From: Marnyiella aurantia
GTDB taxonomy: Bacteria; Bacteroidota; Bacteroidia; Flavobacteriales; Weeksellaceae
DNA length: 64,000 bases
Assembly: GCF_014041915.1 (NCBI RefSeq)
Contig: NZ_CP059472.1
Coordinates: 62,001 to 126,000, forward strand
Direction: 5' to 3'
Translations under genes and position numbers: made by a program
Notes under the pieces: model-generated
What the model was told of the DNA's origin: nothing
Databases searched by the model: none
What the model saw: only the letters and a program-made list of their open reading frames with translations
Part shown: positions 1 to 64,000 of the stretch, piece after piece
How positions within the stretch are numbered: the first letter of the stretch is position 1
Layout: every line of letters starts with the position of its first letter

Positions 1-73
1 CCTGGACCCCGGCCTGCTCTGCGTAATCTTTAAGCCAGGTAACAATTCTTTCGGTTACTTTTTCAGTCTGCAT
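1..73 (-). CDS. nadE: NH3-dependent NAD+ synthetase, N-terminal fragment
   Basis: Only the first 24 codons lie in the window; the gene runs off the left edge on the reverse strand. The peptide begins MQTEKVTERIVTWLKDYAEQ, which resembles the start of flavobacterial NadE, the enzyme that amidates nicotinic acid adenine dinucleotide to NAD+ in the last step of NAD synthesis. None of the catalytic ATP-binding loop is visible, so the call rests on N-terminal similarity recalled from the family. An in-frame ATG at 91 would add six residues; the ATG at 73 is preferred because the family usually starts at MQT. It is divergent from gldB. Confidence 0.6.
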   Translation of the reverse strand, partial: MQTEKVTERIVTWLKDYAEQAGVQ

Positions 74-100
74 GAACGTTGTTTTATGCATTGGGATGAA

Positions 101-131
101 TTGGACAATCCTTAAAAATTCATTATTTTTG
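101..131 (+). promoter_or_regulatory. Bacteroidota-type promoter for gldB
   Basis: A TTG at 101-103 is followed after 20 bases by TATTTTTG at 124-131, a full match to the TTG-N17-23-TAnnTTTG consensus of Bacteroidota vegetative promoters. The expected transcript start lies about seven bases further on, leaving a leader of roughly 50 bases before the gldB ATG. Confidence 0.65.
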
Positions 132-188
132 TAAAAATATAAAATTAATTGTCACCAACACGGCAATGTTCCGAAATTGAATTTAAAA

Positions 189-1214
189 ATGACCAATAGA
201 AAAAGTACACCTTTAAAATACTCTTCCTCCGTTATACGTGGCGCGGTGGGTTCCCTGGTTCTTGTTTTCTCACTTAGTTTTCTGCAAAACTGTACTAAAG
301 AAGATAAGAATATTTGGGACATCGAAATTGAGCAGCCTGCAGGTAAAATCATAATCACCGATATTTCTAAAGAGTTTTTTGCCCCAGACGTTAGTATGGA
401 GCAGTTTAAGCAAAAATATCCCTGGTTTCAGGGTTCTGTGAGCGACGAAGATTTTGTTAAACGTCGGAATAATCCGGAGGAGGCGAAACTTTACCGTGAA
501 GCTGCCGCAAAGGTGGATCTTAACCTTTTGGGAACCGACCTGGCAGGTCTTTTCGCCCGGGTGAAATATCATTTTCCAAATTTTGCAAACCCTAAAGTCT
601 ATACTTTTTCGTCCAGCACGCAGATGTATGAGGAGCCAGTTATCTATGACCCTCAGCAGGGTTTTCTTTTCATCGATATTTCAGGATTCATGGGGTCTAA
701 AAATGAATATTACAAAGGAATTGAAGAGTACTTCAAGGTATCTATGAATGCCGAAAACATCATCCCGAAAACATCAGAAGCCATTGCAATAAGCATCGTA
801 CCTTTTGACAAAACTTCGCAGAAATTTCTGGATCAGATGGTGTATAACGGCAAAATTATGACTTTGCAGGATGCTTTCCTTCCTCATTTGCCGGATCATC
901 TTAAAATGAACGCTACGGCAGAACAATATGAATGGAGCAGTGCCAGCGAAGTGAGTATCTGGGATTATTTCATCGAGAATGATTATCTGTTCAGCCCGGA
1001 CCCGCGCCTTACGGAAAGATTTATTAACCCGGGACCGTTCTCAAAATTCTATACTGATGTAGATAAGCAGTCGTCGCCGAGGGTCGGTGTTTTCACAGGT
1101 TGGCAAATCTGCAGAAAATTTTATGAGAAGAACCCCAAAACTCCGATTAGCGATTTTCTGGCGATGAGCGCTACGGATTTATTTAACAAATCAGAATACA
1201 AACCTAAAAATTAA
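189..1214 (+). CDS. gldB: Gliding motility lipoprotein GldB
   Basis: GldB is a cell-envelope lipoprotein needed for gliding in Flavobacterium; its molecular role is unknown. The 341-residue product has a basic N-terminus, a hydrophobic stretch at about residues 18-33 and a lipobox-like FLQNC with the lipid-accepting cysteine at 35. The lipobox is slightly atypical, with Asn before the Cys. The rest is the usual soluble GldB domain, including a conserved GWQICRKFYEKNP segment near the C-terminus. An in-frame TTG at 177 was rejected as start because the ATG at 189 directly precedes the basic region of the signal peptide. gldC follows after 51 bases, as in other flavobacteria. Presence does not prove gliding, since related nonmotile genera also carry gld genes. 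Confidence 0.9.
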   Translation: MTNRKSTPLKYSSSVIRGAVGSLVLVFSLSFLQNCTKEDKNIWDIEIEQPAGKIIITDISKEFFAPDVSMEQFKQKYPWFQGSVSDEDFVKRRNNPEEAKLYREAAAKVDLNLLGTDLAGLFARVKYHFPNFANPKVYTFSSSTQMYEEPVIYDPQQGFLFIDISGFMGSKNEYYKGIEEYFKVSMNAENIIPKTSEAIAISIVPFDKTSQKFLDQMVYNGKIMTLQDAFLPHLPDHLKMNATAEQYEWSSASEVSIWDYFIENDYLFSPDPRLTERFINPGPFSKFYTDVDKQSSPRVGVFTGWQICRKFYEKNPKTPISDFLAMSATDLFNKSEYKPKN

Positions 1215-1265
1215 TGCGGGATCGGTTCTCAGTCACATACAGAGAATTCCCCCGAAAATTATACA

Positions 1266-1592
1266 ATGAAGAAGACTCAAATCATATTAGATGTGGAATT
1301 GGATGAAAACCATATTCCCGAAAAAATGACCTGGAATGCCCAGGACGGTGGCATCCAGGCCCAGGAAACCAAAGCTGCAATGATTTCCGTTTGGGATGAC
1401 AAAACTATGGAAGCATTAAGAATAGACCTTTGGACAAAGGAAATGCCTGTAGACCAAATGAAAATGTTCCTGCACCAGATGCTTATCTCACTCAGCAACA
1501 CCTATAAAACGGCCACAGGTGAAGAAGATGTAGCCCAGTGGATGGAGGAAATGGCCGAAGAATTTGCCGTGAAATCAGCGATTAAAATGTAA
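1266..1592 (+). CDS. gldC: Gliding motility protein GldC
   Basis: A 108-residue soluble, acidic protein with no signal peptide, matching GldC in length and sequence. In Flavobacterium johnsoniae GldC improves gliding efficiency and sits next to GldB; its biochemical activity is not known. Recognisable parts are the opening KKTQIILDVELDENHIPEKM and a C-terminal helix rich in Met and Glu. It lies downstream of gldB on the same strand and is probably co-transcribed with it. Confidence 0.88.
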   Translation: MKKTQIILDVELDENHIPEKMTWNAQDGGIQAQETKAAMISVWDDKTMEALRIDLWTKEMPVDQMKMFLHQMLISLSNTYKTATGEEDVAQWMEEMAEEFAVKSAIKM

Positions 1593-1690
1593 TACCGGCA
1601 GGATAATCACGTCAGCTAAACTGTGGCACTTCTTTTCCTGATCACCCAATCATCGCATTGTCAAATTAGTAAATCAGCAAATTAACAGAT

Positions 1691-2830
1691 ATGAATTTCA
1701 ACACTAAAGTAATACACGGCGGACAGCAGCATGAACCTACTACAGGTTCTGTAAATGTTCCGGTTTTTTTAACATCTACTTTTGCCCAGACCTCTCCGGG
1801 TGTGCATTCCGGATATGAATATTCCAGAGCAGCCAATCCAACAAGACAGGCTTTGGAGGACAGTCTTGCCAGCATTGAGAACGGTGCCCGCGGTTTGGCT
1901 TTCGGCTCCGGTCTTGCTGCGATAGACTGTGTTTTAAAACTTCTCAATCCCGGCGACGAGATTATTGCTGTAGATGATCTTTATGGCGGAACTTACCGAA
2001 TGTTTACCCGCCTTTTTGATAAATATCAGCTTAAGTTCACCTTCGTGAATTTTGATGATGTTTGCAAAATAGCAGAACTGATCACCGATAAGACAAAACT
2101 TATTTGGGTGGAAACACCTACAAATCCACTCATGAAACTGGTGGACATCAAGGCGGTAACTGAACTTGTGAAAGGGAAGGATATTCTTGTAGCGGTAGAC
2201 AATACTTTTGCTACGCCGTATCTCCAGCGTCCGATTGATTTAGGTGCTGATATCGTTATGCACTCGGCTACAAAATATCTTGGAGGTCACTCTGATGTTA
2301 TTGCCGGAGCGCTTGTTGCTAAAACGGAGGAGCTCGGGGAAAAACTGCATTTTATTCAGTTCGCCAGCGGTGGTATTTTGGGTCCGCACGATTCGTATCT
2401 TGTTCTCAGGGGCATAAAAACCCTGGCACTCCGGATGCAGCGCCATTCCGAAAACGGTAGGGCAGTAGCCAAATATCTGGAATCCCATCCAGCGGTAGAA
2501 CGTGTGATCTATCCCGGTCTGGAATCTCATCCTCAGTATGATCTTGCGAAAAAACAAATGAAAGATTTTGGTGGAATGGTCTCATTCACCTTTAAATCCG
2601 GTAAGAAAGAAGATGCCGTGAAATTTTTGGAGAAGGTAAAGGTGTTCACGCTGGCTGAGTCCTTAGGAGGTGTGGAATCTTTGGCGAATCATCCAACACT
2701 TATGACCCATGCGTCCATTCCGGAAGATAAGCGTGCCGAGCTTGGTATTACAGACGATCTTGTACGGCTCAGCGTTGGTATTGAAGATAGTGAGGACCTG
2801 CTGGCAGACCTCGAAAGAGCTTTCAAATAA
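1691..2830 (+). CDS. Cystathionine gamma-synthase/lyase-type PLP enzyme
   Basis: A 379-residue member of the Cys/Met metabolism PLP-dependent family (fold type I), which makes or splits cystathionine in transsulfuration. The PLP-binding lysine is K195 within MHSATKYLGGHSD; the phosphate-binding GSGLAA at about 72-77 and the YEYSRAANPTR segment near 42-52 are intact. The C-terminus keeps the SLGGVESL and SVGIEDSEDL motifs. Gamma-synthase, gamma-lyase and methionine gamma-lyase cannot be separated safely by eye, so no gene symbol is given. It is monocistronic by context: a strong hairpin terminator follows immediately. Confidence 0.88.
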   Translation: MNFNTKVIHGGQQHEPTTGSVNVPVFLTSTFAQTSPGVHSGYEYSRAANPTRQALEDSLASIENGARGLAFGSGLAAIDCVLKLLNPGDEIIAVDDLYGGTYRMFTRLFDKYQLKFTFVNFDDVCKIAELITDKTKLIWVETPTNPLMKLVDIKAVTELVKGKDILVAVDNTFATPYLQRPIDLGADIVMHSATKYLGGHSDVIAGALVAKTEELGEKLHFIQFASGGILGPHDSYLVLRGIKTLALRMQRHSENGRAVAKYLESHPAVERVIYPGLESHPQYDLAKKQMKDFGGMVSFTFKSGKKEDAVKFLEKVKVFTLAESLGGVESLANHPTLMTHASIPEDKRAELGITDDLVRLSVGIEDSEDLLADLERAFK

Positions 2831-2834
2831 ACAT

Positions 2835-2871
2835 AAACCTTCAGAGATTTAAAATCTCTGAAGGTTTTTTT
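2835..2871 (+). terminator. Rho-independent terminator after the cystathionine enzyme
   Basis: A near-perfect inverted repeat (AACCTTCAGAGATTT against AAATCTCTGAAGGTT) ends in a run of seven T, five bases past the stop codon. It is strong enough to isolate the upstream gene from the DinB gene that starts at 2883. Confidence 0.85.
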
Positions 2872-2882
2872 AATTTTAAACC

Positions 2883-3398
2883 ATGACTGATTTCGAAAAA
2901 TACATTCAGCGCTATCTGGATCTGATTCCTTCCCCAGACTGGCTTACTGAAATGCGCAATTCCTGTGGTAATACAGTGGCAGTCTACAGCTCATTTTCCG
3001 AGATTCAGGCTGACTACACCTACGCGGAGGGAAAGTGGACCCTGAAGGAAGTGCTTCAGCACATCATTGATGCCGAGAGAATTTATTCGTACCGTGCCCT
3101 TCGTTTTGCACGTCGCGATAAGACCGTCCTTCCGGGTTGGGATGAGGTAAGTTATGGTGAGACTTACGAACTGGTCAACAGAAGTCTCAGCAGTTTAATG
3201 GAGGAGTTTGAAGTGGTGAGGAAATCAACTTTACTGTTCTTTGAAAATCTGGAAAAGACGCAGCTTGCTGAAAGTGGGCGGGCTAATGAAAACGAAATGA
3301 CTGTAGAACTTCTCGGAAAACTTATCATCGGCCATAATATTCATCATCTGAATGTGATTGATGAAAGGTATATTCCCAACATAAATCAACAGAAATGA
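2883..3398 (+). CDS. DinB-family putative metal-dependent protein
   Basis: A 171-residue four-helix-bundle protein of the DinB/DUF664-like superfamily, which includes thiol transferases and damage-induced proteins of unknown function. The three-histidine metal site is intact: H60 in EVLQHIIDAER, and H151 and H155 in GHNIHHLNVI. The segment GKWTLKEVLQH at about 50-60 is the family hallmark. Its stop overlaps the start of the YchJ-like gene (ATGA), so the two are translationally coupled. The substrate cannot be inferred. Confidence 0.8.
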   Translation: MTDFEKYIQRYLDLIPSPDWLTEMRNSCGNTVAVYSSFSEIQADYTYAEGKWTLKEVLQHIIDAERIYSYRALRFARRDKTVLPGWDEVSYGETYELVNRSLSSLMEEFEVVRKSTLLFFENLEKTQLAESGRANENEMTVELLGKLIIGHNIHHLNVIDERYIPNINQQK

Positions 3399-3772
3399 CC
3401 TGTCCTTGCTGTTCAAATCTCTCCTACCAACACTGCTGTAAGCCCTGTCACACCGGTGAAAAGTATGCGCCTTCAGCGGAGGCACTTATGCGTTCCAGGT
3501 ATTCAGCTTTTGCAATTCCCGATGGAGGCTATCTTTTGGAAACAACATTGCCCTCCAAAAGAAAATTTCACAATAAAAAAGATCTTCAGGAATGGGGTGA
3601 AATCAATGAATGGCTAAAACTGGAAATTATACGGAAACCGGCGAAAGATAAAGTGGAGTTCAAGGCCTGGTATAAAGATGAAGAAGGTACACTTCAGTTA
3701 CATCATGAGCTTTCGCTCTTCAAATTTGTTAATGGGCGCTGGTTTTATGTATCAGGAAAATTCTTAGAATAG
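3395..3772 (+). CDS. YchJ family protein with zinc-binding SEC-C motif
   Basis: A 125-residue protein of the YchJ (UPF0225) family. The N-terminus MTCPCCSNLSYQHCCKP supplies the Cys cluster of a SEC-C zinc motif, followed by the family signature SAEALMRSRYSAFAI at about 28-42 and an NTF2-like beta-rich domain. Function is unknown; SEC-C proteins bind zinc and often associate with ribosome or secretion factors. The start overlaps the DinB stop by four bases. It is convergent with the next gene, with one base between the stop codons. Confidence 0.85.
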   Translation: MTCPCCSNLSYQHCCKPCHTGEKYAPSAEALMRSRYSAFAIPDGGYLLETTLPSKRKFHNKKDLQEWGEINEWLKLEIIRKPAKDKVEFKAWYKDEEGTLQLHHELSLFKFVNGRWFYVSGKFLE

Positions 3773-3773
3773 G

Positions 3774-4016
3774 CTACAGTTCGCCATTCTTCTTTTTCTG
3801 CCTCAAAACGTAAATATAGAGGCTCTCAACTTTCGTGCGTGCCCAATCAGTTTTTCGGAGAAATTTAAGCGATGAATTTATGCTGGGATTATCTGTGAAA
3901 CATTTAATACTGATCTGTTCGCCTAACTTTTCAAATCCGCCGTAATAGTCCACCAGCTCCTCCAGTATCGCATCCAGACGCTTTCCGTGAAGGGGATCTT
4001 TCTGTTTCTGTTCCAT
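3774..4016 (-). CDS. VF530-family (DUF2132) small protein
   Basis: An 80-residue basic protein matching the VF530/DUF2132 family, whose members are compact DNA-binding-like proteins of unknown role. The diagnostic core is DPLHGKRLDAILEELVDYYG followed by KCFTDNPSINSSLKFLRKT and WARTKVE. It is a lone reverse-strand gene between two forward genes. No partner or operon suggests a function. Confidence 0.82.
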   Translation of the reverse strand: MEQKQKDPLHGKRLDAILEELVDYYGGFEKLGEQISIKCFTDNPSINSSLKFLRKTDWARTKVESLYIYVLRQKKKNGEL

Positions 4017-4078
4017 CCGGTAAAAATAAGGTATTACGGCATCTTATCCAATTACCACAACATATCCGCCAATTATGC

Positions 4079-4086
4079 TAATTTTG
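4079..4086 (+). promoter_or_regulatory. -7 promoter box upstream of tsaC-like gene
   Basis: TAATTTTG matches the Bacteroidota -7 box and lies 25 bases before the ATG. A second weaker copy, CAATTTTG, ends four bases before the ATG. No clear TTG -33 element is present at the expected distance. Confidence 0.5.
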
Positions 4087-4111
4087 CCACCGTAATAACC
4101 AATTTTGATTC

Positions 4112-4660
4112 ATGCAGAACCTTATTGATACCCTGAAATCAGGCGGAACCATTCTTTATCCTACGGACACCATCTGGGGTCTGGGCTGTGATGCTACTAA
4201 TGTAGACGCTGTTCAGAAAATATTCGAAATCAAGAAACGCGACCGTTCCAAATCAGTTATTATTCTTGTTGAATCTGAAAAACGCCTGCAGGACCTGGTG
4301 GAGGTACCGGAAGTAGCCTGGGAAATTATGGATCTTTCCGAAAAGCCCGTCACTCTTATTTACGATGATCCCAAGGGCTTACCAAAAGAACTCTTGGCAG
4401 AGGATGGGAGTATCGGTATCCGTTTGGTAAAAGATAATTATTTAAAGAAGCTCATCGGCAAACTGAATAAACCTTTGGTTTCTACTTCAGCAAACTTCAG
4501 CGGAGAAAAGTCACCAATGAAATATTCCGATATTTCTGAAGAGATCATTGCTGCCGTAGATGCTGTTGCCGAAGAGAACCACGATTCAGTTTCAGAATAC
4601 GCGGGATCATCTGTTATCCGCATTTGGGCAGACAGTCGTGTAAAGGTGATCCGCGAGTAG
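4112..4660 (+). CDS. tsaC: L-threonylcarbamoyladenylate synthase (Sua5/YciO/YrdC)
   Basis: A 182-residue Sua5/YciO/YrdC protein that makes threonylcarbamoyl-AMP from threonine, bicarbonate and ATP, the first step of the t6A37 modification of ANN-decoding tRNAs. Visible motifs are GGTILYPTDTIWGLGCD at the N-terminus, the KKRDRSKSVIILV nucleotide and threonine site at about 41-53, and VSTSANFSGE at about 124-133. There is no C-terminal Sua5 domain, so it is the short TsaC type. YciO paralogues share the fold, which leaves some doubt about the exact substrate. It lies alone with its own promoter. Confidence 0.87.
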   Translation: MQNLIDTLKSGGTILYPTDTIWGLGCDATNVDAVQKIFEIKKRDRSKSVIILVESEKRLQDLVEVPEVAWEIMDLSEKPVTLIYDDPKGLPKELLAEDGSIGIRLVKDNYLKKLIGKLNKPLVSTSANFSGEKSPMKYSDISEEIIAAVDAVAEENHDSVSEYAGSSVIRIWADSRVKVIRE

Positions 4661-4776
4661 TAGTTGGTTTTCATTTTGCTACTGGTTCAGCAGAGTTTTT
4701 AAATGAATACACGACTTTTTTCAAAGGCTGTCACGGAACGCTGGAAGCTTCATTAATGTGTAAATCCAGTCAGAAT

Positions 4777-4806
4777 TTGCGTAATGAACGCTTTTAAATA
4801 CCTTTG
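4777..4806 (+). promoter_or_regulatory. Bacteroidota-type promoter for the CCA enzyme
   Basis: TTG at 4777-4779, a 19-base spacer and TACCTTTG at 4799-4806 form a full consensus promoter, 30 bases before the ATG at 4837. This is among the cleanest promoters in the window. Confidence 0.7.
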
Positions 4807-4836
4807 CAAAAAATCTGAGCGCACGCTTTCTATCAA

Positions 4837-6213
4837 ATGAAAATCAACCTTATCCAAAATATAAATTTCAAACTTTTTAAGCAGGTTTCCGAAGTCGCAC
4901 ATCAGAACAACCAGTCTGTATACATCGTAGGCGGCTACGTTCGCGACCTTTGGATGGGCAGGAAGGCACCTACTGACATTGATTTCGTGACGGAAGGCAA
5001 CGGGATGGATCTTGCCAGAGCAGTAGCCAATGAAATTAACCCCAAGCTGAAAGTTTCGGTTTTTAAAACCTACGGTACGGCAATGTTTCGTCACAACGGT
5101 CTGGACCTGGAATTTGTGGGTGCCAGGAAAGAAAGTTACGCCGAGCATTCCAGGAAGCCAGATGTGGAAACCGGTACTCTGGAAGATGACCAAAAGCGCC
5201 GTGATTTCACCATCAACGCGCTGGCAGTCTCACTGAACAAAGAAAACTTCGGAGAACTGATTGATCCGTTCGAGGGAATTGCAGATATATCTGATAAAAT
5301 TATCCGGACACCTTTAGAACCCAGCCAAACGTATTCGGATGATCCACTGAGGATGATGCGGGCAATACGCTTTGCATCAACCTTAAACTTTGAGATTGAA
5401 AACGAGTCACTTCAGGCTATAAAATTGGAAGCAGGCAGGATTAAAATTGTTTCCATGGAACGCATAATGGTGGAATTTAACAAAATCATGCTTTCCGAAA
5501 AACCGTCTGTTGGACTGAAACTTCTGGCTGATACCGGACTTTTGGATTATATCATGCCGGAGCTTACTGCTTTAAAGGGAATTGAGGAAGTAGAAGGCCA
5601 GACTCATAAAGACAATTTCTGGCACACGCTGGAAGTAGTTGACAATATTTCCAGAAATACCGATAATCTCTGGCTCCGCTGGGCGGCTCTGCTGCATGAT
5701 GTAGGTAAAGCTCCAACCAAGAAATTTGTAGAAAAGATCGGATGGACATTCCACGGTCATGAATTCCTGGGTTCCAAAATGGTAAAATCTATCTTCCAAA
5801 GGTTAAAACTGCCCATGGGTCCGGATATGAAGTACGTACAGAAACTGGTGAAACTGTCTTCCCGCCCTATCGCACTGATTGACGACGGTACTTCGGATTC
5901 TGCACTGCGCCGGCTGCTGTTTGATTCGGGCGAGGATCTGGAGGATCTTTTTACGCTCTGCAAAGCTGACATTACCACTAAGAATTCCCACAAACAGGAA
6001 AAATTCAAAAAGAATTTCGAATATGTTGCTGTTAAGATAAAGGAGGTTGAAGAAAAGGATCAGGTGCGTAATTTTCAGCCGCCAATCACCGGCGAGGAGA
6101 TTATGGCATTATTCAACCTGAAACCCGGCCGGGAGATTGGGATATTGAAAGAGAGGAAGCTATCCTGGAAGGAGAAATTACAAATGATAAAACCGAAGCG
6201 CGTAATTTCGTGA
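4837..6213 (+). CDS. cca: CCA tRNA nucleotidyltransferase / poly(A) polymerase family, HD domain
   Basis: A 458-residue class II nucleotidyltransferase, which adds or repairs the 3'-CCA end of tRNA. The N-terminal head holds the GGYVRD motif at 32-37 and the metal-binding D-x-D at residues 48-50 (DID). An RRDFTINAL motif and the PFEGIADI segment follow. The C-terminal half has an HD phosphohydrolase domain with H287-D288 in LLHDVGKAP. This head-plus-HD arrangement is typical of the Bacteroidota CCA enzyme; a poly(A) polymerase role cannot be excluded from sequence alone. It has its own promoter. Confidence 0.88.
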   Translation: MKINLIQNINFKLFKQVSEVAHQNNQSVYIVGGYVRDLWMGRKAPTDIDFVTEGNGMDLARAVANEINPKLKVSVFKTYGTAMFRHNGLDLEFVGARKESYAEHSRKPDVETGTLEDDQKRRDFTINALAVSLNKENFGELIDPFEGIADISDKIIRTPLEPSQTYSDDPLRMMRAIRFASTLNFEIENESLQAIKLEAGRIKIVSMERIMVEFNKIMLSEKPSVGLKLLADTGLLDYIMPELTALKGIEEVEGQTHKDNFWHTLEVVDNISRNTDNLWLRWAALLHDVGKAPTKKFVEKIGWTFHGHEFLGSKMVKSIFQRLKLPMGPDMKYVQKLVKLSSRPIALIDDGTSDSALRRLLFDSGEDLEDLFTLCKADITTKNSHKQEKFKKNFEYVAVKIKEVEEKDQVRNFQPPITGEEIMALFNLKPGREIGILKERKLSWKEKLQMIKPKRVIS

Positions 6214-6328
6214 TTACACAGGGCAAAGAATTGGGTCTGGTACCTACTGCCTGATTAGGTTGGAATGTAAAAACACTTTTAAGATTAATTTAACCTTTGA
6301 TTTGTTCTGATGCTGTCTGAATTTTTGG

Positions 6329-6336
6329 TAAATTTG
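6329..6336 (+). promoter_or_regulatory. -7 promoter box upstream of tpx
   Basis: TAAATTTG, a perfect -7 box, 26 bases before the tpx ATG. The nearest upstream TTG (6302-6304) gives a 24-base spacer, one longer than the usual range. Confidence 0.55.
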
Positions 6337-6362
6337 ATTTAATCAAAAAATAAAATAACGCT

Positions 6363-6860
6363 ATGGCAGATATTACATTAAAAGGGAACAGTATTAAGTC
6401 GGTTGGAAACTTACCGGAAGTTGGAAGCACATTACCTGACTTCTCTTTGGTAGACAGCAGTCTGAATGAGAAACGTTTGAAGGATTTTGCAGGCAAAAGG
6501 AAGATCTACAATATTTTCCCGAGCATCGACACAGGAATCTGCGCTGCATCAGCACGAAAATTTAACGAAGAAGCTGCCGGTTTGGATAATACAGTAGTTA
6601 TTAATGTATCCAAAGACCTGCCGTTTGCCTTAGGCCGCTTCTGCGCTGCCGAAGGCTTGGACAATGTAGAGTCGCTATCGGACTTCAGGTCTACATTTGG
6701 TGATGATTTGGGGGTTACGCTTGCAGATTCTCCAATGAAAGGTTTGCTTAGCCGTGCCGTAATAGTTACTGATGAGAATGACAAAGTAATTTATACCGAG
6801 CAGGTACCGGAGATTGTTCATGAGCCTAATTATGAAAACGCACTGAACGCTCTTAAATAA
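6363..6860 (+). CDS. tpx: Thiol peroxidase (2-Cys peroxiredoxin, Tpx)
   Basis: A 165-residue atypical 2-Cys peroxiredoxin that reduces hydrogen peroxide and organic peroxides using thioredoxin. The peroxidatic cysteine is C60 in [15 protein letters not shown] and the resolving cysteine is C94 in [10 protein letters not shown], the spacing expected for Tpx. Most Tpx proteins read SIDTPVC; the Gly-Ile at 58-59 is a local variation. The length is normal and there is no signal peptide, so it acts in the cytoplasm. It is flanked by its own -7 box and a terminator, so probably monocistronic. Confidence 0.93.
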
Positions 6861-6880
6861 AAGACCCGGTTAAAAAAGTA

Positions 6881-6906
6881 AACGCAAAGAAATTTGCGTT
6901 TTTTTT
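6881..6906 (+). terminator. Rho-independent terminator after tpx
   Basis: AACGCAAA, loop GAAA, TTTGCGTT, then a T run. The GAAA tetraloop and uninterrupted T tract make it a strong intrinsic terminator. It ends 11 bases before the DUF763 ATG, which rules out a start codon at 6894 inside the hairpin. Confidence 0.88.
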
Positions 6907-6917
6907 ATCAATATAAT

Positions 6918-8129
6918 ATGAAACGCTCTGGCTCCGCAGATTTACCGCTACACTATGGTCAGGTCCCGCCCTGGCTCTATGAGCGTATGTCCAAACTGGG
7001 CCTGGCCGTCGTTGAGGTTATATTAAGTGATTATGGAAAAGATGAGGTTATCAGACGGCTTAGTGATCCGTTCTGGTTTCAGTCTTTCGGCGCTGTAATG
7101 GGAATGGACTGGCATTCGTCAGGTATTACAACCTCCGTAATGGGTGCGCTGAAAAGAGCCGTCAATCCGAACTCCAGAACGCTGGGCATTTATATCGCAG
7201 GCGGAAAAGGTAAATTTTCTCTCGAAACCCCCGCAGAACTGCTGAGAATCTCGGAAAATACCGGCCTTAACGGAAATGAACTCGTCAGGGCAAGCAAACT
7301 TTCGGCGAAGGTGGACAATACTGCGGTACAGGATGGCTATCAGCTGTACACTCACAATTTCATACTTAATGACGAAGGTCAGTGGGCAGTGATACAGCAG
7401 GGCATGAATACGCAGGACAAAACTGCGCGCAGATATCACTGGCATTCGCAAAGCCTGAAATCTTTTGTGGAGGAACCGCATACCGGAATAGCCGGAATAA
7501 ACCGCGGCCGCATTCTGAATCTTACCTCGGGCAGTGCTGCCGGAAACCGTGCAGGTATTATGGAAATTACCGGGACCCCTAATGAAAAGATACTTCAGGA
7601 CTTTTCCAGGCTTATCCTGCCCGCACACCACGATGTCCGCGCGTCTGACGTGAATATGAAAAGACTGGGTGCCTTGCTGCACATGACCAGGGAAGTACCG
7701 CCGGAGAATTTTGAAGAGCTGTTACTGCTGAAAGGTGTGGGCCCGCATACCCTGCAAAGTCTGGCATTGGTGAGTGAGGTCATCCACGGCGCACCTTCGC
7801 GCTTTAAGGATCCCGCAAGGTTCTCTTTTGCGCATGGCGGAAAGGACGGACATCCGTTTCCGGTTCCGCTCGATATTTATGATGAAACGATCAGCATTCT
7901 TCAAAAAGGTATTGAAAAGTCCAAACTTGAGAATTCCGATAAATTGAGATCCGTTGAAAAGCTCCACCGTATCATTGCGAACGCTGAAAAGAATTTCACT
8001 CCGTCCTTCGACCTAAATGAAGTTATTGGAGAAGAACGCAGCAACTCGTGGAAGTACGGCGGAAAGACTGTTTTTGGAGATGCCAAAAAACCTGCGGGTC
8101 AGGGTGGGATTCAGCTTTCAATGTTTTAA
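6918..8129 (+). CDS. DUF763 domain-containing protein
   Basis: A 403-residue protein matching DUF763, a family of unknown function found in archaea, thermophiles and Bacteroidota. It opens MKRSGSADLPLHYGQVPPWL, the usual family start. The C-terminal third carries a helix-hairpin-helix-like segment (LLLKGVGPHTLQSLALVSEV, about 275-294) followed by SFAHGGKDGHPFPVP, which suggests nucleic-acid contact. No catalytic residues can be assigned. The ATG at 6918 was chosen because an upstream ATG at 6894 lies inside the tpx terminator. A Crp/Fnr regulator starts 11 bases after the stop. Confidence 0.82.
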   Translation: MKRSGSADLPLHYGQVPPWLYERMSKLGLAVVEVILSDYGKDEVIRRLSDPFWFQSFGAVMGMDWHSSGITTSVMGALKRAVNPNSRTLGIYIAGGKGKFSLETPAELLRISENTGLNGNELVRASKLSAKVDNTAVQDGYQLYTHNFILNDEGQWAVIQQGMNTQDKTARRYHWHSQSLKSFVEEPHTGIAGINRGRILNLTSGSAAGNRAGIMEITGTPNEKILQDFSRLILPAHHDVRASDVNMKRLGALLHMTREVPPENFEELLLLKGVGPHTLQSLALVSEVIHGAPSRFKDPARFSFAHGGKDGHPFPVPLDIYDETISILQKGIEKSKLENSDKLRSVEKLHRIIANAEKNFTPSFDLNEVIGEERSNSWKYGGKTVFGDAKKPAGQGGIQLSMF

Positions 8130-8139
8130 TTTTATATCT

Positions 8140-8715
8140 GTGAAAAAGTCATTGCAGCATATTTACTCCCACTTCCTCCTCAGCCAGGAGAATGTGCGCG
8201 AAATTATGGATGCTCACGATGAGGTCAACATTACTAAGGGTGACATATTGCTTAGTGAGGGCCAGATTGCAGCGGCTTATTATATTGTTGAAGATGGCCT
8301 GGTCCGTGCCTATGTAAATGGTTTGGACGGCTCGGAGATTACTACGGAGTTTTTTATTGAAAATGAAATTGTAATTATTCCTTCATCCTTATTTCAAAAA
8401 ATTCCTTCTGCAGAAAATGTTCAGGCAGTCACCGACTGTACTTTGTTTAAGATCGACTATGAAAAATTTCAGGAACTCTTCCACCGCCAGGAAGGTCTGC
8501 GGGAGTGGGGCAGGGCATGGTTCTCCTATCAGCTTTTTACGATGAAGCAGCGGTCTCTGGATATGATTACTGAAACAGCATCCGCCCGATACCTTAAACT
8601 CATGAAAGACAAGCCGCAAATTATCAGGCAGGCGCCTTTAAAACATATCGCAACCTATCTGGGCATCACCGACACATCGTTAAGCAGGATCCGAAAGGAG
8701 ATTATCGCGAAATAG
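8140..8715 (+). CDS. Crp/Fnr-family transcriptional regulator
   Basis: A 191-residue protein with an N-terminal cyclic-nucleotide-binding-like beta barrel (about residues 25-110, with KGDILLSEGQIAAAYYIVEDG) and a C-terminal winged helix ending in APLKHIATYLGITDTSLSRI, the recognition-helix region. This is the short Bacteroidota Crp/Fnr type that often controls nearby stress or solvent-response genes. The Arg-Ser cAMP signature is not visible, so the ligand is unknown. The GTG at 8140 was chosen because it gives the normal family length and avoids overlap with DUF763; upstream in-frame ATGs would overlap it. Confidence 0.82.
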   Translation: MKKSLQHIYSHFLLSQENVREIMDAHDEVNITKGDILLSEGQIAAAYYIVEDGLVRAYVNGLDGSEITTEFFIENEIVIIPSSLFQKIPSAENVQAVTDCTLFKIDYEKFQELFHRQEGLREWGRAWFSYQLFTMKQRSLDMITETASARYLKLMKDKPQIIRQAPLKHIATYLGITDTSLSRIRKEIIAK

Positions 8716-8757
8716 TTTTCTTGTCCTATGGCAAGCCGGGTATTTGGCTGTGTTCTC

Positions 8758-8765
8758 TAACTTTG
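8758..8765 (+). promoter_or_regulatory. -7 promoter box upstream of second DinB gene
   Basis: TAACTTTG matches the -7 consensus and lies 23 bases before the ATG at 8789. No TTG sits at the standard distance upstream, so the box may depend on another sigma contact or an activator such as the adjacent Crp/Fnr-type protein (inference). Confidence 0.5.
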
Positions 8766-8788
8766 ATTGATGCTAAAGTAAAAACATC

Positions 8789-9313
8789 ATGGACAAGCCC
8801 AATTCAACAAAACTCGAAATTATAGTTCCTGCATTCAGGATGCATTCCCAAAGTTTCAAAAATGCCCTGGACGGTATTTCTGAAGAAAGTGCACTCCGCA
8901 GAATTGATAATGTAACCAACCACGTGGTCTGGATGGCCGGAAACCTGGTGAAATGCCGCTATTGGCTGGCAGATTTGCTGCGTTTAGAAGTTAAAGATCC
9001 TAACGGCAAACTATTCCATGAGGGTCGTGCGCTGGACGAAAACCTGAGCTATCCTACACTTGAGGAACTGAAGAAGAACTACGCTGTGATTTCACCTCAG
9101 GTATATCAGAAACTTTTACAGGTAACAGATGAACATTTGGATTCACCATGCGACTTTGGGATGCGAATTCCCTTTGTAAAGGAAAATGTACTCAATATGA
9201 TAGGTATGTGCATTGGCCGCGAAGATTATCTGCTGGGTCAAATCGGCCTTATGCGCAAACTGCTAGGCTTAAAAGGAATGAGCTATGATCTGGATGAAAG
9301 CCTGAACTACTGA
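8789..9313 (+). CDS. DinB-superfamily protein with degenerate metal site
   Basis: A 174-residue four-helix DinB-like protein. The first helix keeps the family pattern NHVVWMAGNLVKCRYWLADLL, including one histidine. The last helix reads GREDYLLGQIGLMRKLLG where active members have an H-x3-H pair before GQ, so two of the three expected metal ligands are replaced by Arg and Leu. The protein may therefore bind no metal, or act by ligand binding only. It heads a run of small stand-alone-domain genes reaching to 13422. Confidence 0.75.
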   Translation: MDKPNSTKLEIIVPAFRMHSQSFKNALDGISEESALRRIDNVTNHVVWMAGNLVKCRYWLADLLRLEVKDPNGKLFHEGRALDENLSYPTLEELKKNYAVISPQVYQKLLQVTDEHLDSPCDFGMRIPFVKENVLNMIGMCIGREDYLLGQIGLMRKLLGLKGMSYDLDESLNY

Positions 9314-9367
9314 TTTGCGGTAAAATTCGCATGCTGATTATACATACCCAGCTCAAAAACTCAAAAA

Positions 9368-9730
9368 ATGGATAACAAAGAAATTGCCAGACAGTTTTTC
9401 GAAAACCTGTTCGTAAACAACAATAAAGCCTATGAGGTTCTGGCAGATGACGTTCGTGTGGACTGGCCAGGATTCGGCATGGAAACGCTTGTGGGCCGCG
9501 ACAGTCTGCGCAAATTTATGGATGACAGCGGACCGGACAGGGTCGTGGATATGCAAATCAGGAATCTCCTTGCCGAAGGCGATACTGTAATTGCGGCAGG
9601 AAGCATCAGTACCGAAACAGCCGGTAAGACGGAACGTTCCCATTTCGCAGATGTGTATACGGTACAGAATGGAAAAATCACCGCTCTGCAAAGCTATATG
9701 GTCTTCGACAAAGGAAATGATAAAGACTAA
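9368..9730 (+). CDS. SnoaL-like / NTF2-fold protein
   Basis: A 120-residue cone-shaped NTF2-fold protein similar to SnoaL-like and ketosteroid-isomerase-like families. Typical parts are the N-terminal helix ARQFFENLFVNNNKAYEVLA, VRVDWPGFG, and the C-terminal strands HFADVYTVQNGKITALQSYM. The fold binds hydrophobic small molecules; no catalytic pair can be named. A VOC-family gene follows 16 bases later, so the two are probably one transcript. Confidence 0.75.
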   Translation: MDNKEIARQFFENLFVNNNKAYEVLADDVRVDWPGFGMETLVGRDSLRKFMDDSGPDRVVDMQIRNLLAEGDTVIAAGSISTETAGKTERSHFADVYTVQNGKITALQSYMVFDKGNDKD

Positions 9731-9746
9731 ACAAAAAAATATAATC

Positions 9747-10178
9747 ATGGCAAAACTAAATCCTTACTTAAATTTTGACGGTACCGCACTGGAAGCTTTT
9801 ACCCTTTATCAAAGTGTTTTCGGGGGAGAATTTGTGGGCGGAATAATGCGGATGGGTGATGCACCGGGCACTGAGAATCTTCCTGAAGACGAAAAGAACC
9901 GGATTATGCATATCGCATTACCGATAGGTGGTGACTTGCTTATGGCTTCTGACGTTAGCCCCAGTATGGGACAGCGCGTTACCGCCGGCAACAGCAATTA
10001 TATTTCGATTTTTACTGAATCCCGTGACGAGGCTGACCGTTTTTTTAATGCACTTTCCGAAGGCGGCGAGGTGGAGATGCCCATGGAAGATCAGTTCTGG
10101 GGCGACTACTTCGGCAGCTTTCGCGACCGTTTCGGGATTCACTGGATGATTAACCATAACGACAGTGTTCAAATTTGA
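9747..10178 (+). CDS. VOC-family protein (PhnB/YjdN-like)
   Basis: A 143-residue vicinal-oxygen-chelate fold protein of the PhnB/YjdN type. It begins MAKLNPYLNFDGTALEAFTLY with SVFGGEF at about 25-31, and ends with the conserved WGDYFGSFRDRFGIHWMIN. These proteins resemble glyoxalase and bleomycin-resistance proteins but have no known substrate. The ATG at 9747 was preferred over a long N-terminal extension overlapping the previous gene, because family homology starts there. Confidence 0.82.
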   Translation: MAKLNPYLNFDGTALEAFTLYQSVFGGEFVGGIMRMGDAPGTENLPEDEKNRIMHIALPIGGDLLMASDVSPSMGQRVTAGNSNYISIFTESRDEADRFFNALSEGGEVEMPMEDQFWGDYFGSFRDRFGIHWMINHNDSVQI

Positions 10179-10191
10179 GAAAATTTACATC

Positions 10192-10199
10192 TAAGTTTG
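10192..10199 (+). promoter_or_regulatory. Possible -7 promoter box in front of SRPBCC gene
   Basis: TAAGTTTG is a perfect -7 match, 128 bases before the next ATG, which would give a long leader containing the hairpin at 10269-10307. A TTG at 10175-10177 is too close (14 bases) to be a standard -33 element. Confidence 0.35.
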
Positions 10200-10268
10200 C
10201 ATCGCTAAAATCGTAGGTAGTTCTTTTACCGCTGCAACACGTTGGTATCTTATTATAAACTGGAAAGT

Positions 10269-10307
10269 GAAAAAATTGCGCGGACTTGGAACATACCGCA
10301 ATTTTTC
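10269..10307 (+). terminator. Stem-loop in SRPBCC leader (terminator or attenuator)
   Basis: GAAAAAATTGCG pairs with CGCAATTTTTC across a 16-base loop; the descending arm ends in five T followed by CATACTTTT. It could end transcripts from the SnoaL-VOC pair, or act as an attenuator in a leader starting from the -7 box at 10192. The A/T-only outer pairs make its strength uncertain. Confidence 0.4.
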
Positions 10308-10327
10308 ATACTTTTAAAAGAAAAAAT

Positions 10328-10741
10328 ATGGAGCCCATTAAGATTGATATTACCATTTTGGAACCTGTACAGAAAGTTTGGGATTATATGAATGATCCAA
10401 AACACATTACCAAATGGAGTTATGCCCATGATACATGGCAGTGTACCAAGGCAGAAAACTCATTGGTTGTGGGGGGCAAACTCAAAATACGTATGGAGGC
10501 CAAAGACGGAAGTTTTGGTTTTGACTACGAAGGTATTTATGATGAGATAGTTTTGTTTGAAGCCATTAAATATCATCTGACAGACGGGAGGAAAGTAGAA
10601 GTTTACTTCAATAAAATAGATGAAAAGACCACCGAGGTGGTGCAGATCTTTGAGCCGGAAGAGCAGAATTCACGCGAAATGCAGCGGGACGGTTGGTATG
10701 CCATCCTGAACAACTTTCATAAGTATGTGGAAAATCACTAA
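10328..10741 (+). CDS. SRPBCC (START/AHSA1-like) domain protein
   Basis: A 137-residue SRPBCC-fold protein resembling the Hsp90-activator (AHSA1) type. It starts MEPIKIDITILEPVQKVWDY with NDPKHITKWSYAHDTW following, the common opening of these hydrophobic-cavity proteins. It likely binds a small lipophilic ligand; none can be named. The ATG at 10328 was chosen over an in-frame ATG at 10286 lying in the leader hairpin. Its 3' end overlaps the next gene by 17 bases, so both are co-translated. Confidence 0.78.
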   Translation: MEPIKIDITILEPVQKVWDYMNDPKHITKWSYAHDTWQCTKAENSLVVGGKLKIRMEAKDGSFGFDYEGIYDEIVLFEAIKYHLTDGRKVEVYFNKIDEKTTEVVQIFEPEEQNSREMQRDGWYAILNNFHKYVENH

Positions 10742-11300
10742 ATGTTGTTTTTTCGCTGCTGTATTATTCACCTTCGCTTCCTGTGATAAAAAAGTAAGTA
10801 AAAAAACAGAGGTACCAAACAGAACAGATTCTGCTTCAAAGCAGGAAGTAAATAATGCGGCTCTTGTGGAGCAGGTTGAATATGAAAAGTACACCGGTGC
10901 CTGGTTTACGGTGGAGTTTCCGGGAAACTTTTCGGTAACGCCCTCCCTGCAGTCTACAACCCGTACAGAAGGATATGACAGTGTTGTGTTTACATCTCCA
11001 GACGGTAAAGTACAGTTCTATATTTTTTCCCCTCAGTGGAGTGGAATTGCTACAGATATTGCATTGCAGGCCGGCGAGGAGGAAACAGAACACACCACGG
11101 ACACCGAGAATGGACTCACTGTGGAAAGGTGGACAATAAAGGCTGATAACGGTCAGTATTCCCGGTCCTATGAATCCACATCTGAAACTGGTGGTATAAA
11201 TAAGATTTTCGGGATACTGTATTTATCGTCAGAGGACCTTGAGCGATACCGTGCAGAATACCTTCATTTTAAAAACTCGCTTCAGCAATATGCAGACTAA
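10725..11300 (+). CDS. Putative lipoprotein, unknown function
   Basis: A 191-residue protein with a type II signal peptide (MWKITKCCFFAAVLFTFASC, lipid cysteine at about 20 followed by DKK). The mature part begins with a Lys/Thr/Ser-rich linker and continues as a beta-rich domain (about 55-190) with WFTVEFPGNFSVTPSL and RWTIKADNGQYSRSYEST. This resembles the surface-exposed domain of several uncharacterised Bacteroidota lipoproteins. I do not recognise the family. It overlaps the SRPBCC gene and is followed within three bases by the DUF1801 gene. Confidence 0.7.
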   Translation: MWKITKCCFFAAVLFTFASCDKKVSKKTEVPNRTDSASKQEVNNAALVEQVEYEKYTGAWFTVEFPGNFSVTPSLQSTTRTEGYDSVVFTSPDGKVQFYIFSPQWSGIATDIALQAGEEETEHTTDTENGLTVERWTIKADNGQYSRSYESTSETGGINKIFGILYLSSEDLERYRAEYLHFKNSLQQYAD

Positions 11301-11302
11301 CG

Positions 11303-11650
11303 ATGAGTGAAGTTGATCAGTATATCAACCGTTTTCCGCCGGAGGTTCAGGAGATTTTGCAAAAGATCCGTACTCTGATACTGGAAAATGTTCCGCTCGC
11401 AGAGGAAAGGCTTGCTTATGGATTGCCAGGGTATTATTTATTGGGCAAACCACTGGTTTACTACGGCGCTTTTTCGAAACATATTGGATTTTACGGCACG
11501 CCTGATGGTCATGTGCATTTTGGAGAAGAATTGTCAGCGTATAAACAGGGAAAGGGCTCTGTGCAGTTTCCCTTGACCGGTGAAATTCCCTACGGACTGA
11601 TTGAGAAAATAGTTAGTCTCCGCGTAAAGCAGATTAACTCCAACAACTAA
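11303..11650 (+). CDS. DUF1801 / YdhG-like protein
   Basis: A 115-residue protein of the DUF1801 superfamily (YdhG-like; some members were described as frataxin-like iron chaperones). Hallmarks are DQYINRFPPEVQEILQKIR at the N-terminus, AEERLAYGLPGY at about 33-44 and KHIGFYGTPDG at about 60-70. No iron ligands can be assigned. It sits two bases after the lipoprotein stop and 15 bases before the VOC gene, in a continuous forward run. Confidence 0.78.
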   Translation: MSEVDQYINRFPPEVQEILQKIRTLILENVPLAEERLAYGLPGYYLLGKPLVYYGAFSKHIGFYGTPDGHVHFGEELSAYKQGKGSVQFPLTGEIPYGLIEKIVSLRVKQINSNN

Positions 11651-11665
11651 TTTTTTTATTCTGTT

Positions 11666-12529
11666 ATGAAAAATAACATTTTCCCATGCCTCTGGTTCAA
11701 CGGTGATGGCAGAAATGCTGCAGATTTTTACTGCCAAACTTTTGCCGGTAAAATTAGTGTAGATGCAGAATACGTCATCAACATTGAGCTTTTCGGCCAA
11801 AAACTGATGATTCTGGATGCAGGGCCACAGTTTGAAAAGAATGCCTCCATTTCCTTTATGGTCCTTTGTGAAAGTGAAGAGGAGGTGAACAGTTATTGGC
11901 AGGCACTTGCAGAAGATGGGCTGGTACTTATGGAACTTGGCGAATATCCATGGAGTAAAAAATATGGCTGGGTGCGGGACCGGTTTGGCGTAACCTGGCA
12001 AATATATCTCGGCGAAAAGCAGGGAACCCAAAAAATGATACCTACCTTGATGTTTCTTCATGAAAATAATGGTCGTGCAAAAGAGGCAATGAAATTTTAT
12101 ACACAAACGTTTCCTTCTTCCCAAATGGGCCGCATTTTGAAGTATGGAGACGGTGTGGGTAATGAATCACACGAAATTCCGGAACATATTCAGCATGCCC
12201 ATTTCGAACTGGACGGTTATTCATTTTTTTGTATGGACAGTTCCCATGATCATAAATTTGACTTCAGTGAAGGGATTTCAATTGTTGTAATGACGGATAA
12301 TCAGGAAGAAACAGACCGCCTTTGGAATGCTCTCGCCTTAGATGGTGGACAAGAATCCATGTGTGGATGGCTCAAAGATAAATTTGGTGTAAGCTGGCAA
12401 ATCGTCCCGAAAAGGTTGTTGGAACTGATGAATGGTTCAGACCGCGAAAGAGGTGCAAATGTGGCGCAGGCCATGATGCAGATGCGGAAAATTGAGATTG
12501 CTGAACTGGAGAAAGCTTATGTTTTGTAA
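11666..12529 (+). CDS. Tandem VOC-family (PhnB-like) protein, two domains
   Basis: A 287-residue protein made of two PhnB/3-demethylubiquinone-methyltransferase-like VOC units, about residues 1-118 and 124-250, each ending in a WxxDrFGVxWQI pattern (WVRDRFGVTWQIY and WLKDKFGVSWQIV). A helical tail (about 255-287) with DRERGANVAQAMMQMRK matches the usual end of this family. The fold suggests small-molecule binding; the activity is unknown. Its stop is nine bases from the following SRPBCC gene. Confidence 0.84.
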   Translation: MKNNIFPCLWFNGDGRNAADFYCQTFAGKISVDAEYVINIELFGQKLMILDAGPQFEKNASISFMVLCESEEEVNSYWQALAEDGLVLMELGEYPWSKKYGWVRDRFGVTWQIYLGEKQGTQKMIPTLMFLHENNGRAKEAMKFYTQTFPSSQMGRILKYGDGVGNESHEIPEHIQHAHFELDGYSFFCMDSSHDHKFDFSEGISIVVMTDNQEETDRLWNALALDGGQESMCGWLKDKFGVSWQIVPKRLLELMNGSDRERGANVAQAMMQMRKIEIAELEKAYVL

Positions 12530-12538
12530 AGAAAGAAT

Positions 12539-12961
12539 ATGAAGCTACTCACTTTTAACATTACGATTGAGGCAGCACCGGAAAAAGTTTGGAATATTCT
12601 ATGGAATGAGCATTCTTACAGCCGGTGGACGTCGGTCTTCCAGCAGGGTTCAAGGTACGAAGGTAATCTGGAAGAAGGAAGCATTGTCCGGATGTGTGAT
12701 TCTGTGAGTAACGGTATGTATAATCTGGTTCTGATCAATACGCCTTACAGCCAGATGAAATTTAAACATCTGGGTTGGCTTTATGATGGAGTAGAAGATC
12801 CGCAGGATTGGCCAAATTCAACAGAGTCATACCAACTTCAGGACTTGGGAGGCGAAACTCAGCTTACCGTTACGGTAAACGCTCTGGAGGAGTTCCTGGA
12901 TTTCTTCAACAGTAATCTTCCGAAAGCCCTGGTACAGATTAAAGTTTTGGCAGAGCAATAA
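12539..12961 (+). CDS. SRPBCC domain protein, first of a tandem pair
   Basis: A 140-residue SRPBCC-fold protein with IEAAPEKVWNILWNEHSYSR near the N-terminus and FKHLGWLYDGVEDPQDWP in the middle. Its neighbour 18 bases downstream shares the same pattern (VWN/IWD, LWN-x2-SYS-x-W, FKHLG-LxDGVED), so the two arose by tandem duplication. Ligand and function are unknown. Confidence 0.78.
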   Translation: MKLLTFNITIEAAPEKVWNILWNEHSYSRWTSVFQQGSRYEGNLEEGSIVRMCDSVSNGMYNLVLINTPYSQMKFKHLGWLYDGVEDPQDWPNSTESYQLQDLGGETQLTVTVNALEEFLDFFNSNLPKALVQIKVLAEQ

Positions 12962-12978
12962 ACAAAAAACAATATATT

Positions 12979-13422
12979 ATGGTCACACTATCACATTCAA
13001 TAGACATTAAGGCTCCGGCAAAAAAAATTTGGGACGTTCTTTGGAATTCCGATTCGTATTCGGAATGGACTCAATTTTTCAGTGAGGGATCGCAGTACCG
13101 GTCAGACTGGGAAGTTGATGGCCGCACTTACTTTATGGATAAATCCGGCAGGAATGGTATGGTATCTACAATCGACAGTCTGCGCATACCTTACGAAGTT
13201 GTTTTTAAACATCTTGGCCTGCTCCAGGATGGTGTGGAGGATACCAAGTCCAGGGAAGTGATGGAATGGAGTGGTGCCCAGGAGAAATATTTCCTTACCG
13301 AGTTTGAAGGTTTTACCAAACTTGTGGGCGAGGTTCAAACATCTGAAATGCATGAAGAGCATATGAGAGGCGCCTTCGAAAAAGGCTTCGAAGTTGTAAA
13401 ACAGATTGCAGAGAAAGGCTAA
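12979..13422 (+). CDS. SRPBCC domain protein, second of a tandem pair
   Basis: A 147-residue SRPBCC protein, paralogous to the gene just upstream: IKAPAKKIWDVLWNSDSYSE aligns with that gene's IEAAPEKVWNILWNEHSYSR, and both contain FKHLG and DGVED. It ends with HMRGAFEKGFEVVKQIAEK, the C-terminal helix that closes the ligand cavity in this fold. It is the last gene of the 8.8-13.4 kb run. Confidence 0.78.
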   Translation: MVTLSHSIDIKAPAKKIWDVLWNSDSYSEWTQFFSEGSQYRSDWEVDGRTYFMDKSGRNGMVSTIDSLRIPYEVVFKHLGLLQDGVEDTKSREVMEWSGAQEKYFLTEFEGFTKLVGEVQTSEMHEEHMRGAFEKGFEVVKQIAEKG

Positions 13423-13560
13423 GCTGTACCACGATAATATTGAACAGTTTGCTGCAGGAAATTTCCTGTGGCTTGTTTTCTTTCCGTTATTCAACATCAT
13501 TCTCAAAATATAGTCTGAAAAAAATCCCGATATTTGCAGTGCGACAATGCACGGCTCTGC

Positions 13561-13568
13561 TAATTTTG
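13561..13568 (+). promoter_or_regulatory. -7 promoter box upstream of pheT
   Basis: TAATTTTG, 45 bases before the pheT ATG. A TTG at 13534-13536 gives a spacer of 24, just above the usual range. Confidence 0.5.
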
Positions 13569-13613
13569 CACGAGGTGCTACAATAGAATTTTACGTAAAT
13601 CAAACAGAAATAA

Positions 13614-16013
13614 ATGAAGATTTCGAATAACTGGCTGAAGGATTATATAAAAACTGAACTTAAACCCGAAAAAACCGCAGATTATCTAACCGATATCGGT
13701 CTGGAGGTTGAAGGTATAGAAACTTTTGAAAATATAACAGGCGGTTTGGAAGGCATCGTAGTGGGAAAAGTACTCACCTGCGAAAAGCATCCAAATGCCG
13801 ACAAGCTGAGTATTACTACAGTGGATACTGGTGGTGAGCCGCTTCAGATTGTGTGTGGGGCTCCTAATGTCGCAGCTGGTCAAACGGTATCTGTTGCTGT
13901 ACCTGGAACCAGAATTCACACAAAGGACGGAAGCTTCTTTGAAATTAAAGAAACCAAAATCCGTGGCGAAAAGTCACAGGGAATGATTTGCGCCGAAGAC
14001 GAAATCGGTTTGGGCAACAGCCACGATGGAATTATGGTGCTGGACGGTTCCAAGTATGTAATTGGGACGCCGTTTGCCGATTATTTTCATATTGAAAAAG
14101 ATCATATCTACGAAATAGGTCTTACCCCTAACCGCACCGACGCAATGTCGCATTATGGAGTGGCGCGTGACCTGAATGCCTTCCTGCTAACCAACGGTCT
14201 TAAATCTGAGTTTGAAAAAGCAGCTTTACAGCCTATACTGTTCTCCGGAAGTAACGACTTTCAGATCGAGGTCCAGGACTCTGCTCTGTGTCCACGCTAC
14301 ATAGGTGCCATAATCGAAGGTGTGACTGTAGCGGAATCACCGGAATGGCTTAAGAACAGACTGCAGAGTATCGGTATCGGCTCCACAAATAATGTTGTGG
14401 ATGTAACAAACTATATTCTGCACAGTTTCGGTCAGCCTTTACATGCATTTGATGCCGACAAAATTTCAGGTAATAAAGTAGTGGTAGGTCCAACTTCAGC
14501 GGGAACTGCTTTCACTACCCTGGATGGCATTTCCCGTAAACTGAACGGATCAGAAATTATGATTAAAGACGGCAATGGCGAGCCTTTGTGTATTGCTGGG
14601 GTGCTGGGCGGTGTTGAGTCCGGCGTTTCGCAATCCACTAAGACTGTATTTCTGGAAAGTGCCTATTTCAATCCGGTAGCAGTACGAAAAGCTGCAAAGG
14701 CCCACAGCATAAATACAGATGCTTCCTTCCGGTTTGAAAGAGGTGTGGATCCGGCGATGACAGTAACCGCACTTACCTATGCGGTGAAGATGCTCGAAGA
14801 TCTTGCCGGAGGAAAACTAACCGGCAGCCTGCTGGAACATTATCCTGAAAAAATTGAGGATCACTATATTATCCTGAGATTTTCACGCATTGAGCAACTT
14901 CTCGGGACTAAGATTCACCGTGAGAAGGTGAAGGAAATCCTTAAAGCGCTGGAAATTACCGTCCTTAATGATATCCAAAACGGTCTGGAAATCTCCGTAC
15001 CTGCATATCGTGCCGATGTTACCCGTGAGGTAGACGTCATCGAGGAGATATTGAGGATTTACGGGTATAACAAAATTGAAACTCCTAAGAAAAATTCTTA
15101 TACATCAGTACAGCTGCCTGTTCAGGACCGTGCCCAGCTGGAAAATTCGTGGGCGGCCACGTTACAGGGCAACGGTTTTAATGAAGTGATGAATAACTCC
15201 CTTACGAGTGTGAAGAACACCGATGAGGCCGTTAAGCTTCTCAATCCACTCAGCAACGATCTGGCATATATGCGTAAATCAATGCTGGAAGGGCTGTTGG
15301 AAAATGCAGCGTATAACATTAACCGTAAATCGGCTGATCTCAAGTTCTTTGAATTGGGAAATATTTATCACAAAAAAGAAAAATACACGGAACGCAGGCA
15401 GCTGGCCATCCTAATTACCGGACGCGAAAAAGCCGAAAACTGGATTGTTCAGAAATCTGCTACAGATTTTTACCATCTTAAAGGTTATGTGAACCTGCTC
15501 TTGGATCATTTAGGCATTAAGATGGAGGAAAAACCTCTTGAAGACGAACGGTTTTCCGAGGCGCTGGAAATTGTTTCCGGTGGCCGCACCATTGCGCGTC
15601 TGGGTAAGGTGTCCGCACAGATGTTAAAGGACAGTGATTTGGACCAACTCTGCTATTATGCCGAAATTGAGCTGGAGAGTGCACAGGAGCTTCGCCAAAA
15701 GGGAACCTTTAAGTTCGCTGATCTTCCACGATTTAATAAAATCCGAAGAGACTTGGCGTTGCTTGTAGATAAATCGGTGTCTTACAGTGATTTGCATGCT
15801 GTTGCGGTAAGAAGCAAGTCTGCTTACCTGAGAAATGTCAATCTTTTTGATGTTTATGAAGGTAAAAATTTGCCTGAAGGCAAAAAGTCATACGCGATGA
15901 GCTTTGAATTACTGAGTGAAGAAAAAACTCTTGAAGAAAAAGAGATCTCTGCACTTATGAACTCTCTTATTAAAAGCTTTCAGAAGGAATTCAACGCAGA
16001 GTTGCGTGGATAG
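13614..16013 (+). CDS. pheT: Phenylalanine--tRNA ligase beta subunit
   Basis: A 799-residue beta chain of the (alpha-beta)2 phenylalanyl-tRNA synthetase. Domains in order: N-terminal B1 and tRNA-binding OB fold (about 1-150, with CEKHPNADKLSITTVDTG), B3/B4 editing region (about 210-400, with DASFRFERGVDP), B5 (about 405-475), catalytic-like core (about 480-690), and a C-terminal FDX-ACB anticodon-binding domain (about 705-798, with FADLPRFNKIRRDLALLVD). Length is normal. pheS is not in the window, so the subunits are unlinked here. It has its own -7 box and no neighbour in the same pathway. Confidence 0.95.
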   Translation: MKISNNWLKDYIKTELKPEKTADYLTDIGLEVEGIETFENITGGLEGIVVGKVLTCEKHPNADKLSITTVDTGGEPLQIVCGAPNVAAGQTVSVAVPGTRIHTKDGSFFEIKETKIRGEKSQGMICAEDEIGLGNSHDGIMVLDGSKYVIGTPFADYFHIEKDHIYEIGLTPNRTDAMSHYGVARDLNAFLLTNGLKSEFEKAALQPILFSGSNDFQIEVQDSALCPRYIGAIIEGVTVAESPEWLKNRLQSIGIGSTNNVVDVTNYILHSFGQPLHAFDADKISGNKVVVGPTSAGTAFTTLDGISRKLNGSEIMIKDGNGEPLCIAGVLGGVESGVSQSTKTVFLESAYFNPVAVRKAAKAHSINTDASFRFERGVDPAMTVTALTYAVKMLEDLAGGKLTGSLLEHYPEKIEDHYIILRFSRIEQLLGTKIHREKVKEILKALEITVLNDIQNGLEISVPAYRADVTREVDVIEEILRIYGYNKIETPKKNSYTSVQLPVQDRAQLENSWAATLQGNGFNEVMNNSLTSVKNTDEAVKLLNPLSNDLAYMRKSMLEGLLENAAYNINRKSADLKFFELGNIYHKKEKYTERRQLAILITGREKAENWIVQKSATDFYHLKGYVNLLLDHLGIKMEEKPLEDERFSEALEIVSGGRTIARLGKVSAQMLKDSDLDQLCYYAEIELESAQELRQKGTFKFADLPRFNKIRRDLALLVDKSVSYSDLHAVAVRSKSAYLRNVNLFDVYEGKNLPEGKKSYAMSFELLSEEKTLEEKEISALMNSLIKSFQKEFNAELRG

Positions 16014-16096
16014 TCAATAGAAAAGAACAGGAGCGGACCTACGGAATTGTGTCTTCTGCATGGAGCTCTTGAATATTAATTTAAAAGAATAAAGAA

Positions 16097-16498
16097 ATGA
16101 AGAAGTATATCATTACAGCCCTACTATCTGCCTCAGTAATTTCGTGTGGAGTATTGAATACTCCTTTGAGCACTGCCAATCAGCCTTCACTAAACGAGAC
16201 CCAGTGGCAGCTGGCGGAAAATGTAAAAGGAAAAGTGCCAACTCTGAAGGTACAGTCCGGAAAGATTACAGGAACGGGAGGCTGCAACAATTATTTTGGT
16301 GAGCTTAGTACAGAAGCCACTACAGGTGCATTTTCTGCTTCAAAAATAGGATCGACCAAGATGGCCTGCGATTCCATGGCTTCTGAATCGTCATTTTTCA
16401 ATATGCTTTCCAGCGTAAATAAATATCGGGTTGTGGGAAACACCCTGGAGCTTTACCAGAACGGCTTACTCCTGTTGAAATTCAACAGAATACAATAA
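16097..16498 (+). CDS. META-domain lipoprotein (HslJ-like)
   Basis: A 133-residue exported lipoprotein with the signal MKKYIITALLSASVISC (lipid cysteine 17). The mature part is a single META domain as in HslJ: LNETQWQLAE, the GTGGCNNYFGEL core at about 55-66, and MACDSMASESSFFNMLSSV at about 95-113. META domains are linked to novobiocin resistance and surface proteins, but the function is not settled. A bidirectional terminator follows the stop. Confidence 0.85.
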   Translation: MKKYIITALLSASVISCGVLNTPLSTANQPSLNETQWQLAENVKGKVPTLKVQSGKITGTGGCNNYFGELSTEATTGAFSASKIGSTKMACDSMASESSFFNMLSSVNKYRVVGNTLELYQNGLLLLKFNRIQ

Positions 16499-16500
16499 TA

Positions 16501-16532
16501 AAAAAAAGGAACTCAGCTGAGTTCCTTTTTTT
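16501..16532. terminator. Bidirectional Rho-independent terminator
   Basis: A perfect 18-base palindrome (GGAACTCAGCTGAGTTCC) with seven A on one side and seven T on the other, between convergent stop codons. It can end transcripts from both the META gene and the reverse-strand operon. Confidence 0.88.
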
Positions 16533-16773
16533 ATTCTTCGTCTTCCTCGTCATCGTACTTAGCGAGTTCTTCATCACACCACGTAAAGGCCTGTTCTACC
16601 ACTTTTGTAGCTTCCTCGGCCATGGATTCCTCATCGTCCCCTTCCAGATCGTCCAACCATTCTACTTCTTCTTCCTCCACATTCAGGATGAATCTTGGGT
16701 ATTCTGTATGTACTACAAAAAGGTCTTCCGGCATTTCGGAATTATCTGCTAATAAAAACTTAGGTAATTTCAT
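16531..16773 (-). CDS. Small acidic hypothetical protein
   Basis: An 80-residue protein, very rich in Asp and Glu, ending EELAKYDDEEDEE. It starts MKLPKFLLADNSEMPEDLFV and contains YPRFILNVEEEEVEWLDDL. There is no signal peptide or membrane segment. I do not recognise a domain. It is the last gene of the reverse-strand operon reading down from 21792, 36 bases after the membrane-protein stop, and its stop codon lies inside the bidirectional terminator. Confidence 0.7.
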   Translation of the reverse strand: MKLPKFLLADNSEMPEDLFVVHTEYPRFILNVEEEEVEWLDDLEGDDEESMAEEATKVVEQAFTWCDEELAKYDDEEDEE

Positions 16774-16809
16774 TTTCTTAATGTTTTAAACTTCTCAAAG
16801 ATAATAAAT

Positions 16810-18132
16810 TTATTGAAAGTTATTCTCGTGTATCTTAATTTTTGTCAATGCACGATGCGGTGTAAGTGTTTCTTTTTTGAGCGTATCCAACGGATTTTTG
16901 GTAAAGCGGACTTTTGGGTTCACAGTGCTTATGAGTTCAGCAATTTGCGATTCCCTGCTGTCCATATCATCATTTATATAAAAATTGATGTTGGTATCTA
17001 ACCTGTTCTCGGCTTCGAGATATTCCGTGATTATTTTGCGGTTTTCCAGGTAATCCGCACGGGATAACAAGATAAATACAGCACCTGTAAACAGGCTCAG
17101 GATTGGGACAGCATACGTTAATGTCCCTGAAGCTCTGTACAGTTTCCTGAAATACAGCATCCAAAGGGGTAGCGCGAACGGGGCGAGAAGCCAGTAATCC
17201 AGCGGTGTAATTCCATAAAAATACTGGATGAAGAAAGAACAGGCAATGCCCATAACGCCGCACGCCATCAGAAATTTTTCGGTCTCAGATATCCCCGCTT
17301 TAATTACGAGTACAGTAAGAAGCGCTATGTTGATCGTTCCGATTCCGTAAATCATAAAGTTAATCACTCCTCCGCCTGGATTTGCAATATGTATAAAGGG
17401 ATTGAATGTTGTAGCCAGACCTTCATACAATTCCACCAAAAGCCTTGAAGTAGGATGTAAACCAATCTCCAGGAACGAATCCACGTACTTTTCGTTAAAA
17501 TAATCGATGAAAGTTAATTTGTATATCACGACAAAAACAAATCCGGCAGTACCTGAAAATATAAATGCAGGTCCATACCTTTTCCGGCGGTTTATCAGAC
17601 CGAAAAGCATGGCGGTAGCCATGAAAAAAAGGCCGGGATACCGTATGTTGAATAATAGGATGAGCATAAAACTTAGCCAAAAAAAAGCTTTCCAGCCCTC
17701 TAACTGCCCCACAATTACCTGTCGGCCAACAAATAGGAAAACAAAAACAAAAGGCAGCATCATTGCTTCACTCATTGTGTAGCCAAAGAGGGATACCAGA
17801 CTGAAAAGTGCACAGGTCATAATGATTTCACGAAGATAGAACTGCTTTTTCCAGGCAAACCATATGATAAAGCCGAAGGCCAGGACGCCAAGAAGTTTGC
17901 TCGCCCAAAATTCGTCCAAACTGAAATAGGTAAAAAACCGGATTCCCAGCGGATAACCCATTGGCGTGGTGGTATTATCGATTTCCGGAAAGAGGTGGGC
18001 GCTGCGCATAAAGCGTACAGAGTCTGGATTCACCCTGCCTTTTTCATTTAATAGAAAACGAAGAAAGATCATCACCAAAGTGGTGATGATCATTATAATC
18101 TGTATTCTGTTTTCCAGAATCCTTTTTCTCAT
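16810..18132 (-). CDS. Polytopic membrane protein, possibly GT-C-like
   Basis: A 440-residue integral membrane protein with about nine to eleven hydrophobic segments between residues 12 and 365, followed by a soluble C-terminal tail of about 75 residues. An early lumenal loop contains VNPDSVRFMRSAHLF and TPMGYPLG, reminiscent of the acidic first loop of GT-C (ArnT/PMT-like) glycosyltransferases, but no definite catalytic motif is seen. The tail (DTNINFYINDDMDSRESQIA) looks cytosolic or periplasmic and soluble. It follows the dehydrogenase gene by 25 bases in the operon. Confidence 0.65.
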   Translation of the reverse strand: MRKRILENRIQIIMIITTLVMIFLRFLLNEKGRVNPDSVRFMRSAHLFPEIDNTTTPMGYPLGIRFFTYFSLDEFWASKLLGVLAFGFIIWFAWKKQFYLREIIMTCALFSLVSLFGYTMSEAMMLPFVFVFLFVGRQVIVGQLEGWKAFFWLSFMLILLFNIRYPGLFFMATAMLFGLINRRKRYGPAFIFSGTAGFVFVVIYKLTFIDYFNEKYVDSFLEIGLHPTSRLLVELYEGLATTFNPFIHIANPGGGVINFMIYGIGTINIALLTVLVIKAGISETEKFLMACGVMGIACSFFIQYFYGITPLDYWLLAPFALPLWMLYFRKLYRASGTLTYAVPILSLFTGAVFILLSRADYLENRKIITEYLEAENRLDTNINFYINDDMDSRESQIAELISTVNPKVRFTKNPLDTLKKETLTPHRALTKIKIHENNFQ

Positions 18133-18157
18133 TACATTTATTTAAGGCCGCTGCAAG

Positions 18158-19051
18158 CTATTTTAGAAATGCTGCCGCCACTTTTTCTGCTTTTTTGGAT
18201 TCAGCATAATCGTAGAAACCTTCGCCTGACTTCACGCCCATTTTACCGGCAGTAACCATATTTACGAGAAGTGGGCATGGAGCATACTTTGGATTTTTGA
18301 AGCCGTCGTGCATTACATTCAGAATAGCCAGACATACATCCAGACCTATAAAATCTGCCAGTTGCAGTGGTCCCATTGGATGAGCCATTCCCAACTTCAT
18401 CACTGTATCAATTTCCTCTACTCCGGCTACACCGTTGTACAGTGTTTCTATCGCTTCATTTATCATGGGCATCAAAATTCTGTTCGCCACAAAACCCGGA
18501 TAATCGTTTACCTCTACAGGGACTTTGCCTAAAGCTTTGCTTAACTCAAAGATCTCACTAAAAGTCTCTTTTGATGTGGAATACCCTTTAATGATCTCAA
18601 CAAGTTTCATGATCGGTACAGGATTCATGAAGTGCATTCCTATCACTTTTTCCGGTCTTGAAGTTACCGAAGCAATTTTGGTGATGGAAATGGAAGAAGT
18701 GTTGGTAGCCAGGATGCAGTTTTCCGGCGCCAGTTCATCCATCTGTCTGAATATTTTAAGCTTAAGGTCTATGTTTTCAGTAGCTGCTTCAACAATCAGG
18801 TCCGCATCCTTTGCAGCCTCTTCCAGCGTGGTAAAAGTAGTGATGTTGTTAAGCGTGGTGGATTTTTGCTGCTCAGTCAGGTTGCCTTTTGCAATGATCC
18901 TGTCCAGGTTGGATGTGATCGTTTTAAGTCCGCGGTCCAGTGCTTCCTGCGAAACATCTACGAGACTTACCTGATAACCGGTTTGTGCAAAGGTATGCGC
19001 AATTCCGTTTCCCATAGTTCCCGCGCCAATGATTACGATTCTTTTGTTCAT
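18158..19051 (-). CDS. 3-hydroxybutyryl-CoA dehydrogenase
   Basis: A 297-residue 3-hydroxyacyl-CoA dehydrogenase that oxidises (S)-3-hydroxybutyryl-CoA with NAD(P). The N-terminal Rossmann fold shows IIGAGTMGNGIAHTFA at about 7-22; the catalytic histidine lies in GMHFMNPVPIMKLVEI (about 138-153). The C-terminal helical domain carries NRILMPMINEAI and HPMGPLQLADFIGLD. The length is that of the single-function enzyme, without a hydratase domain. It is the fourth gene of the reverse-strand operon, 22 bases after the M23 peptidase. Confidence 0.9.
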   Translation of the reverse strand: MNKRIVIIGAGTMGNGIAHTFAQTGYQVSLVDVSQEALDRGLKTITSNLDRIIAKGNLTEQQKSTTLNNITTFTTLEEAAKDADLIVEAATENIDLKLKIFRQMDELAPENCILATNTSSISITKIASVTSRPEKVIGMHFMNPVPIMKLVEIIKGYSTSKETFSEIFELSKALGKVPVEVNDYPGFVANRILMPMINEAIETLYNGVAGVEEIDTVMKLGMAHPMGPLQLADFIGLDVCLAILNVMHDGFKNPKYAPCPLLVNMVTAGKMGVKSGEGFYDYAESKKAEKVAAAFLK

Positions 19052-19073
19052 AGGTTTGTTTTATATCTTTTAA

Positions 19074-19940
19074 TTAGTAATTTTTTGTGTATCGTTTCTT
19101 TTCTTCCAGCAGTACAGCGTCCTGTTCAGAGGTCCTGAATTTCGTTTTTATATAACTGCGCTTGCCGTCGATTCTGTTGTTAAAGACCGAAAAGTGCAGA
19201 TGCGGACCGTTGGAAAAACCCGTGCTTCCGCTGTACCCGATGTGTTGGCCGCGTTCCACTTTACTGCCTGGCCTCACTATGCTGCCGTTTTGCTTCAGGT
19301 GCGAGTAGTCTGCGAATGTACCGTCGCTGTGCATGATCAGTATATAATTGTTAAACCGTGCGCAACTTATATCGGGGCAGTTACGGTTATTGCTTTCCTC
19401 TACCTCAACCACTGTGCCTCCCCGGGCGGTAAAAACCTTTTCGCCCTCTTCAAGTGAAAAATCCAGTGCTGCAGAATTCTGATGCGAAAACTTACCGTTG
19501 TAACCCTGAAAGATGAGTTTTGTTTTTCCTTTTTCGAAGGGCAGCCAGTAAATAAGGTTATCATCATGAGCCGATGCTGTAACATCTCCAAAATTATAAG
19601 TATTGGTATAGCTGAAACTGTTACCCAAATCAGCCTTTATGACTTTAACTTTGGCAAGCAGGAACTTTTTAGTTCGTGCAGGAATAACCACTGATTTACC
19701 ATTTGCCAGAGTAGAAATCATATTGTTCAGTTTAAAATCAAACATTGCAGACATTGGCATATGTTCATTATTGTCTGCGTAAATTTCAACCTCACGGCCT
19801 TTAACCTCATTATAAAATTTTATATCCCATTTCTGCTGGGCAAACGCTGTTATAGACGAAAGGATTAGAAAAGCAAGAAGAATCCTCGTTATAAAGGGAC
19901 AGAAATACTGCGCTGCCAAGCTGGAGTGATTATTTTTCAT
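19074..19940 (-). CDS. Exported M23 family metallopeptidase
   Basis: A 288-residue secreted LytM/M23-type peptidase with a signal peptide (hydrophobic TRILLAFLILSSITAFAQ at about 18-35). The zinc site is complete: a histidine in GKFSHQNSAALDFSL, the Asp in its DFSL, and PHLHFSV near residue 250. The family cleaves peptidoglycan cross-links. The ATG overlaps the 3' end of the beta-lactamase gene by 11 bases, so the two are translationally coupled: a cell-wall hydrolase with a beta-lactam-hydrolysing enzyme. Confidence 0.86.
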   Translation of the reverse strand: MKNNHSSLAAQYFCPFITRILLAFLILSSITAFAQQKWDIKFYNEVKGREVEIYADNNEHMPMSAMFDFKLNNMISTLANGKSVVIPARTKKFLLAKVKVIKADLGNSFSYTNTYNFGDVTASAHDDNLIYWLPFEKGKTKLIFQGYNGKFSHQNSAALDFSLEEGEKVFTARGGTVVEVEESNNRNCPDISCARFNNYILIMHSDGTFADYSHLKQNGSIVRPGSKVERGQHIGYSGSTGFSNGPHLHFSVFNNRIDGKRSYIKTKFRTSEQDAVLLEEKKRYTKNY

Positions 19941-20826
19941 ATTTGGTCATGCCGCTAAAATGCTGCCATACTTTCATTGAAATGTCTGATATAATTTTAC
20001 AGTTCACAGCATCAGTTTCCCTGGAATCCGAAATAAAAATACTAAGAGCGTACTGATCTCCGCTCGGCAGTGTAATAATGCCTGCATCATTTTCAGCACC
20101 GGTAAGCCCGGCTGAATTTTTACCTGATGATCCTGTTTTATGAGCCACCGGAGTGCCCGCCGGCAGCTGGTCCTTTATTTTATTCAGGCCGGTTTTGGTT
20201 CCCAGCATTACTTTCCACAAAAAATCTGTTGATTTAGCTGATACCATTTTGCCTTCCTTAAACTTCTTCAGCACTGTATTCATAGAATTTGTAGTGGTAT
20301 AGTTCGTATACTGCACGTTCCAGTCACGGTGCATTTCCTCTTCATTAGCTTTTATTGAAAAGTCGGAAATTTCTTTTGTATCCATAAAATTTTGAACGGC
20401 TTCTGTACCGCCAATAAGTCTAAGAAGTATATCACAGCCGTTATTGTCACTTTCAGCAAGAGTATAACGGATGATTTCTTGCAGCGGTAGTGAAATGTTA
20501 CCTTCCGGATATTTGTTTCTGATGGGACTCCACGTGTTCTCCAACAAATCCGCTTTTTTGATGAAAATTGGCTGATCCAGGGAAAGTTTTCCATTGTCTG
20601 CGGCATCCAGAACTGCCAATGCAATGTGAAATTTAAAAACACTCTGCATCGGAAGTTTTTTGTCGCCGTTAATGTCCACATTGTAGGACTCGCCCAGTTT
20701 GAGAACAGATACAGCTACAGTTGCATCTTTTCCTTTTATGATCCGTTCTATATCACCTTTTAAGTTCTGGGCATAAATCCCGGCGGCCAAAAGGAGAAAG
20801 CTAAGAATAAATGTAACTTTCATCAT
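19930..20826 (-). CDS. Class A beta-lactamase, subclass A2 type
   Basis: A 298-residue serine beta-lactamase with a signal peptide (cleavage near residue 20, IYAQ). The active-site motifs are all present: SVFK at 62-65 (Ser70 and Lys73 of Ambler numbering), SDN at 126-128, an omega-loop glutamate within NEEEMHRDW at 161-169, and KTGSSG at 230-235. The sequence belongs to the PER/CME/CIA-like branch typical of Bacteroidota (ESDNNGCDILLRLIGG). The substrate range cannot be read from sequence. It starts three bases after the gfo stop and overlaps the M23 gene, so it is embedded in a chromosomal operon with no mobile-element signs. Confidence 0.92.
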   Translation of the reverse strand: MMKVTFILSFLLLAAGIYAQNLKGDIERIIKGKDATVAVSVLKLGESYNVDINGDKKLPMQSVFKFHIALAVLDAADNGKLSLDQPIFIKKADLLENTWSPIRNKYPEGNISLPLQEIIRYTLAESDNNGCDILLRLIGGTEAVQNFMDTKEISDFSIKANEEEMHRDWNVQYTNYTTTNSMNTVLKKFKEGKMVSAKSTDFLWKVMLGTKTGLNKIKDQLPAGTPVAHKTGSSGKNSAGLTGAENDAGIITLPSGDQYALSIFISDSRETDAVNCKIISDISMKVWQHFSGMTKYEK

Positions 20827-20829
20827 CCT

Positions 20830-21792
20830 TTAACTTATCAGTCTTACTATTTCCAGTGCAACCCTCAGCGCCTCAGTTCCGTCTTCCAGTGAAACTTCTA
20901 CCGCCTTGTTTTCGGTTACAGCATCTGCAAAACTCTCAAGTTCATCCAGAATAGCATTATTGGTCTGAATATTGGGATATTCGAAAATGATCTGATTTTT
21001 TTCGCCCTCGGCATTTTCAATGATCATATCAAAATCATTCGGGAATTCGGGAGCAGGCTTCATGCGGATTACTTCAGCTTTCTTTTCAAGAAAATCTACC
21101 GAAATATAAGCGTCTTTCTGGAAAAATCTCGATTTCCTCATAGACTTCATTGAGATCCGGGAGGTGGTAAGATTAGCCACACATCCGTTTTCGAACTCAA
21201 TTCGCGCATTGGTAATATCCGGTGATTTGGAAACGACGCAAACACCGGATGCATGGATGTTTTTTACAGGCGATTTTACGATACTGAGCAGGATATCCAG
21301 ATCGTGGATCATAAGGTCCAATACTACAGAAACATCCGTTCCGCGGGGATTAAACTCGGCCAGTCGGTGAATCTCAATAAACATTGGATCCTGAATGTAT
21401 TTTCGGGCACCGGTAAATGCCGGGTTATATCTTTCCACATGGCCTACCTGCGCTTTAATATTGTTTGTGCGGCAAAGCTGCAGTATTTCTTCAGCCTGCT
21501 CCAGGGTTTGCGTTACAGGCTTCTCTATAAAGAAATGCAGGCCGTTTTCTATGGCTTTTTTAGCATAGCTGTAATGAAAAAGGGTAGGAGTTACTATGTC
21601 CAGCATCTCCACCCTCGCCAGTAAATCGTCCAGATTACTATAGTAGCGGTAGCCAAATTCCTTTTCCAGTTTTTGGCCGTTTTCCGGATCGGCATCATAA
21701 AAACCTATAAGGTCATATTTTGAAGACTGTTGCAGCAGTCTGAGATGAATTTTACCTAAATGTCCGGCTCCCACTAAACCCGCTTTCAGCAT
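20830..21792 (-). CDS. Gfo/Idh/MocA family oxidoreductase
   Basis: A 320-residue NAD(P)-dependent oxidoreductase. The Rossmann motif is MLKAGLVGAGHLGKIHLRLL at the start, and FFIEKPVTQTLEQAEEIL (about 91-108) holds the conserved EKP lysine. VGHVERYNPAF and DLMIHDLDI cover the substrate region. The sugar or cofactor substrate is unknown. The ATG at 21792 was chosen because the longer reading frame adds residues lying in the intergenic region shared with pcm. It is the first gene of a six-gene reverse-strand operon. Confidence 0.87.
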   Translation of the reverse strand: MLKAGLVGAGHLGKIHLRLLQQSSKYDLIGFYDADPENGQKLEKEFGYRYYSNLDDLLARVEMLDIVTPTLFHYSYAKKAIENGLHFFIEKPVTQTLEQAEEILQLCRTNNIKAQVGHVERYNPAFTGARKYIQDPMFIEIHRLAEFNPRGTDVSVVLDLMIHDLDILLSIVKSPVKNIHASGVCVVSKSPDITNARIEFENGCVANLTTSRISMKSMRKSRFFQKDAYISVDFLEKKAEVIRMKPAPEFPNDFDMIIENAEGEKNQIIFEYPNIQTNNAILDELESFADAVTENKAVEVSLEDGTEALRVALEIVRLIS

Positions 21793-21896
21793 AGAAATAA
21801 ATTTCGGTAAATATAAGGAAAGTGACCGGACCGCTAAAACGCCATGCTCGCTGTAAGTACAGAGCACTGGTAGTGGCAAAAATGAGTAAAATTCCC

Positions 21897-21904
21897 TATG
21901 TTTG
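21897..21904 (+). promoter_or_regulatory. -7 promoter box abutting the pcm start codon
   Basis: TATGTTTG, then only TCTC before the ATG at 21909. Since transcription in Bacteroidota starts roughly seven bases past this box, the mRNA would begin at or next to the AUG, giving a leaderless message. Confidence 0.5.
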
Positions 21905-21908
21905 TCTC

Positions 21909-22559
21909 ATGCAGGATTCATTTGTACATAAGGGAAAGCGAAAGATATTGATAAACTATCTGCAGGAAAAAATAGGCATTGGAGACCAGAACGTACTCAA
22001 AGCGATGAATACCGTGCCGCGACACCTCTTCCTTGAAAGTATTTTTGAGGACTTTGCCTATGAAGACCGTGCCTTTCCCATTTTGGCCAAGCAAACTATT
22101 TCTCACCCGTCTACAGTTGCCGAACAAACGGAACTTCTGGAGCTTTCGGCTAAAGAAAAAGTCCTGGAGATCGGTACTGGTTGCGGTTATCAGACTGCCG
22201 TACTTGTAACAATGGGCGCATTGGTATATACCGTGGAAAGGCAGAAAGACCTGTACGAGTTCTCCACCCGAAAACTGCGGGAAATGCATTTAAGACCAAG
22301 CTTTCAGAGTTTTGGTGATGGTTTTGCCGGACTCCCTTCCTTTGCTCCTTTTGATAAGATACTGGTTACCTGCGGTGCGGAAGTACTGCCAACTCAACTT
22401 CTGCATCAGTTAAAAGTAGGTGGCCGCATGGTGATTCCTTTGGGGAAAACTGAAGAGCAGATCCTCACAAGGTTCACAAAAAGGTCTGAGAAGGAATTTG
22501 AAAAAGAGGAATTCGGAGCCTATAAGTTTGTTCCAATGCTGAGCAGTACCAACCGCTGA
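21909..22559 (+). CDS. pcm: Protein-L-isoaspartate O-methyltransferase
   Basis: A 216-residue SAM-dependent methyltransferase that repairs isoaspartyl residues in aged proteins. The SAM motif I is VLEIGTGCGYQTAVL (about 85-99); TISHPSTVAEQTELL precedes it as in all PCMTs, and the post motif GDGFAGLPSFAPFDKILVTC is present. The ATG at 21909 was chosen because PCMT homology begins there and an earlier in-frame ATG would place the coding region over the promoter box. It is divergent from gfo. Confidence 0.9.
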   Translation: MQDSFVHKGKRKILINYLQEKIGIGDQNVLKAMNTVPRHLFLESIFEDFAYEDRAFPILAKQTISHPSTVAEQTELLELSAKEKVLEIGTGCGYQTAVLVTMGALVYTVERQKDLYEFSTRKLREMHLRPSFQSFGDGFAGLPSFAPFDKILVTCGAEVLPTQLLHQLKVGGRMVIPLGKTEEQILTRFTKRSEKEFEKEEFGAYKFVPMLSSTNR

Positions 22560-22615
22560 TTTATATTCTGTAATTTTTTTTTAGGATGCTGTAATGCGCC
22601 AAGGCTCTGATCCGG

Positions 22616-22623
22616 TAACTTTG
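22616..22623 (+). promoter_or_regulatory. -7 promoter box for small acidic gene
   Basis: TAACTTTG, 18 bases before the ATG at 22642. No TTG at the expected -33 position. Confidence 0.5.
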
Positions 22624-22641
22624 AGTTATAAATTATTTATT

Positions 22642-22935
22642 ATGGCAGAAGACAATAAAACCGAACAGGACCTGAAAATAGAGCAACTTAATTACCCTGC
22701 AAAAGAAGATATTTTCGAAAACGAAGAGCATATCCCAATTGATGGCGACGGTAATCCAGTGGAAGAAAGCGAACTGGTGGCCGAGTTGACTTCTGACGAT
22801 CCGGCTGCGGATCTGGATATTCCGGGCGCAGAGCTTGATGATGACCAGCAGGAACTGGGCTCGGAAGATGAAGAGAATAATTACTGGAGTCTGGGTGGCG
22901 ATAATCATGATGAGCCGCAACAGGACAATATCTGA
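22642..22935 (+). CDS. Small acidic hypothetical protein
   Basis: A 97-residue, strongly acidic and probably disordered protein beginning MAEDNKTEQDLKIEQLNY. It contains IPIDGDGNPVEESELVAEL and ends in a Gln/Asp/Asn-rich tail. There is no signal peptide or membrane segment. The family is not recognised. The ATG at 22642 fits the -7 box at 22616; a longer in-frame start would lie upstream of that box. It is followed 23 bases later by another small hydrophilic gene. Confidence 0.65.
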   Translation: MAEDNKTEQDLKIEQLNYPAKEDIFENEEHIPIDGDGNPVEESELVAELTSDDPAADLDIPGAELDDDQQELGSEDEENNYWSLGGDNHDEPQQDNI

Positions 22936-22958
22936 CACTAATCACAAAATTTATAAAT

Positions 22959-23228
22959 ATGGATTCTAATAATTTCAAAAAGTCGCAGGACGTAAACAAT
23001 GCTGACCGTAATATAGAAAACAGGCCGGAAAATCTCGAGAATTACGACGAATATGTAAGCGAGTACCGCCGCGAAATGCGGGACACGAAACAGAATGCAA
23101 CCCAGGAAGGCTTTATGACAAGAGCCAAAAATGACTGCCCACCCGATGCCTGGAACGATAAAAAGAAAGCTTATAACGATGCATGGGAAAACAATATGCA
23201 CAATTCCCAGGCAGAAGATGACTTTTAA
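22959..23228 (+). CDS. Small hydrophilic hypothetical protein
   Basis: An 89-residue, charged protein rich in Asn, Asp and Lys (NNADRNIENRPENLENYDEY, then YRREMRDTKQNATQEGF), without signal peptide. It is likely helical and soluble. No domain is recognised. It is paired with the acidic gene upstream and closed by a terminator, so the two may form a two-gene operon. Confidence 0.6.
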   Translation: MDSNNFKKSQDVNNADRNIENRPENLENYDEYVSEYRREMRDTKQNATQEGFMTRAKNDCPPDAWNDKKKAYNDAWENNMHNSQAEDDF

Positions 23229-23265
23229 GTTGAAACCGGGCTAAGCATTGGGCCAATTAATACTG

Positions 23266-23289
23266 AATCCGCTTTTAGCGGATTTTTTT
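23266..23289 (+). terminator. Rho-independent terminator
   Basis: AATCCGC, loop TTTTA, GCGGATT, then a T run. It separates the two small genes from hutU; the hutU -7 box starts only seven bases after it. Confidence 0.85.
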
Positions 23290-23295
23290 ATTTTG

Positions 23296-23303
23296 TATTT
23301 TTG
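23296..23303 (+). promoter_or_regulatory. -7 promoter box upstream of hutU
   Basis: TATTTTTG, 17 bases before the hutU ATG and directly behind the preceding terminator. The upstream region is hairpin sequence, and no clear TTG is seen at the right distance. Confidence 0.5.
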
Positions 23304-23320
23304 AAGAAATCAAATATTCA

Positions 23321-25297
23321 ATGACTTTTCAGGAACAGATACAACAGGGAATTCCCTCCCAACTACCTCAGCTTAAACCATACGAAAGTGGCATCAACCA
23401 CGCACCTAAACGCAAGGAAATCCTTTCCGACGAAGAAAAAAAACTGGCATTAAGAAATGCTCTGCGTTACTTTGAGCCTGAATTTCACGCTGAACTGCTG
23501 CCTGAGTTCCGTTCCGAACTGGAAACGTACGGACGGATCCATATGTACCGCTTCCGTCCGGAATATGAGATGAAAGCCCGCCCGATTTCCGAGTATCCGG
23601 GGCAGTCTGAGCAGGCAAAGGCCATTATGCTGATGATCCAGAATAACCTGGATTATGCCGTGGCCCAGCACCCACATGAGTTAATTACTTACGGTGGCAA
23701 TGGTGCGGTATTCCAGAACTGGGCGCAATATCTGCTCACTATGAAATATCTGTCTGAAATGACCGACGAACAGACATTAGTAATGTACTCAGGACATCCT
23801 ATGGGACTTTTTCCGTCGCATAAAGAAGCTCCACGAGTGGTGGTGACCAACGGAATGATGATTCCCAATTATTCCAAGCCGGACGACTGGGAGAAATTCA
23901 ATGCCCTGGGCGTATCCCAGTATGGGCAAATGACAGCGGGAAGTTATATGTATATAGGTCCGCAGGGAATTGTGCACGGTACCACAATTACAGTTCTTAA
24001 TGCTTTCAGAAAAATCAATAAACCAACTGCCGGTGGCCTGTTCGTGACTTCTGGACTGGGCGGAATGAGTGGCGCGCAGCCCAAAGCCGGAAATATTGCC
24101 GGATGCATCACTGTCTGCGCCGAGGTGAATCCAAAGATTACCAGGATAAGACATGAGCAGAAATGGATAGACGAAATTCACGAAAATCTTGAGTCACTTG
24201 TAACACGGGTGAAAAAAGCAAAGTCTGATAACGAAACTGTTTCCCTGGCTTATTTGGGCAACGTGGTAGAAGTTTGGGAGAAGTTTGATGAAGAGAATCT
24301 TACTGTTGATATAGGTTCCGATCAGACATCGCTTCATAATCCCTGGGCTGGTGGCTATTACCCAGTAGGCATTTCCTTTGAGGATGCCAACATTATGATG
24401 GCTGAAAATCCCGAACTCTTTAAAGAGAAAGTTCAGGAAAGTCTGAGACGTCATGCGGAAGCCATTAACCGTCACACCGAAAAAGGCACCTACTTCTTTG
24501 ATTACGGAAACGCCTTCCTACTTGAAGCAAGCCGTGCCGGCGCCGATATTATGGCCGAAAACGGCATTGATTTCCGCTATCCGAGCTATGTTCAGGATAT
24601 TATGGGGCCTATGTGCTTCGATTATGGATTTGGTCCTTTCCGTTGGGTGTGTACCAGCGGCGAGCCTGTGGACCTTCAGAAAACCGATGAAATAGCTGCT
24701 CAAATACTGGATGAACTGATGAAGAATTCACCGGCAGAGATACAGCAGCAGATGGCAGATAATATAAAATGGATTAAGGGTGCACAGGAAAATAAACTTG
24801 TTGTTGGATCGCAGGCCAGGATACTTTACGCTGATGCTGAGGGCCGGATGAAAATCGCTGAAGCCTTCAATAAAGCCATCGCAAACGGAGAAATCGGGGC
24901 GGTGGTTTTGGGACGCGATCATCACGATGTGTCGGGCACCGATTCGCCATACCGCGAAACGTCCAACATCTACGATGGCTCAAGGTTTACTGCCGACATG
25001 GCCATTCAAAATGTCATTGGCGACAGTTTCCGCGGGGCCACCTGGGTTTCCATCCACAATGGCGGCGGCGTTGGTTGGGGCGAAGTGATCAATGGTGGCT
25101 TCGGAATGCTGCTGGATGGAAGCGATGATGCCGACAGAAGATTAAAATCTATGCTGTTCTGGGACGTTAACAACGGTATTTCGCGCCGCAGCTGGGCAAG
25201 AAATGAAGGTGCTGTTTTCGCAATTAAAAGAGCAATGGAGGCCGAACCCAATCTGAAAGTGACGTTGCCGAATATTGTGGATGAGGGTCTGTTTTAA
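23321..25297 (+). CDS. hutU: Urocanate hydratase
   Basis: A 658-residue urocanase, the second enzyme of histidine degradation, which converts urocanate to imidazolonepropionate using tightly bound NAD+. Conserved features are the N-terminal LITYGGNGAVFQNWAQY, the NAD-binding GLGGMSGAQPKAGNIAG (about 246-262) and the active-site cysteine region DIMGPMCFDYGFGPFRWVC (about 427-445). The length is about 100 residues above the classic enzyme, as in other Bacteroidota. The other hut genes (hutH, hutI) are not in the window, so the pathway is split on the chromosome. Confidence 0.93.
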   Translation: MTFQEQIQQGIPSQLPQLKPYESGINHAPKRKEILSDEEKKLALRNALRYFEPEFHAELLPEFRSELETYGRIHMYRFRPEYEMKARPISEYPGQSEQAKAIMLMIQNNLDYAVAQHPHELITYGGNGAVFQNWAQYLLTMKYLSEMTDEQTLVMYSGHPMGLFPSHKEAPRVVVTNGMMIPNYSKPDDWEKFNALGVSQYGQMTAGSYMYIGPQGIVHGTTITVLNAFRKINKPTAGGLFVTSGLGGMSGAQPKAGNIAGCITVCAEVNPKITRIRHEQKWIDEIHENLESLVTRVKKAKSDNETVSLAYLGNVVEVWEKFDEENLTVDIGSDQTSLHNPWAGGYYPVGISFEDANIMMAENPELFKEKVQESLRRHAEAINRHTEKGTYFFDYGNAFLLEASRAGADIMAENGIDFRYPSYVQDIMGPMCFDYGFGPFRWVCTSGEPVDLQKTDEIAAQILDELMKNSPAEIQQQMADNIKWIKGAQENKLVVGSQARILYADAEGRMKIAEAFNKAIANGEIGAVVLGRDHHDVSGTDSPYRETSNIYDGSRFTADMAIQNVIGDSFRGATWVSIHNGGGVGWGEVINGGFGMLLDGSDDADRRLKSMLFWDVNNGISRRSWARNEGAVFAIKRAMEAEPNLKVTLPNIVDEGLF

Positions 25298-25341
25298 TTT
25301 TGAAAATTTGATAATGAGTTAATTTGGAATTTGGAACGTGC

Positions 25342-25400
25342 GGAATTCCCCTCCACTGGAGGGGTGGCGAAAAATCTTTGATTTTTTTGACGGGGTGGTT
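25342..25400 (-). repeat. Structured repeat, left copy (L) of DUF559 element
   Basis: Read on the reverse strand it has ACCACCCCGTCA, then an 18-base centre (AAAAAATCAAAGATTTTT), then CGCCACCCCTCC, a short loop and GGAGGGGAATTCC. The centre folds into a 7-bp stem and the right part into a second G/C-rich stem. It is inverted relative to the copy at 25891 and shares its flank boxes with the solo copy at 43868. Confidence 0.85.
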
Positions 25401-25426
25401 AATTCAGATATATATCTATCTATATT

Positions 25427-25852
25427 TTAAGGAGCACTATAATTCGCTATGATAAAGTTCTCCAAATCCTTCATTGCCACACTTAGATTTTGCTTTATAT
25501 CCCAGTCGGTGATTCGGAAAACCTTTAAACCCAGGTTTTCCAGAAAAGCTGTCCGTACAGTGTCATATTGCTGCTTTGTGTCGTGACTAAAACCATCGAT
25601 TTCTACTATTAACCCTAACGTTTTTACATAAAAATCGACGATATAGTTACCGATGATACGCTGCCGGTCAAAATCAATTTGATGAAAACCTTTGTTCCTA
25701 ACCTGTTGCCAAAACAGGACTTCAGATAAAATTCCCTGCTTTCGTTTTTGTTTGGTTAGTGGAATCAACTTAGGATTATATGGCAGATTTTTCACGAAAT
25801 TCCTGTAAATAATGATGCCATCGATGTGAGTTGCTATTTGTTTTTCAAGCAT
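25427..25852 (-). CDS. DUF559 (PD-(D/E)XK, Vsr-like) endonuclease-domain protein
   Basis: A 141-residue protein whose C-terminal two thirds is a DUF559 domain, related in fold to very-short-patch-repair and restriction-like nucleases. The predicted active site is visible: a Glu in ILSEVLFWQQVRNKGF, Asp in GNYIVDFYVKTL, and Glu-x-Asp in LIVEIDGFSH. FRITDWDIKQNL follows, as in the family. The N-terminal 35 residues are specific to this group. ATG 25852 is preferred to a TTG two codons upstream. The gene lies between inverted repeats, which suggests that the protein acts on them (inference). Confidence 0.85.
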   Translation of the reverse strand: MLEKQIATHIDGIIIYRNFVKNLPYNPKLIPLTKQKRKQGILSEVLFWQQVRNKGFHQIDFDRQRIIGNYIVDFYVKTLGLIVEIDGFSHDTKQQYDTVRTAFLENLGLKVFRITDWDIKQNLSVAMKDLENFIIANYSAP

Positions 25853-25890
25853 GACCAATTTTAAATAAAATTAGGTTTTTTGCGAATGCT

Positions 25891-25950
25891 GGAACCACCC
25901 CGTCAATCTCGCCTTCTTCGGATCGCCACCCCTCCGGAGGAGGGGAATTC
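25891..25950 (+). repeat. Structured repeat, right copy (R) of DUF559 element
   Basis: On the forward strand: ACCACCCC-GTCA at 25894-25905, an 18-base centre at 25906-25923 (ATCTCGCCTTCTTCGGAT), CGCCACCCCTCC at 25924-25935, then GGAGGAGGGGAATTC. The centre differs from copy L almost throughout but has the same length and can still pair ATC with GAT and CG with CG. The boxes on either side are nearly identical among the three copies. Confidence 0.85.
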
Positions 25951-26036
25951 TTCGCGTTTTTGGATGAGGAGTGGAGTAAAATTGTCGTGTACGGGTCTGG
26001 AGTATTTTCAAATTAAAAGTTTCTAACCACATTTTC

Positions 26037-26044
26037 TATCTTTG
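26037..26044 (+). promoter_or_regulatory. -7 promoter box upstream of cytosolic M23 gene
   Basis: TATCTTTG, 18 bases before the ATG at 26063. No TTG at the -33 position. Confidence 0.5.
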
Positions 26045-26062
26045 ATTTTCTAAACAATTAAA

Positions 26063-26743
26063 ATGACCACAGTCAAAGATATTCTCCAAAAACAAACTGC
26101 CGTAAAAGTAATTGACGCTTCAATTGATTACAAAGATTATGTTGCGTTCGATCTTTCAGCACAACATACAGACGAACTCAAATTGGACCTTACGGACGCA
26201 GGAAAATTTGAGGAGTTTGTTGAGAATCATCTTTCCGCAAATCGTGCGAAAGTCGCGTTTGGCGGTTACCTCGAAAAGCGTAACCTTTATAAGAGGAGCA
26301 GCAATTTTAATGATGAAAACTCAGAAGAACGGAATATACACATCGGTTTGGATCTTTGGATCAAAGCAGGAACTGCCGTACTGAGCGCTTTGGACGGGAA
26401 AATTCACAGTTTGCAAAACAATACCTTTCTAGGTGATTATGGCCCGACGGTCATTGTTGAGCACGAAATTGAAGGTATTACTTTCTACACGCTGTACGGC
26501 CATTTAAGTCTGGAAAGTCTGAACGGAAAAAAGGTAGGCCAACTAGTAAAAAAAGGGGAGAAGATCGCCGAACTTGGAAAACCGCCTGTGAACGGTGATT
26601 ATGCACCGCACCTGCATTTTCAGATTATTAAAAATATCGAAAATAAAAAAGGTGATTACCCCGGCGTCTGCAGTATCTGTGAACTTGATTATTACAGCGA
26701 AAACTGTCCGGATCCTAATTTACTGCTGAAGATTGGTACCTAA
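26063..26743 (+). CDS. M23-family (LytM-like) metallopeptidase without signal peptide
   Basis: A 226-residue protein with a complete LytM zinc site: His and Asp in NIHIGLDLWIKAGT (about 93-106), and the His pair in APHLHFQIIK (about 185-194); YTLYGHLS lies between. Family members cleave peptidoglycan peptides, but this one has no signal peptide or membrane segment, and similar domains occur fused to cytosolic phosphotransferase-aminotransferase proteins. A cytosolic, perhaps non-peptidoglycan, substrate is therefore likely (inference). It is a single gene with its own -7 box, next to the DUF559 element. Confidence 0.83.
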   Translation: MTTVKDILQKQTAVKVIDASIDYKDYVAFDLSAQHTDELKLDLTDAGKFEEFVENHLSANRAKVAFGGYLEKRNLYKRSSNFNDENSEERNIHIGLDLWIKAGTAVLSALDGKIHSLQNNTFLGDYGPTVIVEHEIEGITFYTLYGHLSLESLNGKKVGQLVKKGEKIAELGKPPVNGDYAPHLHFQIIKNIENKKGDYPGVCSICELDYYSENCPDPNLLLKIGT

Positions 26744-27058
26744 ACGGGTGCATTACTTTGCCTTTAGGTCTGTTAAGAATTTGGCTTTAGAACATATTTC
26801 TATATGTAAGAGCTCGCAAAAACGGTAGCCTTTTTTGTTTTAAGACTAATGTTGCGCTCTCATCAGACTGGCCAAACAAAAAATCGTGTGGTAAAGAATC
26901 CAAATTTATGTGTAGTTCTTTAAGGTATTTTCTAAACTTTTAGTGCTTCGGTACCGCGACATAAATTCATCAATAATCTTAATAGGAAATTACTATACCA
27001 AAATATTTAAAATAGTATGATTGTTGTCTAATTTTATTTAACAAAAAAATATTTTATT
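26744..27058. other. Intergenic region without recognised gene
   Basis: An AT-rich 315-base gap. I see no tRNA, no convincing hairpin terminator and no full TAnnTTTG box; the closest is TAATTTTA about 30 bases before the fasciclin gene. Only short inverted repeats (for example CATAT-TTCT-ATATG near 26790) are visible. Confidence 0.5.
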
Positions 27059-28009
27059 ATGAAAAATCTATTCAAAATTTTTTCACTCGTGCTGCTCTTC
27101 GGATTTATCTCCACAGCATGTGAAGACAGTACAACTGAAATGGAAACCTATTCCAGTATTTATGAACTGACAGCTTCGGATCCTGACCTTTCTAATCTTA
27201 AGGCAGCAATTGACAAAGCAGGATTAGCTTCTACGCTTAATCAATCCGGCAACTTTACTGTTTTTGCACCTTCGAATGCAGCCTTCTCACAATTTCTTTC
27301 GGCAAACGGTTTTGCCAGTTTAAATGATGTGCCTACAGCTGCTTTGAAAGAAATTCTTCTTAATCATGTGCTTGGCACCAAGATGATGGCATCACAGGTA
27401 GCTACAGGTTATGTATCAACAATGGCGAAGGGCAGTGCTTCTTCTACCCGAAACCTGAGCATGTTTGTTAACACTGCCTCCGGTGTAAAACTGAACGGCG
27501 TGTCCACAGTTACTCAAACCGACCTCATGGCCACTAATGGTGTAATACACAAGGTAGACAAAGTAATCGGACTGCCAACTGTTGTTACTCACGTGCTTGC
27601 CAACCCAAATTTCAGCACCTTGGTTTCGGCACTTACAAGAAATGACATGCCTGACTTCGTGGGAATCCTGGGCGGAAGTACGGGTTCTCCATTTACAGTT
27701 TTTGCGCCCAACAATGCTGCTTTCGGTTCACTGCTTACAGAAATAAACCTTCCCGGACTTGCATCCATACCTACCGTAACCCTGGAAAATGCTCTAAAAT
27801 ATCATGTAGTAGCCGGAGCAAATGTAGCCTCTACCGATATTATGAACAATATGAACGTAACGACTTTTCAGGGAGGTACCTTTACTGTTACCACCACGGG
27901 CGGAGTTAAGATTACCGACGCCAACAACAGAATGTCTAACGTAATTGCGACTGACGTACAGTGTTCCAACGGAATTATTCATGTACTGGATAAAGTATTA
28001 TTGCCATAG
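27059..28009 (+). CDS. Fasciclin (FAS1) domain lipoprotein, two domains
   Basis: A 316-residue surface lipoprotein: signal MKNLFKIFSLVLLFGFISTAC (lipid cysteine 21), then two FAS1 domains at about 30-168 and 170-316. Each has the GNFTVFAPSNAAF / SPFTVFAPNNAAFG H1 motif and ends with an NGVIHKVDKVIGLP or NGIIHVLDKVLLP pattern. FAS1 domains mediate adhesion to surfaces, matrix or other cells. It is followed by a terminator with a UUCG loop and then by a TonB-dependent receptor gene. Confidence 0.9.
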   Translation: MKNLFKIFSLVLLFGFISTACEDSTTEMETYSSIYELTASDPDLSNLKAAIDKAGLASTLNQSGNFTVFAPSNAAFSQFLSANGFASLNDVPTAALKEILLNHVLGTKMMASQVATGYVSTMAKGSASSTRNLSMFVNTASGVKLNGVSTVTQTDLMATNGVIHKVDKVIGLPTVVTHVLANPNFSTLVSALTRNDMPDFVGILGGSTGSPFTVFAPNNAAFGSLLTEINLPGLASIPTVTLENALKYHVVAGANVASTDIMNNMNVTTFQGGTFTVTTTGGVKITDANNRMSNVIATDVQCSNGIIHVLDKVLLP

Positions 28010-28037
28010 TTTTTAGTAATTTTAAGTGTTAATGTTG

Positions 28038-28070
28038 ATAAGCGTCCCTGTTCGCAGGGGCGTTTATTTG
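28038..28070 (+). terminator. Rho-independent terminator with UUCG tetraloop
   Basis: ATAAGCGTCCCTG, loop TTCG, CAGGGGCGTTTAT: thirteen pairs with two G-T wobbles closed by the very stable UUCG loop, then a T-rich tail. It separates the fasciclin gene from the receptor. Confidence 0.82.
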
Positions 28071-28092
28071 TAAATTGCGTAAAATTGTTCCC

Positions 28093-30480
28093 ATGAGATT
28101 CAGAATTTTTTTTCTTTTGCTCCTGATCTCAGCGTTGTCCTACGCTCAGGTTGGCAGTATCAACATCAATGTATTTGATGATTTCACCAAGAAACCACTG
28201 ACAGCCTCTGTGCGGGTATTGGGCAGCGACCGTGAAGCCGTTAGTGGCCAGGGAAATGTTTCGGTTACCGGTATTCCTTCCGGTACCTACACCTTTGAGA
28301 TTAGTGCTGAAGGATTTTCGCCCGCTACACTCACGGATATTGATGTGGTGCCAAATCAAAACCTTACGTTTTCTGTAGGTTTAATTAAATCTGTGAATCA
28401 GATTGAAGAGGTTACGATCGTTAGAAAAACGTACAAAACAACAGCCGAAAGTCCACTGTCTCTGCGCAATATCACCAGCGAAGAAGTTCAGAAGAATGCG
28501 GGTTCCAACCGGGATGTCTCAAAGGCGATATTAAGTTTTCCAGGCGTCGGTAGCACAGCCACTTTCCGTAATGACCTGTTTATACGCGGTGGTAGTTCAG
28601 CTGAAAATAAATTTTACATTGACGGTATTGAAGTGCCGGTTATCAACCACTTCCAGACTCAGGGAGCCAGTGGCGGACCACGTGGAATCATTACTGTTGA
28701 TTTCATCAAGGATGTTGATTTCTACAGTGGCGCATTTCCGGCCAAACGTAACGGCGTGCTTTCCTCACTGTTTGAGTTTAACCTGAAAGCTGCAAGAAAA
28801 GATAAATTAGGGTATAAAGTAATCCTGGGTCTGGATGATCTGCAGCTTATGGCCGATGGTCCACTTTCCAAAGACCAAACATGGTCCGGACTTTTCAGCG
28901 TAAGGAAATCCAACCTTCAGTTGCTGTTTAAGGCTATTGGCCTGCCGTTTCTGCCAAGTTATTACGATGCTACATTCAAGGTTTCAAAGAAATTTGAGAG
29001 CGGTGACGAACTTTATTTCCTGGGGATGGGCGCCAAAGATAATTTCAAATTTAATGAAGATGCCGAACCCACACTGGCTAATCTTACACTTATAGAGAGG
29101 CTGCCGGTGTCACCACAGTGGAACTATACCGTAGGTGCAGGCTACAGACACCTTGCTGAAAACGGAAACTGGCTTTTTACACTCAGCCGCAATATGCTGG
29201 ACAACCAGGCACTTAAATATTACCGTAATATTGAGCTTCCACAAAACCTGGTTTATGATTATAAATCCCAGGAGAGTGAAAACAAACTTCGTATAGACCG
29301 TAATTTCACGATTTCAGATTATCAGCTAAGCAGTGGTGCCAACGTTAATTTTGCAAGATATTACAACAGTTCGGTTAGCCGGAACGTAACGCAGAATTCC
29401 GTTAATTTCGATAATCTCGCATCAGAGTTCAACCTTCTTCAGTATGGCTTATACCTGCAGGGTGCCAGAAAACTGTTTGATGACCGTCTGCAACTGTCTG
29501 GAGGTTTGAGGATTGATGGCAGTGACTATTCAGAAAACACAAATAACCCGCTCGAACAGATATCGCCTCGTCTCTCAGCCAGTTACAAGCTTACAGAGAG
29601 ATTTGCTTTTAATTTCAATACCGGAATTTACTATCAGCTGCCGGTTTACACCGCACTTGGATTTACCGAAAACGGATTATTGACAAATAAAAGCGCACTG
29701 AAGTACATTCAGAATACACACCTTGTTGGCGGTATAGAGTATAACGGGCCTAACAGTCTGCGATTTACTATGGAAGGGTATTATAAGAAGTATAAAAATT
29801 ATCCTTTCTCACTTCGGAACCAAATCTCACTTGCTAATGTGGGCGGAGATTTTGGAGTTGTGGGCAGTGAACCGCTGGACTCCCGCGGATTTGGCGAGAC
29901 CTACGGTGTTGAATTACTTGCGCAGAAGCGTACCCTGAATGACTTTTACGGTATTGCAGCGTATACCTATGGCTATTCCAGATTCTCTAATGCGCAGGGA
30001 ACTCTGTTGCCATCAAGCTGGGATTCCCGCCATATCCTGTCTGTGACCACGGGGAAATATTTCAGAAGAAACTGGAATGTAGGTGCACGTTTCCGCATGC
30101 AGTCGGGACTGCCTGAAACTCCTTATGACCTTCAGCGCAGTTCGCTGGTCAATATCTGGAATGTGGCTAACGGACCGGTACAGAATTATGCTTTGCTTAA
30201 CAGCTCCCGCGGTAATCTTTCGCATCAGCTGGACCTTCGTGGTGAGAAGAAGTGGATTTTCAAAAAATGGCAGCTTACCGCTTATGTCGATGTCGTTAAT
30301 GCCTACGGTTCAAAGAGCCCAAGTGCGCTGCCGGTAGTTAACTTACAGCGGGATGCACAGGGAAATGGTGTAATTGCCAATCCAACAGCGCCACAAGATC
30401 AACAATATTACCAGCTGGAAACTGGCGAAAATGACGGTTCGACACCGCTTCCTTACTTTGGATTTATTTTCGAGTTTTAA
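28093..30480 (+). CDS. TonB-dependent receptor with carboxypeptidase-regulatory-like domain
   Basis: A 795-residue outer-membrane receptor. After the signal peptide (FRIFFLLLLISALSYAQ) comes a CarboxypepD_reg-like domain (about 20-105, VFDDFTKKPLTASVRVLG), then a plug domain (about 125-240, VGSTATFRNDLFIRGGSSAE) and a 22-strand barrel ending in a phenylalanine (FGFIFEF). The substrate is unknown; no SusD partner is adjacent, so it is not a SusC pair. The ATG at 28093 was chosen for the signal peptide, six codons inside a longer frame. Confidence 0.87.
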   Translation: MRFRIFFLLLLISALSYAQVGSININVFDDFTKKPLTASVRVLGSDREAVSGQGNVSVTGIPSGTYTFEISAEGFSPATLTDIDVVPNQNLTFSVGLIKSVNQIEEVTIVRKTYKTTAESPLSLRNITSEEVQKNAGSNRDVSKAILSFPGVGSTATFRNDLFIRGGSSAENKFYIDGIEVPVINHFQTQGASGGPRGIITVDFIKDVDFYSGAFPAKRNGVLSSLFEFNLKAARKDKLGYKVILGLDDLQLMADGPLSKDQTWSGLFSVRKSNLQLLFKAIGLPFLPSYYDATFKVSKKFESGDELYFLGMGAKDNFKFNEDAEPTLANLTLIERLPVSPQWNYTVGAGYRHLAENGNWLFTLSRNMLDNQALKYYRNIELPQNLVYDYKSQESENKLRIDRNFTISDYQLSSGANVNFARYYNSSVSRNVTQNSVNFDNLASEFNLLQYGLYLQGARKLFDDRLQLSGGLRIDGSDYSENTNNPLEQISPRLSASYKLTERFAFNFNTGIYYQLPVYTALGFTENGLLTNKSALKYIQNTHLVGGIEYNGPNSLRFTMEGYYKKYKNYPFSLRNQISLANVGGDFGVVGSEPLDSRGFGETYGVELLAQKRTLNDFYGIAAYTYGYSRFSNAQGTLLPSSWDSRHILSVTTGKYFRRNWNVGARFRMQSGLPETPYDLQRSSLVNIWNVANGPVQNYALLNSSRGNLSHQLDLRGEKKWIFKKWQLTAYVDVVNAYGSKSPSALPVVNLQRDAQGNGVIANPTAPQDQQYYQLETGENDGSTPLPYFGFIFEF

Positions 30481-30488
30481 TAAAGTGC

Positions 30489-32147
30489 TTAACTCTTACC
30501 ATCCGGTCCTGTGGATTGTGCAGAATCTTTTTTGATATCCTGCAGAATCCACTCGAGCTGGATGTCTTTTTTTTGCAGAATCTGCTGCACATCGGGAATG
30601 ATCTCGTGGTGTGGAATCACGCCTTTTCCGTTGCCTGAAAATTCAATGTCCGGCTGGATAAGCATCAATCCTATGGGAAGTTGTAATCCGGAATTCTTTA
30701 ACTTCCGGGTAGAGTAGCGTCCGGCTACGGTACCGTCATTTGCGCCTCCTGTTTCTTCTCCAACCAGGATGGCTCTTTTGGCGTCCTTAAGTTTTGCCGG
30801 CAGGATAGATGCCGCAGAAAAACTGCTGCCGTTAATTAAAACGTAAACTTTACCTTTAAAATGATCCTTATTGGGCTTTTTTACTGCGGTTTTTCCATTG
30901 TTCCTCAGAAAGGTGCCGGCGGGAGTTTTTTTTATAGAAAACGCGGTGCCTGCCAGATAGAAAGGATAAGCGACGGCCGCAATCGGTTTGGTGATATTGG
31001 GCACCATCCTGAAATAATCTGCCTGAAACATAGATCCTGGTTTCGTTATCTGTATGTCTTTGATAAACCTGAATTTCTCTGCGGTAAGGTAGGAGTAAAG
31101 ATTGTTTATTTCGGACAATGAACCTCCCAGGTTGTCCCGCATGTCAATGATCAGGTAATTTGCGGGCGAATTGTTTATGGTCCTGAAACTTTCCCTGTAA
31201 AAACGTTTTGAAAAGGTGCCGGAAAATGTTTTGATCTTCATATAAGCCACCGTACTGTCTTTGGTGGGAAACTGCAGGTCACGGTTAAAACTCCTTGTAA
31301 TAATGTTGTAGTCTTTGGTCTTTCCCTTTTCACTTTTGGTCAGTTTACGGTTTGCTTCTTTTTCTGTTTTCTTTTCAGCAGCAGTTATTTTCTCACGCTT
31401 GAGCCAGAACGTCTGTATGCTGTCCTTAAACCTGGTTTCCATTTTCACGGAGTCCAGAATACCGTTTTCAGCGGTGAAGAAGTATGGCCAGCGTTTCGCC
31501 ATGGAATATCTCAGAAATGTAGTGTTGTAACCGTCACTGTTATTAAGCTGACGGTAACTGCTGATCAACTCGCTTGCGGGAGCATCATTGATCTTTAATA
31601 TTTCAGTTCCAACTTCCATATTAGGAATCTTGTCCGCGTTGTCCTTCACAAAAATCCGGTCTTCCTCAACCACATAATTATAACGGCTGAACAGTCCCTT
31701 CTGAAGCTTCAGAGCTTTTCTTTCATCCACATTCAGCTTTCGGTCCGGCAGCACAAGACGGAGGTGTCCCTGCCTCACATCTGCAACAACCGGAGCTAAT
31801 TTCCTGTAGAATTCTGCCGGTGTCAGAGGTGAATCAATAGTTTTTTTAACAGCCTCAAATTTCCTGTCCAGACTATCTTTCGAAATGTACCAATAGAGTT
31901 CCGGGTGCAGTTCCTGCAAGCTTGCGTATGCATAATCAACATCAGCCTTTAACTTTTCGGCAGCTACCGGTGTAGACAGTTTTTCATTGAATTTCTTTAC
32001 GGAGACGCAGGACGTCAACAAGACCAGCACGAGCAAGGCGGACAGTGGTGTAATATTGACCCAATTACATAATACGGGATTTCCGGTGAAGTTGTTGGGT
32101 AAGAATGATCGCACAAATAAAATAATCCGGGCCCATGATTTAGTCAT
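30489..32147 (-). CDS. S41-family (tail-specific-like) serine protease, lipoprotein
   Basis: A 552-residue protein with a C-terminal S41 peptidase domain. A hydrophobic segment ending in LLVLVLLTSC gives a probable lipidated cysteine near residue 47, unusually far from the start. The N-terminal cap (DVRQGHLRLVLPDRK) and a charged linker of Lys/Glu repeats (about 260-290) precede the catalytic core: YLIIDMRDNLGGSLSEI and YVLINGSSFSAASILPAKL with the nucleophilic serine. The start codon is uncertain; ATG 32147 is the first plausible one but leaves a long N-region. It is convergent with the TonB receptor. Confidence 0.8.
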   Translation of the reverse strand: MTKSWARIILFVRSFLPNNFTGNPVLCNWVNITPLSALLVLVLLTSCVSVKKFNEKLSTPVAAEKLKADVDYAYASLQELHPELYWYISKDSLDRKFEAVKKTIDSPLTPAEFYRKLAPVVADVRQGHLRLVLPDRKLNVDERKALKLQKGLFSRYNYVVEEDRIFVKDNADKIPNMEVGTEILKINDAPASELISSYRQLNNSDGYNTTFLRYSMAKRWPYFFTAENGILDSVKMETRFKDSIQTFWLKREKITAAEKKTEKEANRKLTKSEKGKTKDYNIITRSFNRDLQFPTKDSTVAYMKIKTFSGTFSKRFYRESFRTINNSPANYLIIDMRDNLGGSLSEINNLYSYLTAEKFRFIKDIQITKPGSMFQADYFRMVPNITKPIAAVAYPFYLAGTAFSIKKTPAGTFLRNNGKTAVKKPNKDHFKGKVYVLINGSSFSAASILPAKLKDAKRAILVGEETGGANDGTVAGRYSTRKLKNSGLQLPIGLMLIQPDIEFSGNGKGVIPHHEIIPDVQQILQKKDIQLEWILQDIKKDSAQSTGPDGKS

Positions 32148-32256
32148 AAAAGGTAATTTTTGGATATTATCATTTAAAAGTAACCCATTTATTCTGTTCA
32201 CACAACCCTTTAGCGGTTATGACTAACGGCTTTTGCAGCGATCAGCATGGCTGGAG

Positions 32257-32820
32257 TTAATAGGATTTCGGGAGTAACTTTTGCGCACAATCCGAGGCTA
32301 TAATTAAACCCGCACCCAGCATAATAGCATCCTTAATGACCAGTCTTCCGCCTGCGGAGAGGTAGGGGAAACCGAAGTCGGGGCCTCCCAGGTTTGGAAC
32401 CCATGTTTCAGGAGTAGTAATCAGAAAACTAAGTGTAACTATAGACATACCGACCGTAAGCAGACCACCCAATAATCCGGCACGTGGGAGCCAGATGCCG
32501 GCTAAAACCAAAATTCCGATAATAATGATCACCGCACCTAAACCATATGAAAAGGCATAAGTGCCGTTCGCTTTGTGCCATTCAATATTTTCCGGGATCA
32601 GTTCGCCTTCCCGGTTTTTGTGAAGTTTATAATTGTCGGTATCAGAAACATTGCTATGCAGGAAGAAGCTCATAAATGGCGAATTGGCTACAAAAGGTAT
32701 AATTCCATCCGCTTCATATTGAAAGGCTTTTAAACCTCCAATCCACGCCATCACGATGAAAATGCTGATGCGCAGAAGATGGATGTAATTTTTCTGCGAG
32801 TTTGCTAAAAGTTCTAACAT
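32257..32820 (-). CDS. DUF417 family membrane protein (YkgB-like)
   Basis: A 187-residue integral membrane protein of the DUF417/YkgB family, with about four membrane spans (about 15-35, 85-110, 112-135 and 160-178). Typical motifs are IVMAWIGGLKAFQYEADGI and VANSPFMSFF, and LPRAGLLGGLLTVGMS in the middle. The function is unknown; family members are found near stress regulators. A -7 box lies 16 bases before the ATG. The neighbouring AraC regulator, 63 bases upstream on the same strand, is the likely controller. Confidence 0.85.
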   Translation of the reverse strand: MLELLANSQKNYIHLLRISIFIVMAWIGGLKAFQYEADGIIPFVANSPFMSFFLHSNVSDTDNYKLHKNREGELIPENIEWHKANGTYAFSYGLGAVIIIIGILVLAGIWLPRAGLLGGLLTVGMSIVTLSFLITTPETWVPNLGGPDFGFPYLSAGGRLVIKDAIMLGAGLIIASDCAQKLLPKSY

Positions 32821-32836
32821 AAGATTTATTTTCAGA

Positions 32837-32844
32837 CAAATCTA
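32837..32844 (-). promoter_or_regulatory. -7 promoter box for the DUF417 gene
   Basis: TAGATTTG on the reverse strand, 16 bases before the ATG. It lies between the AraC regulator stop and this gene, so DUF417 can be transcribed on its own. Confidence 0.5.
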
Positions 32845-32883
32845 TGCTGAAAACGAATGTTGAAAAATGGAATTATCAGGCAG

Positions 32884-33717
32884 TTATTTGTACAGATCTG
32901 CCACAATGGAAATGCCGGTTTCCTCTCTGAATTGCGTAGGTGAAACGCCGGTGTGCTTCTTAAAGTATTTGCTGAAGTAGAATTCGTCTTCAAAATTAAG
33001 CTCAGCAGCAATTTCCTTCATGGATTTCCGGGTAAGATGAATCTGTTTTTTCGCTTCCAGAATTACGCGTTCCTGGATAATCCTTGAGGGTGTTTTGTTA
33101 AATTGTGACTTAATTTTCTTACTTAGAGCGTTGGGCGACAAATTCAATAAGCCTGCATAAAATGCCGGACCTTTCTCACTTAAAAAATGCTGGTCTACGA
33201 GATTCTGAAAATCCTTCAGTTCATTTAAATCACTTTGTACGAATTGCTCTGAAGGTAGATACTGAACTTTAACTTTGCTGCAGATGGCCAAAATAAGCTG
33301 TAACCAGGAGCGGAGTACCGCGCCCGAGAACTCTTCCCTGGGATTGATATTGCTGATTTTTGCAAAATAGTCTGAAATCTCCCCAAAAGTCTGCTCGTCT
33401 AAGGTGAAATGTGGGAAAAGGTAAATGTTATTAAACAAAAGGCCATTGCAAGCCACTTCTTTTTTGTGGAATTCAATGCAGTAAAAGTCTCCGTGAAAAC
33501 TCAGCATCTCTACCGGAAAACTGTCTGCACTTTCCAATTGGATATTCTGAAACGGCGAACAGAAAAAGACCGTTTTTCCTGAGAAGTCGTATTGCACAAA
33601 ATCAACGCATATTTTGCCTATTCCTTCAAAAAGGAAAATATGGTACATGGCATCGCTCAGCGAAGTCTTCAGTTTATTGCTGGAGATAGTTTCTACATTA
33701 AAAAAAGAAGTACGCAT
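32884..33717 (-). CDS. AraC-family transcriptional regulator
   Basis: A 277-residue regulator with a cupin-like N-terminal effector domain (about 1-165) and a C-terminal pair of helix-turn-helix motifs (about 175-277): MKEIAAELNFEDEFYFSKYF and KKHTGVSPTQFREETGI are the canonical second HTH and AraC signature. The effector is not known. ATG 33717 was chosen over an in-frame upstream ATG because the -7 box TATTTTTG lies just four bases before it, so the mRNA is probably leaderless. Confidence 0.87.
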   Translation of the reverse strand: MRTSFFNVETISSNKLKTSLSDAMYHIFLFEGIGKICVDFVQYDFSGKTVFFCSPFQNIQLESADSFPVEMLSFHGDFYCIEFHKKEVACNGLLFNNIYLFPHFTLDEQTFGEISDYFAKISNINPREEFSGAVLRSWLQLILAICSKVKVQYLPSEQFVQSDLNELKDFQNLVDQHFLSEKGPAFYAGLLNLSPNALSKKIKSQFNKTPSRIIQERVILEAKKQIHLTRKSMKEIAAELNFEDEFYFSKYFKKHTGVSPTQFREETGISIVADLYK

Positions 33718-33721
33718 AGTA

Positions 33722-33729
33722 CAAAAATA
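33722..33729 (-). promoter_or_regulatory. -7 promoter box abutting the AraC-type gene
   Basis: TATTTTTG on the reverse strand, followed by TACT and the ATG at 33717. This is the same four-base spacing seen at pcm, consistent with a leaderless transcript. It immediately follows the icd terminator on the same strand. Confidence 0.5.
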
Positions 33730-33744
33730 CAATATTGAAAAGCC

Positions 33745-33778
33745 AAAAAAAGCCTCCTGATTCGTCAGGAAGCTTTTT
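33745..33778 (-). terminator. Rho-independent terminator after icd
   Basis: AAGCTTCCTGA and TCAGGAGGCTT pair around a four-base loop, with one mismatch, then a T run on the reverse strand. It lies between the icd stop and the AraC promoter. Confidence 0.8.
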
Positions 33779-33798
33779 AAATAGAAATGCAATCTTTT

Positions 33799-36018
<2,220 letters not shown>

Positions 36019-36048
36019 TTAGTTTTTTATGTATTTTTTTAATGAAGA

Positions 36049-36056
36049 CAAATTTA
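36049..36056 (-). promoter_or_regulatory. -7 promoter box for icd
   Basis: TAAATTTG on the reverse strand, 33 bases before the icd ATG. No TTG at the standard distance. Confidence 0.5.
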
Positions 36057-36144
36057 AGGTTTTTTGTTAAGCTTTGCCTATCGCTTCTCAATCAATTGGG
36101 AATGACTTTTGCAGTCTGATGTTAAACTATTAATAAATAAACTT

Positions 36145-36297
36145 ATGACAACTCAGAAAAATACGCCGCCTAAAGGTGTGCTGATTGCGGTGGGCACGAT
36201 TGCCCTTTTAATTATACTGTATTTTATATTGGCTGCAATATTCCCGGAGATTTTTGAATCTTTGTCCCAGGCAGAAATTCAGCCGGTAAATAACTAA
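36145..36297 (+). CDS. Small single-span membrane protein
   Basis: A 50-residue protein: MTTQKNTPPKGVLIAVGTIA leads into one hydrophobic segment of about 22 residues (VLIAVGTIALLIILYFILAA), then a short acidic tail. There is no lipobox. Topology and function are unknown. The ATG at 36145 was chosen over one 36 bases upstream because the shorter form begins with the polar N-terminus typical of such peptides. It is a lone forward gene followed by strong hairpins. Confidence 0.6.
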   Translation: MTTQKNTPPKGVLIAVGTIALLIILYFILAAIFPEIFESLSQAEIQPVNN

Positions 36298-36303
36298 ATA
36301 ACA

Positions 36304-36422
36304 GGCCTTCCCTCAGCGTGGCCCACTTATACTGCTTTTAATATCAGATGAGCGGTCACGCTGAAGGAAGGCTTTTAGCTAGAATAGAGAGGTCGCAATT
36401 AATTACGACCTCTTTTCCTTTT
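36304..36422 (+). terminator. Two tandem hairpins between convergent genes
   Basis: The first pairs GCCTTCCCTCAGCGTGGCC (36304-36322) with GGTCACGCTGAAGGAAGGC (36353-36371) across about 30 bases, then TTTT. The second pairs GAGGTCG with CGACCTC (36389-36412) around a 10-base AT loop, followed by TTTTCCTTTT. The second could serve both converging genes. The long loop of the first is unusual for a terminator. Confidence 0.65.
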
Positions 36423-36432
36423 AAAATTTTTA

Positions 36433-36687
36433 CTATTGATTGTTGTAAAGGTGATGGTCCGACAGGAAATCAATAAGATTAGCATCGACCATCTCCTTAT
36501 TCCTCATATAGAATTTTTCAGGATCTTCATAATCCTCGCCAGTGCCGTTAGGCTCCAGTAATATTTCGCGGGTAAACTGCTCACCGTTAATCTCAAATGT
36601 TACCTCTCTTTTTACAACTCTGTTCTCTTCTGTTGTAGCGCCCAAACTCACCAGGGTAATGTCATTTTCCTGAATTTCGATTTTCAT
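36433..36687 (-). CDS. Hypothetical protein
   Basis: An 84-residue acidic protein (MKIEIQENDITLVSLGATTE, with FEINGEQFTREILLEPNG in the middle). It looks like a small beta-rich domain with a helical tail; there is no signal peptide. No family is recognised. It follows the topoisomerase IB gene by 18 bases and is the last gene of the reverse-strand stress/repair block. Confidence 0.6.
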   Translation of the reverse strand: MKIEIQENDITLVSLGATTEENRVVKREVTFEINGEQFTREILLEPNGTGEDYEDPEKFYMRNKEMVDANLIDFLSDHHLYNNQ

Positions 36688-36705
36688 AATGTTAATCTTT
36701 TAATG

Positions 36706-37815
36706 TTATAATTTTTCATTTTCCAGCATTTTCATAACTACCATTTCTTCTTTCGTAAGTCCGGATTTGCCATCGTTTACCTCAATTTCATCAAGCTCAT
36801 CCAGATATTTTTTGATGGACTGATTTTCATAGAGATTAATAACCAGTGGATGTACATAATATTTTCTGCAAACATTGGGAGTGTTACCTAAACTGGCAGC
36901 CACTTTTTCCAATGCTTCCTTTATTTTAGACTTGTATGCCGAGCTACTTTCAGCTTCACCAATTTCCTTGAAAGCAATCAACGCGTTTACTGTGCCGGAC
37001 CACGTCCGGAAATCCTTGGCTGTAAAATCATCGCCGCTGATTTCCTTAATGTATTCATTTATCATTCCGGAATCGACAGGGTGGCGTGTGCCTTCCTCAT
37101 CATAAAACTGGAACAGTTCCTTCCCGGGAATGTCGCGGCAGTTCTGTACCGCTTTCGCCAGTCGGGAATTTTTAAGGTCGATATCATGATAGATTCCCTT
37201 TTTACCTTTAAATGAAAAGCTGATTTTCTGACCTTTAACACTAACATGCTTATCCTTAAGCGTCGTAAGGCCAAAGGAACCGTAAAGTTTTTCGTATACA
37301 CTGTTGCCAATTCTAATGTTGGTCCTTTCCATTAAACTTACGACTACCGCCAGCACTTTCCTTTTCTCCAGTTTTCGGATGGCCAGATCTTTTTCTAATT
37401 GTAGTCTTATTTTCGGCAGTGCATAGGCGAACTGCAGCATGCGGTAAAATTTGGTGTGATTACGCAGTGCAGTCCACACAGGATGGTAGCGGTATTGCTT
37501 CCGTCTTTTTGCATCCACTCCGGTTGCCTGCAGATGTCCGTTTTCCAAAGCACAAATCCAAACATTTTCCCACGCAGGCGGAATCGCCAGTTTGCTAATC
37601 CGCTGGATTTGATCTGTGTCTGTAATTTTTTCGTCTCCTTTATAATACTGAAACTTTTTTCCCCAGCGACGGCGCTCAATTCCTTCTGATTCACTGTCTG
37701 TGGTATACACCAACTTTACGGCTTTGGCCGATTTCACAGGATCCTTCATAATCTTTACGATTTTGGACGGGCTTATCCTGCTAACGTCCTCCAGCGGGGA
37801 AATTTCTGTTTTCAT
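36706..37815 (-). CDS. DNA topoisomerase IB
   Basis: A 369-residue poxvirus-type topoisomerase I, which relaxes supercoils through a 3'-phosphotyrosyl intermediate and needs no ATP or metal. The N-terminal domain has RRRWGKKFQYYKGDEKITD and PPAWENVWIC; the catalytic domain has the active-site arginine, lysine and histidine regions (ERTNIRIGNSVYEKLYGSFG, DFTAKDFRTWSGTVNAL) and the nucleophile tyrosine in NTPNVCRKYYVHPLV. It sits in a reverse-strand run with NHEJ genes and an SDR enzyme, a common arrangement of DNA-damage/desiccation genes. Confidence 0.9.
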   Translation of the reverse strand: MKTEISPLEDVSRISPSKIVKIMKDPVKSAKAVKLVYTTDSESEGIERRRWGKKFQYYKGDEKITDTDQIQRISKLAIPPAWENVWICALENGHLQATGVDAKRRKQYRYHPVWTALRNHTKFYRMLQFAYALPKIRLQLEKDLAIRKLEKRKVLAVVVSLMERTNIRIGNSVYEKLYGSFGLTTLKDKHVSVKGQKISFSFKGKKGIYHDIDLKNSRLAKAVQNCRDIPGKELFQFYDEEGTRHPVDSGMINEYIKEISGDDFTAKDFRTWSGTVNALIAFKEIGEAESSSAYKSKIKEALEKVAASLGNTPNVCRKYYVHPLVINLYENQSIKKYLDELDEIEVNDGKSGLTKEEMVVMKMLENEKL

Positions 37816-37828
37816 TTTTTTTAGTGGA

Positions 37829-38686
37829 TTAACCGTTCACAATTTCGCCCCCATTGGGGTGCAATACCTGACCGGTGATATAAGATGAATCTTCTGAAGC
37901 CAAAAACAGAAAACAGGTTGCCACTTCATTCGGCTCGCCAGCGCGTTTCATAGGTGTATCACTTCCAAATTCTGAGACTTGCTTTTTTGAAAACGTAGAA
38001 GCAATCAATGGTGTCCAGATCGGTCCCGGCGCAACAGCATTCACCCGGATTCCTTTTTCAGCAAGGTTGGACGAGAGACTGCGCGTGAAGGACAGAACGG
38101 CGCCTTTTGTTGCGGCATAATCCAATAAATGGTCGCTTCCACGATATGCGGTCACGGATGTGGTGTTTATAATGCTGCTTCCTTTCTTAAGGTGCTTCAT
38201 GGAAAACTTTGTGAGCCAGAACAAGGAGAAAAAGTTGGAATGAAAGGTGGTCATCAACTGTTCGGTGCTGATCTCCTCCAAACTGGCGGCTTCCCAATGG
38301 TTTGCAGCATTGTTGATAAGGATATCTATCTTTCCGAATTTTGAAATAGCTTTGTCAATCACCTTCTGGCAATGATTTTCTTTACCTAGATCTCCTTTTA
38401 TAAGCAGACATTGATGGCCCAATTCCTCAATTTCCTTTTTCGTTTGTTTTGCATCCACTGTTTCACTTAGATAAGGAATTACAATATCTGCACCCTCTGA
38501 AGCGAAAAGCAGGGCAGTAGCTTTCCCGATTCCACTGTCGCCGCCAGAAATTATGGCCACCTTGTTTTCAAGCTTAAGTGAGCTGGAAACAGGTGTACTG
38601 TCCGGTTTTGGAGTCATTTTCTGTTCCAGTCCGGGTTTTGGTTGCTTTTGCGGCGGCCGGACCTTGGTTTTAGCTTCTTTCTGCAT
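37829..38686 (-). CDS. Short-chain dehydrogenase/reductase, stress-type
   Basis: A 285-residue classical SDR with a 40-residue Lys/Pro-rich N-terminal extension (RPPQKQPKPGLEQKMTPKPD) typical of the general-stress YhdF/YdaD group. The cofactor motif is IISGGDSGIGKATALLFA (about 45-62), NNAAN follows at about 126, and the catalytic Tyr-Lys pair is in DYAATKGAVLSF. The substrate is unknown. It lies 13 bases from topoisomerase IB and 15 from a small lipoprotein, within one reverse-strand cluster. Confidence 0.85.
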   Translation of the reverse strand: MQKEAKTKVRPPQKQPKPGLEQKMTPKPDSTPVSSSLKLENKVAIISGGDSGIGKATALLFASEGADIVIPYLSETVDAKQTKKEIEELGHQCLLIKGDLGKENHCQKVIDKAISKFGKIDILINNAANHWEAASLEEISTEQLMTTFHSNFFSLFWLTKFSMKHLKKGSSIINTTSVTAYRGSDHLLDYAATKGAVLSFTRSLSSNLAEKGIRVNAVAPGPIWTPLIASTFSKKQVSEFGSDTPMKRAGEPNEVATCFLFLASEDSSYITGQVLHPNGGEIVNG

Positions 38687-38701
38687 AAAAATAAATTTTA
38701 G

Positions 38702-38866
38702 TTATTTTCTTGACCTGGTAAAGAGCCATAAAACAAGACCGATAACGCCTGCCACAAGAATGATACCCCACCACATGCCGGCTTCGAAAATGGTACCAAT
38801 TGCTTCGCAGCCTGTTAATGTAAGAAGCGCGAATACAGCTAAACTTAAAAATGTGAATTTTTTCAT
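38702..38866 (-). CDS. Small lipoprotein with one membrane span
   Basis: A 54-residue protein: MKKFTFLSLAVFALLTLTGC is a clear lipoprotein signal (cysteine 20), followed by EAIGTIFEAGMWWGIILVAG and a hydrophobic span ending in LFTRSRK. ATG 38866 was chosen over a start 13 codons upstream because the signal peptide begins there. It lies in the NHEJ-adjacent cluster. The function is unknown. Confidence 0.7.
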   Translation of the reverse strand: MKKFTFLSLAVFALLTLTGCEAIGTIFEAGMWWGIILVAGVIGLVLWLFTRSRK

Positions 38867-38904
38867 AACAGTAATTTTTAATTGATTTAATATTTTCAAT
38901 CCCA

Positions 38905-39342
38905 TTAAACCCTTAACAGGTCGGGCCTCCAGTTTTTAATTGATTTTTTAATCTCCTTCGCAGAGGTTTTGTTTTTTACTGCATCTTCTAACAGTATTAT
39001 GAACTCATCATCATAGGCAAATCGAAGGGCCGCCATCTGACCGAAACTCAGTAACTTTTCCACTTCATCAGATCTTTTACCATATATTTCAAAATACCGC
39101 TGTTTAAATTCCAGCCTTAGCAGTCTGTCCTGTATCGTGAGGGCGTAATGCTGCCGTAACATAATGGTGAGAAACAGAATCAGAAAGATTAATGTTGAAA
39201 ACAGTATCCAAAGGATTTGGTTCTCGTCATCTGAAAAGACCTGCCAAATCCCGACACCCAGGTGGATGAGCAGCAGGGGCAATAAGATGAAGTGGTGCGG
39301 TGCGTAAAAGCGTATGTGATTAGAGTAGTTCTGCTTGTTCAT
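38905..39342 (-). CDS. DUF6526-type membrane protein
   Basis: A 145-residue protein with two hydrophobic segments near the N-terminus (about 15-35 and 42-62) and a soluble, charged C-terminal half with LRLEFKQRYFEIYGKRSDEV. This pattern matches an uncharacterised Bacteroidota family (DUF6526-like), called from memory. It sits between ligD and the small lipoprotein. Confidence 0.65.
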   Translation of the reverse strand: MNKQNYSNHIRFYAPHHFILLPLLLIHLGVGIWQVFSDDENQILWILFSTLIFLILFLTIMLRQHYALTIQDRLLRLEFKQRYFEIYGKRSDEVEKLLSFGQMAALRFAYDDEFIILLEDAVKNKTSAKEIKKSIKNWRPDLLRV

Positions 39343-39410
39343 ATGATTTTCTCAGCAAAAATGTAACCAAATCACAGTATTGGAAGTTCCAGGGAGATTT
39401 GAAAGCTTGT

Positions 39411-41282
39411 TTAGGTTCCTTCCAACAGTGACAGTGCCTCCATCATATCAAAGCCTTTGCCTAAGACGGGTTTGAAGATGTCGCCTTTTTCCTCCATACG
39501 CTGCAGCGCATTCTCGATATTAAAATCTGTGGGTTTCAGTCCGGATTTCAGTTCATTCCACTCTATGGGCATGGATACAGGAGCACCGTTTTTAGGCCTC
39601 ATACTGTATACACTGGCCAGCGTCTGTCCCCGGCGGTTTTGCAGATAATCCAGATAGATCTTCCCCTTATCGCGTTTCTGTAAGGCACGTTCCAAAGTAG
39701 TGAGGTCGGGCAGTTCCTGCTGAACCATCTGCATCATTATGTGTGCAAAATTTTTTATCTGTTCAAAAGAATACTGTGCACCTGCAGGAATGTATATGTG
39801 AATGCCCGAGCTACCCGAAGTTTTACAATAGCCTTCTACTTTAGCTTTGTCCATTATCTTTTTTACGGTCTGTGCGGTCAGGATCACATCCTCAAAAGTA
39901 TTGTTTTCAGAAGGGTCGAGGTCCAGAACCAGGTAGTCAGGACTTTCTGTAGTTTCCACGCGGCTTGTCCACACATTGAGTTCTATGCAGCCAAGATTGT
40001 TCAGGTAAGCCATAGTAGCTTTATCATTACACAGAATATAGCTGATGAATTTATCTGTTGATTCCGAATGGACTTTTTGGGTTTTGATCCAGTCCGGGAT
40101 GTCATCTGAGGCATCCTTCTGGTAAAAGCTCATACCATTAATCCCATTGGGAAAGCGGTTCATGGATTGCGGACGGTCTTTCAGATGTGGCAGGATATAT
40201 TTGGCCACACTTTGATAGTAGGCTATAACATCACCTTTCGTTACGTGATCGTTTGGGAAATAGATCTTATTCTGGTTGGTAAGTTTCACCTCCTGATTGC
40301 CAAACTTTTTAAGCTGCTCATTTTCTCTTTTCATTAGTGTTTTCCTTAGTGATACGGGCGCAACTGTTTCTTCTTTAACATCATCATCATCATTTAAAAA
40401 ATTCAGGTCACGTGGGTTCAGATCTTCGCGTAAGCGCAAAAAGACAGGGTGCCGGAAAATATGCTCACTGGTCAGTTCTGTAAATTTAATTTCGGCGATG
40501 AGTTCAGGTTTCAGCCAGGTAGCTTTACCGTTGGTTTTCGGAGTTTTGGTAAATGGACTTTTTTCAGTAATCAACGGCTCCATTTTGTTATAAAGATCAT
40601 CTAAACCTTTATCGCTGAATCCCGTACCGGTGTGTCCGCAGAAAACCAGGTCTTCTCCGCTGTACCTTCCCAGAACGAGTGAGCCAAATTTTTTACGGCT
40701 GCCTTTTGGTGCAGTAAATCCGCAGATAAGCACCTCCTCAGTCTGCTGACTTTTAATTTTGAGCCAGTCGCCGTTTCTGGCACCCGGCACGTAAGTACTT
40801 TCTGCCCGTTTTGCAATCATACCTTCCAAGCCCATTTGTTCTACCATCGTGAAAAATTCTAATCCCTTTTCCGACACATGGTCGTGGTATTTTACAAAGT
40901 CTGTCTCGACCAATGCGTCCTTCAGCAGCTCCTTTCGTTGCAGCAGACTAAGATCTTCTGTGGAATGTCCGTTTAAATATAGAAGGTCAAATACCTGATA
41001 GATGACGTTCAGGTTTGGTTTTTCGCCGATGCGCTGTAACCACTGAAAATTGGGCTGGCCCCGGTCATCATATGCTACCAGCTCTCCATCCAGGATCATC
41101 TCATGTTGCTGAAATTTCAGGGAATTGCTTACTTTTTTGAATTTTTCGAGGTAGGAAAGACCGTTTCGGGAATAAAGCTGTACCTCCTTCCTTAGATCGG
41201 CTACAGCACGGTAGCCATCCCATTTTATTTCGAACACCCAATCCGGAGAGTTAAAGGGTTTGTCGGCAGTGCCGGCGAGCAT
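39411..41282 (-). pseudogene. ligD: ligD, 3' part: ATP-dependent ligase and polymerase domains (frame broken)
   Basis: The larger piece of a LigD gene interrupted upstream. From the first ATG it encodes 623 residues: an ATP-dependent ligase domain (lysine nucleophile K20 in FEIKWDGYRAV) followed by an OB fold, and from about residue 340 a LigD-type primase/polymerase domain (YYQSVAKYILPHLKDRP, metal-binding LVLDLDPSENN, SGSSGIHIYIP). LigD seals and fills double-strand breaks held by Ku. Reading upstream past the ATG, the frame stays open and continues the LigD linker (SPRPLKTSGYRSHPPALSSE), so the true protein starts further upstream. The ATG may be an artefact, or allow a separate ligase-polymerase product. 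Confidence 0.85.
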
Positions 41283-41368
41283 CGGCGTGATGAATTTTGA
41301 GAGTTTCCTTTCGCTGCTCAGAGCAGGTGGATGGCTTCTGTAGCCAGATGTTTTTAATGGCCTAGGAC

Positions 41369-41959
41369 TTACTTTTTTGCTTTTTTTTTTAATGCCAGAT
41401 AGGCTGTGACTTTAGAATCGGGATCAGTATTTTCTTCTGCGTCATAATAGTCAGTGGCGAATTCATCACGGTGTTTTATAAGCAGCCACGGGTCTCCACT
41501 TTCGCTGCTTTTAATCTTTACAAGTGCAAATTCGCCTTTCAGTTTTTTGCCATGAAGGATGAACTTCAATGAACCCTGATGAAGTTCGGCCTGCATTAAT
41601 ATATCGTCCTTTTTACCTTTTACCTTATCCAGCGGTTCATAGGTTCCTTCGTCCCATATTTCAACCTCGCCGGCGCCGTAGTTTCCTTCTGGAATAGTGC
41701 CTTCGAAGGTGCGGTAAGCATATGGATGATCCTCAACCATCATGGCCAGACGTTTGTCTTCAGGATTTAAAGATGGCCCTTTGGGAACTGCCCAGGATTT
41801 TAGTACACCATCCATCTCCAGACGGAAGTCATAATGAAGCCTGCTGGCTGCATGGCGCTGTACGACAAATTTTAATTTGCCTTTACCACCTGCGGTTTTA
41901 CCTTTAGGTTCGGCGGTCTGCTCAAAGTCTCTTTTCTTATTATATTCTTCTAATGGCAT
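41369..41959 (-). pseudogene. ligD: ligD, 5' part: 3'-phosphoesterase domain (frame broken at A10 tract)
   Basis: The start of a LigD gene: 196 residues forming the N-terminal phosphoesterase domain, which removes 3'-phosphates and ribonucleotides at break ends. HAASRLHYDFRLEMDG (about 34-49) and IPEGNYGAGEVEIWDEG hold the catalytic histidine and acidic residues. The frame ends at YLALKKKAKK-stop, directly after a run of ten A in the coding strand. Adding one A (or deleting two) joins it to the ligase-polymerase frame 87 bases on. It starts 23 bases after ku, so ku-ligD form an NHEJ operon. Confidence 0.87.
41381..41390 (-). other. A10 homopolymer at the ligD frame break
   Basis: Ten consecutive A (T on the forward strand) within codons TTA-AAA-AAA-AAA-GCA. 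With 11 or 8 A the ligD frame becomes continuous through the linker into the ligase domain. Runs of nine or more A are known sites of polymerase and RNA-polymerase slippage. Confidence 0.85.
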
Positions 41960-41982
41960 ATTAAATTTATTTCAAAAACTCA

Positions 41983-42762
41983 CTAACCTGCTTTGGCTTT
42001 TCCGGCTTCCAGACTGGCTTTCAGTTGAGCCATAAGGTCTGTGGCTTTAGCTGATACTTTTTCTTTGGTTTCAGGTTTTTTAACTTTTCCTTTGGCCTTC
42101 GCCTCAATGATTTTCATCAGATCATCATTGTAAGTGTTCTTATATTTTGCCGGGTCAAATTTGGTAGCACGCTGTTTAATGAGTGATTCAGCCATCTCAA
42201 GCTCGTCCGCCTGGGGATTTTTGCCGCCGGGAATCTTCAGATCTTCATAGCTCCGGAGTTCTTCAGGGTATCTCATCCGGTTAACCATCAGAATTTTATC
42301 TTCATATGGTCTTACGAGGCATAAAATTTCTTTTTCGCGCAGAATAAAAGTACCGATTCCGGCCATCTTTGTTTTAAGTAACGCCTTCAAAAGCAGTTTG
42401 TAAGCTTCTTCACCGTTTTTTTGAGGTTCAAGGAAGTAGGACGCCTCAAAGTAGGCACTGTCGATTTCATTCATATTGACAAACTGCTTTATGTTAAGCA
42501 ATTTTGATTTTTCCGGATTTACTTCTTCAAAATCTTCTTTGGTGAGTACAACGTAGTTGCCCTCCAGTTTGTATCCTTTTACAATATTGTCCCATTTCAC
42601 TTCTTTGCCGGTACTGGCGTTAACCCTTTTAAAGTTAATGTTGGAAAGGTCGTCCTTGTCCAGCATATCCAGATCAAGATTACTTTCTCCTGTGGCTGAA
42701 TAAAGTTTGATGGGAATATTAACCAGTCCGAAGCCGATTGCACCATTCCAAATTGCTCTCAT
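41983..42762 (-). CDS. ku: Ku protein of non-homologous end joining
   Basis: A 259-residue bacterial Ku that binds double-strand break ends and recruits LigD. It begins MRAIWNGAIGFGLVNIPIKL, the diagnostic start of bacterial Ku; YEDKILMVNRMRYPEELR and the basic Lys-rich C-terminal tail (about 220-259) are typical. Downstream on the same strand are the two ligD pieces. xthA is divergent from it with an 80-base gap. Confidence 0.93.
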   Translation of the reverse strand: MRAIWNGAIGFGLVNIPIKLYSATGESNLDLDMLDKDDLSNINFKRVNASTGKEVKWDNIVKGYKLEGNYVVLTKEDFEEVNPEKSKLLNIKQFVNMNEIDSAYFEASYFLEPQKNGEEAYKLLLKALLKTKMAGIGTFILREKEILCLVRPYEDKILMVNRMRYPEELRSYEDLKIPGGKNPQADELEMAESLIKQRATKFDPAKYKNTYNDDLMKIIEAKAKGKVKKPETKEKVSAKATDLMAQLKASLEAGKAKAG

Positions 42763-42818
42763 AATTCCAGATTTACCTTCGCTACATCAAAAATGTGTCC
42801 AATTACAGACGAAGTTTT

Positions 42819-42826
42819 TACCTTTG
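42819..42826 (+). promoter_or_regulatory. -7 promoter box upstream of xthA
   Basis: TACCTTTG, 15 bases before the xthA ATG, in the short region shared with the divergent ku gene. Confidence 0.5.
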
Positions 42827-42841
42827 AATAAATGTGCATCT

Positions 42842-43612
42842 ATGAGAATCGCGACCTATAATGTGAACGGAGTGAACGGCCGGCTGCCTGTAATACTGAG
42901 GTGGCTTAAGGAAACCAAGCCTGATGTTGCCTGTTTACAGGAGTTGAAAGCTCCACAGGAAAAATTCCCGGCAGCGGACTTTCTGGCGGCTGGATATCAG
43001 GCCGTATGGCTGGGACAGAAAAGCTGGAATGGCGTGGCGGTACTTTCGCGGATAGGCATGCCGGAAATTTCCCGGACCGGGTTGCCGGGTGAACCCGAAG
43101 ATGAGGCCAGCCGTTATTTGGAGGTGAAGATCAAAGATTTAATCATTGCCTGCCTCTACCTTCCAAACGGAAATCCTGTACCCGGACCCAAGTTTGACTA
43201 TAAAATGCGTTGGTTTGAACGTCTGGACGCTCATGCCGAAATGCTGATTACCTCTAATAAGAAAGTAATACTGGCCGGTGACTTCAATGTGATGCCCACC
43301 GAAAAAGATGTCTATAAACCTGAAAAATTTGCGAAAGATGCTTTATTCCTTCCCGAAGTTCGTGATGCATTTAAAAATCTCGTAGGGCAGGGCTGGACCG
43401 ATGGTCTTAGGCATCTTTACCCGGATGAAACCATCTATACTTTTTGGGATTATTTCAGAAAGGCTTACGAGCGCAATGCCGGCATGCGGATAGATCATTT
43501 CCTGCTCTCCAGCGAAGTTCTGCCACAGCTGAAAGGTGCCGGCGTGGACAAGGACGTGCGCGGCTGGGACAAATCCAGTGACCATGCGCCTGTATGGATT
43601 GAACTGGATTAA
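42842..43612 (+). CDS. xthA: Exodeoxyribonuclease III
   Basis: A 256-residue EEP-fold nuclease acting as AP endonuclease and 3'-exonuclease in base-excision repair. Motifs: MRIATYNVNGVNGRLPVILR at the start, VACLQELKAPQ with the catalytic glutamate, AGDFNVMPTEKDVY (about 143-156) and the terminal SSDHAPVWIEL. The ATG at 42842 fits the -7 box; a longer in-frame start would overlap ku. Its place beside ku/ligD makes this a DNA-repair locus. Confidence 0.93.
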   Translation: MRIATYNVNGVNGRLPVILRWLKETKPDVACLQELKAPQEKFPAADFLAAGYQAVWLGQKSWNGVAVLSRIGMPEISRTGLPGEPEDEASRYLEVKIKDLIIACLYLPNGNPVPGPKFDYKMRWFERLDAHAEMLITSNKKVILAGDFNVMPTEKDVYKPEKFAKDALFLPEVRDAFKNLVGQGWTDGLRHLYPDETIYTFWDYFRKAYERNAGMRIDHFLLSSEVLPQLKGAGVDKDVRGWDKSSDHAPVWIELD

Positions 43613-44201
43613 ATTAGTTTGCTCCCGGTTTACAAGCTTATTATCTTCAGTTGATTGCGAAAATTTCAATAATCCTGGATATGGTACTGTAAAAAATAGG
43701 ATGCTTAACATTGTTTAGACTGAAGTTGCTTATTCAAACGCAAATTAATTTGAGGGGTGAAAATACCGCCAATTCTTTTATAGGTGATGTCCCAGGACGT
43801 TGGAATACAGTGTGGAATTGTGAATATTAGCTTAGGTTTCCACCGGGTTGCCGAGTGTGTTACAGAGACTACCCCGTCAATCGCACCTCCGGTGGATTGC
43901 CACCCCTCCGGAGGAGGGGGATTTCCACAAAATATCTCTGCCCTCCGCGCTGTCAGCATATTGAGTAGCGGCGGAAATTCAGTTCTGCAGAGGGAGTGTT
44001 TCATGTTTTTAACGTTTGGACGAAGCTGATAATTGCGGGAGCAAATATCGGCATGGGACGCTGGTGAGAATCATTTGTCCGTCTTTTGGTTGGATTGCCA
44101 ATTATGGATTGCCAGTACAGCAATCTGTAACTGGTGACAAATTTCATTTACAATCCTGTACTGATTTTCAGTAACTTTAGGATAAAGAAAAAAAAATCAC
44201 C
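43613..44201. other. 589-base intergenic region with solo structured repeat
   Basis: A long gap between xthA and the P-type ATPase gene. Its recognisable content is the solo repeat at 43868-43926. A 99-codon reverse-strand frame (43705-44004) crosses it but translates the repeat and is not accepted as a gene. TAACTTTA, one mismatch from the -7 box, lies about 25 bases before the ATPase ATG and may be its promoter. Confidence 0.6.
43868..43926 (+). repeat. Structured repeat, solo copy (S)
   Basis: ACTACCCC-GTCA, an 18-base centre (ATCGCACCTCCGGTGGAT, 43880-43897), TGCCACCCCTCC, then GGAGGAGGGGG and ATTTCC. It has the same layout and spacing as the two copies bounding the DUF559 gene at 25.3-26.0 kb. 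Its centre forms a clean stem (ATC-CACC with GGTG-GAT). No endonuclease gene lies next to it. Confidence 0.85.
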
Positions 44202-46715
44202 ATGTCACTGCAAATTCCAGAGAACCTTACCGGCCTGAATGAAGATGAAGTAGAGCAATCGCGTCAGACCAGTGGGCATAACCGAATGACAGCACCTCCG
44301 AAAAGCAACTGGTGGAAGCTGCTGACGGAAATTTTAAAAGAGCCTATGCTTATCCTGCTTATGGTCATCTCTGTGATTTATCTTTCAGTAGGGAATTACG
44401 GAGAGGCTCTGTTTATGATAGTCGCCCTAATTTTGGTCTCCGGTATCTCTTTTTACCAGGACAGCCGAAGTAAAAAAGCACTCGAAGCCCTGGAGAAACT
44501 CAATGAACCTTTAAGCAAAGTAATACGGAAATCAACGGTTGTACAAATTCCGACACATGAAATTGTAGTGGGCGACCTTTGCATTACATCGGAAGGTCAA
44601 ATGATCAATGCGGACGGTCGCATAGTTTACAGCAATGATTTCACTGTGAACGAAGCTTCACTGACTGGCGAAAGCTTTGCAGTCTCAAAAGGAAGTGGCC
44701 AGGAAGACTCTTATGTTTACAGCGGTACGGTAGCAGTTTCCGGTATTTCTGTTTTTGAAGTGGAAGCTGTGGGTGTAAATACCAGGATTGGCAAAATAGG
44801 AGATTCGATGACTGGTATTATTGAACAGAAGTCGCCATTGCAGTTGCAAATAGAGAGGTTTGTAAAAGGTATGTCGGTTTTGGGTGTTGTTGTATTTCTA
44901 TTGGTATGCGCTGTGAACTGGTATTACACACGAAATTTTGCAGAATCACTGTTGAATGGTCTTACGCTCGCGATGTCTATTTTGCCGGAGGAAATTCCGG
45001 TAGCTTTTACAACATTTATGGCCTTGGGAGCCTGGAAACTGATGCAGCAGGGTATCATCATCAAAAAAAGCAGTGTAGTTGAAACAATGGGCAGTACCAC
45101 TGTAATCTGTACTGACAAAACAGGAACCATTACCGAAAATTCAATGCATCTGAAGGCGGTATATAATTATAAAAATAACCGGACCTATGAAGAAGTGGAA
45201 TTTGATGTGCCTGAGCTGGCCGAAATAATCAGTTACGCCATGTGGAGTAGTGAGCCAATGCCTTTTGACCCGATGGAAAAGACGCTTCACAAGATCTATG
45301 CTGATACTCAGGTTGAGGATTTGCGGAATGAATACATAATGATACATGAATATCCGCTGGAGGGTCATCCTCCTATGATGACCCATGTGTTCCAAAACAG
45401 TTCCGGATCAAGGTTTATTGCTGCAAAAGGGGCGCCGGAAGCGATTGCGCAGGTTTCGGAGCTGTCGCCAGCCCAACGCTTGACAGTAAGAAGCTATATC
45501 GATGATTTCGGTAAAAAGGGCTATCGGCTGTTAGGGGTAGCACGGTCGCACTTTACCGGAGTTAACTTTCCGGAAAAACAACAGGATTTACCGTTTGAAT
45601 TTCTGGGATTCGTCGTGTTTCACGATCCACCTAAAAAAGGTATCCGTGAGGTTTTTAAACAGATTAATGAAGCCGGAATAGAGGTTAAAGTGATTACTGG
45701 TGACAATGCGCAGACCGCCCGTACCATTGCGGCACAGTCCGGAATAATAGGATACAGCAAAATGGTTAGCGGTGAAGAGATTGCATCTATGAGTGAGCAG
45801 GAGCTCAGGAAAACCGTCAGGGATAAAGTTCTCTTTGCAAGAATGTTCCCCGATGCCAAACTCGCCGTAGTAAATGCGCTTAAGAAGAACGGTGAGGTGG
45901 TAGCCATGCTGGGCGACGGAGTTAATGACGGTCCAGCGCTTAAGGCTGCACATATAGGTGTGGCAATGGGAATAAAAGGAACAGAAATGGCCAAGGCTGC
46001 AGCTTCGCTGGTCCTTACCGATGATGATCTGGGCAAACTGCTTACAGGAATCGCCGCCGGCCGCCGGATATACAGCAATCTCAAGAAAGCGGTTCAGTAT
46101 ATTATTTCCATTCATATTCCCATTATCGTTGCAGTTTCACTGCCGCTGTTTCTGGGATGGGCATTTCCGCAGATTTTCACGCCTGTTCACGTTATTTTCC
46201 TCGAGCTGGTCATGGGTCCGACATGTTCCATCGTTTACGAAAATGAGCCAATGGAGAAAGACACAATGTCACGTAACCCCAGGCCGTTATCAGAAACTTT
46301 TCTCACATGGAGAGAACTGAGTTTGAGTATAATTCAGGGACTGGTAATCAGTGCGGGTATTCTGTTTGTATATCAACTGAGCTATAGAGATGGTGGAGGA
46401 GAGGAGACTGTGCGAACAATGGTCTTCACGACACTTATTTTTGCTAATATTTTATTGAGTCTTGCAAACCGTTCCTTTCATTATTCAATTTTTGAAAGTT
46501 TCCGAAACAGGAACATCCTTTTGGCATATGTTATCGGGACTACAATTCTCCTTCTAGCTGCCATGCTTTATGTTGATGAGGTCAGATCTTTTTTTCAACT
46601 TTCCCAGTTGAATTTCGCACAGTTGCTAACCGCTTTTGGGGTGGCAGCAGTTTCGGTTCTTTGGTTTGAAGTGTATAAGTTAGTCAAGCGGTTCAGGTTA
46701 ATTACCGCCAACTAA
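44202..46715 (+). CDS. P2-type cation-transporting ATPase
   Basis: An 837-residue P-type ATPase that pumps a cation across the inner membrane. Features in order: N-terminal cytoplasmic region, M1-M2, actuator domain with SLTGESFAV (about 153), M3-M4 with ILPEEIPVAF, phosphorylated Asp305 in CTDKTGTIT, nucleotide domain with KGAPEAIAQ, hinge MLGDGVNDGPALK, then six C-terminal helices. The M4 PEEIP suggests a P2 (Ca2+-like) pump, but M6 reads LELVMGPTCSIVYENEP, without the N-x3-D calcium ligand pair, so the transported ion is uncertain. Confidence 0.87.
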   Translation: MSLQIPENLTGLNEDEVEQSRQTSGHNRMTAPPKSNWWKLLTEILKEPMLILLMVISVIYLSVGNYGEALFMIVALILVSGISFYQDSRSKKALEALEKLNEPLSKVIRKSTVVQIPTHEIVVGDLCITSEGQMINADGRIVYSNDFTVNEASLTGESFAVSKGSGQEDSYVYSGTVAVSGISVFEVEAVGVNTRIGKIGDSMTGIIEQKSPLQLQIERFVKGMSVLGVVVFLLVCAVNWYYTRNFAESLLNGLTLAMSILPEEIPVAFTTFMALGAWKLMQQGIIIKKSSVVETMGSTTVICTDKTGTITENSMHLKAVYNYKNNRTYEEVEFDVPELAEIISYAMWSSEPMPFDPMEKTLHKIYADTQVEDLRNEYIMIHEYPLEGHPPMMTHVFQNSSGSRFIAAKGAPEAIAQVSELSPAQRLTVRSYIDDFGKKGYRLLGVARSHFTGVNFPEKQQDLPFEFLGFVVFHDPPKKGIREVFKQINEAGIEVKVITGDNAQTARTIAAQSGIIGYSKMVSGEEIASMSEQELRKTVRDKVLFARMFPDAKLAVVNALKKNGEVVAMLGDGVNDGPALKAAHIGVAMGIKGTEMAKAAASLVLTDDDLGKLLTGIAAGRRIYSNLKKAVQYIISIHIPIIVAVSLPLFLGWAFPQIFTPVHVIFLELVMGPTCSIVYENEPMEKDTMSRNPRPLSETFLTWRELSLSIIQGLVISAGILFVYQLSYRDGGGEETVRTMVFTTLIFANILLSLANRSFHYSIFESFRNRNILLAYVIGTTILLLAAMLYVDEVRSFFQLSQLNFAQLLTAFGVAAVSVLWFEVYKLVKRFRLITAN

Positions 46716-46763
46716 GGGTCCCTCAGATCTGTACTCTGATCTTTAGGTAGGCATCCAATTAAA

Positions 46764-46788
46764 AACGCCTACCAAATCGGTAAGCGTT
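46764..46788 (-). terminator. Rho-independent terminator after the M28 peptidase
   Basis: On the reverse strand AACGCTTACC, loop ATTT region, GGTAGGCGTT then TTTT; one mismatch in the stem. It follows the M28 stop and could also slow readthrough from the convergent ATPase gene. Confidence 0.75.
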
Positions 46789-46810
46789 CGAATTCAGTAA
46801 AATTATTGTT

Positions 46811-48367
46811 TTATTCAAGGCCTCCCTTTCGGGTTGGTTCGCGAACTTCCGGCCATTTCATCGGCTGACCTGTCCTTTCATCAACCGGCAGGTTTATTTT
46901 CTCGCCGGAAGATTTCTCCGGATCCTCACTGGCCATATAGGTTAGGATGGCAATCAGCGCTACATTACTTTTCACATCGTCAAAAACAATTTTATCATAG
47001 GTGTCTCGGTTTGTATGCCAGGTGTAATTTCCATAACTCCAGTTCAGTGATCCCAGCATAAAGGCTGGTACGCCCGCCGCTACAAAAGATGCGTGATCTG
47101 ATCCGCCCGCACCTGGAGTACCCGGAAAAGTTGTTTTAATGTCCCTGGTCAGTTCTTTTGGAACTGCATTAAGCCAACGGTTTAAATAATCATACGAATG
47201 AAGGAATCCCTGTCCGCTGATGTTCGCAACACGTCCCGTCCCGTTGTCTTGATTGAACAGCGCCTGAATTTTCGGCATTTGATCTTGATGAGCAGAGACG
47301 TAGGCTCGGGAACCATTGAGTCCCTGTTCCTCGCTACCCCAAAGGCCAACGACAATTGTTCTCTTTGGATTGGGATAAACTTTTTTAAGGATTCTGGCTA
47401 CTTCCATCATCGTTATGGTTCCCGTACCGTTGTCGGTGGCGCCGGTGCCACCGTCCCAGGAATCCAGGTGCGCAGAAAGTATAATATATTCATCCGGTTT
47501 TTCGGTACCTTTTATCTCGGCTACGGTGTTAAAGGTGGGCGCCATACCTCTGTCTTTTGAATTTGCCTGTATTTTCACTTTGGGGGTGGTTCCGTGCTGA
47601 ATCATTCTGAAGAGCTGACCGTAGTCCTCCAGGGAAACATCTATCACCGGAATCTTTTTTGTACCTGCCGAGAAGATTTTATTAACTCCAAACCCACGGG
47701 ACCAGTTGGACGAAATAATACCTGCGGCTCCGGCATCCTCCAGTTTTTTGTTCATGGTTCGGGAAGTTTCCCCAATTATCTTCATAGAGTTTTGCCAGCG
47801 CTCTGAGGCGGTGCTAGCCTCCTTTCTCATCTTTTCGTAGGACTCCGGTGTTGCAAATTCTTTCCAGTTGTAATCAGGACGGCCGGACGGTTGATATTGC
47901 GATACCATCACCAGTTTTCCTTTCACCTTTGGCAGCCATGAGTTAAATTCTTCCTTACTGCTGAACTCAGGAAGCATTACCACATCTGCTGTAACACCCT
48001 TTGATGGTGTGGCGGGACTGAATGCCAGCTGCATACCTTCCAGTGACTTGGCGTAAGGATATACCATCTCAATGTTCGATGTGCCTCTCTCCCAGGATTT
48101 CCACTCGCCCCACTGCTCATTTCTTGCCTCGATGCCCCATTTTTTAAACTGGTTTACTGCCCAGTCGTGGGACTGCTGCATTTTAGGACTACCTACAAGA
48201 CGTGGCCCGATTCCGTCTAATAATTCATAGGCCAGCCGCTCCAGTTGTGAATCATTATACGTTTCTGTCATAATGGAGTTGATTGTAGTTTCCCGTGTCG
48301 TTTGCGACCAGGTAAAGCTGCAGCTCAGTGCTGCAGAAATCAGCATGATCTTACTGTAGTTCTTCAT
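46811..48367 (-). CDS. Exported M28-family metallopeptidase
   Basis: A 518-residue secreted aminopeptidase-type enzyme with a signal peptide (IMLISAALSCSFTWSQ). A PA-like insert (about 120-280) precedes the di-zinc catalytic domain: SAHLDSWDGGTGATDNGTGT (His and bridging Asp), LWGSEEQGLNGSRAY (Glu-Glu), FNQDNGTG and GSDHASF, with the last His in YTWHTNRDTYDKI. The family removes N-terminal residues or splits glutamate-type dipeptides; the exact specificity is unknown. It is probably periplasmic or secreted and is a single gene. Confidence 0.88.
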   Translation of the reverse strand: MKNYSKIMLISAALSCSFTWSQTTRETTINSIMTETYNDSQLERLAYELLDGIGPRLVGSPKMQQSHDWAVNQFKKWGIEARNEQWGEWKSWERGTSNIEMVYPYAKSLEGMQLAFSPATPSKGVTADVVMLPEFSSKEEFNSWLPKVKGKLVMVSQYQPSGRPDYNWKEFATPESYEKMRKEASTASERWQNSMKIIGETSRTMNKKLEDAGAAGIISSNWSRGFGVNKIFSAGTKKIPVIDVSLEDYGQLFRMIQHGTTPKVKIQANSKDRGMAPTFNTVAEIKGTEKPDEYIILSAHLDSWDGGTGATDNGTGTITMMEVARILKKVYPNPKRTIVVGLWGSEEQGLNGSRAYVSAHQDQMPKIQALFNQDNGTGRVANISGQGFLHSYDYLNRWLNAVPKELTRDIKTTFPGTPGAGGSDHASFVAAGVPAFMLGSLNWSYGNYTWHTNRDTYDKIVFDDVKSNVALIAILTYMASEDPEKSSGEKINLPVDERTGQPMKWPEVREPTRKGGLE

Positions 48368-48461
48368 AAATTTAATTTGAAATGCTGAAGATAATCATTT
48401 TACTCAGCAGTACAAAAGTGAGCAGAAGGGTGCGGTTGGTACTTTGAAAGATGCCTGCCAG

Positions 48462-48484
48462 AAAAAAAGCTCCCGGAGGAGCTT
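48462..48484 (-). terminator. Rho-independent terminator after T9SS cargo gene
   Basis: AAGCTCC, loop TCCG, GGAGCTT and a run of seven T on the reverse strand, six bases past the stop codon. Confidence 0.83.
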
Positions 48485-48489
48485 CTTGT

Positions 48490-49497
48490 TTATTTCTTGA
48501 TCAGTTTGGAGGTCTTAATTCCTTCGTCTGTGTGAATTTTTACCAGGTAAGTTCCCGGAGCCAGCATCCGTGCATCGTACCGATCGGCACCTAGATATTC
48601 TTTTACCAGTCGTCCGGACATATCAGTTAGGGAAACTGTTACTTTCTGACGGTTTGTCTGTGCCGGGAGACTCACGGTAAAGAAGTCCGTTGTTGGATTA
48701 GGAAACACCTTCACACGGTTATCGTATTGAAGTACTTCATTTGTTCCCAAAACGGAATACGTAATGATGAATGGAAGGTCCTGAGGGTAATCCGGTGCCG
48801 CAGCAGGATTACCGGCATCAACCATAGGCGCCCAGGTTCCTGTATTTTGGAGTGCATTGTCCGTAGGCAGCCCGCGTATGCCCACTGTAGTCACGGGTGG
48901 TGTCCATACTGTAGCGATCGAGGCCTGATCTTCCATCTGAAATTGCATCCAATAGGTGCCCGATGATAAGGTAACCGGCGTGGTGGTATTTACCCGCCAT
49001 ATTTTTCTCGTGGTTCCTACAGGGTTTACAGCCGTGGGGTACGCTGAATTAAAAACACGGTACATTAATGCGTCCTGCGCACTGGCAAAGCGGTTAGTAG
49101 TATCATCACCAAAAACGACGGTTGGACTTCCAACATTAGGAGCGCCATTAAGTATCTTAACTGTGGCTTTCATTCCGGGCGGCGTACTACCCACATAACC
49201 GGTGACATAAGCAAACAATGCAATGGACGTGATGCTCCACGATTGACCGGCTGGTACAACGAAATCATCCGCGCAGAAATTGTTGGTTAAAGTGCCTACC
49301 TTCTGGCAACCAAATCCGGAGTTGGTGTTGGATTCCGTGGTATTACCGGTATTGTTCTGAGCCTCAGACCAGGTATAACCGGCGGGAGCTGCCACTCCGG
49401 ATTTTGAGGTTGGTCCCGTGCTCAGGGGGCCGTTGTTGTACTGGCTCCATAAGAGAGTGGGGAGCAGAGCTGCAAAAGTTAATAATTGTTTTTTCAT
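48490..49497 (-). CDS. T9SS type A sorting-domain protein
   Basis: A 335-residue secreted protein with signal peptide (MKKQLLTFAALLPTLLWSQ), a Gly/Thr/Asn-rich beta-sandwich-like body (about 40-245) and a C-terminal type A sorting domain (about 260-335: VKVFPNPTTDFFTVSLP, LTDMSGRLVKEYLG, LAPGTYLVKIHTDEGIKTSK, LIKK). The tail directs export through the type IX system and attachment to the surface. No enzymatic motif is seen in the body; it may be an adhesin or structural protein. A -7 box lies 28 bases before the ATG. Confidence 0.86.
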   Translation of the reverse strand: MKKQLLTFAALLPTLLWSQYNNGPLSTGPTSKSGVAAPAGYTWSEAQNNTGNTTESNTNSGFGCQKVGTLTNNFCADDFVVPAGQSWSITSIALFAYVTGYVGSTPPGMKATVKILNGAPNVGSPTVVFGDDTTNRFASAQDALMYRVFNSAYPTAVNPVGTTRKIWRVNTTTPVTLSSGTYWMQFQMEDQASIATVWTPPVTTVGIRGLPTDNALQNTGTWAPMVDAGNPAAAPDYPQDLPFIITYSVLGTNEVLQYDNRVKVFPNPTTDFFTVSLPAQTNRQKVTVSLTDMSGRLVKEYLGADRYDARMLAPGTYLVKIHTDEGIKTSKLIKK

Positions 49498-49525
49498 AAT
49501 GTGCTGATTTTTTGTGTTGTAAACT

Positions 49526-49533
49526 CAAAGTTA
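49526..49533 (-). promoter_or_regulatory. -7 promoter box for T9SS cargo gene
   Basis: TAACTTTG on the reverse strand, 28 bases before the ATG at 49497. Confidence 0.55.
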
Positions 49534-49727
49534 TAATAAAAATATTATCAATTAGCAAGATCATTAGGAAAAATTATAAAAATATATGTAATACAATTAT
49601 GGATGTTTTTACTTCTTCCCTGTAGAGCGCAGCGTAAGGTAATAGGGCAATTCCTTCACATGTGGCTACAGTAACTTGTAAATGAATTCCATTTTTTATG
49701 TATTTTTATGCAATTAAAGTTTTACAT

Positions 49728-51500
49728 ATGACATCAACAGAAAAGATCGCTCTGCTAAGACAGGCGATGACCGCCCAAAATATAGATGCTTTCGTAGTGT
49801 TTTCCGCCGATCCTCATATGAGCGAATATTTGCCGGAAGAATGGCAGGAAAGAACCTGGTTATCGGGCTTTACAGGATCTGCGGGTTTCGTGGTTGTTAC
49901 GCAGAATGATGCTGCGCTTTGGACAGACGGCAGGTATTTCGTACAGGCTCCCGCTGAACTGAAAGATTCCGGCATACAGCTTATGAAGGATGGAGTTGAG
50001 GGAACGCCTGATTATATAAGCTGGATTATCTCCATGCTTCCCCAGGGTGGTACGGTTGCCGTAAATGCACTAGCTACAAGCAACACCAGTTGGACTGCTT
50101 TAGAGCAAAAACTGGCTCCCAAAAAAATTAAGGTGATAGACAGACCTCTGCTCAAAGAAATCTGGACAGACAGAATTGCTGATCAAAAAAGAAATCCTGT
50201 ATTTGTTCATCCCGTGGAGCGTGCCGGTAAAACGGTTACGCAGAAACTTGAGGAGATCAGACAGAAAATGAAACAGTTGGATGCTTCAGCACACATTATT
50301 TCCAGCCTGGACGATGTAGCCTGGACACTCAATCTCCGCGGAAGCGATGTAGAAGCTAATCCGGTCTTTCTGGGATATATTATGCTTAAACAGGATGAGG
50401 CGGTCCTTTTTGTGGATCTTGATAAACTTGAGCCGGAAGCTAAAAAGCTAATGGAGGATTCGGCGGTGACTGTAAGACCTTATGACGATTTCTTCAGTTA
50501 TTTAAGTGAGATTAAAGATGAACAAATTTTGGTCTCGCCCAACAGTAATCAGTCAATTTTCGATGCACTGCAGTCAAACAATATAATGATCAAAGCACCT
50601 GTTCCCGGAAACCTTATGAAAGCTCAGAAAAATGAGACAGAACTCCAGGGTTTCAGGACGGTGATGCAGCGGGACGGTGTAACCATGGTTAAGTTCCTGT
50701 ACTGGCTCACTCAAAATGTAGGTAAGGAGCCGATGACGGAGTATTCCATTGGCAGAAAACTATTGGAATTCCGGAAACAGGGTGATAATTTTGTGGGCGA
50801 AAGTTTCGGCAGCATTGTAGGATATGGCGGGAATGGTGCCATTGTTCATTACTCGGCCAAACAGGATGGAAGTAAGGAAGTGACAAATTCCGGCAGCATC
50901 CTTGTGGATTCCGGTGGCCAATATCTGGAAGGGACCACAGATATTACCCGTACTTTCGCTTTGGGCGCTGTTACTGATCAGTTCCGCCGCGACTGTACCT
51001 TAGTTTTGAAAGGTATGATGCAGCTTTCTATGGTTAAATTCCCACGTGGTACCCGTGGAGTACAGTTGGATGCTTTCGCGCGTATGGCACTTTGGAAAGA
51101 AGGAAAAGACTATGCCCACGGAACCGGACATGGTGTGGGCAGTTTTATGAACGTGCACGAAGGTCCGCAAAACATCCGAAAGGATATGAACGACCAGGAG
51201 CTTTTGCCCGGAATGGTAGTCTCAAATGAACCGGGTTTTTATCTTGAGAACCAATATGGAATCCGCCACGAGAATCTGGTGGCTGTTCGGGAGTGGAAGA
51301 AAACAGAATCAGGAACTTTTTATGAATTTGAAACGCTTACCATTTGTCCTTTCGACCGGAATGTTCTGGATCTGGATCTGCTTACACCTCAGGAAAAAGA
51401 ATGGCTAAACAGTTATCACGAATGGTGCCGTGAAAAATTGGAAAATGACCTTGAAGGAGAAGTTAAGGAGTGGTTTATGGAGCAGGTAAAACCTGTCTGA
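49728..51500 (+). CDS. Xaa-Pro aminopeptidase (M24B)
   Basis: A 590-residue aminopeptidase P that removes the N-terminal residue before proline. Two creatinase-N-like domains (about 1-310) precede the pita-bread M24 domain: metal ligands in LVDSGGQYLEGTTDITRTFA, GTGHGVGSFMNVHEGPQ, VVSNEPGFYLEN and the terminal Glu in YEFETLTICPFD. The three-domain length matches eukaryotic-type APP1. It is cytosolic, with no signal peptide. ATG 49728 was chosen because ten upstream in-frame codons lack conservation and the sequence there is AT-rich leader. Confidence 0.88.
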   Translation: MTSTEKIALLRQAMTAQNIDAFVVFSADPHMSEYLPEEWQERTWLSGFTGSAGFVVVTQNDAALWTDGRYFVQAPAELKDSGIQLMKDGVEGTPDYISWIISMLPQGGTVAVNALATSNTSWTALEQKLAPKKIKVIDRPLLKEIWTDRIADQKRNPVFVHPVERAGKTVTQKLEEIRQKMKQLDASAHIISSLDDVAWTLNLRGSDVEANPVFLGYIMLKQDEAVLFVDLDKLEPEAKKLMEDSAVTVRPYDDFFSYLSEIKDEQILVSPNSNQSIFDALQSNNIMIKAPVPGNLMKAQKNETELQGFRTVMQRDGVTMVKFLYWLTQNVGKEPMTEYSIGRKLLEFRKQGDNFVGESFGSIVGYGGNGAIVHYSAKQDGSKEVTNSGSILVDSGGQYLEGTTDITRTFALGAVTDQFRRDCTLVLKGMMQLSMVKFPRGTRGVQLDAFARMALWKEGKDYAHGTGHGVGSFMNVHEGPQNIRKDMNDQELLPGMVVSNEPGFYLENQYGIRHENLVAVREWKKTESGTFYEFETLTICPFDRNVLDLDLLTPQEKEWLNSYHEWCREKLENDLEGEVKEWFMEQVKPV

Positions 51501-51565
51501 TTACTGACTTGAATTTCATCCTGAATTCGGAGCGCTTTAATCGGACAATGCTTCAATTTTACAGT

Positions 51566-51591
51566 GCAGGGTTTTTCTCGAAAGGCCCTGC
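51566..51591 (+). terminator. Rho-independent terminator after the aminopeptidase
   Basis: GCAGGG...CCCTGC with an inner TTTC-TC-GAAA extension, then CTTTATTATTATA. The T tract is interrupted, so it is moderately strong. Confidence 0.65.
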
Positions 51592-51651
51592 TTTATTATT
51601 ATACCTTCCAATTTTAAATTCCCATTCCTAACTCATATCTGATATTCGACA

Positions 51652-52101
51652 TCAACCTTTCTCATTTCCCGCCAGCGACTCAATATCTAATCCCTCATGA
51701 GTGATTACCAAAGTTTCTGTGGCTATATTACTGCTGTTGCCTATGAGTGTGGGTCCTGCATACCTTACGGGAAAGCAGTTGCGAAGTTTCCAGAGGATGA
51801 GCGGCTCATGCCTTTCGTTCAAAAGTGTGATGCGCACATCACGGCGCTCCACTGTACCAAAGGATCTGGTGTTAATCCAGTTAAAAAAATCATTGTCTCC
51901 TTTTTGAATGGCTCTCGTAAAAGAAACGTCTGAAAACTTCAGCAGGCCGGGAATTTTATTTTCGGATTCAACTTTAGAACTTCCCTCCCTGACGGCGATG
52001 ACTTCAATTGCCATTTCAAGTCCGGAAACCTCCAGGAACTCGGTTCGGATGCCGCCCCAGTCTACCAGAAAATGATAGCGGTTTATTAATATTGTTGCCA
52101 T
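51652..52101 (-). CDS. Orphan phage tail tube-like (gp19/Afp1-type) protein
   Basis: A 149-residue protein of the T4 gp19-like phage tail region family, which forms the inner tube of contractile tails, type VI-like and extracellular injection systems. Family traits include RYHFLVDWGGIRTEFLEVSG at the start, VAVREGSS-type turns, FSDVSFTRAIQKGDNDFFNW and RRDVRITLLNERHEP. No sheath, baseplate or spike gene is in the window, so it is solitary. It may be a domesticated tube protein or work with a system encoded elsewhere. Confidence 0.82.
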   Translation of the reverse strand: MATILINRYHFLVDWGGIRTEFLEVSGLEMAIEVIAVREGSSKVESENKIPGLLKFSDVSFTRAIQKGDNDFFNWINTRSFGTVERRDVRITLLNERHEPLILWKLRNCFPVRYAGPTLIGNSSNIATETLVITHEGLDIESLAGNEKG

Positions 52102-52351
52102 GGTCTAATGTGTTTGTTATCAGTAAAGTTAGATATTATTTCTCAGGTTCTGACTAGTTAATTCTGCTGATATATTTAACATCTGCTGCGCGCAGACCGC
52201 TCTCCGAAAATTCATTCTTACGTTTGTGAAAAAAGTTCTACTGAGCTCCTCTATTCAAAAATGAACTGTGGTACACTTAGTCTGCTCTTTACATTATCTC
52301 AGTTTATACCATCTTTCATTTGCTGCATCACAATTTCCTTTTCATAATTCG

Positions 52352-52359
52352 TAATTTTG
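52352..52359 (+). promoter_or_regulatory. -7 promoter box abutting the mnmE start
   Basis: TAATTTTG then CCTGC before the ATG at 52365, giving a predicted leaderless message as at pcm and the AraC gene. Confidence 0.5.
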
Positions 52360-52364
52360 CCTGC

Positions 52365-53753
52365 ATGAATAAAGACACGATCTGCGCACTTGCCACTGCC
52401 AACGGTGTAGGCGCTCTCGGAATTATCCGCGTTTCAGGTCCTGATGCGATTGCAGTAACCAACCGCTGTTTCAAAGGCAAAAATCTGGAAACCGCAGTTT
52501 CACATACTGTGCATTATGGTTTTATAACTGATGGTGACGAAACTATTGATGAGGTGATGGTATCCGTTTTTCTCGCGCCAAAAACGTTTACAACGGAGGA
52601 TTCTACTGAGATATCATTTCACGGGTCGCCACATATAGCCGGTAAAATCCTGGAAGTCCTTACCAGAAACGGTGCGCGTATGGCTAAAGGGGGTGAATTT
52701 ACAATGCGTGCCTTTATGAACGGGCGGATAGACCTTTCCCAGGCGGAAGCCATCGCCGATATTATAGCCAGCGAAAACGAAGCCTCGCGCAAAATTGCGA
52801 TGAACCAATTGAAGGGTGGGATAACGGACGAGATATCAGTCCTGCGTGGTGACTTATTAAATTTTACTTCGCTGGTAGAGCTTGAACTTGATTTTGCTGA
52901 AGAAGATGTGGAGTTTGCGGACCGTACCGCACTCAATATGTTGCTGAACAGGATTGAAGAAAAGCTGCGCTCCCTGGTTGAAAGTTTCCGTTATGGCAAT
53001 GCTGTGAAAAATGGGGTAGAGGTAGCTATCATCGGTAAACCCAATGCAGGAAAATCGACTCTGCTTAATACCCTGCTAAAAGAAGAACGAGCTATTGTGA
53101 GCGATATTGCAGGAACCACACGTGACACCATAGAAGAGGTCCTCCATATCCGCGGAACGGCCTTCCGCTTTATCGACACAGCAGGAATACGCGACACCAC
53201 CGACACCATAGAAGCCATTGGGGTGCAGAAAGCGCACGAGAAGATCGCGGCGGCCAAAATCCTGCTTTACCTTTATGACGAGTTCGACAGTACGCCGCAG
53301 GAAGTGGCTGCATTCATAAAAGAAGTGTATCGCGAAGACCTGAAAGTTGTTCTGCTTCATAACAAATCTGATTTGTCTTCAGAAAAAGGTCAGAATTTTG
53401 ACAATGATTTACGGTCGGCTTTAGAAGCTGAAAATAACGTCACGCTGTTATCCATATCTGCCCGTGAGAAAGTGGGCATCGAAGAGCTTAAAAATGAGCT
53501 TATCGATTATGTGGAAGGACTGAAACAGTCCGAAAACAATGTCATCATCACCAACCAACGGCACCATGAGGCTCTTTTGCGCTCCCTCGATTCCGTGCGA
53601 CGGGTGAAGGATGCAGTTTCCCAGAGTTTTCATACCGAACTTCTGGCCTACGAGCTCCGGTACGCTTTGGAATACCTGGGCGAAATCTCGGGCGAATTTA
53701 CCAATGATGAGGTCTTGGGGAATATTTTTTCCAAGTTTTGTATCGGAAAGTAG
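52365..53753 (+). CDS. mnmE: tRNA modification GTPase MnmE
   Basis: A 462-residue GTPase that, with MnmG, adds the carboxymethylaminomethyl group to U34 of certain tRNAs. The N-terminal folate-binding domain (about 1-115, with ICALATANGVGALGIIRVSG), a helical middle, and the inserted G domain (GKPNAGKSTLLN, DTAGIRDTTD, HNKSDLS) are followed by the C-terminal catalytic cysteine motif FSKFCIGK. Length and ends are complete. ATG 52365 was preferred because it follows the -7 box and homology begins there. Confidence 0.95.
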   Translation: MNKDTICALATANGVGALGIIRVSGPDAIAVTNRCFKGKNLETAVSHTVHYGFITDGDETIDEVMVSVFLAPKTFTTEDSTEISFHGSPHIAGKILEVLTRNGARMAKGGEFTMRAFMNGRIDLSQAEAIADIIASENEASRKIAMNQLKGGITDEISVLRGDLLNFTSLVELELDFAEEDVEFADRTALNMLLNRIEEKLRSLVESFRYGNAVKNGVEVAIIGKPNAGKSTLLNTLLKEERAIVSDIAGTTRDTIEEVLHIRGTAFRFIDTAGIRDTTDTIEAIGVQKAHEKIAAAKILLYLYDEFDSTPQEVAAFIKEVYREDLKVVLLHNKSDLSSEKGQNFDNDLRSALEAENNVTLLSISAREKVGIEELKNELIDYVEGLKQSENNVIITNQRHHEALLRSLDSVRRVKDAVSQSFHTELLAYELRYALEYLGEISGEFTNDEVLGNIFSKFCIGK

Positions 53754-54035
53754 CTTTATTGTTGGAATTGGGTAAATAATCAAAATGTACAGTTAAAGAA
53801 CTGATTGAAAATTTAGTGCTTGTTAGATTTGAATCTGGTCCCGACATTATATTAAGCAGTGGCAATGCATACACTTTATCATGAAATACTCATGATCTTG
53901 ATTCAGAACGAAAGCTGAACATTTTTTATCACTTCATTAGACATCACTTAAAATCTACATCTGAACACTATTTAAAATTTCTATGCTAGTCTTGGCGTTT
54001 TTTTTATAACTTTATGATTACCAAAACCAAAGAGT

Positions 54036-54989
54036 ATGAAAGCACATTTACTTCGCATCAAAAAAAATAGTTCATCCGCAAAAGCTTCGCACCCGGGGCG
54101 AATCTGTAAACTGCTTGCAGCGGTAGCTTTTCTTGCTATGGGAACACATGGCGCCGTGGCACAAACCTCCGTTACGGTACCTGATCTCACTGCCAGTTCC
54201 GGCTTCACAGGTGTATATGCAAGTTCTGCACGGACTTATCAGTTGATTATAGATGATACACTGCTCACTTCCTTAAATGGTAAGTACCTAACGTCAATCG
54301 CTTTCAGGCTGCCCAGTAACGCTACCTCCAGCTGGCCGGCTACAGATGCTACTTTTGCCAGTTATGAAGTTTACTTAAGTAACGGAGTAGAGCCACCTAA
54401 CCGTCAGCTGGATTTTACAGCTAATGTAGTGGGTACTCAAACTCAGGTGCGTTCCGGTGCTCTGGTAGTCCCTGCGGGAGCTTTAACTTCTGGCTCTGAT
54501 CCAAATGCATTCAGTCATGTTATCAACTTTAATACGCCGTACCTTTACAACGGAACCAATCTCGTAGTAGAAATCAGGCATACCGGTAACGATATCAATT
54601 CTTCGCGTTCCACCAATTCAACCGGGACAAGCACTGCCGGCTACGGAACGCTTTATACGGCGTGCTGGCAGGGAACAGCCGGGGTGGTTCAGGGTAACTT
54701 TTCATTCATACGCATTAATTCTGTTGATGCGCTTGGTGTAAAATCAGTGGACCTGGACGCGGGAATGACTGTGTACCCAAACCCTGTAAAGGATGTACTT
54801 CACATCAGGTCTGCCACAGACATCGTGGAATTTACTATATTCAATTATGTAGGGCAGAAAATTCTGGTACAGTCTGCTGATTCAGGATTGCAAAAGCTGG
54901 AAGTAGCTCACCTTCCTACCGGCAACTATATCCTGCAGACTTTAGATAAAGGCGGCAATTCTGTTAGCACACGGTTTATTAAGGAGTAG
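54036..54989 (+). CDS. T9SS type A sorting-domain protein
   Basis: A 317-residue secreted protein with a long basic N-region and signal core (KLLAAVAFLAMGTHGAVAQ), a Ser/Thr-rich beta domain (about 45-235) and a C-terminal type A sorting tail (about 245-317: MTVYPNPVKDVLHIRSATD, IFNYVGQKILVQS, LPTGNYILQTLDKG, RFIKE). The tail targets it for type IX secretion. The body has no catalytic motif that I recognise. TAACTTTA, close to a -7 box, lies 18 bases before the ATG. Confidence 0.84.
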   Translation: MKAHLLRIKKNSSSAKASHPGRICKLLAAVAFLAMGTHGAVAQTSVTVPDLTASSGFTGVYASSARTYQLIIDDTLLTSLNGKYLTSIAFRLPSNATSSWPATDATFASYEVYLSNGVEPPNRQLDFTANVVGTQTQVRSGALVVPAGALTSGSDPNAFSHVINFNTPYLYNGTNLVVEIRHTGNDINSSRSTNSTGTSTAGYGTLYTACWQGTAGVVQGNFSFIRINSVDALGVKSVDLDAGMTVYPNPVKDVLHIRSATDIVEFTIFNYVGQKILVQSADSGLQKLEVAHLPTGNYILQTLDKGGNSVSTRFIKE

Positions 54990-54997
54990 CCCGGGAT

Positions 54998-55864
54998 TTA
55001 CTTGGTTAATCCCAACACAAAAGCTGCCACTATACCCATCCAGACCCCTGCGTACTGCAGAGGTGTCAGTCTTTCCTTGTGATAAATCTTGGAGATGATG
55101 AGCCCCAGAATCGGTTCTATTAAAGCCAATGTCGCGAACAGGAGAATGCTGATATTGGCCAGCGCGAAATTCAGGCAGAACGTACCTCCGGTTCCCAACA
55201 CGACAAGGATGCCGATCTCAAATTTTGTTCTTCGGCTAACCGTATGGGAAGGGAACTTGCTGCGGCTTCCGATCAGCAGAAGGCAACTGAGTGTGCAAAC
55301 TATAAATTCCAGAACTACGCAAAAAAGGATAGGCCCCAGCTTATCTATAAACGGAACAAAAAGATAAGACGTACCCCAGAATAACTTACACAGAATTGAG
55401 TACATTAAACCTTTAGACATTACAGCAGATCCGATGCGGGCTGCTCTTTCAATGAAAGTAACTCCTATAAGAACTATGATGCACATAATTATTTTTACTG
55501 TTGAAATCTCCTCATCATAAAGAAAGTATGCAGACAAAACGCCAATAATAAGGCTCACTTTTCCAAAACCAATGGTACTGGAGACCGGCGCATGCTTCAG
55601 GCTTTTCAGATAAAAAAATAAACCGAAATAATTAACTGCACATATAGCCGCGGTACTCAGTAAATCCCAAAAAGTGATTTTTGGTATTGTAATTAGGTCT
55701 AAATTGGTGAGTGCAAAAAAGCTTATAAGAAAAATAAGGAATGAGAAAAAACTACGGGTTATGATAAGTGGAAGGGTGCCCATCTCATTACGTGGATTTT
55801 TCCACATCACGTTAGTGGTACCGTAAAATAGGTGACCCAGAATAGTGATTAAAAGTGCGATCAT
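54998..55864 (-). CDS. EamA/DMT-family transporter
   Basis: A 288-residue inner-membrane protein with ten predicted spans arranged as two EamA repeats (about 1-135 and 150-285). ITILGHLFYGTTNVMWKNPR at the start and LIEPILGLIISKIYHKERLT near the end are typical of drug/metabolite exporters. The substrate is unknown. Its ATG overlaps the stop of the upstream HTH/TPR-like gene by one base (TAATG), so expression is tightly coupled to that protein. Confidence 0.83.
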   Translation of the reverse strand: MIALLITILGHLFYGTTNVMWKNPRNEMGTLPLIITRSFFSFLIFLISFFALTNLDLITIPKITFWDLLSTAAICAVNYFGLFFYLKSLKHAPVSSTIGFGKVSLIIGVLSAYFLYDEEISTVKIIMCIIVLIGVTFIERAARIGSAVMSKGLMYSILCKLFWGTSYLFVPFIDKLGPILFCVVLEFIVCTLSCLLLIGSRSKFPSHTVSRRTKFEIGILVVLGTGGTFCLNFALANISILLFATLALIEPILGLIISKIYHKERLTPLQYAGVWMGIVAAFVLGLTK

Positions 55865-57033
55865 TAAATAGTGCTTAAATAACTGAACTTTGTTCTTTGC
55901 AGTAACAGCTGGTACTTTTGATGAAAATCTTCACGCTTTGGATACAGTTTACAGCCCAGGTTATAGTACTGAAGTTCAAAATATATTTTACTGTCGAAAG
56001 AATAGCGCATTACATCGGTGGAATTAACCAGCAATTGGTCAAACATGTACATGGCTTCCTTTTCCTTACCTAAATGAAACATAAGGAGCGCACGTGTAAT
56101 GCGGTACAGATGCACGTGACATCTAAAGATAGGATTTTCGTCTTCAAAGATCTTGAGCGCTTTCTCAGTGGGAGCTTCGCCTATGAGCATCTCAGCGGTG
56201 TTATAATCCTTTAGAATTGTAAGCATATTCCCTACGTAACTGGTGTAAATAATTTGGTCGATAAGTGGCCTGCTGTGGATAAATCCGAAAGCGGGGTGAG
56301 GCAGCAGCGGGAAATGATTATTTTTTTTTGGATCTCCAAAAACGTGACTGTGAATACATTTAACGGTACTGTATCGGGCTTCCGGAAATACCTCAAATTC
56401 TTCCATTCGCATTTTAACTACCTGCTTTTCAATCTTACTCATAAGTTCTATTGCCTCAACTTCAGACAGGTTTTCGGACATAAATTTACCGAAATAAACA
56501 AAGGAATATGCGAAAACCTTTACGTGAGCTTTCGTGCTTATTTTAGCCAGGTAAAGTAAGGCTTCCTGATAGTTCCGGTTGGCAATATGTTCGTACGATG
56601 GATGCCACGCAAACACATATTCCAGTGCCTCCTCGTTTGTAGCAAATCTTTTAACAAATTCAGTAAGGTTCCCCGGGTGCGAAACAATTTTTTTTGCGAA
56701 ATAGTAATTCGCTTTCTGGAAACGGGTTTCGTTTAATGATGTACCTCTTCCTTTTACGGTTCCGTAGTAAATGTCCAGCAACTCAAAATCCAGTGTAGGC
56801 GCAGCTGATCCGGAGCGCTCGCAGAAGTCCTGAAAGTTACGGTAGCCCAGGCGGACCGCTATTAAATTAAGTGTAGATACGCGTAGTTGGCTCTCATTCT
56901 TAATTTTACCAAGAAACCTGCGTAGTGAGTTTCGGGAAACGCCCATATTGACGGCCAGACTTTCCAATCCCTTAGTTGTGGCAATGTCGCTGAAGTATAT
57001 TTTCTCGAATTCTTCTTTCAGTTTATTGATCAT
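55864..57033 (-). CDS. HTH and TPR-like protein coupled to the EamA transporter
   Basis: A 389-residue soluble protein. The N-terminal 75 residues contain a helix-turn-helix-like segment (LESLAVNMGVSRNSLRRFLG) and RLGYRNFQDFCERSG. The rest (about 100-389) is all-helical, resembling a TPR or solenoid repeat array with YQEALLYLAKIS and MLIGEAPTEKALKIF units. This layout recalls peptide- or stress-sensing Rgg/TPR regulators, but no family is identified. The stop overlaps the transporter ATG. It probably controls or senses something related to that exporter (inference). Confidence 0.6.
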   Translation of the reverse strand: MINKLKEEFEKIYFSDIATTKGLESLAVNMGVSRNSLRRFLGKIKNESQLRVSTLNLIAVRLGYRNFQDFCERSGSAAPTLDFELLDIYYGTVKGRGTSLNETRFQKANYYFAKKIVSHPGNLTEFVKRFATNEEALEYVFAWHPSYEHIANRNYQEALLYLAKISTKAHVKVFAYSFVYFGKFMSENLSEVEAIELMSKIEKQVVKMRMEEFEVFPEARYSTVKCIHSHVFGDPKKNNHFPLLPHPAFGFIHSRPLIDQIIYTSYVGNMLTILKDYNTAEMLIGEAPTEKALKIFEDENPIFRCHVHLYRITRALLMFHLGKEKEAMYMFDQLLVNSTDVMRYSFDSKIYFELQYYNLGCKLYPKREDFHQKYQLLLQRTKFSYLSTI

Positions 57034-57110
57034 TCTGTAAATTACTTTTTTTCATCTGTTTTGTGTAAATCTGGGCAAATTTGGACAAAATATCGCACAT
57101 GAAGAAGTGG

Positions 57111-57118
57111 TAATTTTG
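57111..57118 (+). promoter_or_regulatory. -7 promoter box for candidate small RNA
   Basis: TAATTTTG, with a predicted start at about 57125, one base before the first hairpin. The nearest TTG (57081) is 27 bases upstream, longer than usual. Confidence 0.45.
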
Positions 57119-57124
57119 AAGTAC

Positions 57125-57240
57125 AGATAAGGAAAGGCGTAACAGTCTGTTTTTCAGCTGGCAAAATGCCCTTCCTTATCACCAAAAAACACAATTTTAT
57201 ATAGAGATTCCGGACCCCAGGTCCGGAATCTCGCTTTCTG
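57125..57240 (+). ncRNA. Candidate small RNA upstream of susC
   Basis: A predicted transcript of about 115 bases from the -7 box at 57111. It would contain hairpin 1 (GATAAGGAAAGGC pairing with GCCCTTCCTTATC, 12 of 13 pairs), an A-rich single-stranded linker (ACCAAAAAACACAATTTTAT) and hairpin 2, a perfect 13-bp stem with a 3-base loop (GAGATTCCGGACC / GGTCCGGAATCTC). It is followed by GCTTTCT, a weak terminator tail. There is no open frame of note. Small RNAs beside SusCD loci are known in Bacteroides; this one is a prediction only. Confidence 0.4.
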
Positions 57241-57290
57241 CCTGTATTTGTTCCGTCTTCTGATTTCCTGTGATACTACACTTAATGCAT

Positions 57291-57337
57291 GTTACCAATG
57301 CTTAACATAGTATCGCCTCTGGTTGCCAATGCTTTAA
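57291..57337. repeat. Direct repeat upstream of susC
   Basis: GTTACCAATGCTTAA (57291-57305) and GTTGCCAATGCTTTAA (57322-57337), start-to-start distance 31 bases or about three helical turns, 115-160 bases before the susC start. The spacing suggests paired binding sites for a regulator on one face of the DNA. Confidence 0.55.
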
Positions 57338-57426
57338 TGATTCTGTTAAAATTGATTTAAATGTAACTGATCAATTTATTCACAAAGCCTTAAATCTGGG
57401 TTAAAGCTTTCCTGTGGCGCCCTGGC

Positions 57427-57434
57427 TAATTTTG
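57427..57434 (+). promoter_or_regulatory. -7 promoter box for the susCD operon
   Basis: TAATTTTG, 17 bases before the GTG start of susC; no TTG at the usual distance, consistent with activator dependence. Confidence 0.5.
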
Positions 57435-57451
57435 CAGCAAATTAAAACATC

Positions 57452-60433
57452 GTGAAAAGAAACATCCAGAAAATCCTCGTACTGGTACTTACGGGCATCG
57501 TAACTGTAGAAATGGCGGCACAGAACCGCCAGGACACCTTGAAAGAACAAAAAATTGAAGAAGTTGTGGTTACTGCCCTGGGGATCAAAAGACAGGACAA
57601 ATCCCTGGGTTATGTAGCTGAGACTGTAGGTTCTGAGACATTTGAAGAGACACAGAATAACAACTGGGTACAGTCTATGGAAGGCAAAGTGGCCGGGCTG
57701 AAAGTGCAGACCGCCGGTGCCGGGCCGCTTGGTTCTGCCAGAATTACGCTTCGCGGAGAAAAATCCATGTTTATGGATAACAACTATGCGCTTATTGTAG
57801 TAGACGGTATTCCAATTAGTGACGGACCGCGGGTAAACTCCGGAACAGGAACCCCGGCCTATGGTGCCGGTTCCGGCGGCGACCTGCCCATTGATCTTGG
57901 CAACGGACTGAACAGCATAAACCCGGATGATATTGAAAGTGTAACCGTACTGAAAGGAGCCTCGGCAGCAGCTCTTTACGGATCACGGGCTGCCAACGGT
58001 GCACTGATGATTACCACAAAATCGGGTAAGAGCCAGAACGGTAAGCTGCAGGTGACTTTCAATTCTTACTCCAGTTTTGATTCGGTACTTAAGTGGCCTG
58101 ATTTCCAGTATGAATACGGTCAGGGAACTCTTGCGAAAGACAAAAACGGAAACTTTTACTATTCCTACGGTGCGTCGGCAGACGGGGTAAGCACCGGCGG
58201 TACCAGCAGTGCCTTTGGTCCTAAGTTCGAGGGCCAGTATTATTACCAGTACGATCCCACCGTACAGGGACAAAGCCAGGAAAGGCAGCTATGGCGTCCC
58301 TACCGCGACAACGTGAAAGGTTTCTGGGAAGTGGGCTCTACTTATTCCAACAGCATTGCTGTAGAACATTCCAATGACAGAACCAGCTTCCGTACATCTC
58401 TTACTTATCTGGACAACGAATGGATGATGCCAAATACAGGTTTCAACCGGTTTAATTTCGCCGGCTCATTTTCACACAAGTTAAGCGACAAGCTTAAAAT
58501 ATCGACAAAACTGGCCTATAACCGGACTAAAAGTGACAATCTGCCGGCAACCGGTTATAACAACCAGTCCATTTCCTACTTTATGATTTTCCAAAATCCC
58601 AACGTGGATCTGGCCTGGTATCAGCCCATCTGGAAAAACGGTCAGGAAGATGTAGACCAAATTCATCCTTTCAGTTCATTTATAGACAATCCTTACCTGA
58701 TTGCTTACAAAATGCTGAACGGTGTGGACAAGCGCAACATCAGCGGAAATATGACGGTTGACTATACTATCCATCCTAACTTCAGCATGATGCTGCGCTC
58801 GGGTATTGAGGTTTTAAATGAAGAACGGACTAACCAGCGGCCGTGGAGTTCTGCCAATTACCTGAAGGGCTTTTACAGAGAGCAGCATATTACCAATCAG
58901 GAATACAACAGCGATGTACTCTTTAACTATAAGAATAATTTCGGGCAATTCAATGTTTCTGCTTCGGCGGGTGCCAGTATGCGTTACAATGAATATATTA
59001 TGAACGATTACCGTGCTGAAGGGTTAAAAGTTCCGGGTCAGTATACACTTACAAACGCCATATCACTCATCACCAAAGTACCAAAACCGTATGACGAACA
59101 GGTGAACAGTGCCTATGCGCTAGTTACCCTGGATTGGGACAATAAAGTATTTCTGGATGTAACCGGTAGAAATGACTGGAGCAGTACACTACCGGCCGAA
59201 AACCGTTCTTTCTTTTACCCGTCTGTAAGTACAAGTATTATCCTTTCGGATCTCTTGGGTCTTAGATCTCCGGCATTGAGTTACTGGAAAATGCGGGCCT
59301 CCTGGGCAAAGGTAGGAATAGACGGATCTCCCTATCAGCTGGAGAAGTATTACGAAATGGATGATATTCCCGGCGGCGTGCTTACGCCTTCTACCTTTCC
59401 AAATCCTAATCTCAGACCGGAAATCAATACCAATATTGAAGCAGGAATGGATTTGGGTCTTCTGCGGAACCGACTGAATTACAGTTTCACCCTTTACCAG
59501 AACAATACCGCAAACCAGATTATCCGTATCCCGATGCTGTATGAATCCGGATATGCGCACCGGTGGATTAACGCGGGAGAAATACGTAACCGCGGTGTAG
59601 AGATGAGCCTGGATTATACGCCTGTTAAAAACCAGGACTTCCGATGGAAACTGGGCGGCAACTGGTCGCTGAACCGTAATGAAATCATGAGCCTGCCGGA
59701 GGCGGTGGGTTCTGAGCCCTACACTATGGCTACGGTAGCCGGCGTAGTATACTTTAATGCGGTTGTGGGCGGCTCCCTGGGTGATCTTTATGGTTTTAAA
59801 CTCCTAAGAACGCCTGATGGTCAGGTTGTATATGGTGATAATGGTTTGCCTGCCAGACCGGCAAATGTAGAAAAGGTAGGGAATGCCTTTGCCAAATGGA
59901 GAGCCGGTTTTCAGAATGAATTCCAGTATAAAAATGTAACTCTGAGCTTTTCTATAGACGGTCAGTATGGCGGAATGGCCTATTCCCAAACTCATCATAA
60001 AATGTCGGAACAGGGCAAATTGGGACATACCCTGATGGGTCGGGACAATCCGGACGGAACCATTGTGGGGGCAGGCGTGGTGCAGAATGCAGACGGCACA
60101 TTCAGCGCGAATACGAAAGCGGTGAGCCTCAGTGCTTATTACGGGGACTACTACCGCCGCGCAAATGTGGAGACCAACACTTTCGATACTTCTTTTATTA
60201 AACTCAGAGATGCCCGGCTTGCCTATTCTTTTCCTAAGGCCATGATTGCTCCGCTAAAACTCAATGATCTCACGGTAGCTATCTTCGGCAAAAACCTCTG
60301 GATGTGGACGGAGTATCCAATGTTTGATCCGGAAGTTGCAACGATGGACAATAGCACTATTACTCCCGGCGTGGAAATAGGGCAGTTACCTTCTGCGAGG
60401 ACAATCGGTTTTCAGCTTAATGTCAAATTTTAA
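57452..60433 (+). CDS. SusC/RagA-type TonB-linked outer membrane protein
   Basis: A 993-residue outer-membrane importer of the SusC/RagA family. After the signal peptide (KILVLVLTGIVTVEMAAQ) it goes almost straight to the TonB box and plug (DTLKEQKIEEVVVTALGIKR, then LNSINPDDIESVTVLKGASA and ALYGSRAANGALMITTKSG at about 170-190). The usual CarboxypepD_reg-like domain before the plug is missing. The barrel fills the remainder and ends in LNVKF. The start is GTG, with no better upstream ATG. It pairs with the SusD gene 44 bases downstream. The two phosphoesterases after it suggest a phosphodiester or phosphate-ester ligand. Confidence 0.9.
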   Translation: MKRNIQKILVLVLTGIVTVEMAAQNRQDTLKEQKIEEVVVTALGIKRQDKSLGYVAETVGSETFEETQNNNWVQSMEGKVAGLKVQTAGAGPLGSARITLRGEKSMFMDNNYALIVVDGIPISDGPRVNSGTGTPAYGAGSGGDLPIDLGNGLNSINPDDIESVTVLKGASAAALYGSRAANGALMITTKSGKSQNGKLQVTFNSYSSFDSVLKWPDFQYEYGQGTLAKDKNGNFYYSYGASADGVSTGGTSSAFGPKFEGQYYYQYDPTVQGQSQERQLWRPYRDNVKGFWEVGSTYSNSIAVEHSNDRTSFRTSLTYLDNEWMMPNTGFNRFNFAGSFSHKLSDKLKISTKLAYNRTKSDNLPATGYNNQSISYFMIFQNPNVDLAWYQPIWKNGQEDVDQIHPFSSFIDNPYLIAYKMLNGVDKRNISGNMTVDYTIHPNFSMMLRSGIEVLNEERTNQRPWSSANYLKGFYREQHITNQEYNSDVLFNYKNNFGQFNVSASAGASMRYNEYIMNDYRAEGLKVPGQYTLTNAISLITKVPKPYDEQVNSAYALVTLDWDNKVFLDVTGRNDWSSTLPAENRSFFYPSVSTSIILSDLLGLRSPALSYWKMRASWAKVGIDGSPYQLEKYYEMDDIPGGVLTPSTFPNPNLRPEINTNIEAGMDLGLLRNRLNYSFTLYQNNTANQIIRIPMLYESGYAHRWINAGEIRNRGVEMSLDYTPVKNQDFRWKLGGNWSLNRNEIMSLPEAVGSEPYTMATVAGVVYFNAVVGGSLGDLYGFKLLRTPDGQVVYGDNGLPARPANVEKVGNAFAKWRAGFQNEFQYKNVTLSFSIDGQYGGMAYSQTHHKMSEQGKLGHTLMGRDNPDGTIVGAGVVQNADGTFSANTKAVSLSAYYGDYYRRANVETNTFDTSFIKLRDARLAYSFPKAMIAPLKLNDLTVAIFGKNLWMWTEYPMFDPEVATMDNSTITPGVEIGQLPSARTIGFQLNVKF

Positions 60434-60477
60434 CCTAAAGCATTACTTTTTTCATCAACTTAAACAAACAGATTACT

Positions 60478-61932
60478 ATGAAACGCATCATTATAAAAGG
60501 GAGCCTGATCTTTTGCTCAGTGCTTGTATTAAACTCCTGCGGCCGTACGTTTGAAGAAATCAACACAGATACGAGTAAGATTATCAATCCCACCGCGGGC
60601 AGTATGCTGGCGCCCATTCAGTACGAAATGGCTTCGTACGGTTATAACCGTGCAGATGATTTCACCTTTCAGATCATGCAGGTAGCCCTACCGTTCCCGA
60701 ACGAAGGCAATACAGTGAGCAGGTATTATGTGACCGAAGGAACGGGCGCCGGCTATTGGAACACAAGTTACAAATGGCTGAAGCAGGTAAAAGAAATGCA
60801 CACTTTTGCTGTGGCTGAAGATCAGAAAAATTACCAGGCCATTGCTTTGGTATTGAACGCCTTTATTTACGCCAATCTGACGGATGCTTTCGGGGATATT
60901 CCTTTTTCAGAAGCGCTGCGGCTGGAAGAGAATATTGACAAGCCTAAATTTGACAGCCAAAAGGATATTTATTTAAGTCTTCTTGATGATCTGAAGACGG
61001 CAAACGCAATGTTCGACACGACCAAACCTCTTGCCGAAACAGATCTTTTTTACCGCGGGGAAGCCTCAGCGGCCAATATGGTGAAGTGGAAAAAGTTTGC
61101 GAATTCACTTTCCCTGCGACTGCTGAGCAGGATACAGAAGCGTAACGGTGAGGTGAATGTTTACGCCAGGATTCAGGAGATTGTGAATGATCCTGCTACC
61201 TATCCGATATTCCAGAACAACGCGGATGGTGCCGTTCTGGATATTTCTGGTGTAGCTCCATTTATAGCGCCTATTGCCAGACCTCAGGACTTTACCGCAT
61301 ACAGAGCAGCGGGGGAGCTTTTTGTAAACACACTTAAAGATAACGGTGACCCAAGGCTGAGCCAGTTTTTTACCCAGGCTAAAAGCCTTACGTCACCCAA
61401 CCCGAATATAGGTTACTTTGGTGCGCCGGCAGGTTATGCTCCGGGAACGGTCTTTAGCTATCAGCCTTCCAATATGAACCAGAATTTGGCCAAAGCTCCA
61501 ATGAAAGTTCTTGTATACCCATACGCAGAACTCCAGTTTACTTTGGCAGAATTTGCACAGAAAGGGATTATTGCCGGCAATGCCCAAACTTTCTATGAAA
61601 GTGGTGTAAAAGCTACACTGGAACAATGGGGAGCTACAGTTCCTGTGAATTATTTTGCCAGTCCAAAAGTAGCCTACAACGGTTCGCTGGAACAGATCAT
61701 GACCCAGAAATATCTTGCCCTGTTTTTTGTAGATCATCAGCAATGGTATGAACAGCGCAGGACCGGATTTCCAGCAATGCCGAACAACGGCGGATTGCTT
61801 AACAACGGCAAAATGCCACAGCGCATGATGTATCCCACTAATCCGCGGATCATGAATTCACAGAATTATAATGCGGCGGTGGCGGCCATGGGCGGAGATG
61901 ATATTAACGTTAAAATGTGGTGGAACAAATGA
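60478..61932 (+). CDS. SusD/RagB family lipoprotein
   Basis: A 484-residue SusD-like lid protein that captures substrate over the SusC barrel. Signal and lipobox: KGSLIFCSVLVLNSC (cysteine 21) followed by GRTFEEINTD. Typical elements are TPR-like helices (KNYQAIALVLNAFIYANLTD, DAFGDIPFSEAL), ANMVKWKKFANSLSLRLLSR and a C-terminal QKYLALFFVDHQQWYEQRRT region, as in SusD-like group 2. It overlaps the glycerophosphodiesterase start by four bases. Confidence 0.9.
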   Translation: MKRIIIKGSLIFCSVLVLNSCGRTFEEINTDTSKIINPTAGSMLAPIQYEMASYGYNRADDFTFQIMQVALPFPNEGNTVSRYYVTEGTGAGYWNTSYKWLKQVKEMHTFAVAEDQKNYQAIALVLNAFIYANLTDAFGDIPFSEALRLEENIDKPKFDSQKDIYLSLLDDLKTANAMFDTTKPLAETDLFYRGEASAANMVKWKKFANSLSLRLLSRIQKRNGEVNVYARIQEIVNDPATYPIFQNNADGAVLDISGVAPFIAPIARPQDFTAYRAAGELFVNTLKDNGDPRLSQFFTQAKSLTSPNPNIGYFGAPAGYAPGTVFSYQPSNMNQNLAKAPMKVLVYPYAELQFTLAEFAQKGIIAGNAQTFYESGVKATLEQWGATVPVNYFASPKVAYNGSLEQIMTQKYLALFFVDHQQWYEQRRTGFPAMPNNGGLLNNGKMPQRMMYPTNPRIMNSQNYNAAVAAMGGDDINVKMWWNK

Positions 61933-62681
61933 TGAAATATGTATTCTTACTGATACTAACCGTTTGCTCTGAATTTATGAACGCCCAAACCCAAATCATT
62001 GCCCACCGCGGCTTTTTCCAATCCAATCCATCCACTACAGAAAATTCGCTGGAGGCTCTGAAAAATGCGCAGGATTTAAAAGTGTACGGGTCAGAATTTG
62101 ACGTGAGGATGACTGCGGACGGCATTTTGGTGGTGAATCATGATGAGCACCATGCGGGAATGGAAGTTTCAGAATCGTCACTTGCCAAATTACGTACTGC
62201 AAGGTTAGCCAATGGCGAGGAACTTCCTACCCTGGAGCAATATCTGGAAATGGGAAAACGTGTTATCGGTGTGAAACTTATTGTGGAACTGAAACCGGCT
62301 AAAACAAAGATTCTTGAAGATATGATGGTGCAAAAAGCTTTGCAGCTGGTTTCCAAAACCAAAACGGAAGAGCAGGTAGAATTTATTTCCTTCAGCCTCA
62401 ATATCTGCCGTGAAATAAAGAACCGGGAACCTAGGTACCCGGTGCATTACCTGAACGGAGATCTGTCGCCACAGCAGCTAAAGCTTGAAAATGTGGACGG
62501 CCTGGACTATCATTATAAAATTCTGCTTGAGAAACATCCAGAGTGGATTGCTGAGGCCCGAAAACTGGGACTTATGACCAACAGCTGGACAGTAAATGAC
62601 ATTGAAACCTATAAGAAGTTAAAATCTATGGGAATTGATTTCGTAACCACCAATATTCCCGACCAACTAATTAATCTATAA
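61929..62681 (+). CDS. Exported glycerophosphodiester phosphodiesterase
   Basis: A 250-residue secreted GDPD-type enzyme that splits glycerophosphodiesters into glycerol-3-phosphate and an alcohol. The signal peptide is KYVFLLILTVCSEFMNAQ. Catalytic motifs: IAHRGFFQSNPSTTENSLEA (His, Arg, Glu), EFDVRMTADGILVVNHDEHH (Glu-x-Asp and second His) and the lysine in IVELKPAK; the end LMTNSWTVND and GIDFVTTNIPDQ is standard. It starts at the ATGATG overlapping the SusD stop (61929 or 61932). It acts in the periplasm on products imported by SusCD. Confidence 0.91.
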   Translation: MMKYVFLLILTVCSEFMNAQTQIIAHRGFFQSNPSTTENSLEALKNAQDLKVYGSEFDVRMTADGILVVNHDEHHAGMEVSESSLAKLRTARLANGEELPTLEQYLEMGKRVIGVKLIVELKPAKTKILEDMMVQKALQLVSKTKTEEQVEFISFSLNICREIKNREPRYPVHYLNGDLSPQQLKLENVDGLDYHYKILLEKHPEWIAEARKLGLMTNSWTVNDIETYKKLKSMGIDFVTTNIPDQLINL

Positions 62682-62684
62682 AAC

Positions 62685-64000
62685 ATGAATATAAAGATAC
62701 CGGCATTTTGCCTCCTGATTTCCACTTTAACCTTCGCGCAGACTTCCGTTTCCGGATTTGTTTTTGAGGATGCCAATGCAAATGCTCAAAAAGAAAGACG
62801 GGAAAGGGGAATAGGTAACGTGGCTGTTTCCAATGGGGTAGAAGTGGCCCTCACCGACAAAAATGGCAGGTACACACTGCCGCTGTACGGCGACCAGACC
62901 ATCTTTGTTATTAAGCCGGAAAATTACCGCACAAGGACAGATGCTAACAATCTGCCTCAATTTTATCATCATCATAAACCCAACGGCTCTCCTGCTGATT
63001 TTAAATATAAGGGAAGCGTACCCACCGGCTCACTACCCGCAGAATTAAATTTTCCGCTGTATAAAAGTGCTGAGAACAAAGAATTTCAAATTTTGGTTTT
63101 TGGTGATCCACAACCTTACACGCTGAAGGAGATTGACTATTTCAGAAGAGGGATTATTAACGAAGTTAAAAATAACCGTAAGAAAGCAGTGTTCGGTATC
63201 AGTCTGGGTGATCTGGTGGGCGACGATCTTACTCTTCACCAGCCTTATATTGAATCAATAAAGGAGATTGGTTTGCCATGGTATAACGTGATCGGAAATC
63301 ATGATATGAATTTTGATGCCCAGGAGGATCATCTTTCTGATGAGACTTTTGAGAGGAATTTTGGGCCGGCAAATTATGCTTTTAATTACGGAAATGTACA
63401 TTTTATGGTCCTGGACGACATTCTGTATCCCGATCCGCGTGACGGCAAGGGTTACTGGGCCGGCTTCCGGGAAGATCAGCTTAAATTTATCGAAAATAAC
63501 CTCAAACTCGTTCCTAAGAATAAATTGGTAGTGTTGGCATTTCATATTCAGATGATGCCGGAAAGGGAAGGTGATGATCATTTCCGGCTTTCAGACCGTA
63601 AAAGACTCTTTGATTTGCTTAGGCCGTTTGAAAACGTACTGATGATGTCGGCACATACCCACAAGCAGACCCAGATTTTTTACACAAAAGGTGACGGTTG
63701 GGAAGGAGCGGCGGACTTACATGAATATAATGTAGGAACCACTTCCGGCGACTGGTATTCGGGCACGGTGGATGCCACCGGCGTTCCGGCTTCCGTAATG
63801 CGCGACGGCACTTATCGCGGATACTCATTCATCGATTTCAAGGATAACAAATACAGAATACAGTATAAAGCTGCCGGTATGCCTGATGAATTTCAGATCA
63901 GTCTCTATGTTCCGAAGGTAATTGCAAGTCGCAGGAACTCAGCCAGGATAGTAGCCAATTTCTTCATGGGCAGTAAGAACGATTTGGTGGAATTCCGTGT
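62685..64000 (+). CDS. Calcineurin-like phosphoesterase with N- and C-terminal domains (3' end outside window)
   Basis: At least 438 residues, cut by the window edge. The signal is KIPAFCLLISTLTFAQ, followed by an N-terminal beta-sandwich (about 20-125, FVFEDANANAQKERRERGIG), as in metallophos-N proteins. The metallophosphatase core has VFGDPQPYTLKEI, ISLGDLVGDD, NVIGNHDMNFD, LAFHIQMMP and MMSAHTHKQTQ, giving the full set of metal ligands. The visible C-terminal part is the start of the associated C-domain. The gene begins three bases after the GDPD stop and belongs to the susCD operon; it probably hydrolyses phosphoesters in the periplasm. Confidence 0.9.
   Translation, partial: MNIKIPAFCLLISTLTFAQTSVSGFVFEDANANAQKERRERGIGNVAVSNGVEVALTDKNGRYTLPLYGDQTIFVIKPENYRTRTDANNLPQFYHHHKPNGSPADFKYKGSVPTGSLPAELNFPLYKSAENKEFQILVFGDPQPYTLKEIDYFRRGIINEVKNNRKKAVFGISLGDLVGDDLTLHQPYIESIKEIGLPWYNVIGNHDMNFDAQEDHLSDETFERNFGPANYAFNYGNVHFMVLDDILYPDPRDGKGYWAGFREDQLKFIENNLKLVPKNKLVVLAFHIQMMPEREGDDHFRLSDRKRLFDLLRPFENVLMMSAHTHKQTQIFYTKGDGWEGAADLHEYNVGTTSGDWYSGTVDATGVPASVMRDGTYRGYSFIDFKDNKYRIQYKAAGMPDEFQISLYVPKVIASRRNSARIVANFFMGSKNDLVEFR

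Follow-up and report, generated by a model that had tools for sequence, protein, structure and literature searches.

A DUF559 endonuclease gene in the 64,000-nucleotide stretch of DNA analysed here (the window) is bounded by two inverted copies of a two-hairpin repeat, and related genes in other bacteria are accompanied by palindromic repeats of their own. The pairing of gene and repeat is real, widespread and well beyond chance. We consider that the gene and its repeats probably constitute a small mobile element, similar to the REP/RAYT systems, in which a nuclease of an unrelated fold mobilises its own repeats. As judged from comparison of sequences, the element has moved during evolution, since it stands in frame in several unrelated genes, and empty homologues were found for three of them (HsdR, LeuRS and type ISP).

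The ORF in the window matches the PF04480 profile of DUF559 with an E-value of 1.7e-24 and 86.2 bits, against a curated cut-off of 20.6. Its only other Pfam domain is a weak match to MTES_1575. The first-pass annotation had placed the gene between two inverted repeat copies, each composed of two boxes around an 18-nucleotide centre, and both statements are confirmed (Table 1). The inverted arms of the two copies span 36 nucleotides (86%) and 14 nucleotides (100%). When one mismatch is allowed, box A matches the window at four places, where 0.39 would be expected, a number reached by none of 100 shuffles, and box B at three places, where 0.63 would be expected, which one shuffle of 100 reaches. 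The annotation had assigned a hairpin structure to each copy. This is borne out for the downstream copy, which folds better than its shuffled versions (z -3.35). The upstream copy as a whole (25892-25951; z -0.22) does not, since its stem 2 is intact and its centre has decayed. The solo copy, which also outdoes its shuffles (z -2.08), had been absent from the annotation, as had the reach of the system into other phyla and its in-frame presence in coding genes.

Table 1 Positions of the DUF559 gene, the repeat copies and the adjoining gene in the window.
Feature	Position	Strand	Description
DUF559 (PF04480) endonuclease gene	25427..25858	-	ORF from TTG 25858; conserved ATG 25852; 141-143 aa
Repeat copy, gene-start side (upstream, inverted relative to gene)	25894..25949	+	Central stem decayed
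Repeat copy past gene end (downstream, direct)	25344..25399	-	Two hairpins intact
Solo repeat copy, no DUF559 gene beside it	43868..43923	+	Box matches; counterpart in G004, absent in G035
Urocanate hydratase gene hutU, left neighbour of DUF559	23321..25297	+	Adjoins DUF559 in several related genomes

Copies of the repeat are few in the genome that contains the window, which has at least four covariance-model matches in 2.61 Mb, a lower bound obtained from scoring 150 of 1119 first-look candidates. One other PF04480 match is present in this genome, inside an ORF of 1619 amino acids. In genome G004, of the same genus, the DUF559 gene and the repeats occur together beside hutU, and the element at this locus looks vertically inherited. 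The counterpart of the solo copy in G004 is located at the same place, and its stem differs by compensatory changes. Genome G035 contains neither the element next to hutU nor the solo copy. Between two conserved neighbours, the solo copy is present in G004 and absent from G035. The comparison of the DUF559 locus with G035 is weak, because synteny is lost on the right side of the locus in that genome.

The repeat unit is approximately 56 nucleotides long and consists of two hairpins arranged as ACCACCCCGTC-(stem 1)-CGCCACCCCTCC-nnn-GGAGGGGAATT. Stem 2 is formed by the second box paired with the GGAGGGG arm. The whole element reads 5'-TTCCCCTCC-nnn-GGAGGGGTG-(variable stem)-CGGGGTGGT, followed by the gene and then by the mirror image. 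In a sample of 22 units chosen by hand out of 169 distinct ones, stem 1 has 38 cells with changes in both partners, whereas shuffles have 10.9 (none of 500 reaches this number), and 90.3% of its cells are paired, a share that falls to 69.4% or less once the partner strand is slid. Nine pairs of stem 1 show a double-sided change, a value reached by 25 of 500 shuffles; the corresponding counts for the other four measures are 0 to 2. Stem 2 is invariant and therefore uninformative on covariation. Among 167 distinct centres, 106 beat at least 95 of 100 shuffles in the length of the perfect stem. One common centre class, GTCTTCTCC...GTCGAATC, has a short, imperfect stem and does not beat shuffles.

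Dispersed copies in the Chryseobacterium group are mainly single units. Tight box-A-inward pairs resembling REPIN dimers were considered as the general moving unit and rejected, as exact pairs of this kind within 30 nucleotides occur in none of 59 Chryseobacterium-group genomes. Looser inverted pairs of units within 60 nucleotides are present at 11 loci, three of them hairpin-inward and eight box-A-inward. Genus g89 has at least eight hairpin-inward pairs with a constant gap of 30-31 nucleotides (G412, G439, G451 and G524), and a dimer of units may be the mobile unit there.

The best predicted model of the DUF559 protein has a pLDDT of 84.6 and a pTM of 0.81, with low values at residues 89-92, and three of the five models score 47.6-58.2. 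The top PDB matches in the fold search are NGO0050 of Neisseria gonorrhoeae (3hrl; E 2e-5), a protein that is DUF559-like by profile, and the catalytic domain of I-Bth0305I (3r3p; E 3.5e-4). The profile search finds the same two proteins, with E-values of 8e-19 and 0.013, respectively. Vsr of Escherichia coli is absent among the 50 fold matches listed of 444. Residues E44, D73, E84 and H90 are invariant and D86 and D97 nearly so in 15 sequences; E44, D73, E84, D86 and H90 are invariant in an alignment of 40, prepared from 45 listed sequences by leaving out one with a stop codon and four more. The conserved acidic and histidine residues may correspond to the catalytic residues of EDxHD nucleases. 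The gene is under purifying selection, with a median dN/dS of 0.11 and a maximum of 0.29 in 360 pairs. Inspection by eye revealed no methyltransferase among the immediate neighbours of the DUF559 gene in the window. A defence system was rejected as an identification, since the PADLOC matches are weak only (mREase_II, E 1.3e-4; DpdF, E 0.0016).

In a sample of 148 genomes from the same bacterial family, 64 contain matches to the window protein and 41 contain the exact two-box pattern, and the reversed control pattern has no match in the 148 genomes. Window-type DUF559 is present in 30 of the 41 genomes with exact repeats; two more have only the type found in MetH or LeuRS, and nine have none (E <= 0.001). 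Eight of the 11 genomes without window-type DUF559 belong to a chosen panel of 22 genomes and carry at least 4-36 model matches each, and G001, also without a DUF559 match, carries at least seven weaker ones; the copy numbers in the panel are lower bounds, as only 150 first-look candidates were scored per genome. Around the 64 DUF559 loci of the family, most window-like standalone genes have units directly outside the ORF, and in several loci (for example L014, L018, L024 and L025) the downstream unit encodes the final residues and the stop codon. Remote DUF559 genes are without units, save for one 7-nucleotide box 308 nucleotides from L087.

A search for hairpins that was blind to the boxes gave the same 64 loci a second reading, with L080, L081 and seven loci that are in frame or fragmentary left out of the comparison. 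A hairpin lies within 150 nucleotides at 41 of the 45 loci with at least 47% identity to the window protein; these 'repeat-type' loci were grouped by similarity to that protein and not by their repeats. A second DUF559 subfamily from the same bacterial family has a C-tract hairpin within this distance at none of its 10 loci, which are labelled MWKGAP-type although only seven begin in this way (the exceptions are L087, L093 and L094). Hairpins are likewise missing at L080 and L081, two DUF559 matches with 42-43% identity.

A scan of one genome per species yielded at least 531 relatives, of which the best 80 were kept. These 80 belong to Chryseobacterium, Epilithonimonas and Halpernia and to metagenome-assembled genomes (MAGs), whose names include Lutibacter, Polaribacter, Gelidibacter, Chitinophagaceae, Prolixibacteraceae, Melioribacteraceae, Ignavibacteriae and others. 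Flanks were counted in 79 of the best 80, because L181 lies too near a contig end. An inverted unit is located upstream of the gene in 55 of these 79 loci and a direct unit downstream in 55, with both present in 43; at least one canonical unit is found in 67 and neither in 12. Units in the other orientation occur upstream in five and downstream in 13 of the 79. Control ORFs from the same loci have the upstream unit in 2 of 288 cases, the downstream unit in 2 and both in none, and any unit in 7. A repeat-blind test, in which the upstream flank was compared with the reverse complement of the downstream flank, gave a score of at least 40 for 54 of these 79 best relatives and for 1 of 306 control ORFs. 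The first-pass annotation had proposed a search of related genomes for the two boxes and a comparison of occupied and empty sites. The repeats are indeed kept beside DUF559 genes in relatives, and sites of both kinds were found. Neither of the two patterns that the annotation had named as contrary to its reading was seen: association of the repeats with DUF559 recurs, and the gene at the hutU locus of G004 is accompanied by its repeats.

In a phylum-wide sample of 395 genomes, the generic repeat pattern is present in 35 and a DUF559 profile match (E <= 1e-10) in 161. The profile match occurs in 25 of the 35 repeat-bearing genomes, against 136 of the 360 others, so that 10 of the 35 lack it. 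Seventeen of the 18 strongest profile matches, a cut chosen after the list had been seen, come from genomes with the repeat; a listed repeat is at most 60 nucleotides from the gene in 16 of them and 338 nucleotides away in the remaining one (G505). Weaker profile matches are mostly without the generic pattern, and several that were examined have other C/G-tract palindromes alongside.

The repeats differ between clades of DUF559. Units of g10 read ...CACCCCTCTGAAAGAGGGG or ...CACCCCTCTAAAAGAGGGG, and units of g26 have long G+C stems. The clade with the downstream neighbour MSKKRALISVSDK, which we take to be purH, has units ...CACCCCTCTTTCAAAAAGAGGGG. The clade inserted in LeuRS has units with CCTCACCCC...CTCTCC/GGAGAGGG or ATTCCCCCTTTCCCCC ends. 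In five genomes, two DUF559 genes are present and their repeats differ: G012, G019 and G125 combine a standalone gene and a LeuRS insertion with clearly different repeat families, and G024 and G095 have two standalone genes with variant units. Such genomes provide an internal control against a mere genome-wide background of repeats.

A tblastn search of a plasmid collection detected DUF559 in Alphaproteobacteria, Deinococcota, Cyanobacteria, Neisseria, E. coli and others. From 36 and 34 records, 26 loci were picked by hand and fetched, and 25 were analysed (L302, with DUF559 inside a large ORF, was left out). A C-tract hairpin lies within 150 nucleotides in 20 of these 25 loci, which are not independent as several come from one genus, against 9 of 126 control ORFs (Fisher p 9e-14). 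Hairpins on both sides are present in 8 of 25 loci and 0 of 126 control ORFs, and an inverted flank score of at least 40 in 8 of 25 and 1 of 126. The five loci without a hairpin are from N. gonorrhoeae, with related but imperfect hairpins, Novosphingobium, with a flank score of 97 and imperfect stems, E. coli (two loci) and Synechocystis. Several DUF559 genes stand inside operons, as in sufB-DUF559-sufC and a NAD(P) transhydrogenase operon, and in the hpa operons of three Deinococcus they occupy different junctions. The unit adjoining a DUF559 gene of Sphingomonas recurs at 98 places in 13 records. Viral matches amount to five weak loci in IMG/VR and one phage record, and viral spread was therefore rejected as the probable main route.

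Insertions of the element into coding genes keep the reading frame. At least 9 of the 148 family genomes have DUF559 and its repeats fused in frame into LeuRS, immediately ahead of the editing domain; other in-frame hosts in this sample are methionine synthase (two), HsdR (two), HsdS (one) and a type ISP restriction enzyme (one). The phylum sample adds PheT (G335), a type ISP-like gene (G350) and HsdR (G308 and G327). For LeuRS, methionine synthase, PheT, HsdR and HsdS, the identity of one example was confirmed with Pfam, and the type ISP identity rests on annotated homologues. Empty homologues were fetched for the HsdR, LeuRS and type ISP cases.

Four genomes from three families (G028, G064, G308 and G327) have HsdR occupied at a single shared site. 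Empty hsdR homologues in G053, G118 and G039 share 95-98% identity over the 230-residue fragment searched. The empty site reads CAAAACAAACATTAGGGAATTTATT and the occupied one CAAAA-TTCCCC...GGGG-AATTTATT, with about 9 nucleotides replaced, an approximate number because the left flank has diverged too. G327 also has a solo unit in hsdR, CAAGAG-TTCCCC...GGGGTGGT-CAAAAGGC, where homologues have 15 other nucleotides. Judged against homologues, the two hsdR junctions examined show no target-site duplication. The loop of the type ISP gene is empty in Bernardetia, whose homologue has a stop codon upstream of it, and in Acinetobacter; it contains a solo unit in G040 and a whole element in G350. The LeuRS site is without DUF559 in 29 of 30 fetched Chryseobacterium-group loci, two of which have other in-frame inserts.

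We hypothesize that the DUF559 protein recognises the folded repeat and cuts DNA at it, and that cutting would allow the copying or transfer of single units, or of the complete element, to other sites. Solo repeats would then be non-autonomous offspring of the element, as REPs are of RAYT transposases. Replacement of few target bases and duplication of none in the two hsdR cases suggest that insertion may proceed by cut and repair rather than by classical transposition. We infer the binding or cutting of hairpins from the fold together with the association, and we likewise infer a causal role of DUF559 in the movement of the repeats. The association, the conservation of the structure, the clade-specific repeats, the purifying selection and the in-frame insertions with empty homologues are supported directly. 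The mechanism is read from the orientation of the units, their recurrence, the clade specificity, the contrast with the hairpin-free subfamily and the insertions with empty homologues. The interpretation given in the first-pass annotation, a REP/RAYT-like system with an unrelated nuclease, thereby gains partial support, namely from repeats kept beside the gene in relatives and from occupied and empty sites.

Several observations speak against this mechanism. Repeats occur without a matching DUF559 in 11 of 41 genomes of the family and 10 of 35 at the phylum level, and target duplication was absent from the hsdR junctions. Further points are the 12 of 79 loci without a canonical unit on either side (from the best 80 of at least 531 relatives), the hairpin-free loci L080 and L081, the apparently vertical inheritance at the hutU locus, the decayed upstream stem in the window and the weak-centre class. 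REP/RAYT systems also show orphan repeats. The orphans therefore weaken the mobiliser model and do not exclude it.

The strongest rival to mobilisation by DUF559 is a homing-like mode, because of the fold and because LeuRS and HsdR are each occupied at a fixed site. A selfish nuclease of the homing type would cut empty alleles at a fixed site and be copied in by repair, the repeats serving only as boundaries or as a binding site and being immobile alone. Its closest characterised fold relative among the PDB matches listed is indeed the homing endonuclease I-Bth0305I, and the occupation of a single site in LeuRS in at least nine family genomes, and in HsdR across three families, agrees with this mode. 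Solo repeats are, however, numerous and dispersed; one of them stands in frame in hsdR of G327 and is absent from the homologues, and the element is found at many unrelated places. An intron or intein context was not seen by eye, and the insert stays in the translated frame. We regard homing as an unlikely account.

Repeats spread by other machinery, such as replication slippage or another transposase, could alternatively have carried DUF559 along as a passenger, with the protein serving host repair like VsrA of Caulobacter. The persistence of repeats in genomes without matching DUF559 and the purifying selection on the gene agree with this. VsrA is described as a DUF559-containing, Vsr-like protein linked to a solitary cytosine methyltransferase, with a proposed role in host repair, and as damaging DNA in vivo, with an SOS response, when that methyltransferase is missing (PMC12907096). 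A passenger would, however, leave unexplained why the units flank the gene in a fixed orientation, why DUF559 genes that share a genome have repeats of their own, why the pairing recurs across several phyla and why one subfamily is free of hairpins, and we regard it as rather improbable. The units might also act as terminators or stabilise mRNA, and flank DUF559 transcripts by coincidence, as the outer hairpin is often followed by a terminator-like AATTTTT. Against such a regulatory role, units stand in frame inside coding sequence, any unit accompanies only 7 of 288 control genes of the same loci, and Rfam gave no match in five loci (E up to 1), so that we give this explanation very little credence. 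Mobilisation of the repeats by their own DUF559 nuclease remains our preferred reading.

Bacterial genomes commonly contain palindromic repeats, many families of which have no known mover. DUF559, an enzyme family of largely unknown function, is a concrete candidate for such a mover. As cognate repeats are given clade by clade, together with occupied and empty sites, the question becomes testable with one protein and one oligonucleotide. If the mechanism is true, a nuclease fold of homing and, according to the literature, mismatch repair would also move short repeats, and the presence of DUF559 domains within restriction enzymes, methionine synthase and tRNA synthetases would be explained. We tentatively suggest a broader possibility, which we hold with some doubt: a bacteria-wide class of minimal mobile elements may be moved by a single-domain DUF559 nuclease of EDxHD-type fold without transposase, recombinase or reverse transcriptase. 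Each DUF559 clade would own a two-hairpin C/G-tract repeat family, and the class would be the source of many orphan palindromic families and would enter in frame even the essential leucyl- and phenylalanyl-tRNA synthetase genes. No description of DUF559 with flanking repeats was found in the open literature, searched mainly by titles and the beginnings of abstracts and with most subscription journals outside its scope; within this literature, the earlier designation as a candidate undescribed element holds.

The element resembles REP sequences with their RAYT or TnpA-REP enzymes (REPtrons and REPINs) in that palindromic repeats flank a nuclease gene, of which most genomes have a single copy, and are also dispersed in large numbers, in that repeat and enzyme form clade-specific pairs and, as with RAYTs, in that repeats outlast the enzyme. 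It differs from them in the DUF559 nuclease, the two-hairpin unit, the CACCCC boxes and the in-frame insertions into genes. TnpA-REP enzymes are reported to be HuH proteins related to IS200/IS605 (PMC8266576), and their REPs to carry a GTAG tag (PMC3733652). The DUF559 and weak MTES_1575 matches of the window protein in Pfam include no HuH (Y1) tyrosine transposase domain. The element would therefore work like a REP/RAYT system and is not a member of it.

A second group of REPs, tagged with CGTC (Di Nocera 2013), is stated to 'apparently lack a dedicated transposase' (PMC3733652). The features compared were the CGTC tag, a stem of 8-9 bp, a loop of 4-5 nucleotides and a CCA tail. Many units of the window family likewise consist of CGTC, a stem and then a CCA-containing stretch, and some CGTC REPs are intragenic and present in Bacteroidetes, as here. 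In contrast to CGTC REPs, the tag is not kept in other DUF559 clades, which have CGCC or CGGT. Beside 13 DUF559 loci from other phyla, neither CGTC nor TGTC was found in front of a stem that begins with AT, and the hairpins there are mainly of the C-tract type; we therefore do not claim identity with CGTC REPs. In N. gonorrhoeae and Qipengyuania, CGTC precedes a C-tract stem, and a CCTC-AT hairpin occurs at one locus of E. coli.

I-Bth0305I, which a 2014 review assigns to the EDxHD family of homing endonucleases (PMC3943268), is similar in fold (E 3.5e-4) and profile (E 0.013) and is likewise a nuclease of a mobile gene. The DUF559 element differs from it in the lack of a visible intron or intein context, the palindromic ends, the dispersed solo copies and the many insertion sites. 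Palindromic units that stand in frame in protein genes are also found in Rickettsia, and the Rickettsia palindromic elements are translated in frame like the units described here; to our knowledge, no nuclease gene accompanies them. RPE-4 and RPE-6 are named among such elements (PMC3733652). With insertion sequences and possibly with MITEs, the element shares inverted terminal repeats around one gene, non-autonomous copies and, in g89, inverted pairs; unlike insertion sequences, it has no DDE transposase domain and made no target duplication in the hsdR cases examined. We conclude that the DUF559 element is a new variant of the systems that combine a nuclease with palindromes, and possibly a class of its own.

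A complete DUF559 domain is inserted in frame, directly before the editing domain of the leucyl-tRNA synthetase LeuRS, in at least 9 of the 148 genomes sampled from the bacterial family of the window. The LeuRS-borne DUF559 is a putative nuclease domain. In-frame short palindromic units without DUF559 are located in LeuRS (near ITEREVEKMSKS, as read by eye) and in HsdR (loci L103, L099 and L273).

Features with their loci, genomes and coordinates
Feature	Loci	Genomes	Coordinates
LeuRS with DUF559	L099-L103, L105-L108	G003, G007, G012, G019, G031, G078, G092, G125, G144	
Tandem repeat copies		G097	C1:2187382-2187949
Right neighbour of the DUF559 gene		Window	26063-26743

Six LeuRS open frames (L202, L203, L212, L216, L221 and L222) are 1003-1029 residues long, compared with the usual 938-957, and the known insertion site is free of DUF559 in all of them; the extra length may reflect other inserts. 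Two LeuRS proteins of the Chryseobacterium group (L201 and L216) carry 14 and 17 additional residues, with no obvious palindrome, in the loop that corresponds to the DUF559 site, and these are interpreted as other inserts or remnants.

A second DUF559 subfamily of the same bacterial family (L085-L094) begins with MWKGAP in seven of ten members. No hairpins were found near these ten genes, and the function of the subfamily probably differs. The DUF559 gene in the hpa operons of three Deinococcus species (L304, L309 and L311) occupies different gene junctions. The right neighbour in the window, which we take from its motifs to resemble an M23-type peptidase, has no DNA match in the three genomes of the same genus.

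An array of tandem in-frame units, translated as NSPLLEGTQGVFSN, lies within an open frame of genome G505 (L277) that contains DUF559 and, judged by eye, resembles an N6-methylase. The tandem copies in G097, a genome without a matching DUF559, are spaced 264 nt apart. Genome G358 harbors 18 pattern copies and lacks a match to the DUF559 profile; the stem TCAG/CTGA is common to all 10 listed copies of the 18.

Two different repeat units form inverted pairs with a constant gap of 30-31 nt in genus g89 (G412, G439, G451 and G524), where at least eight such pairs occur among the matches listed. One pair is positioned immediately upstream of a DUF559 gene (L274). The g89 pairs resemble REPIN dimers.
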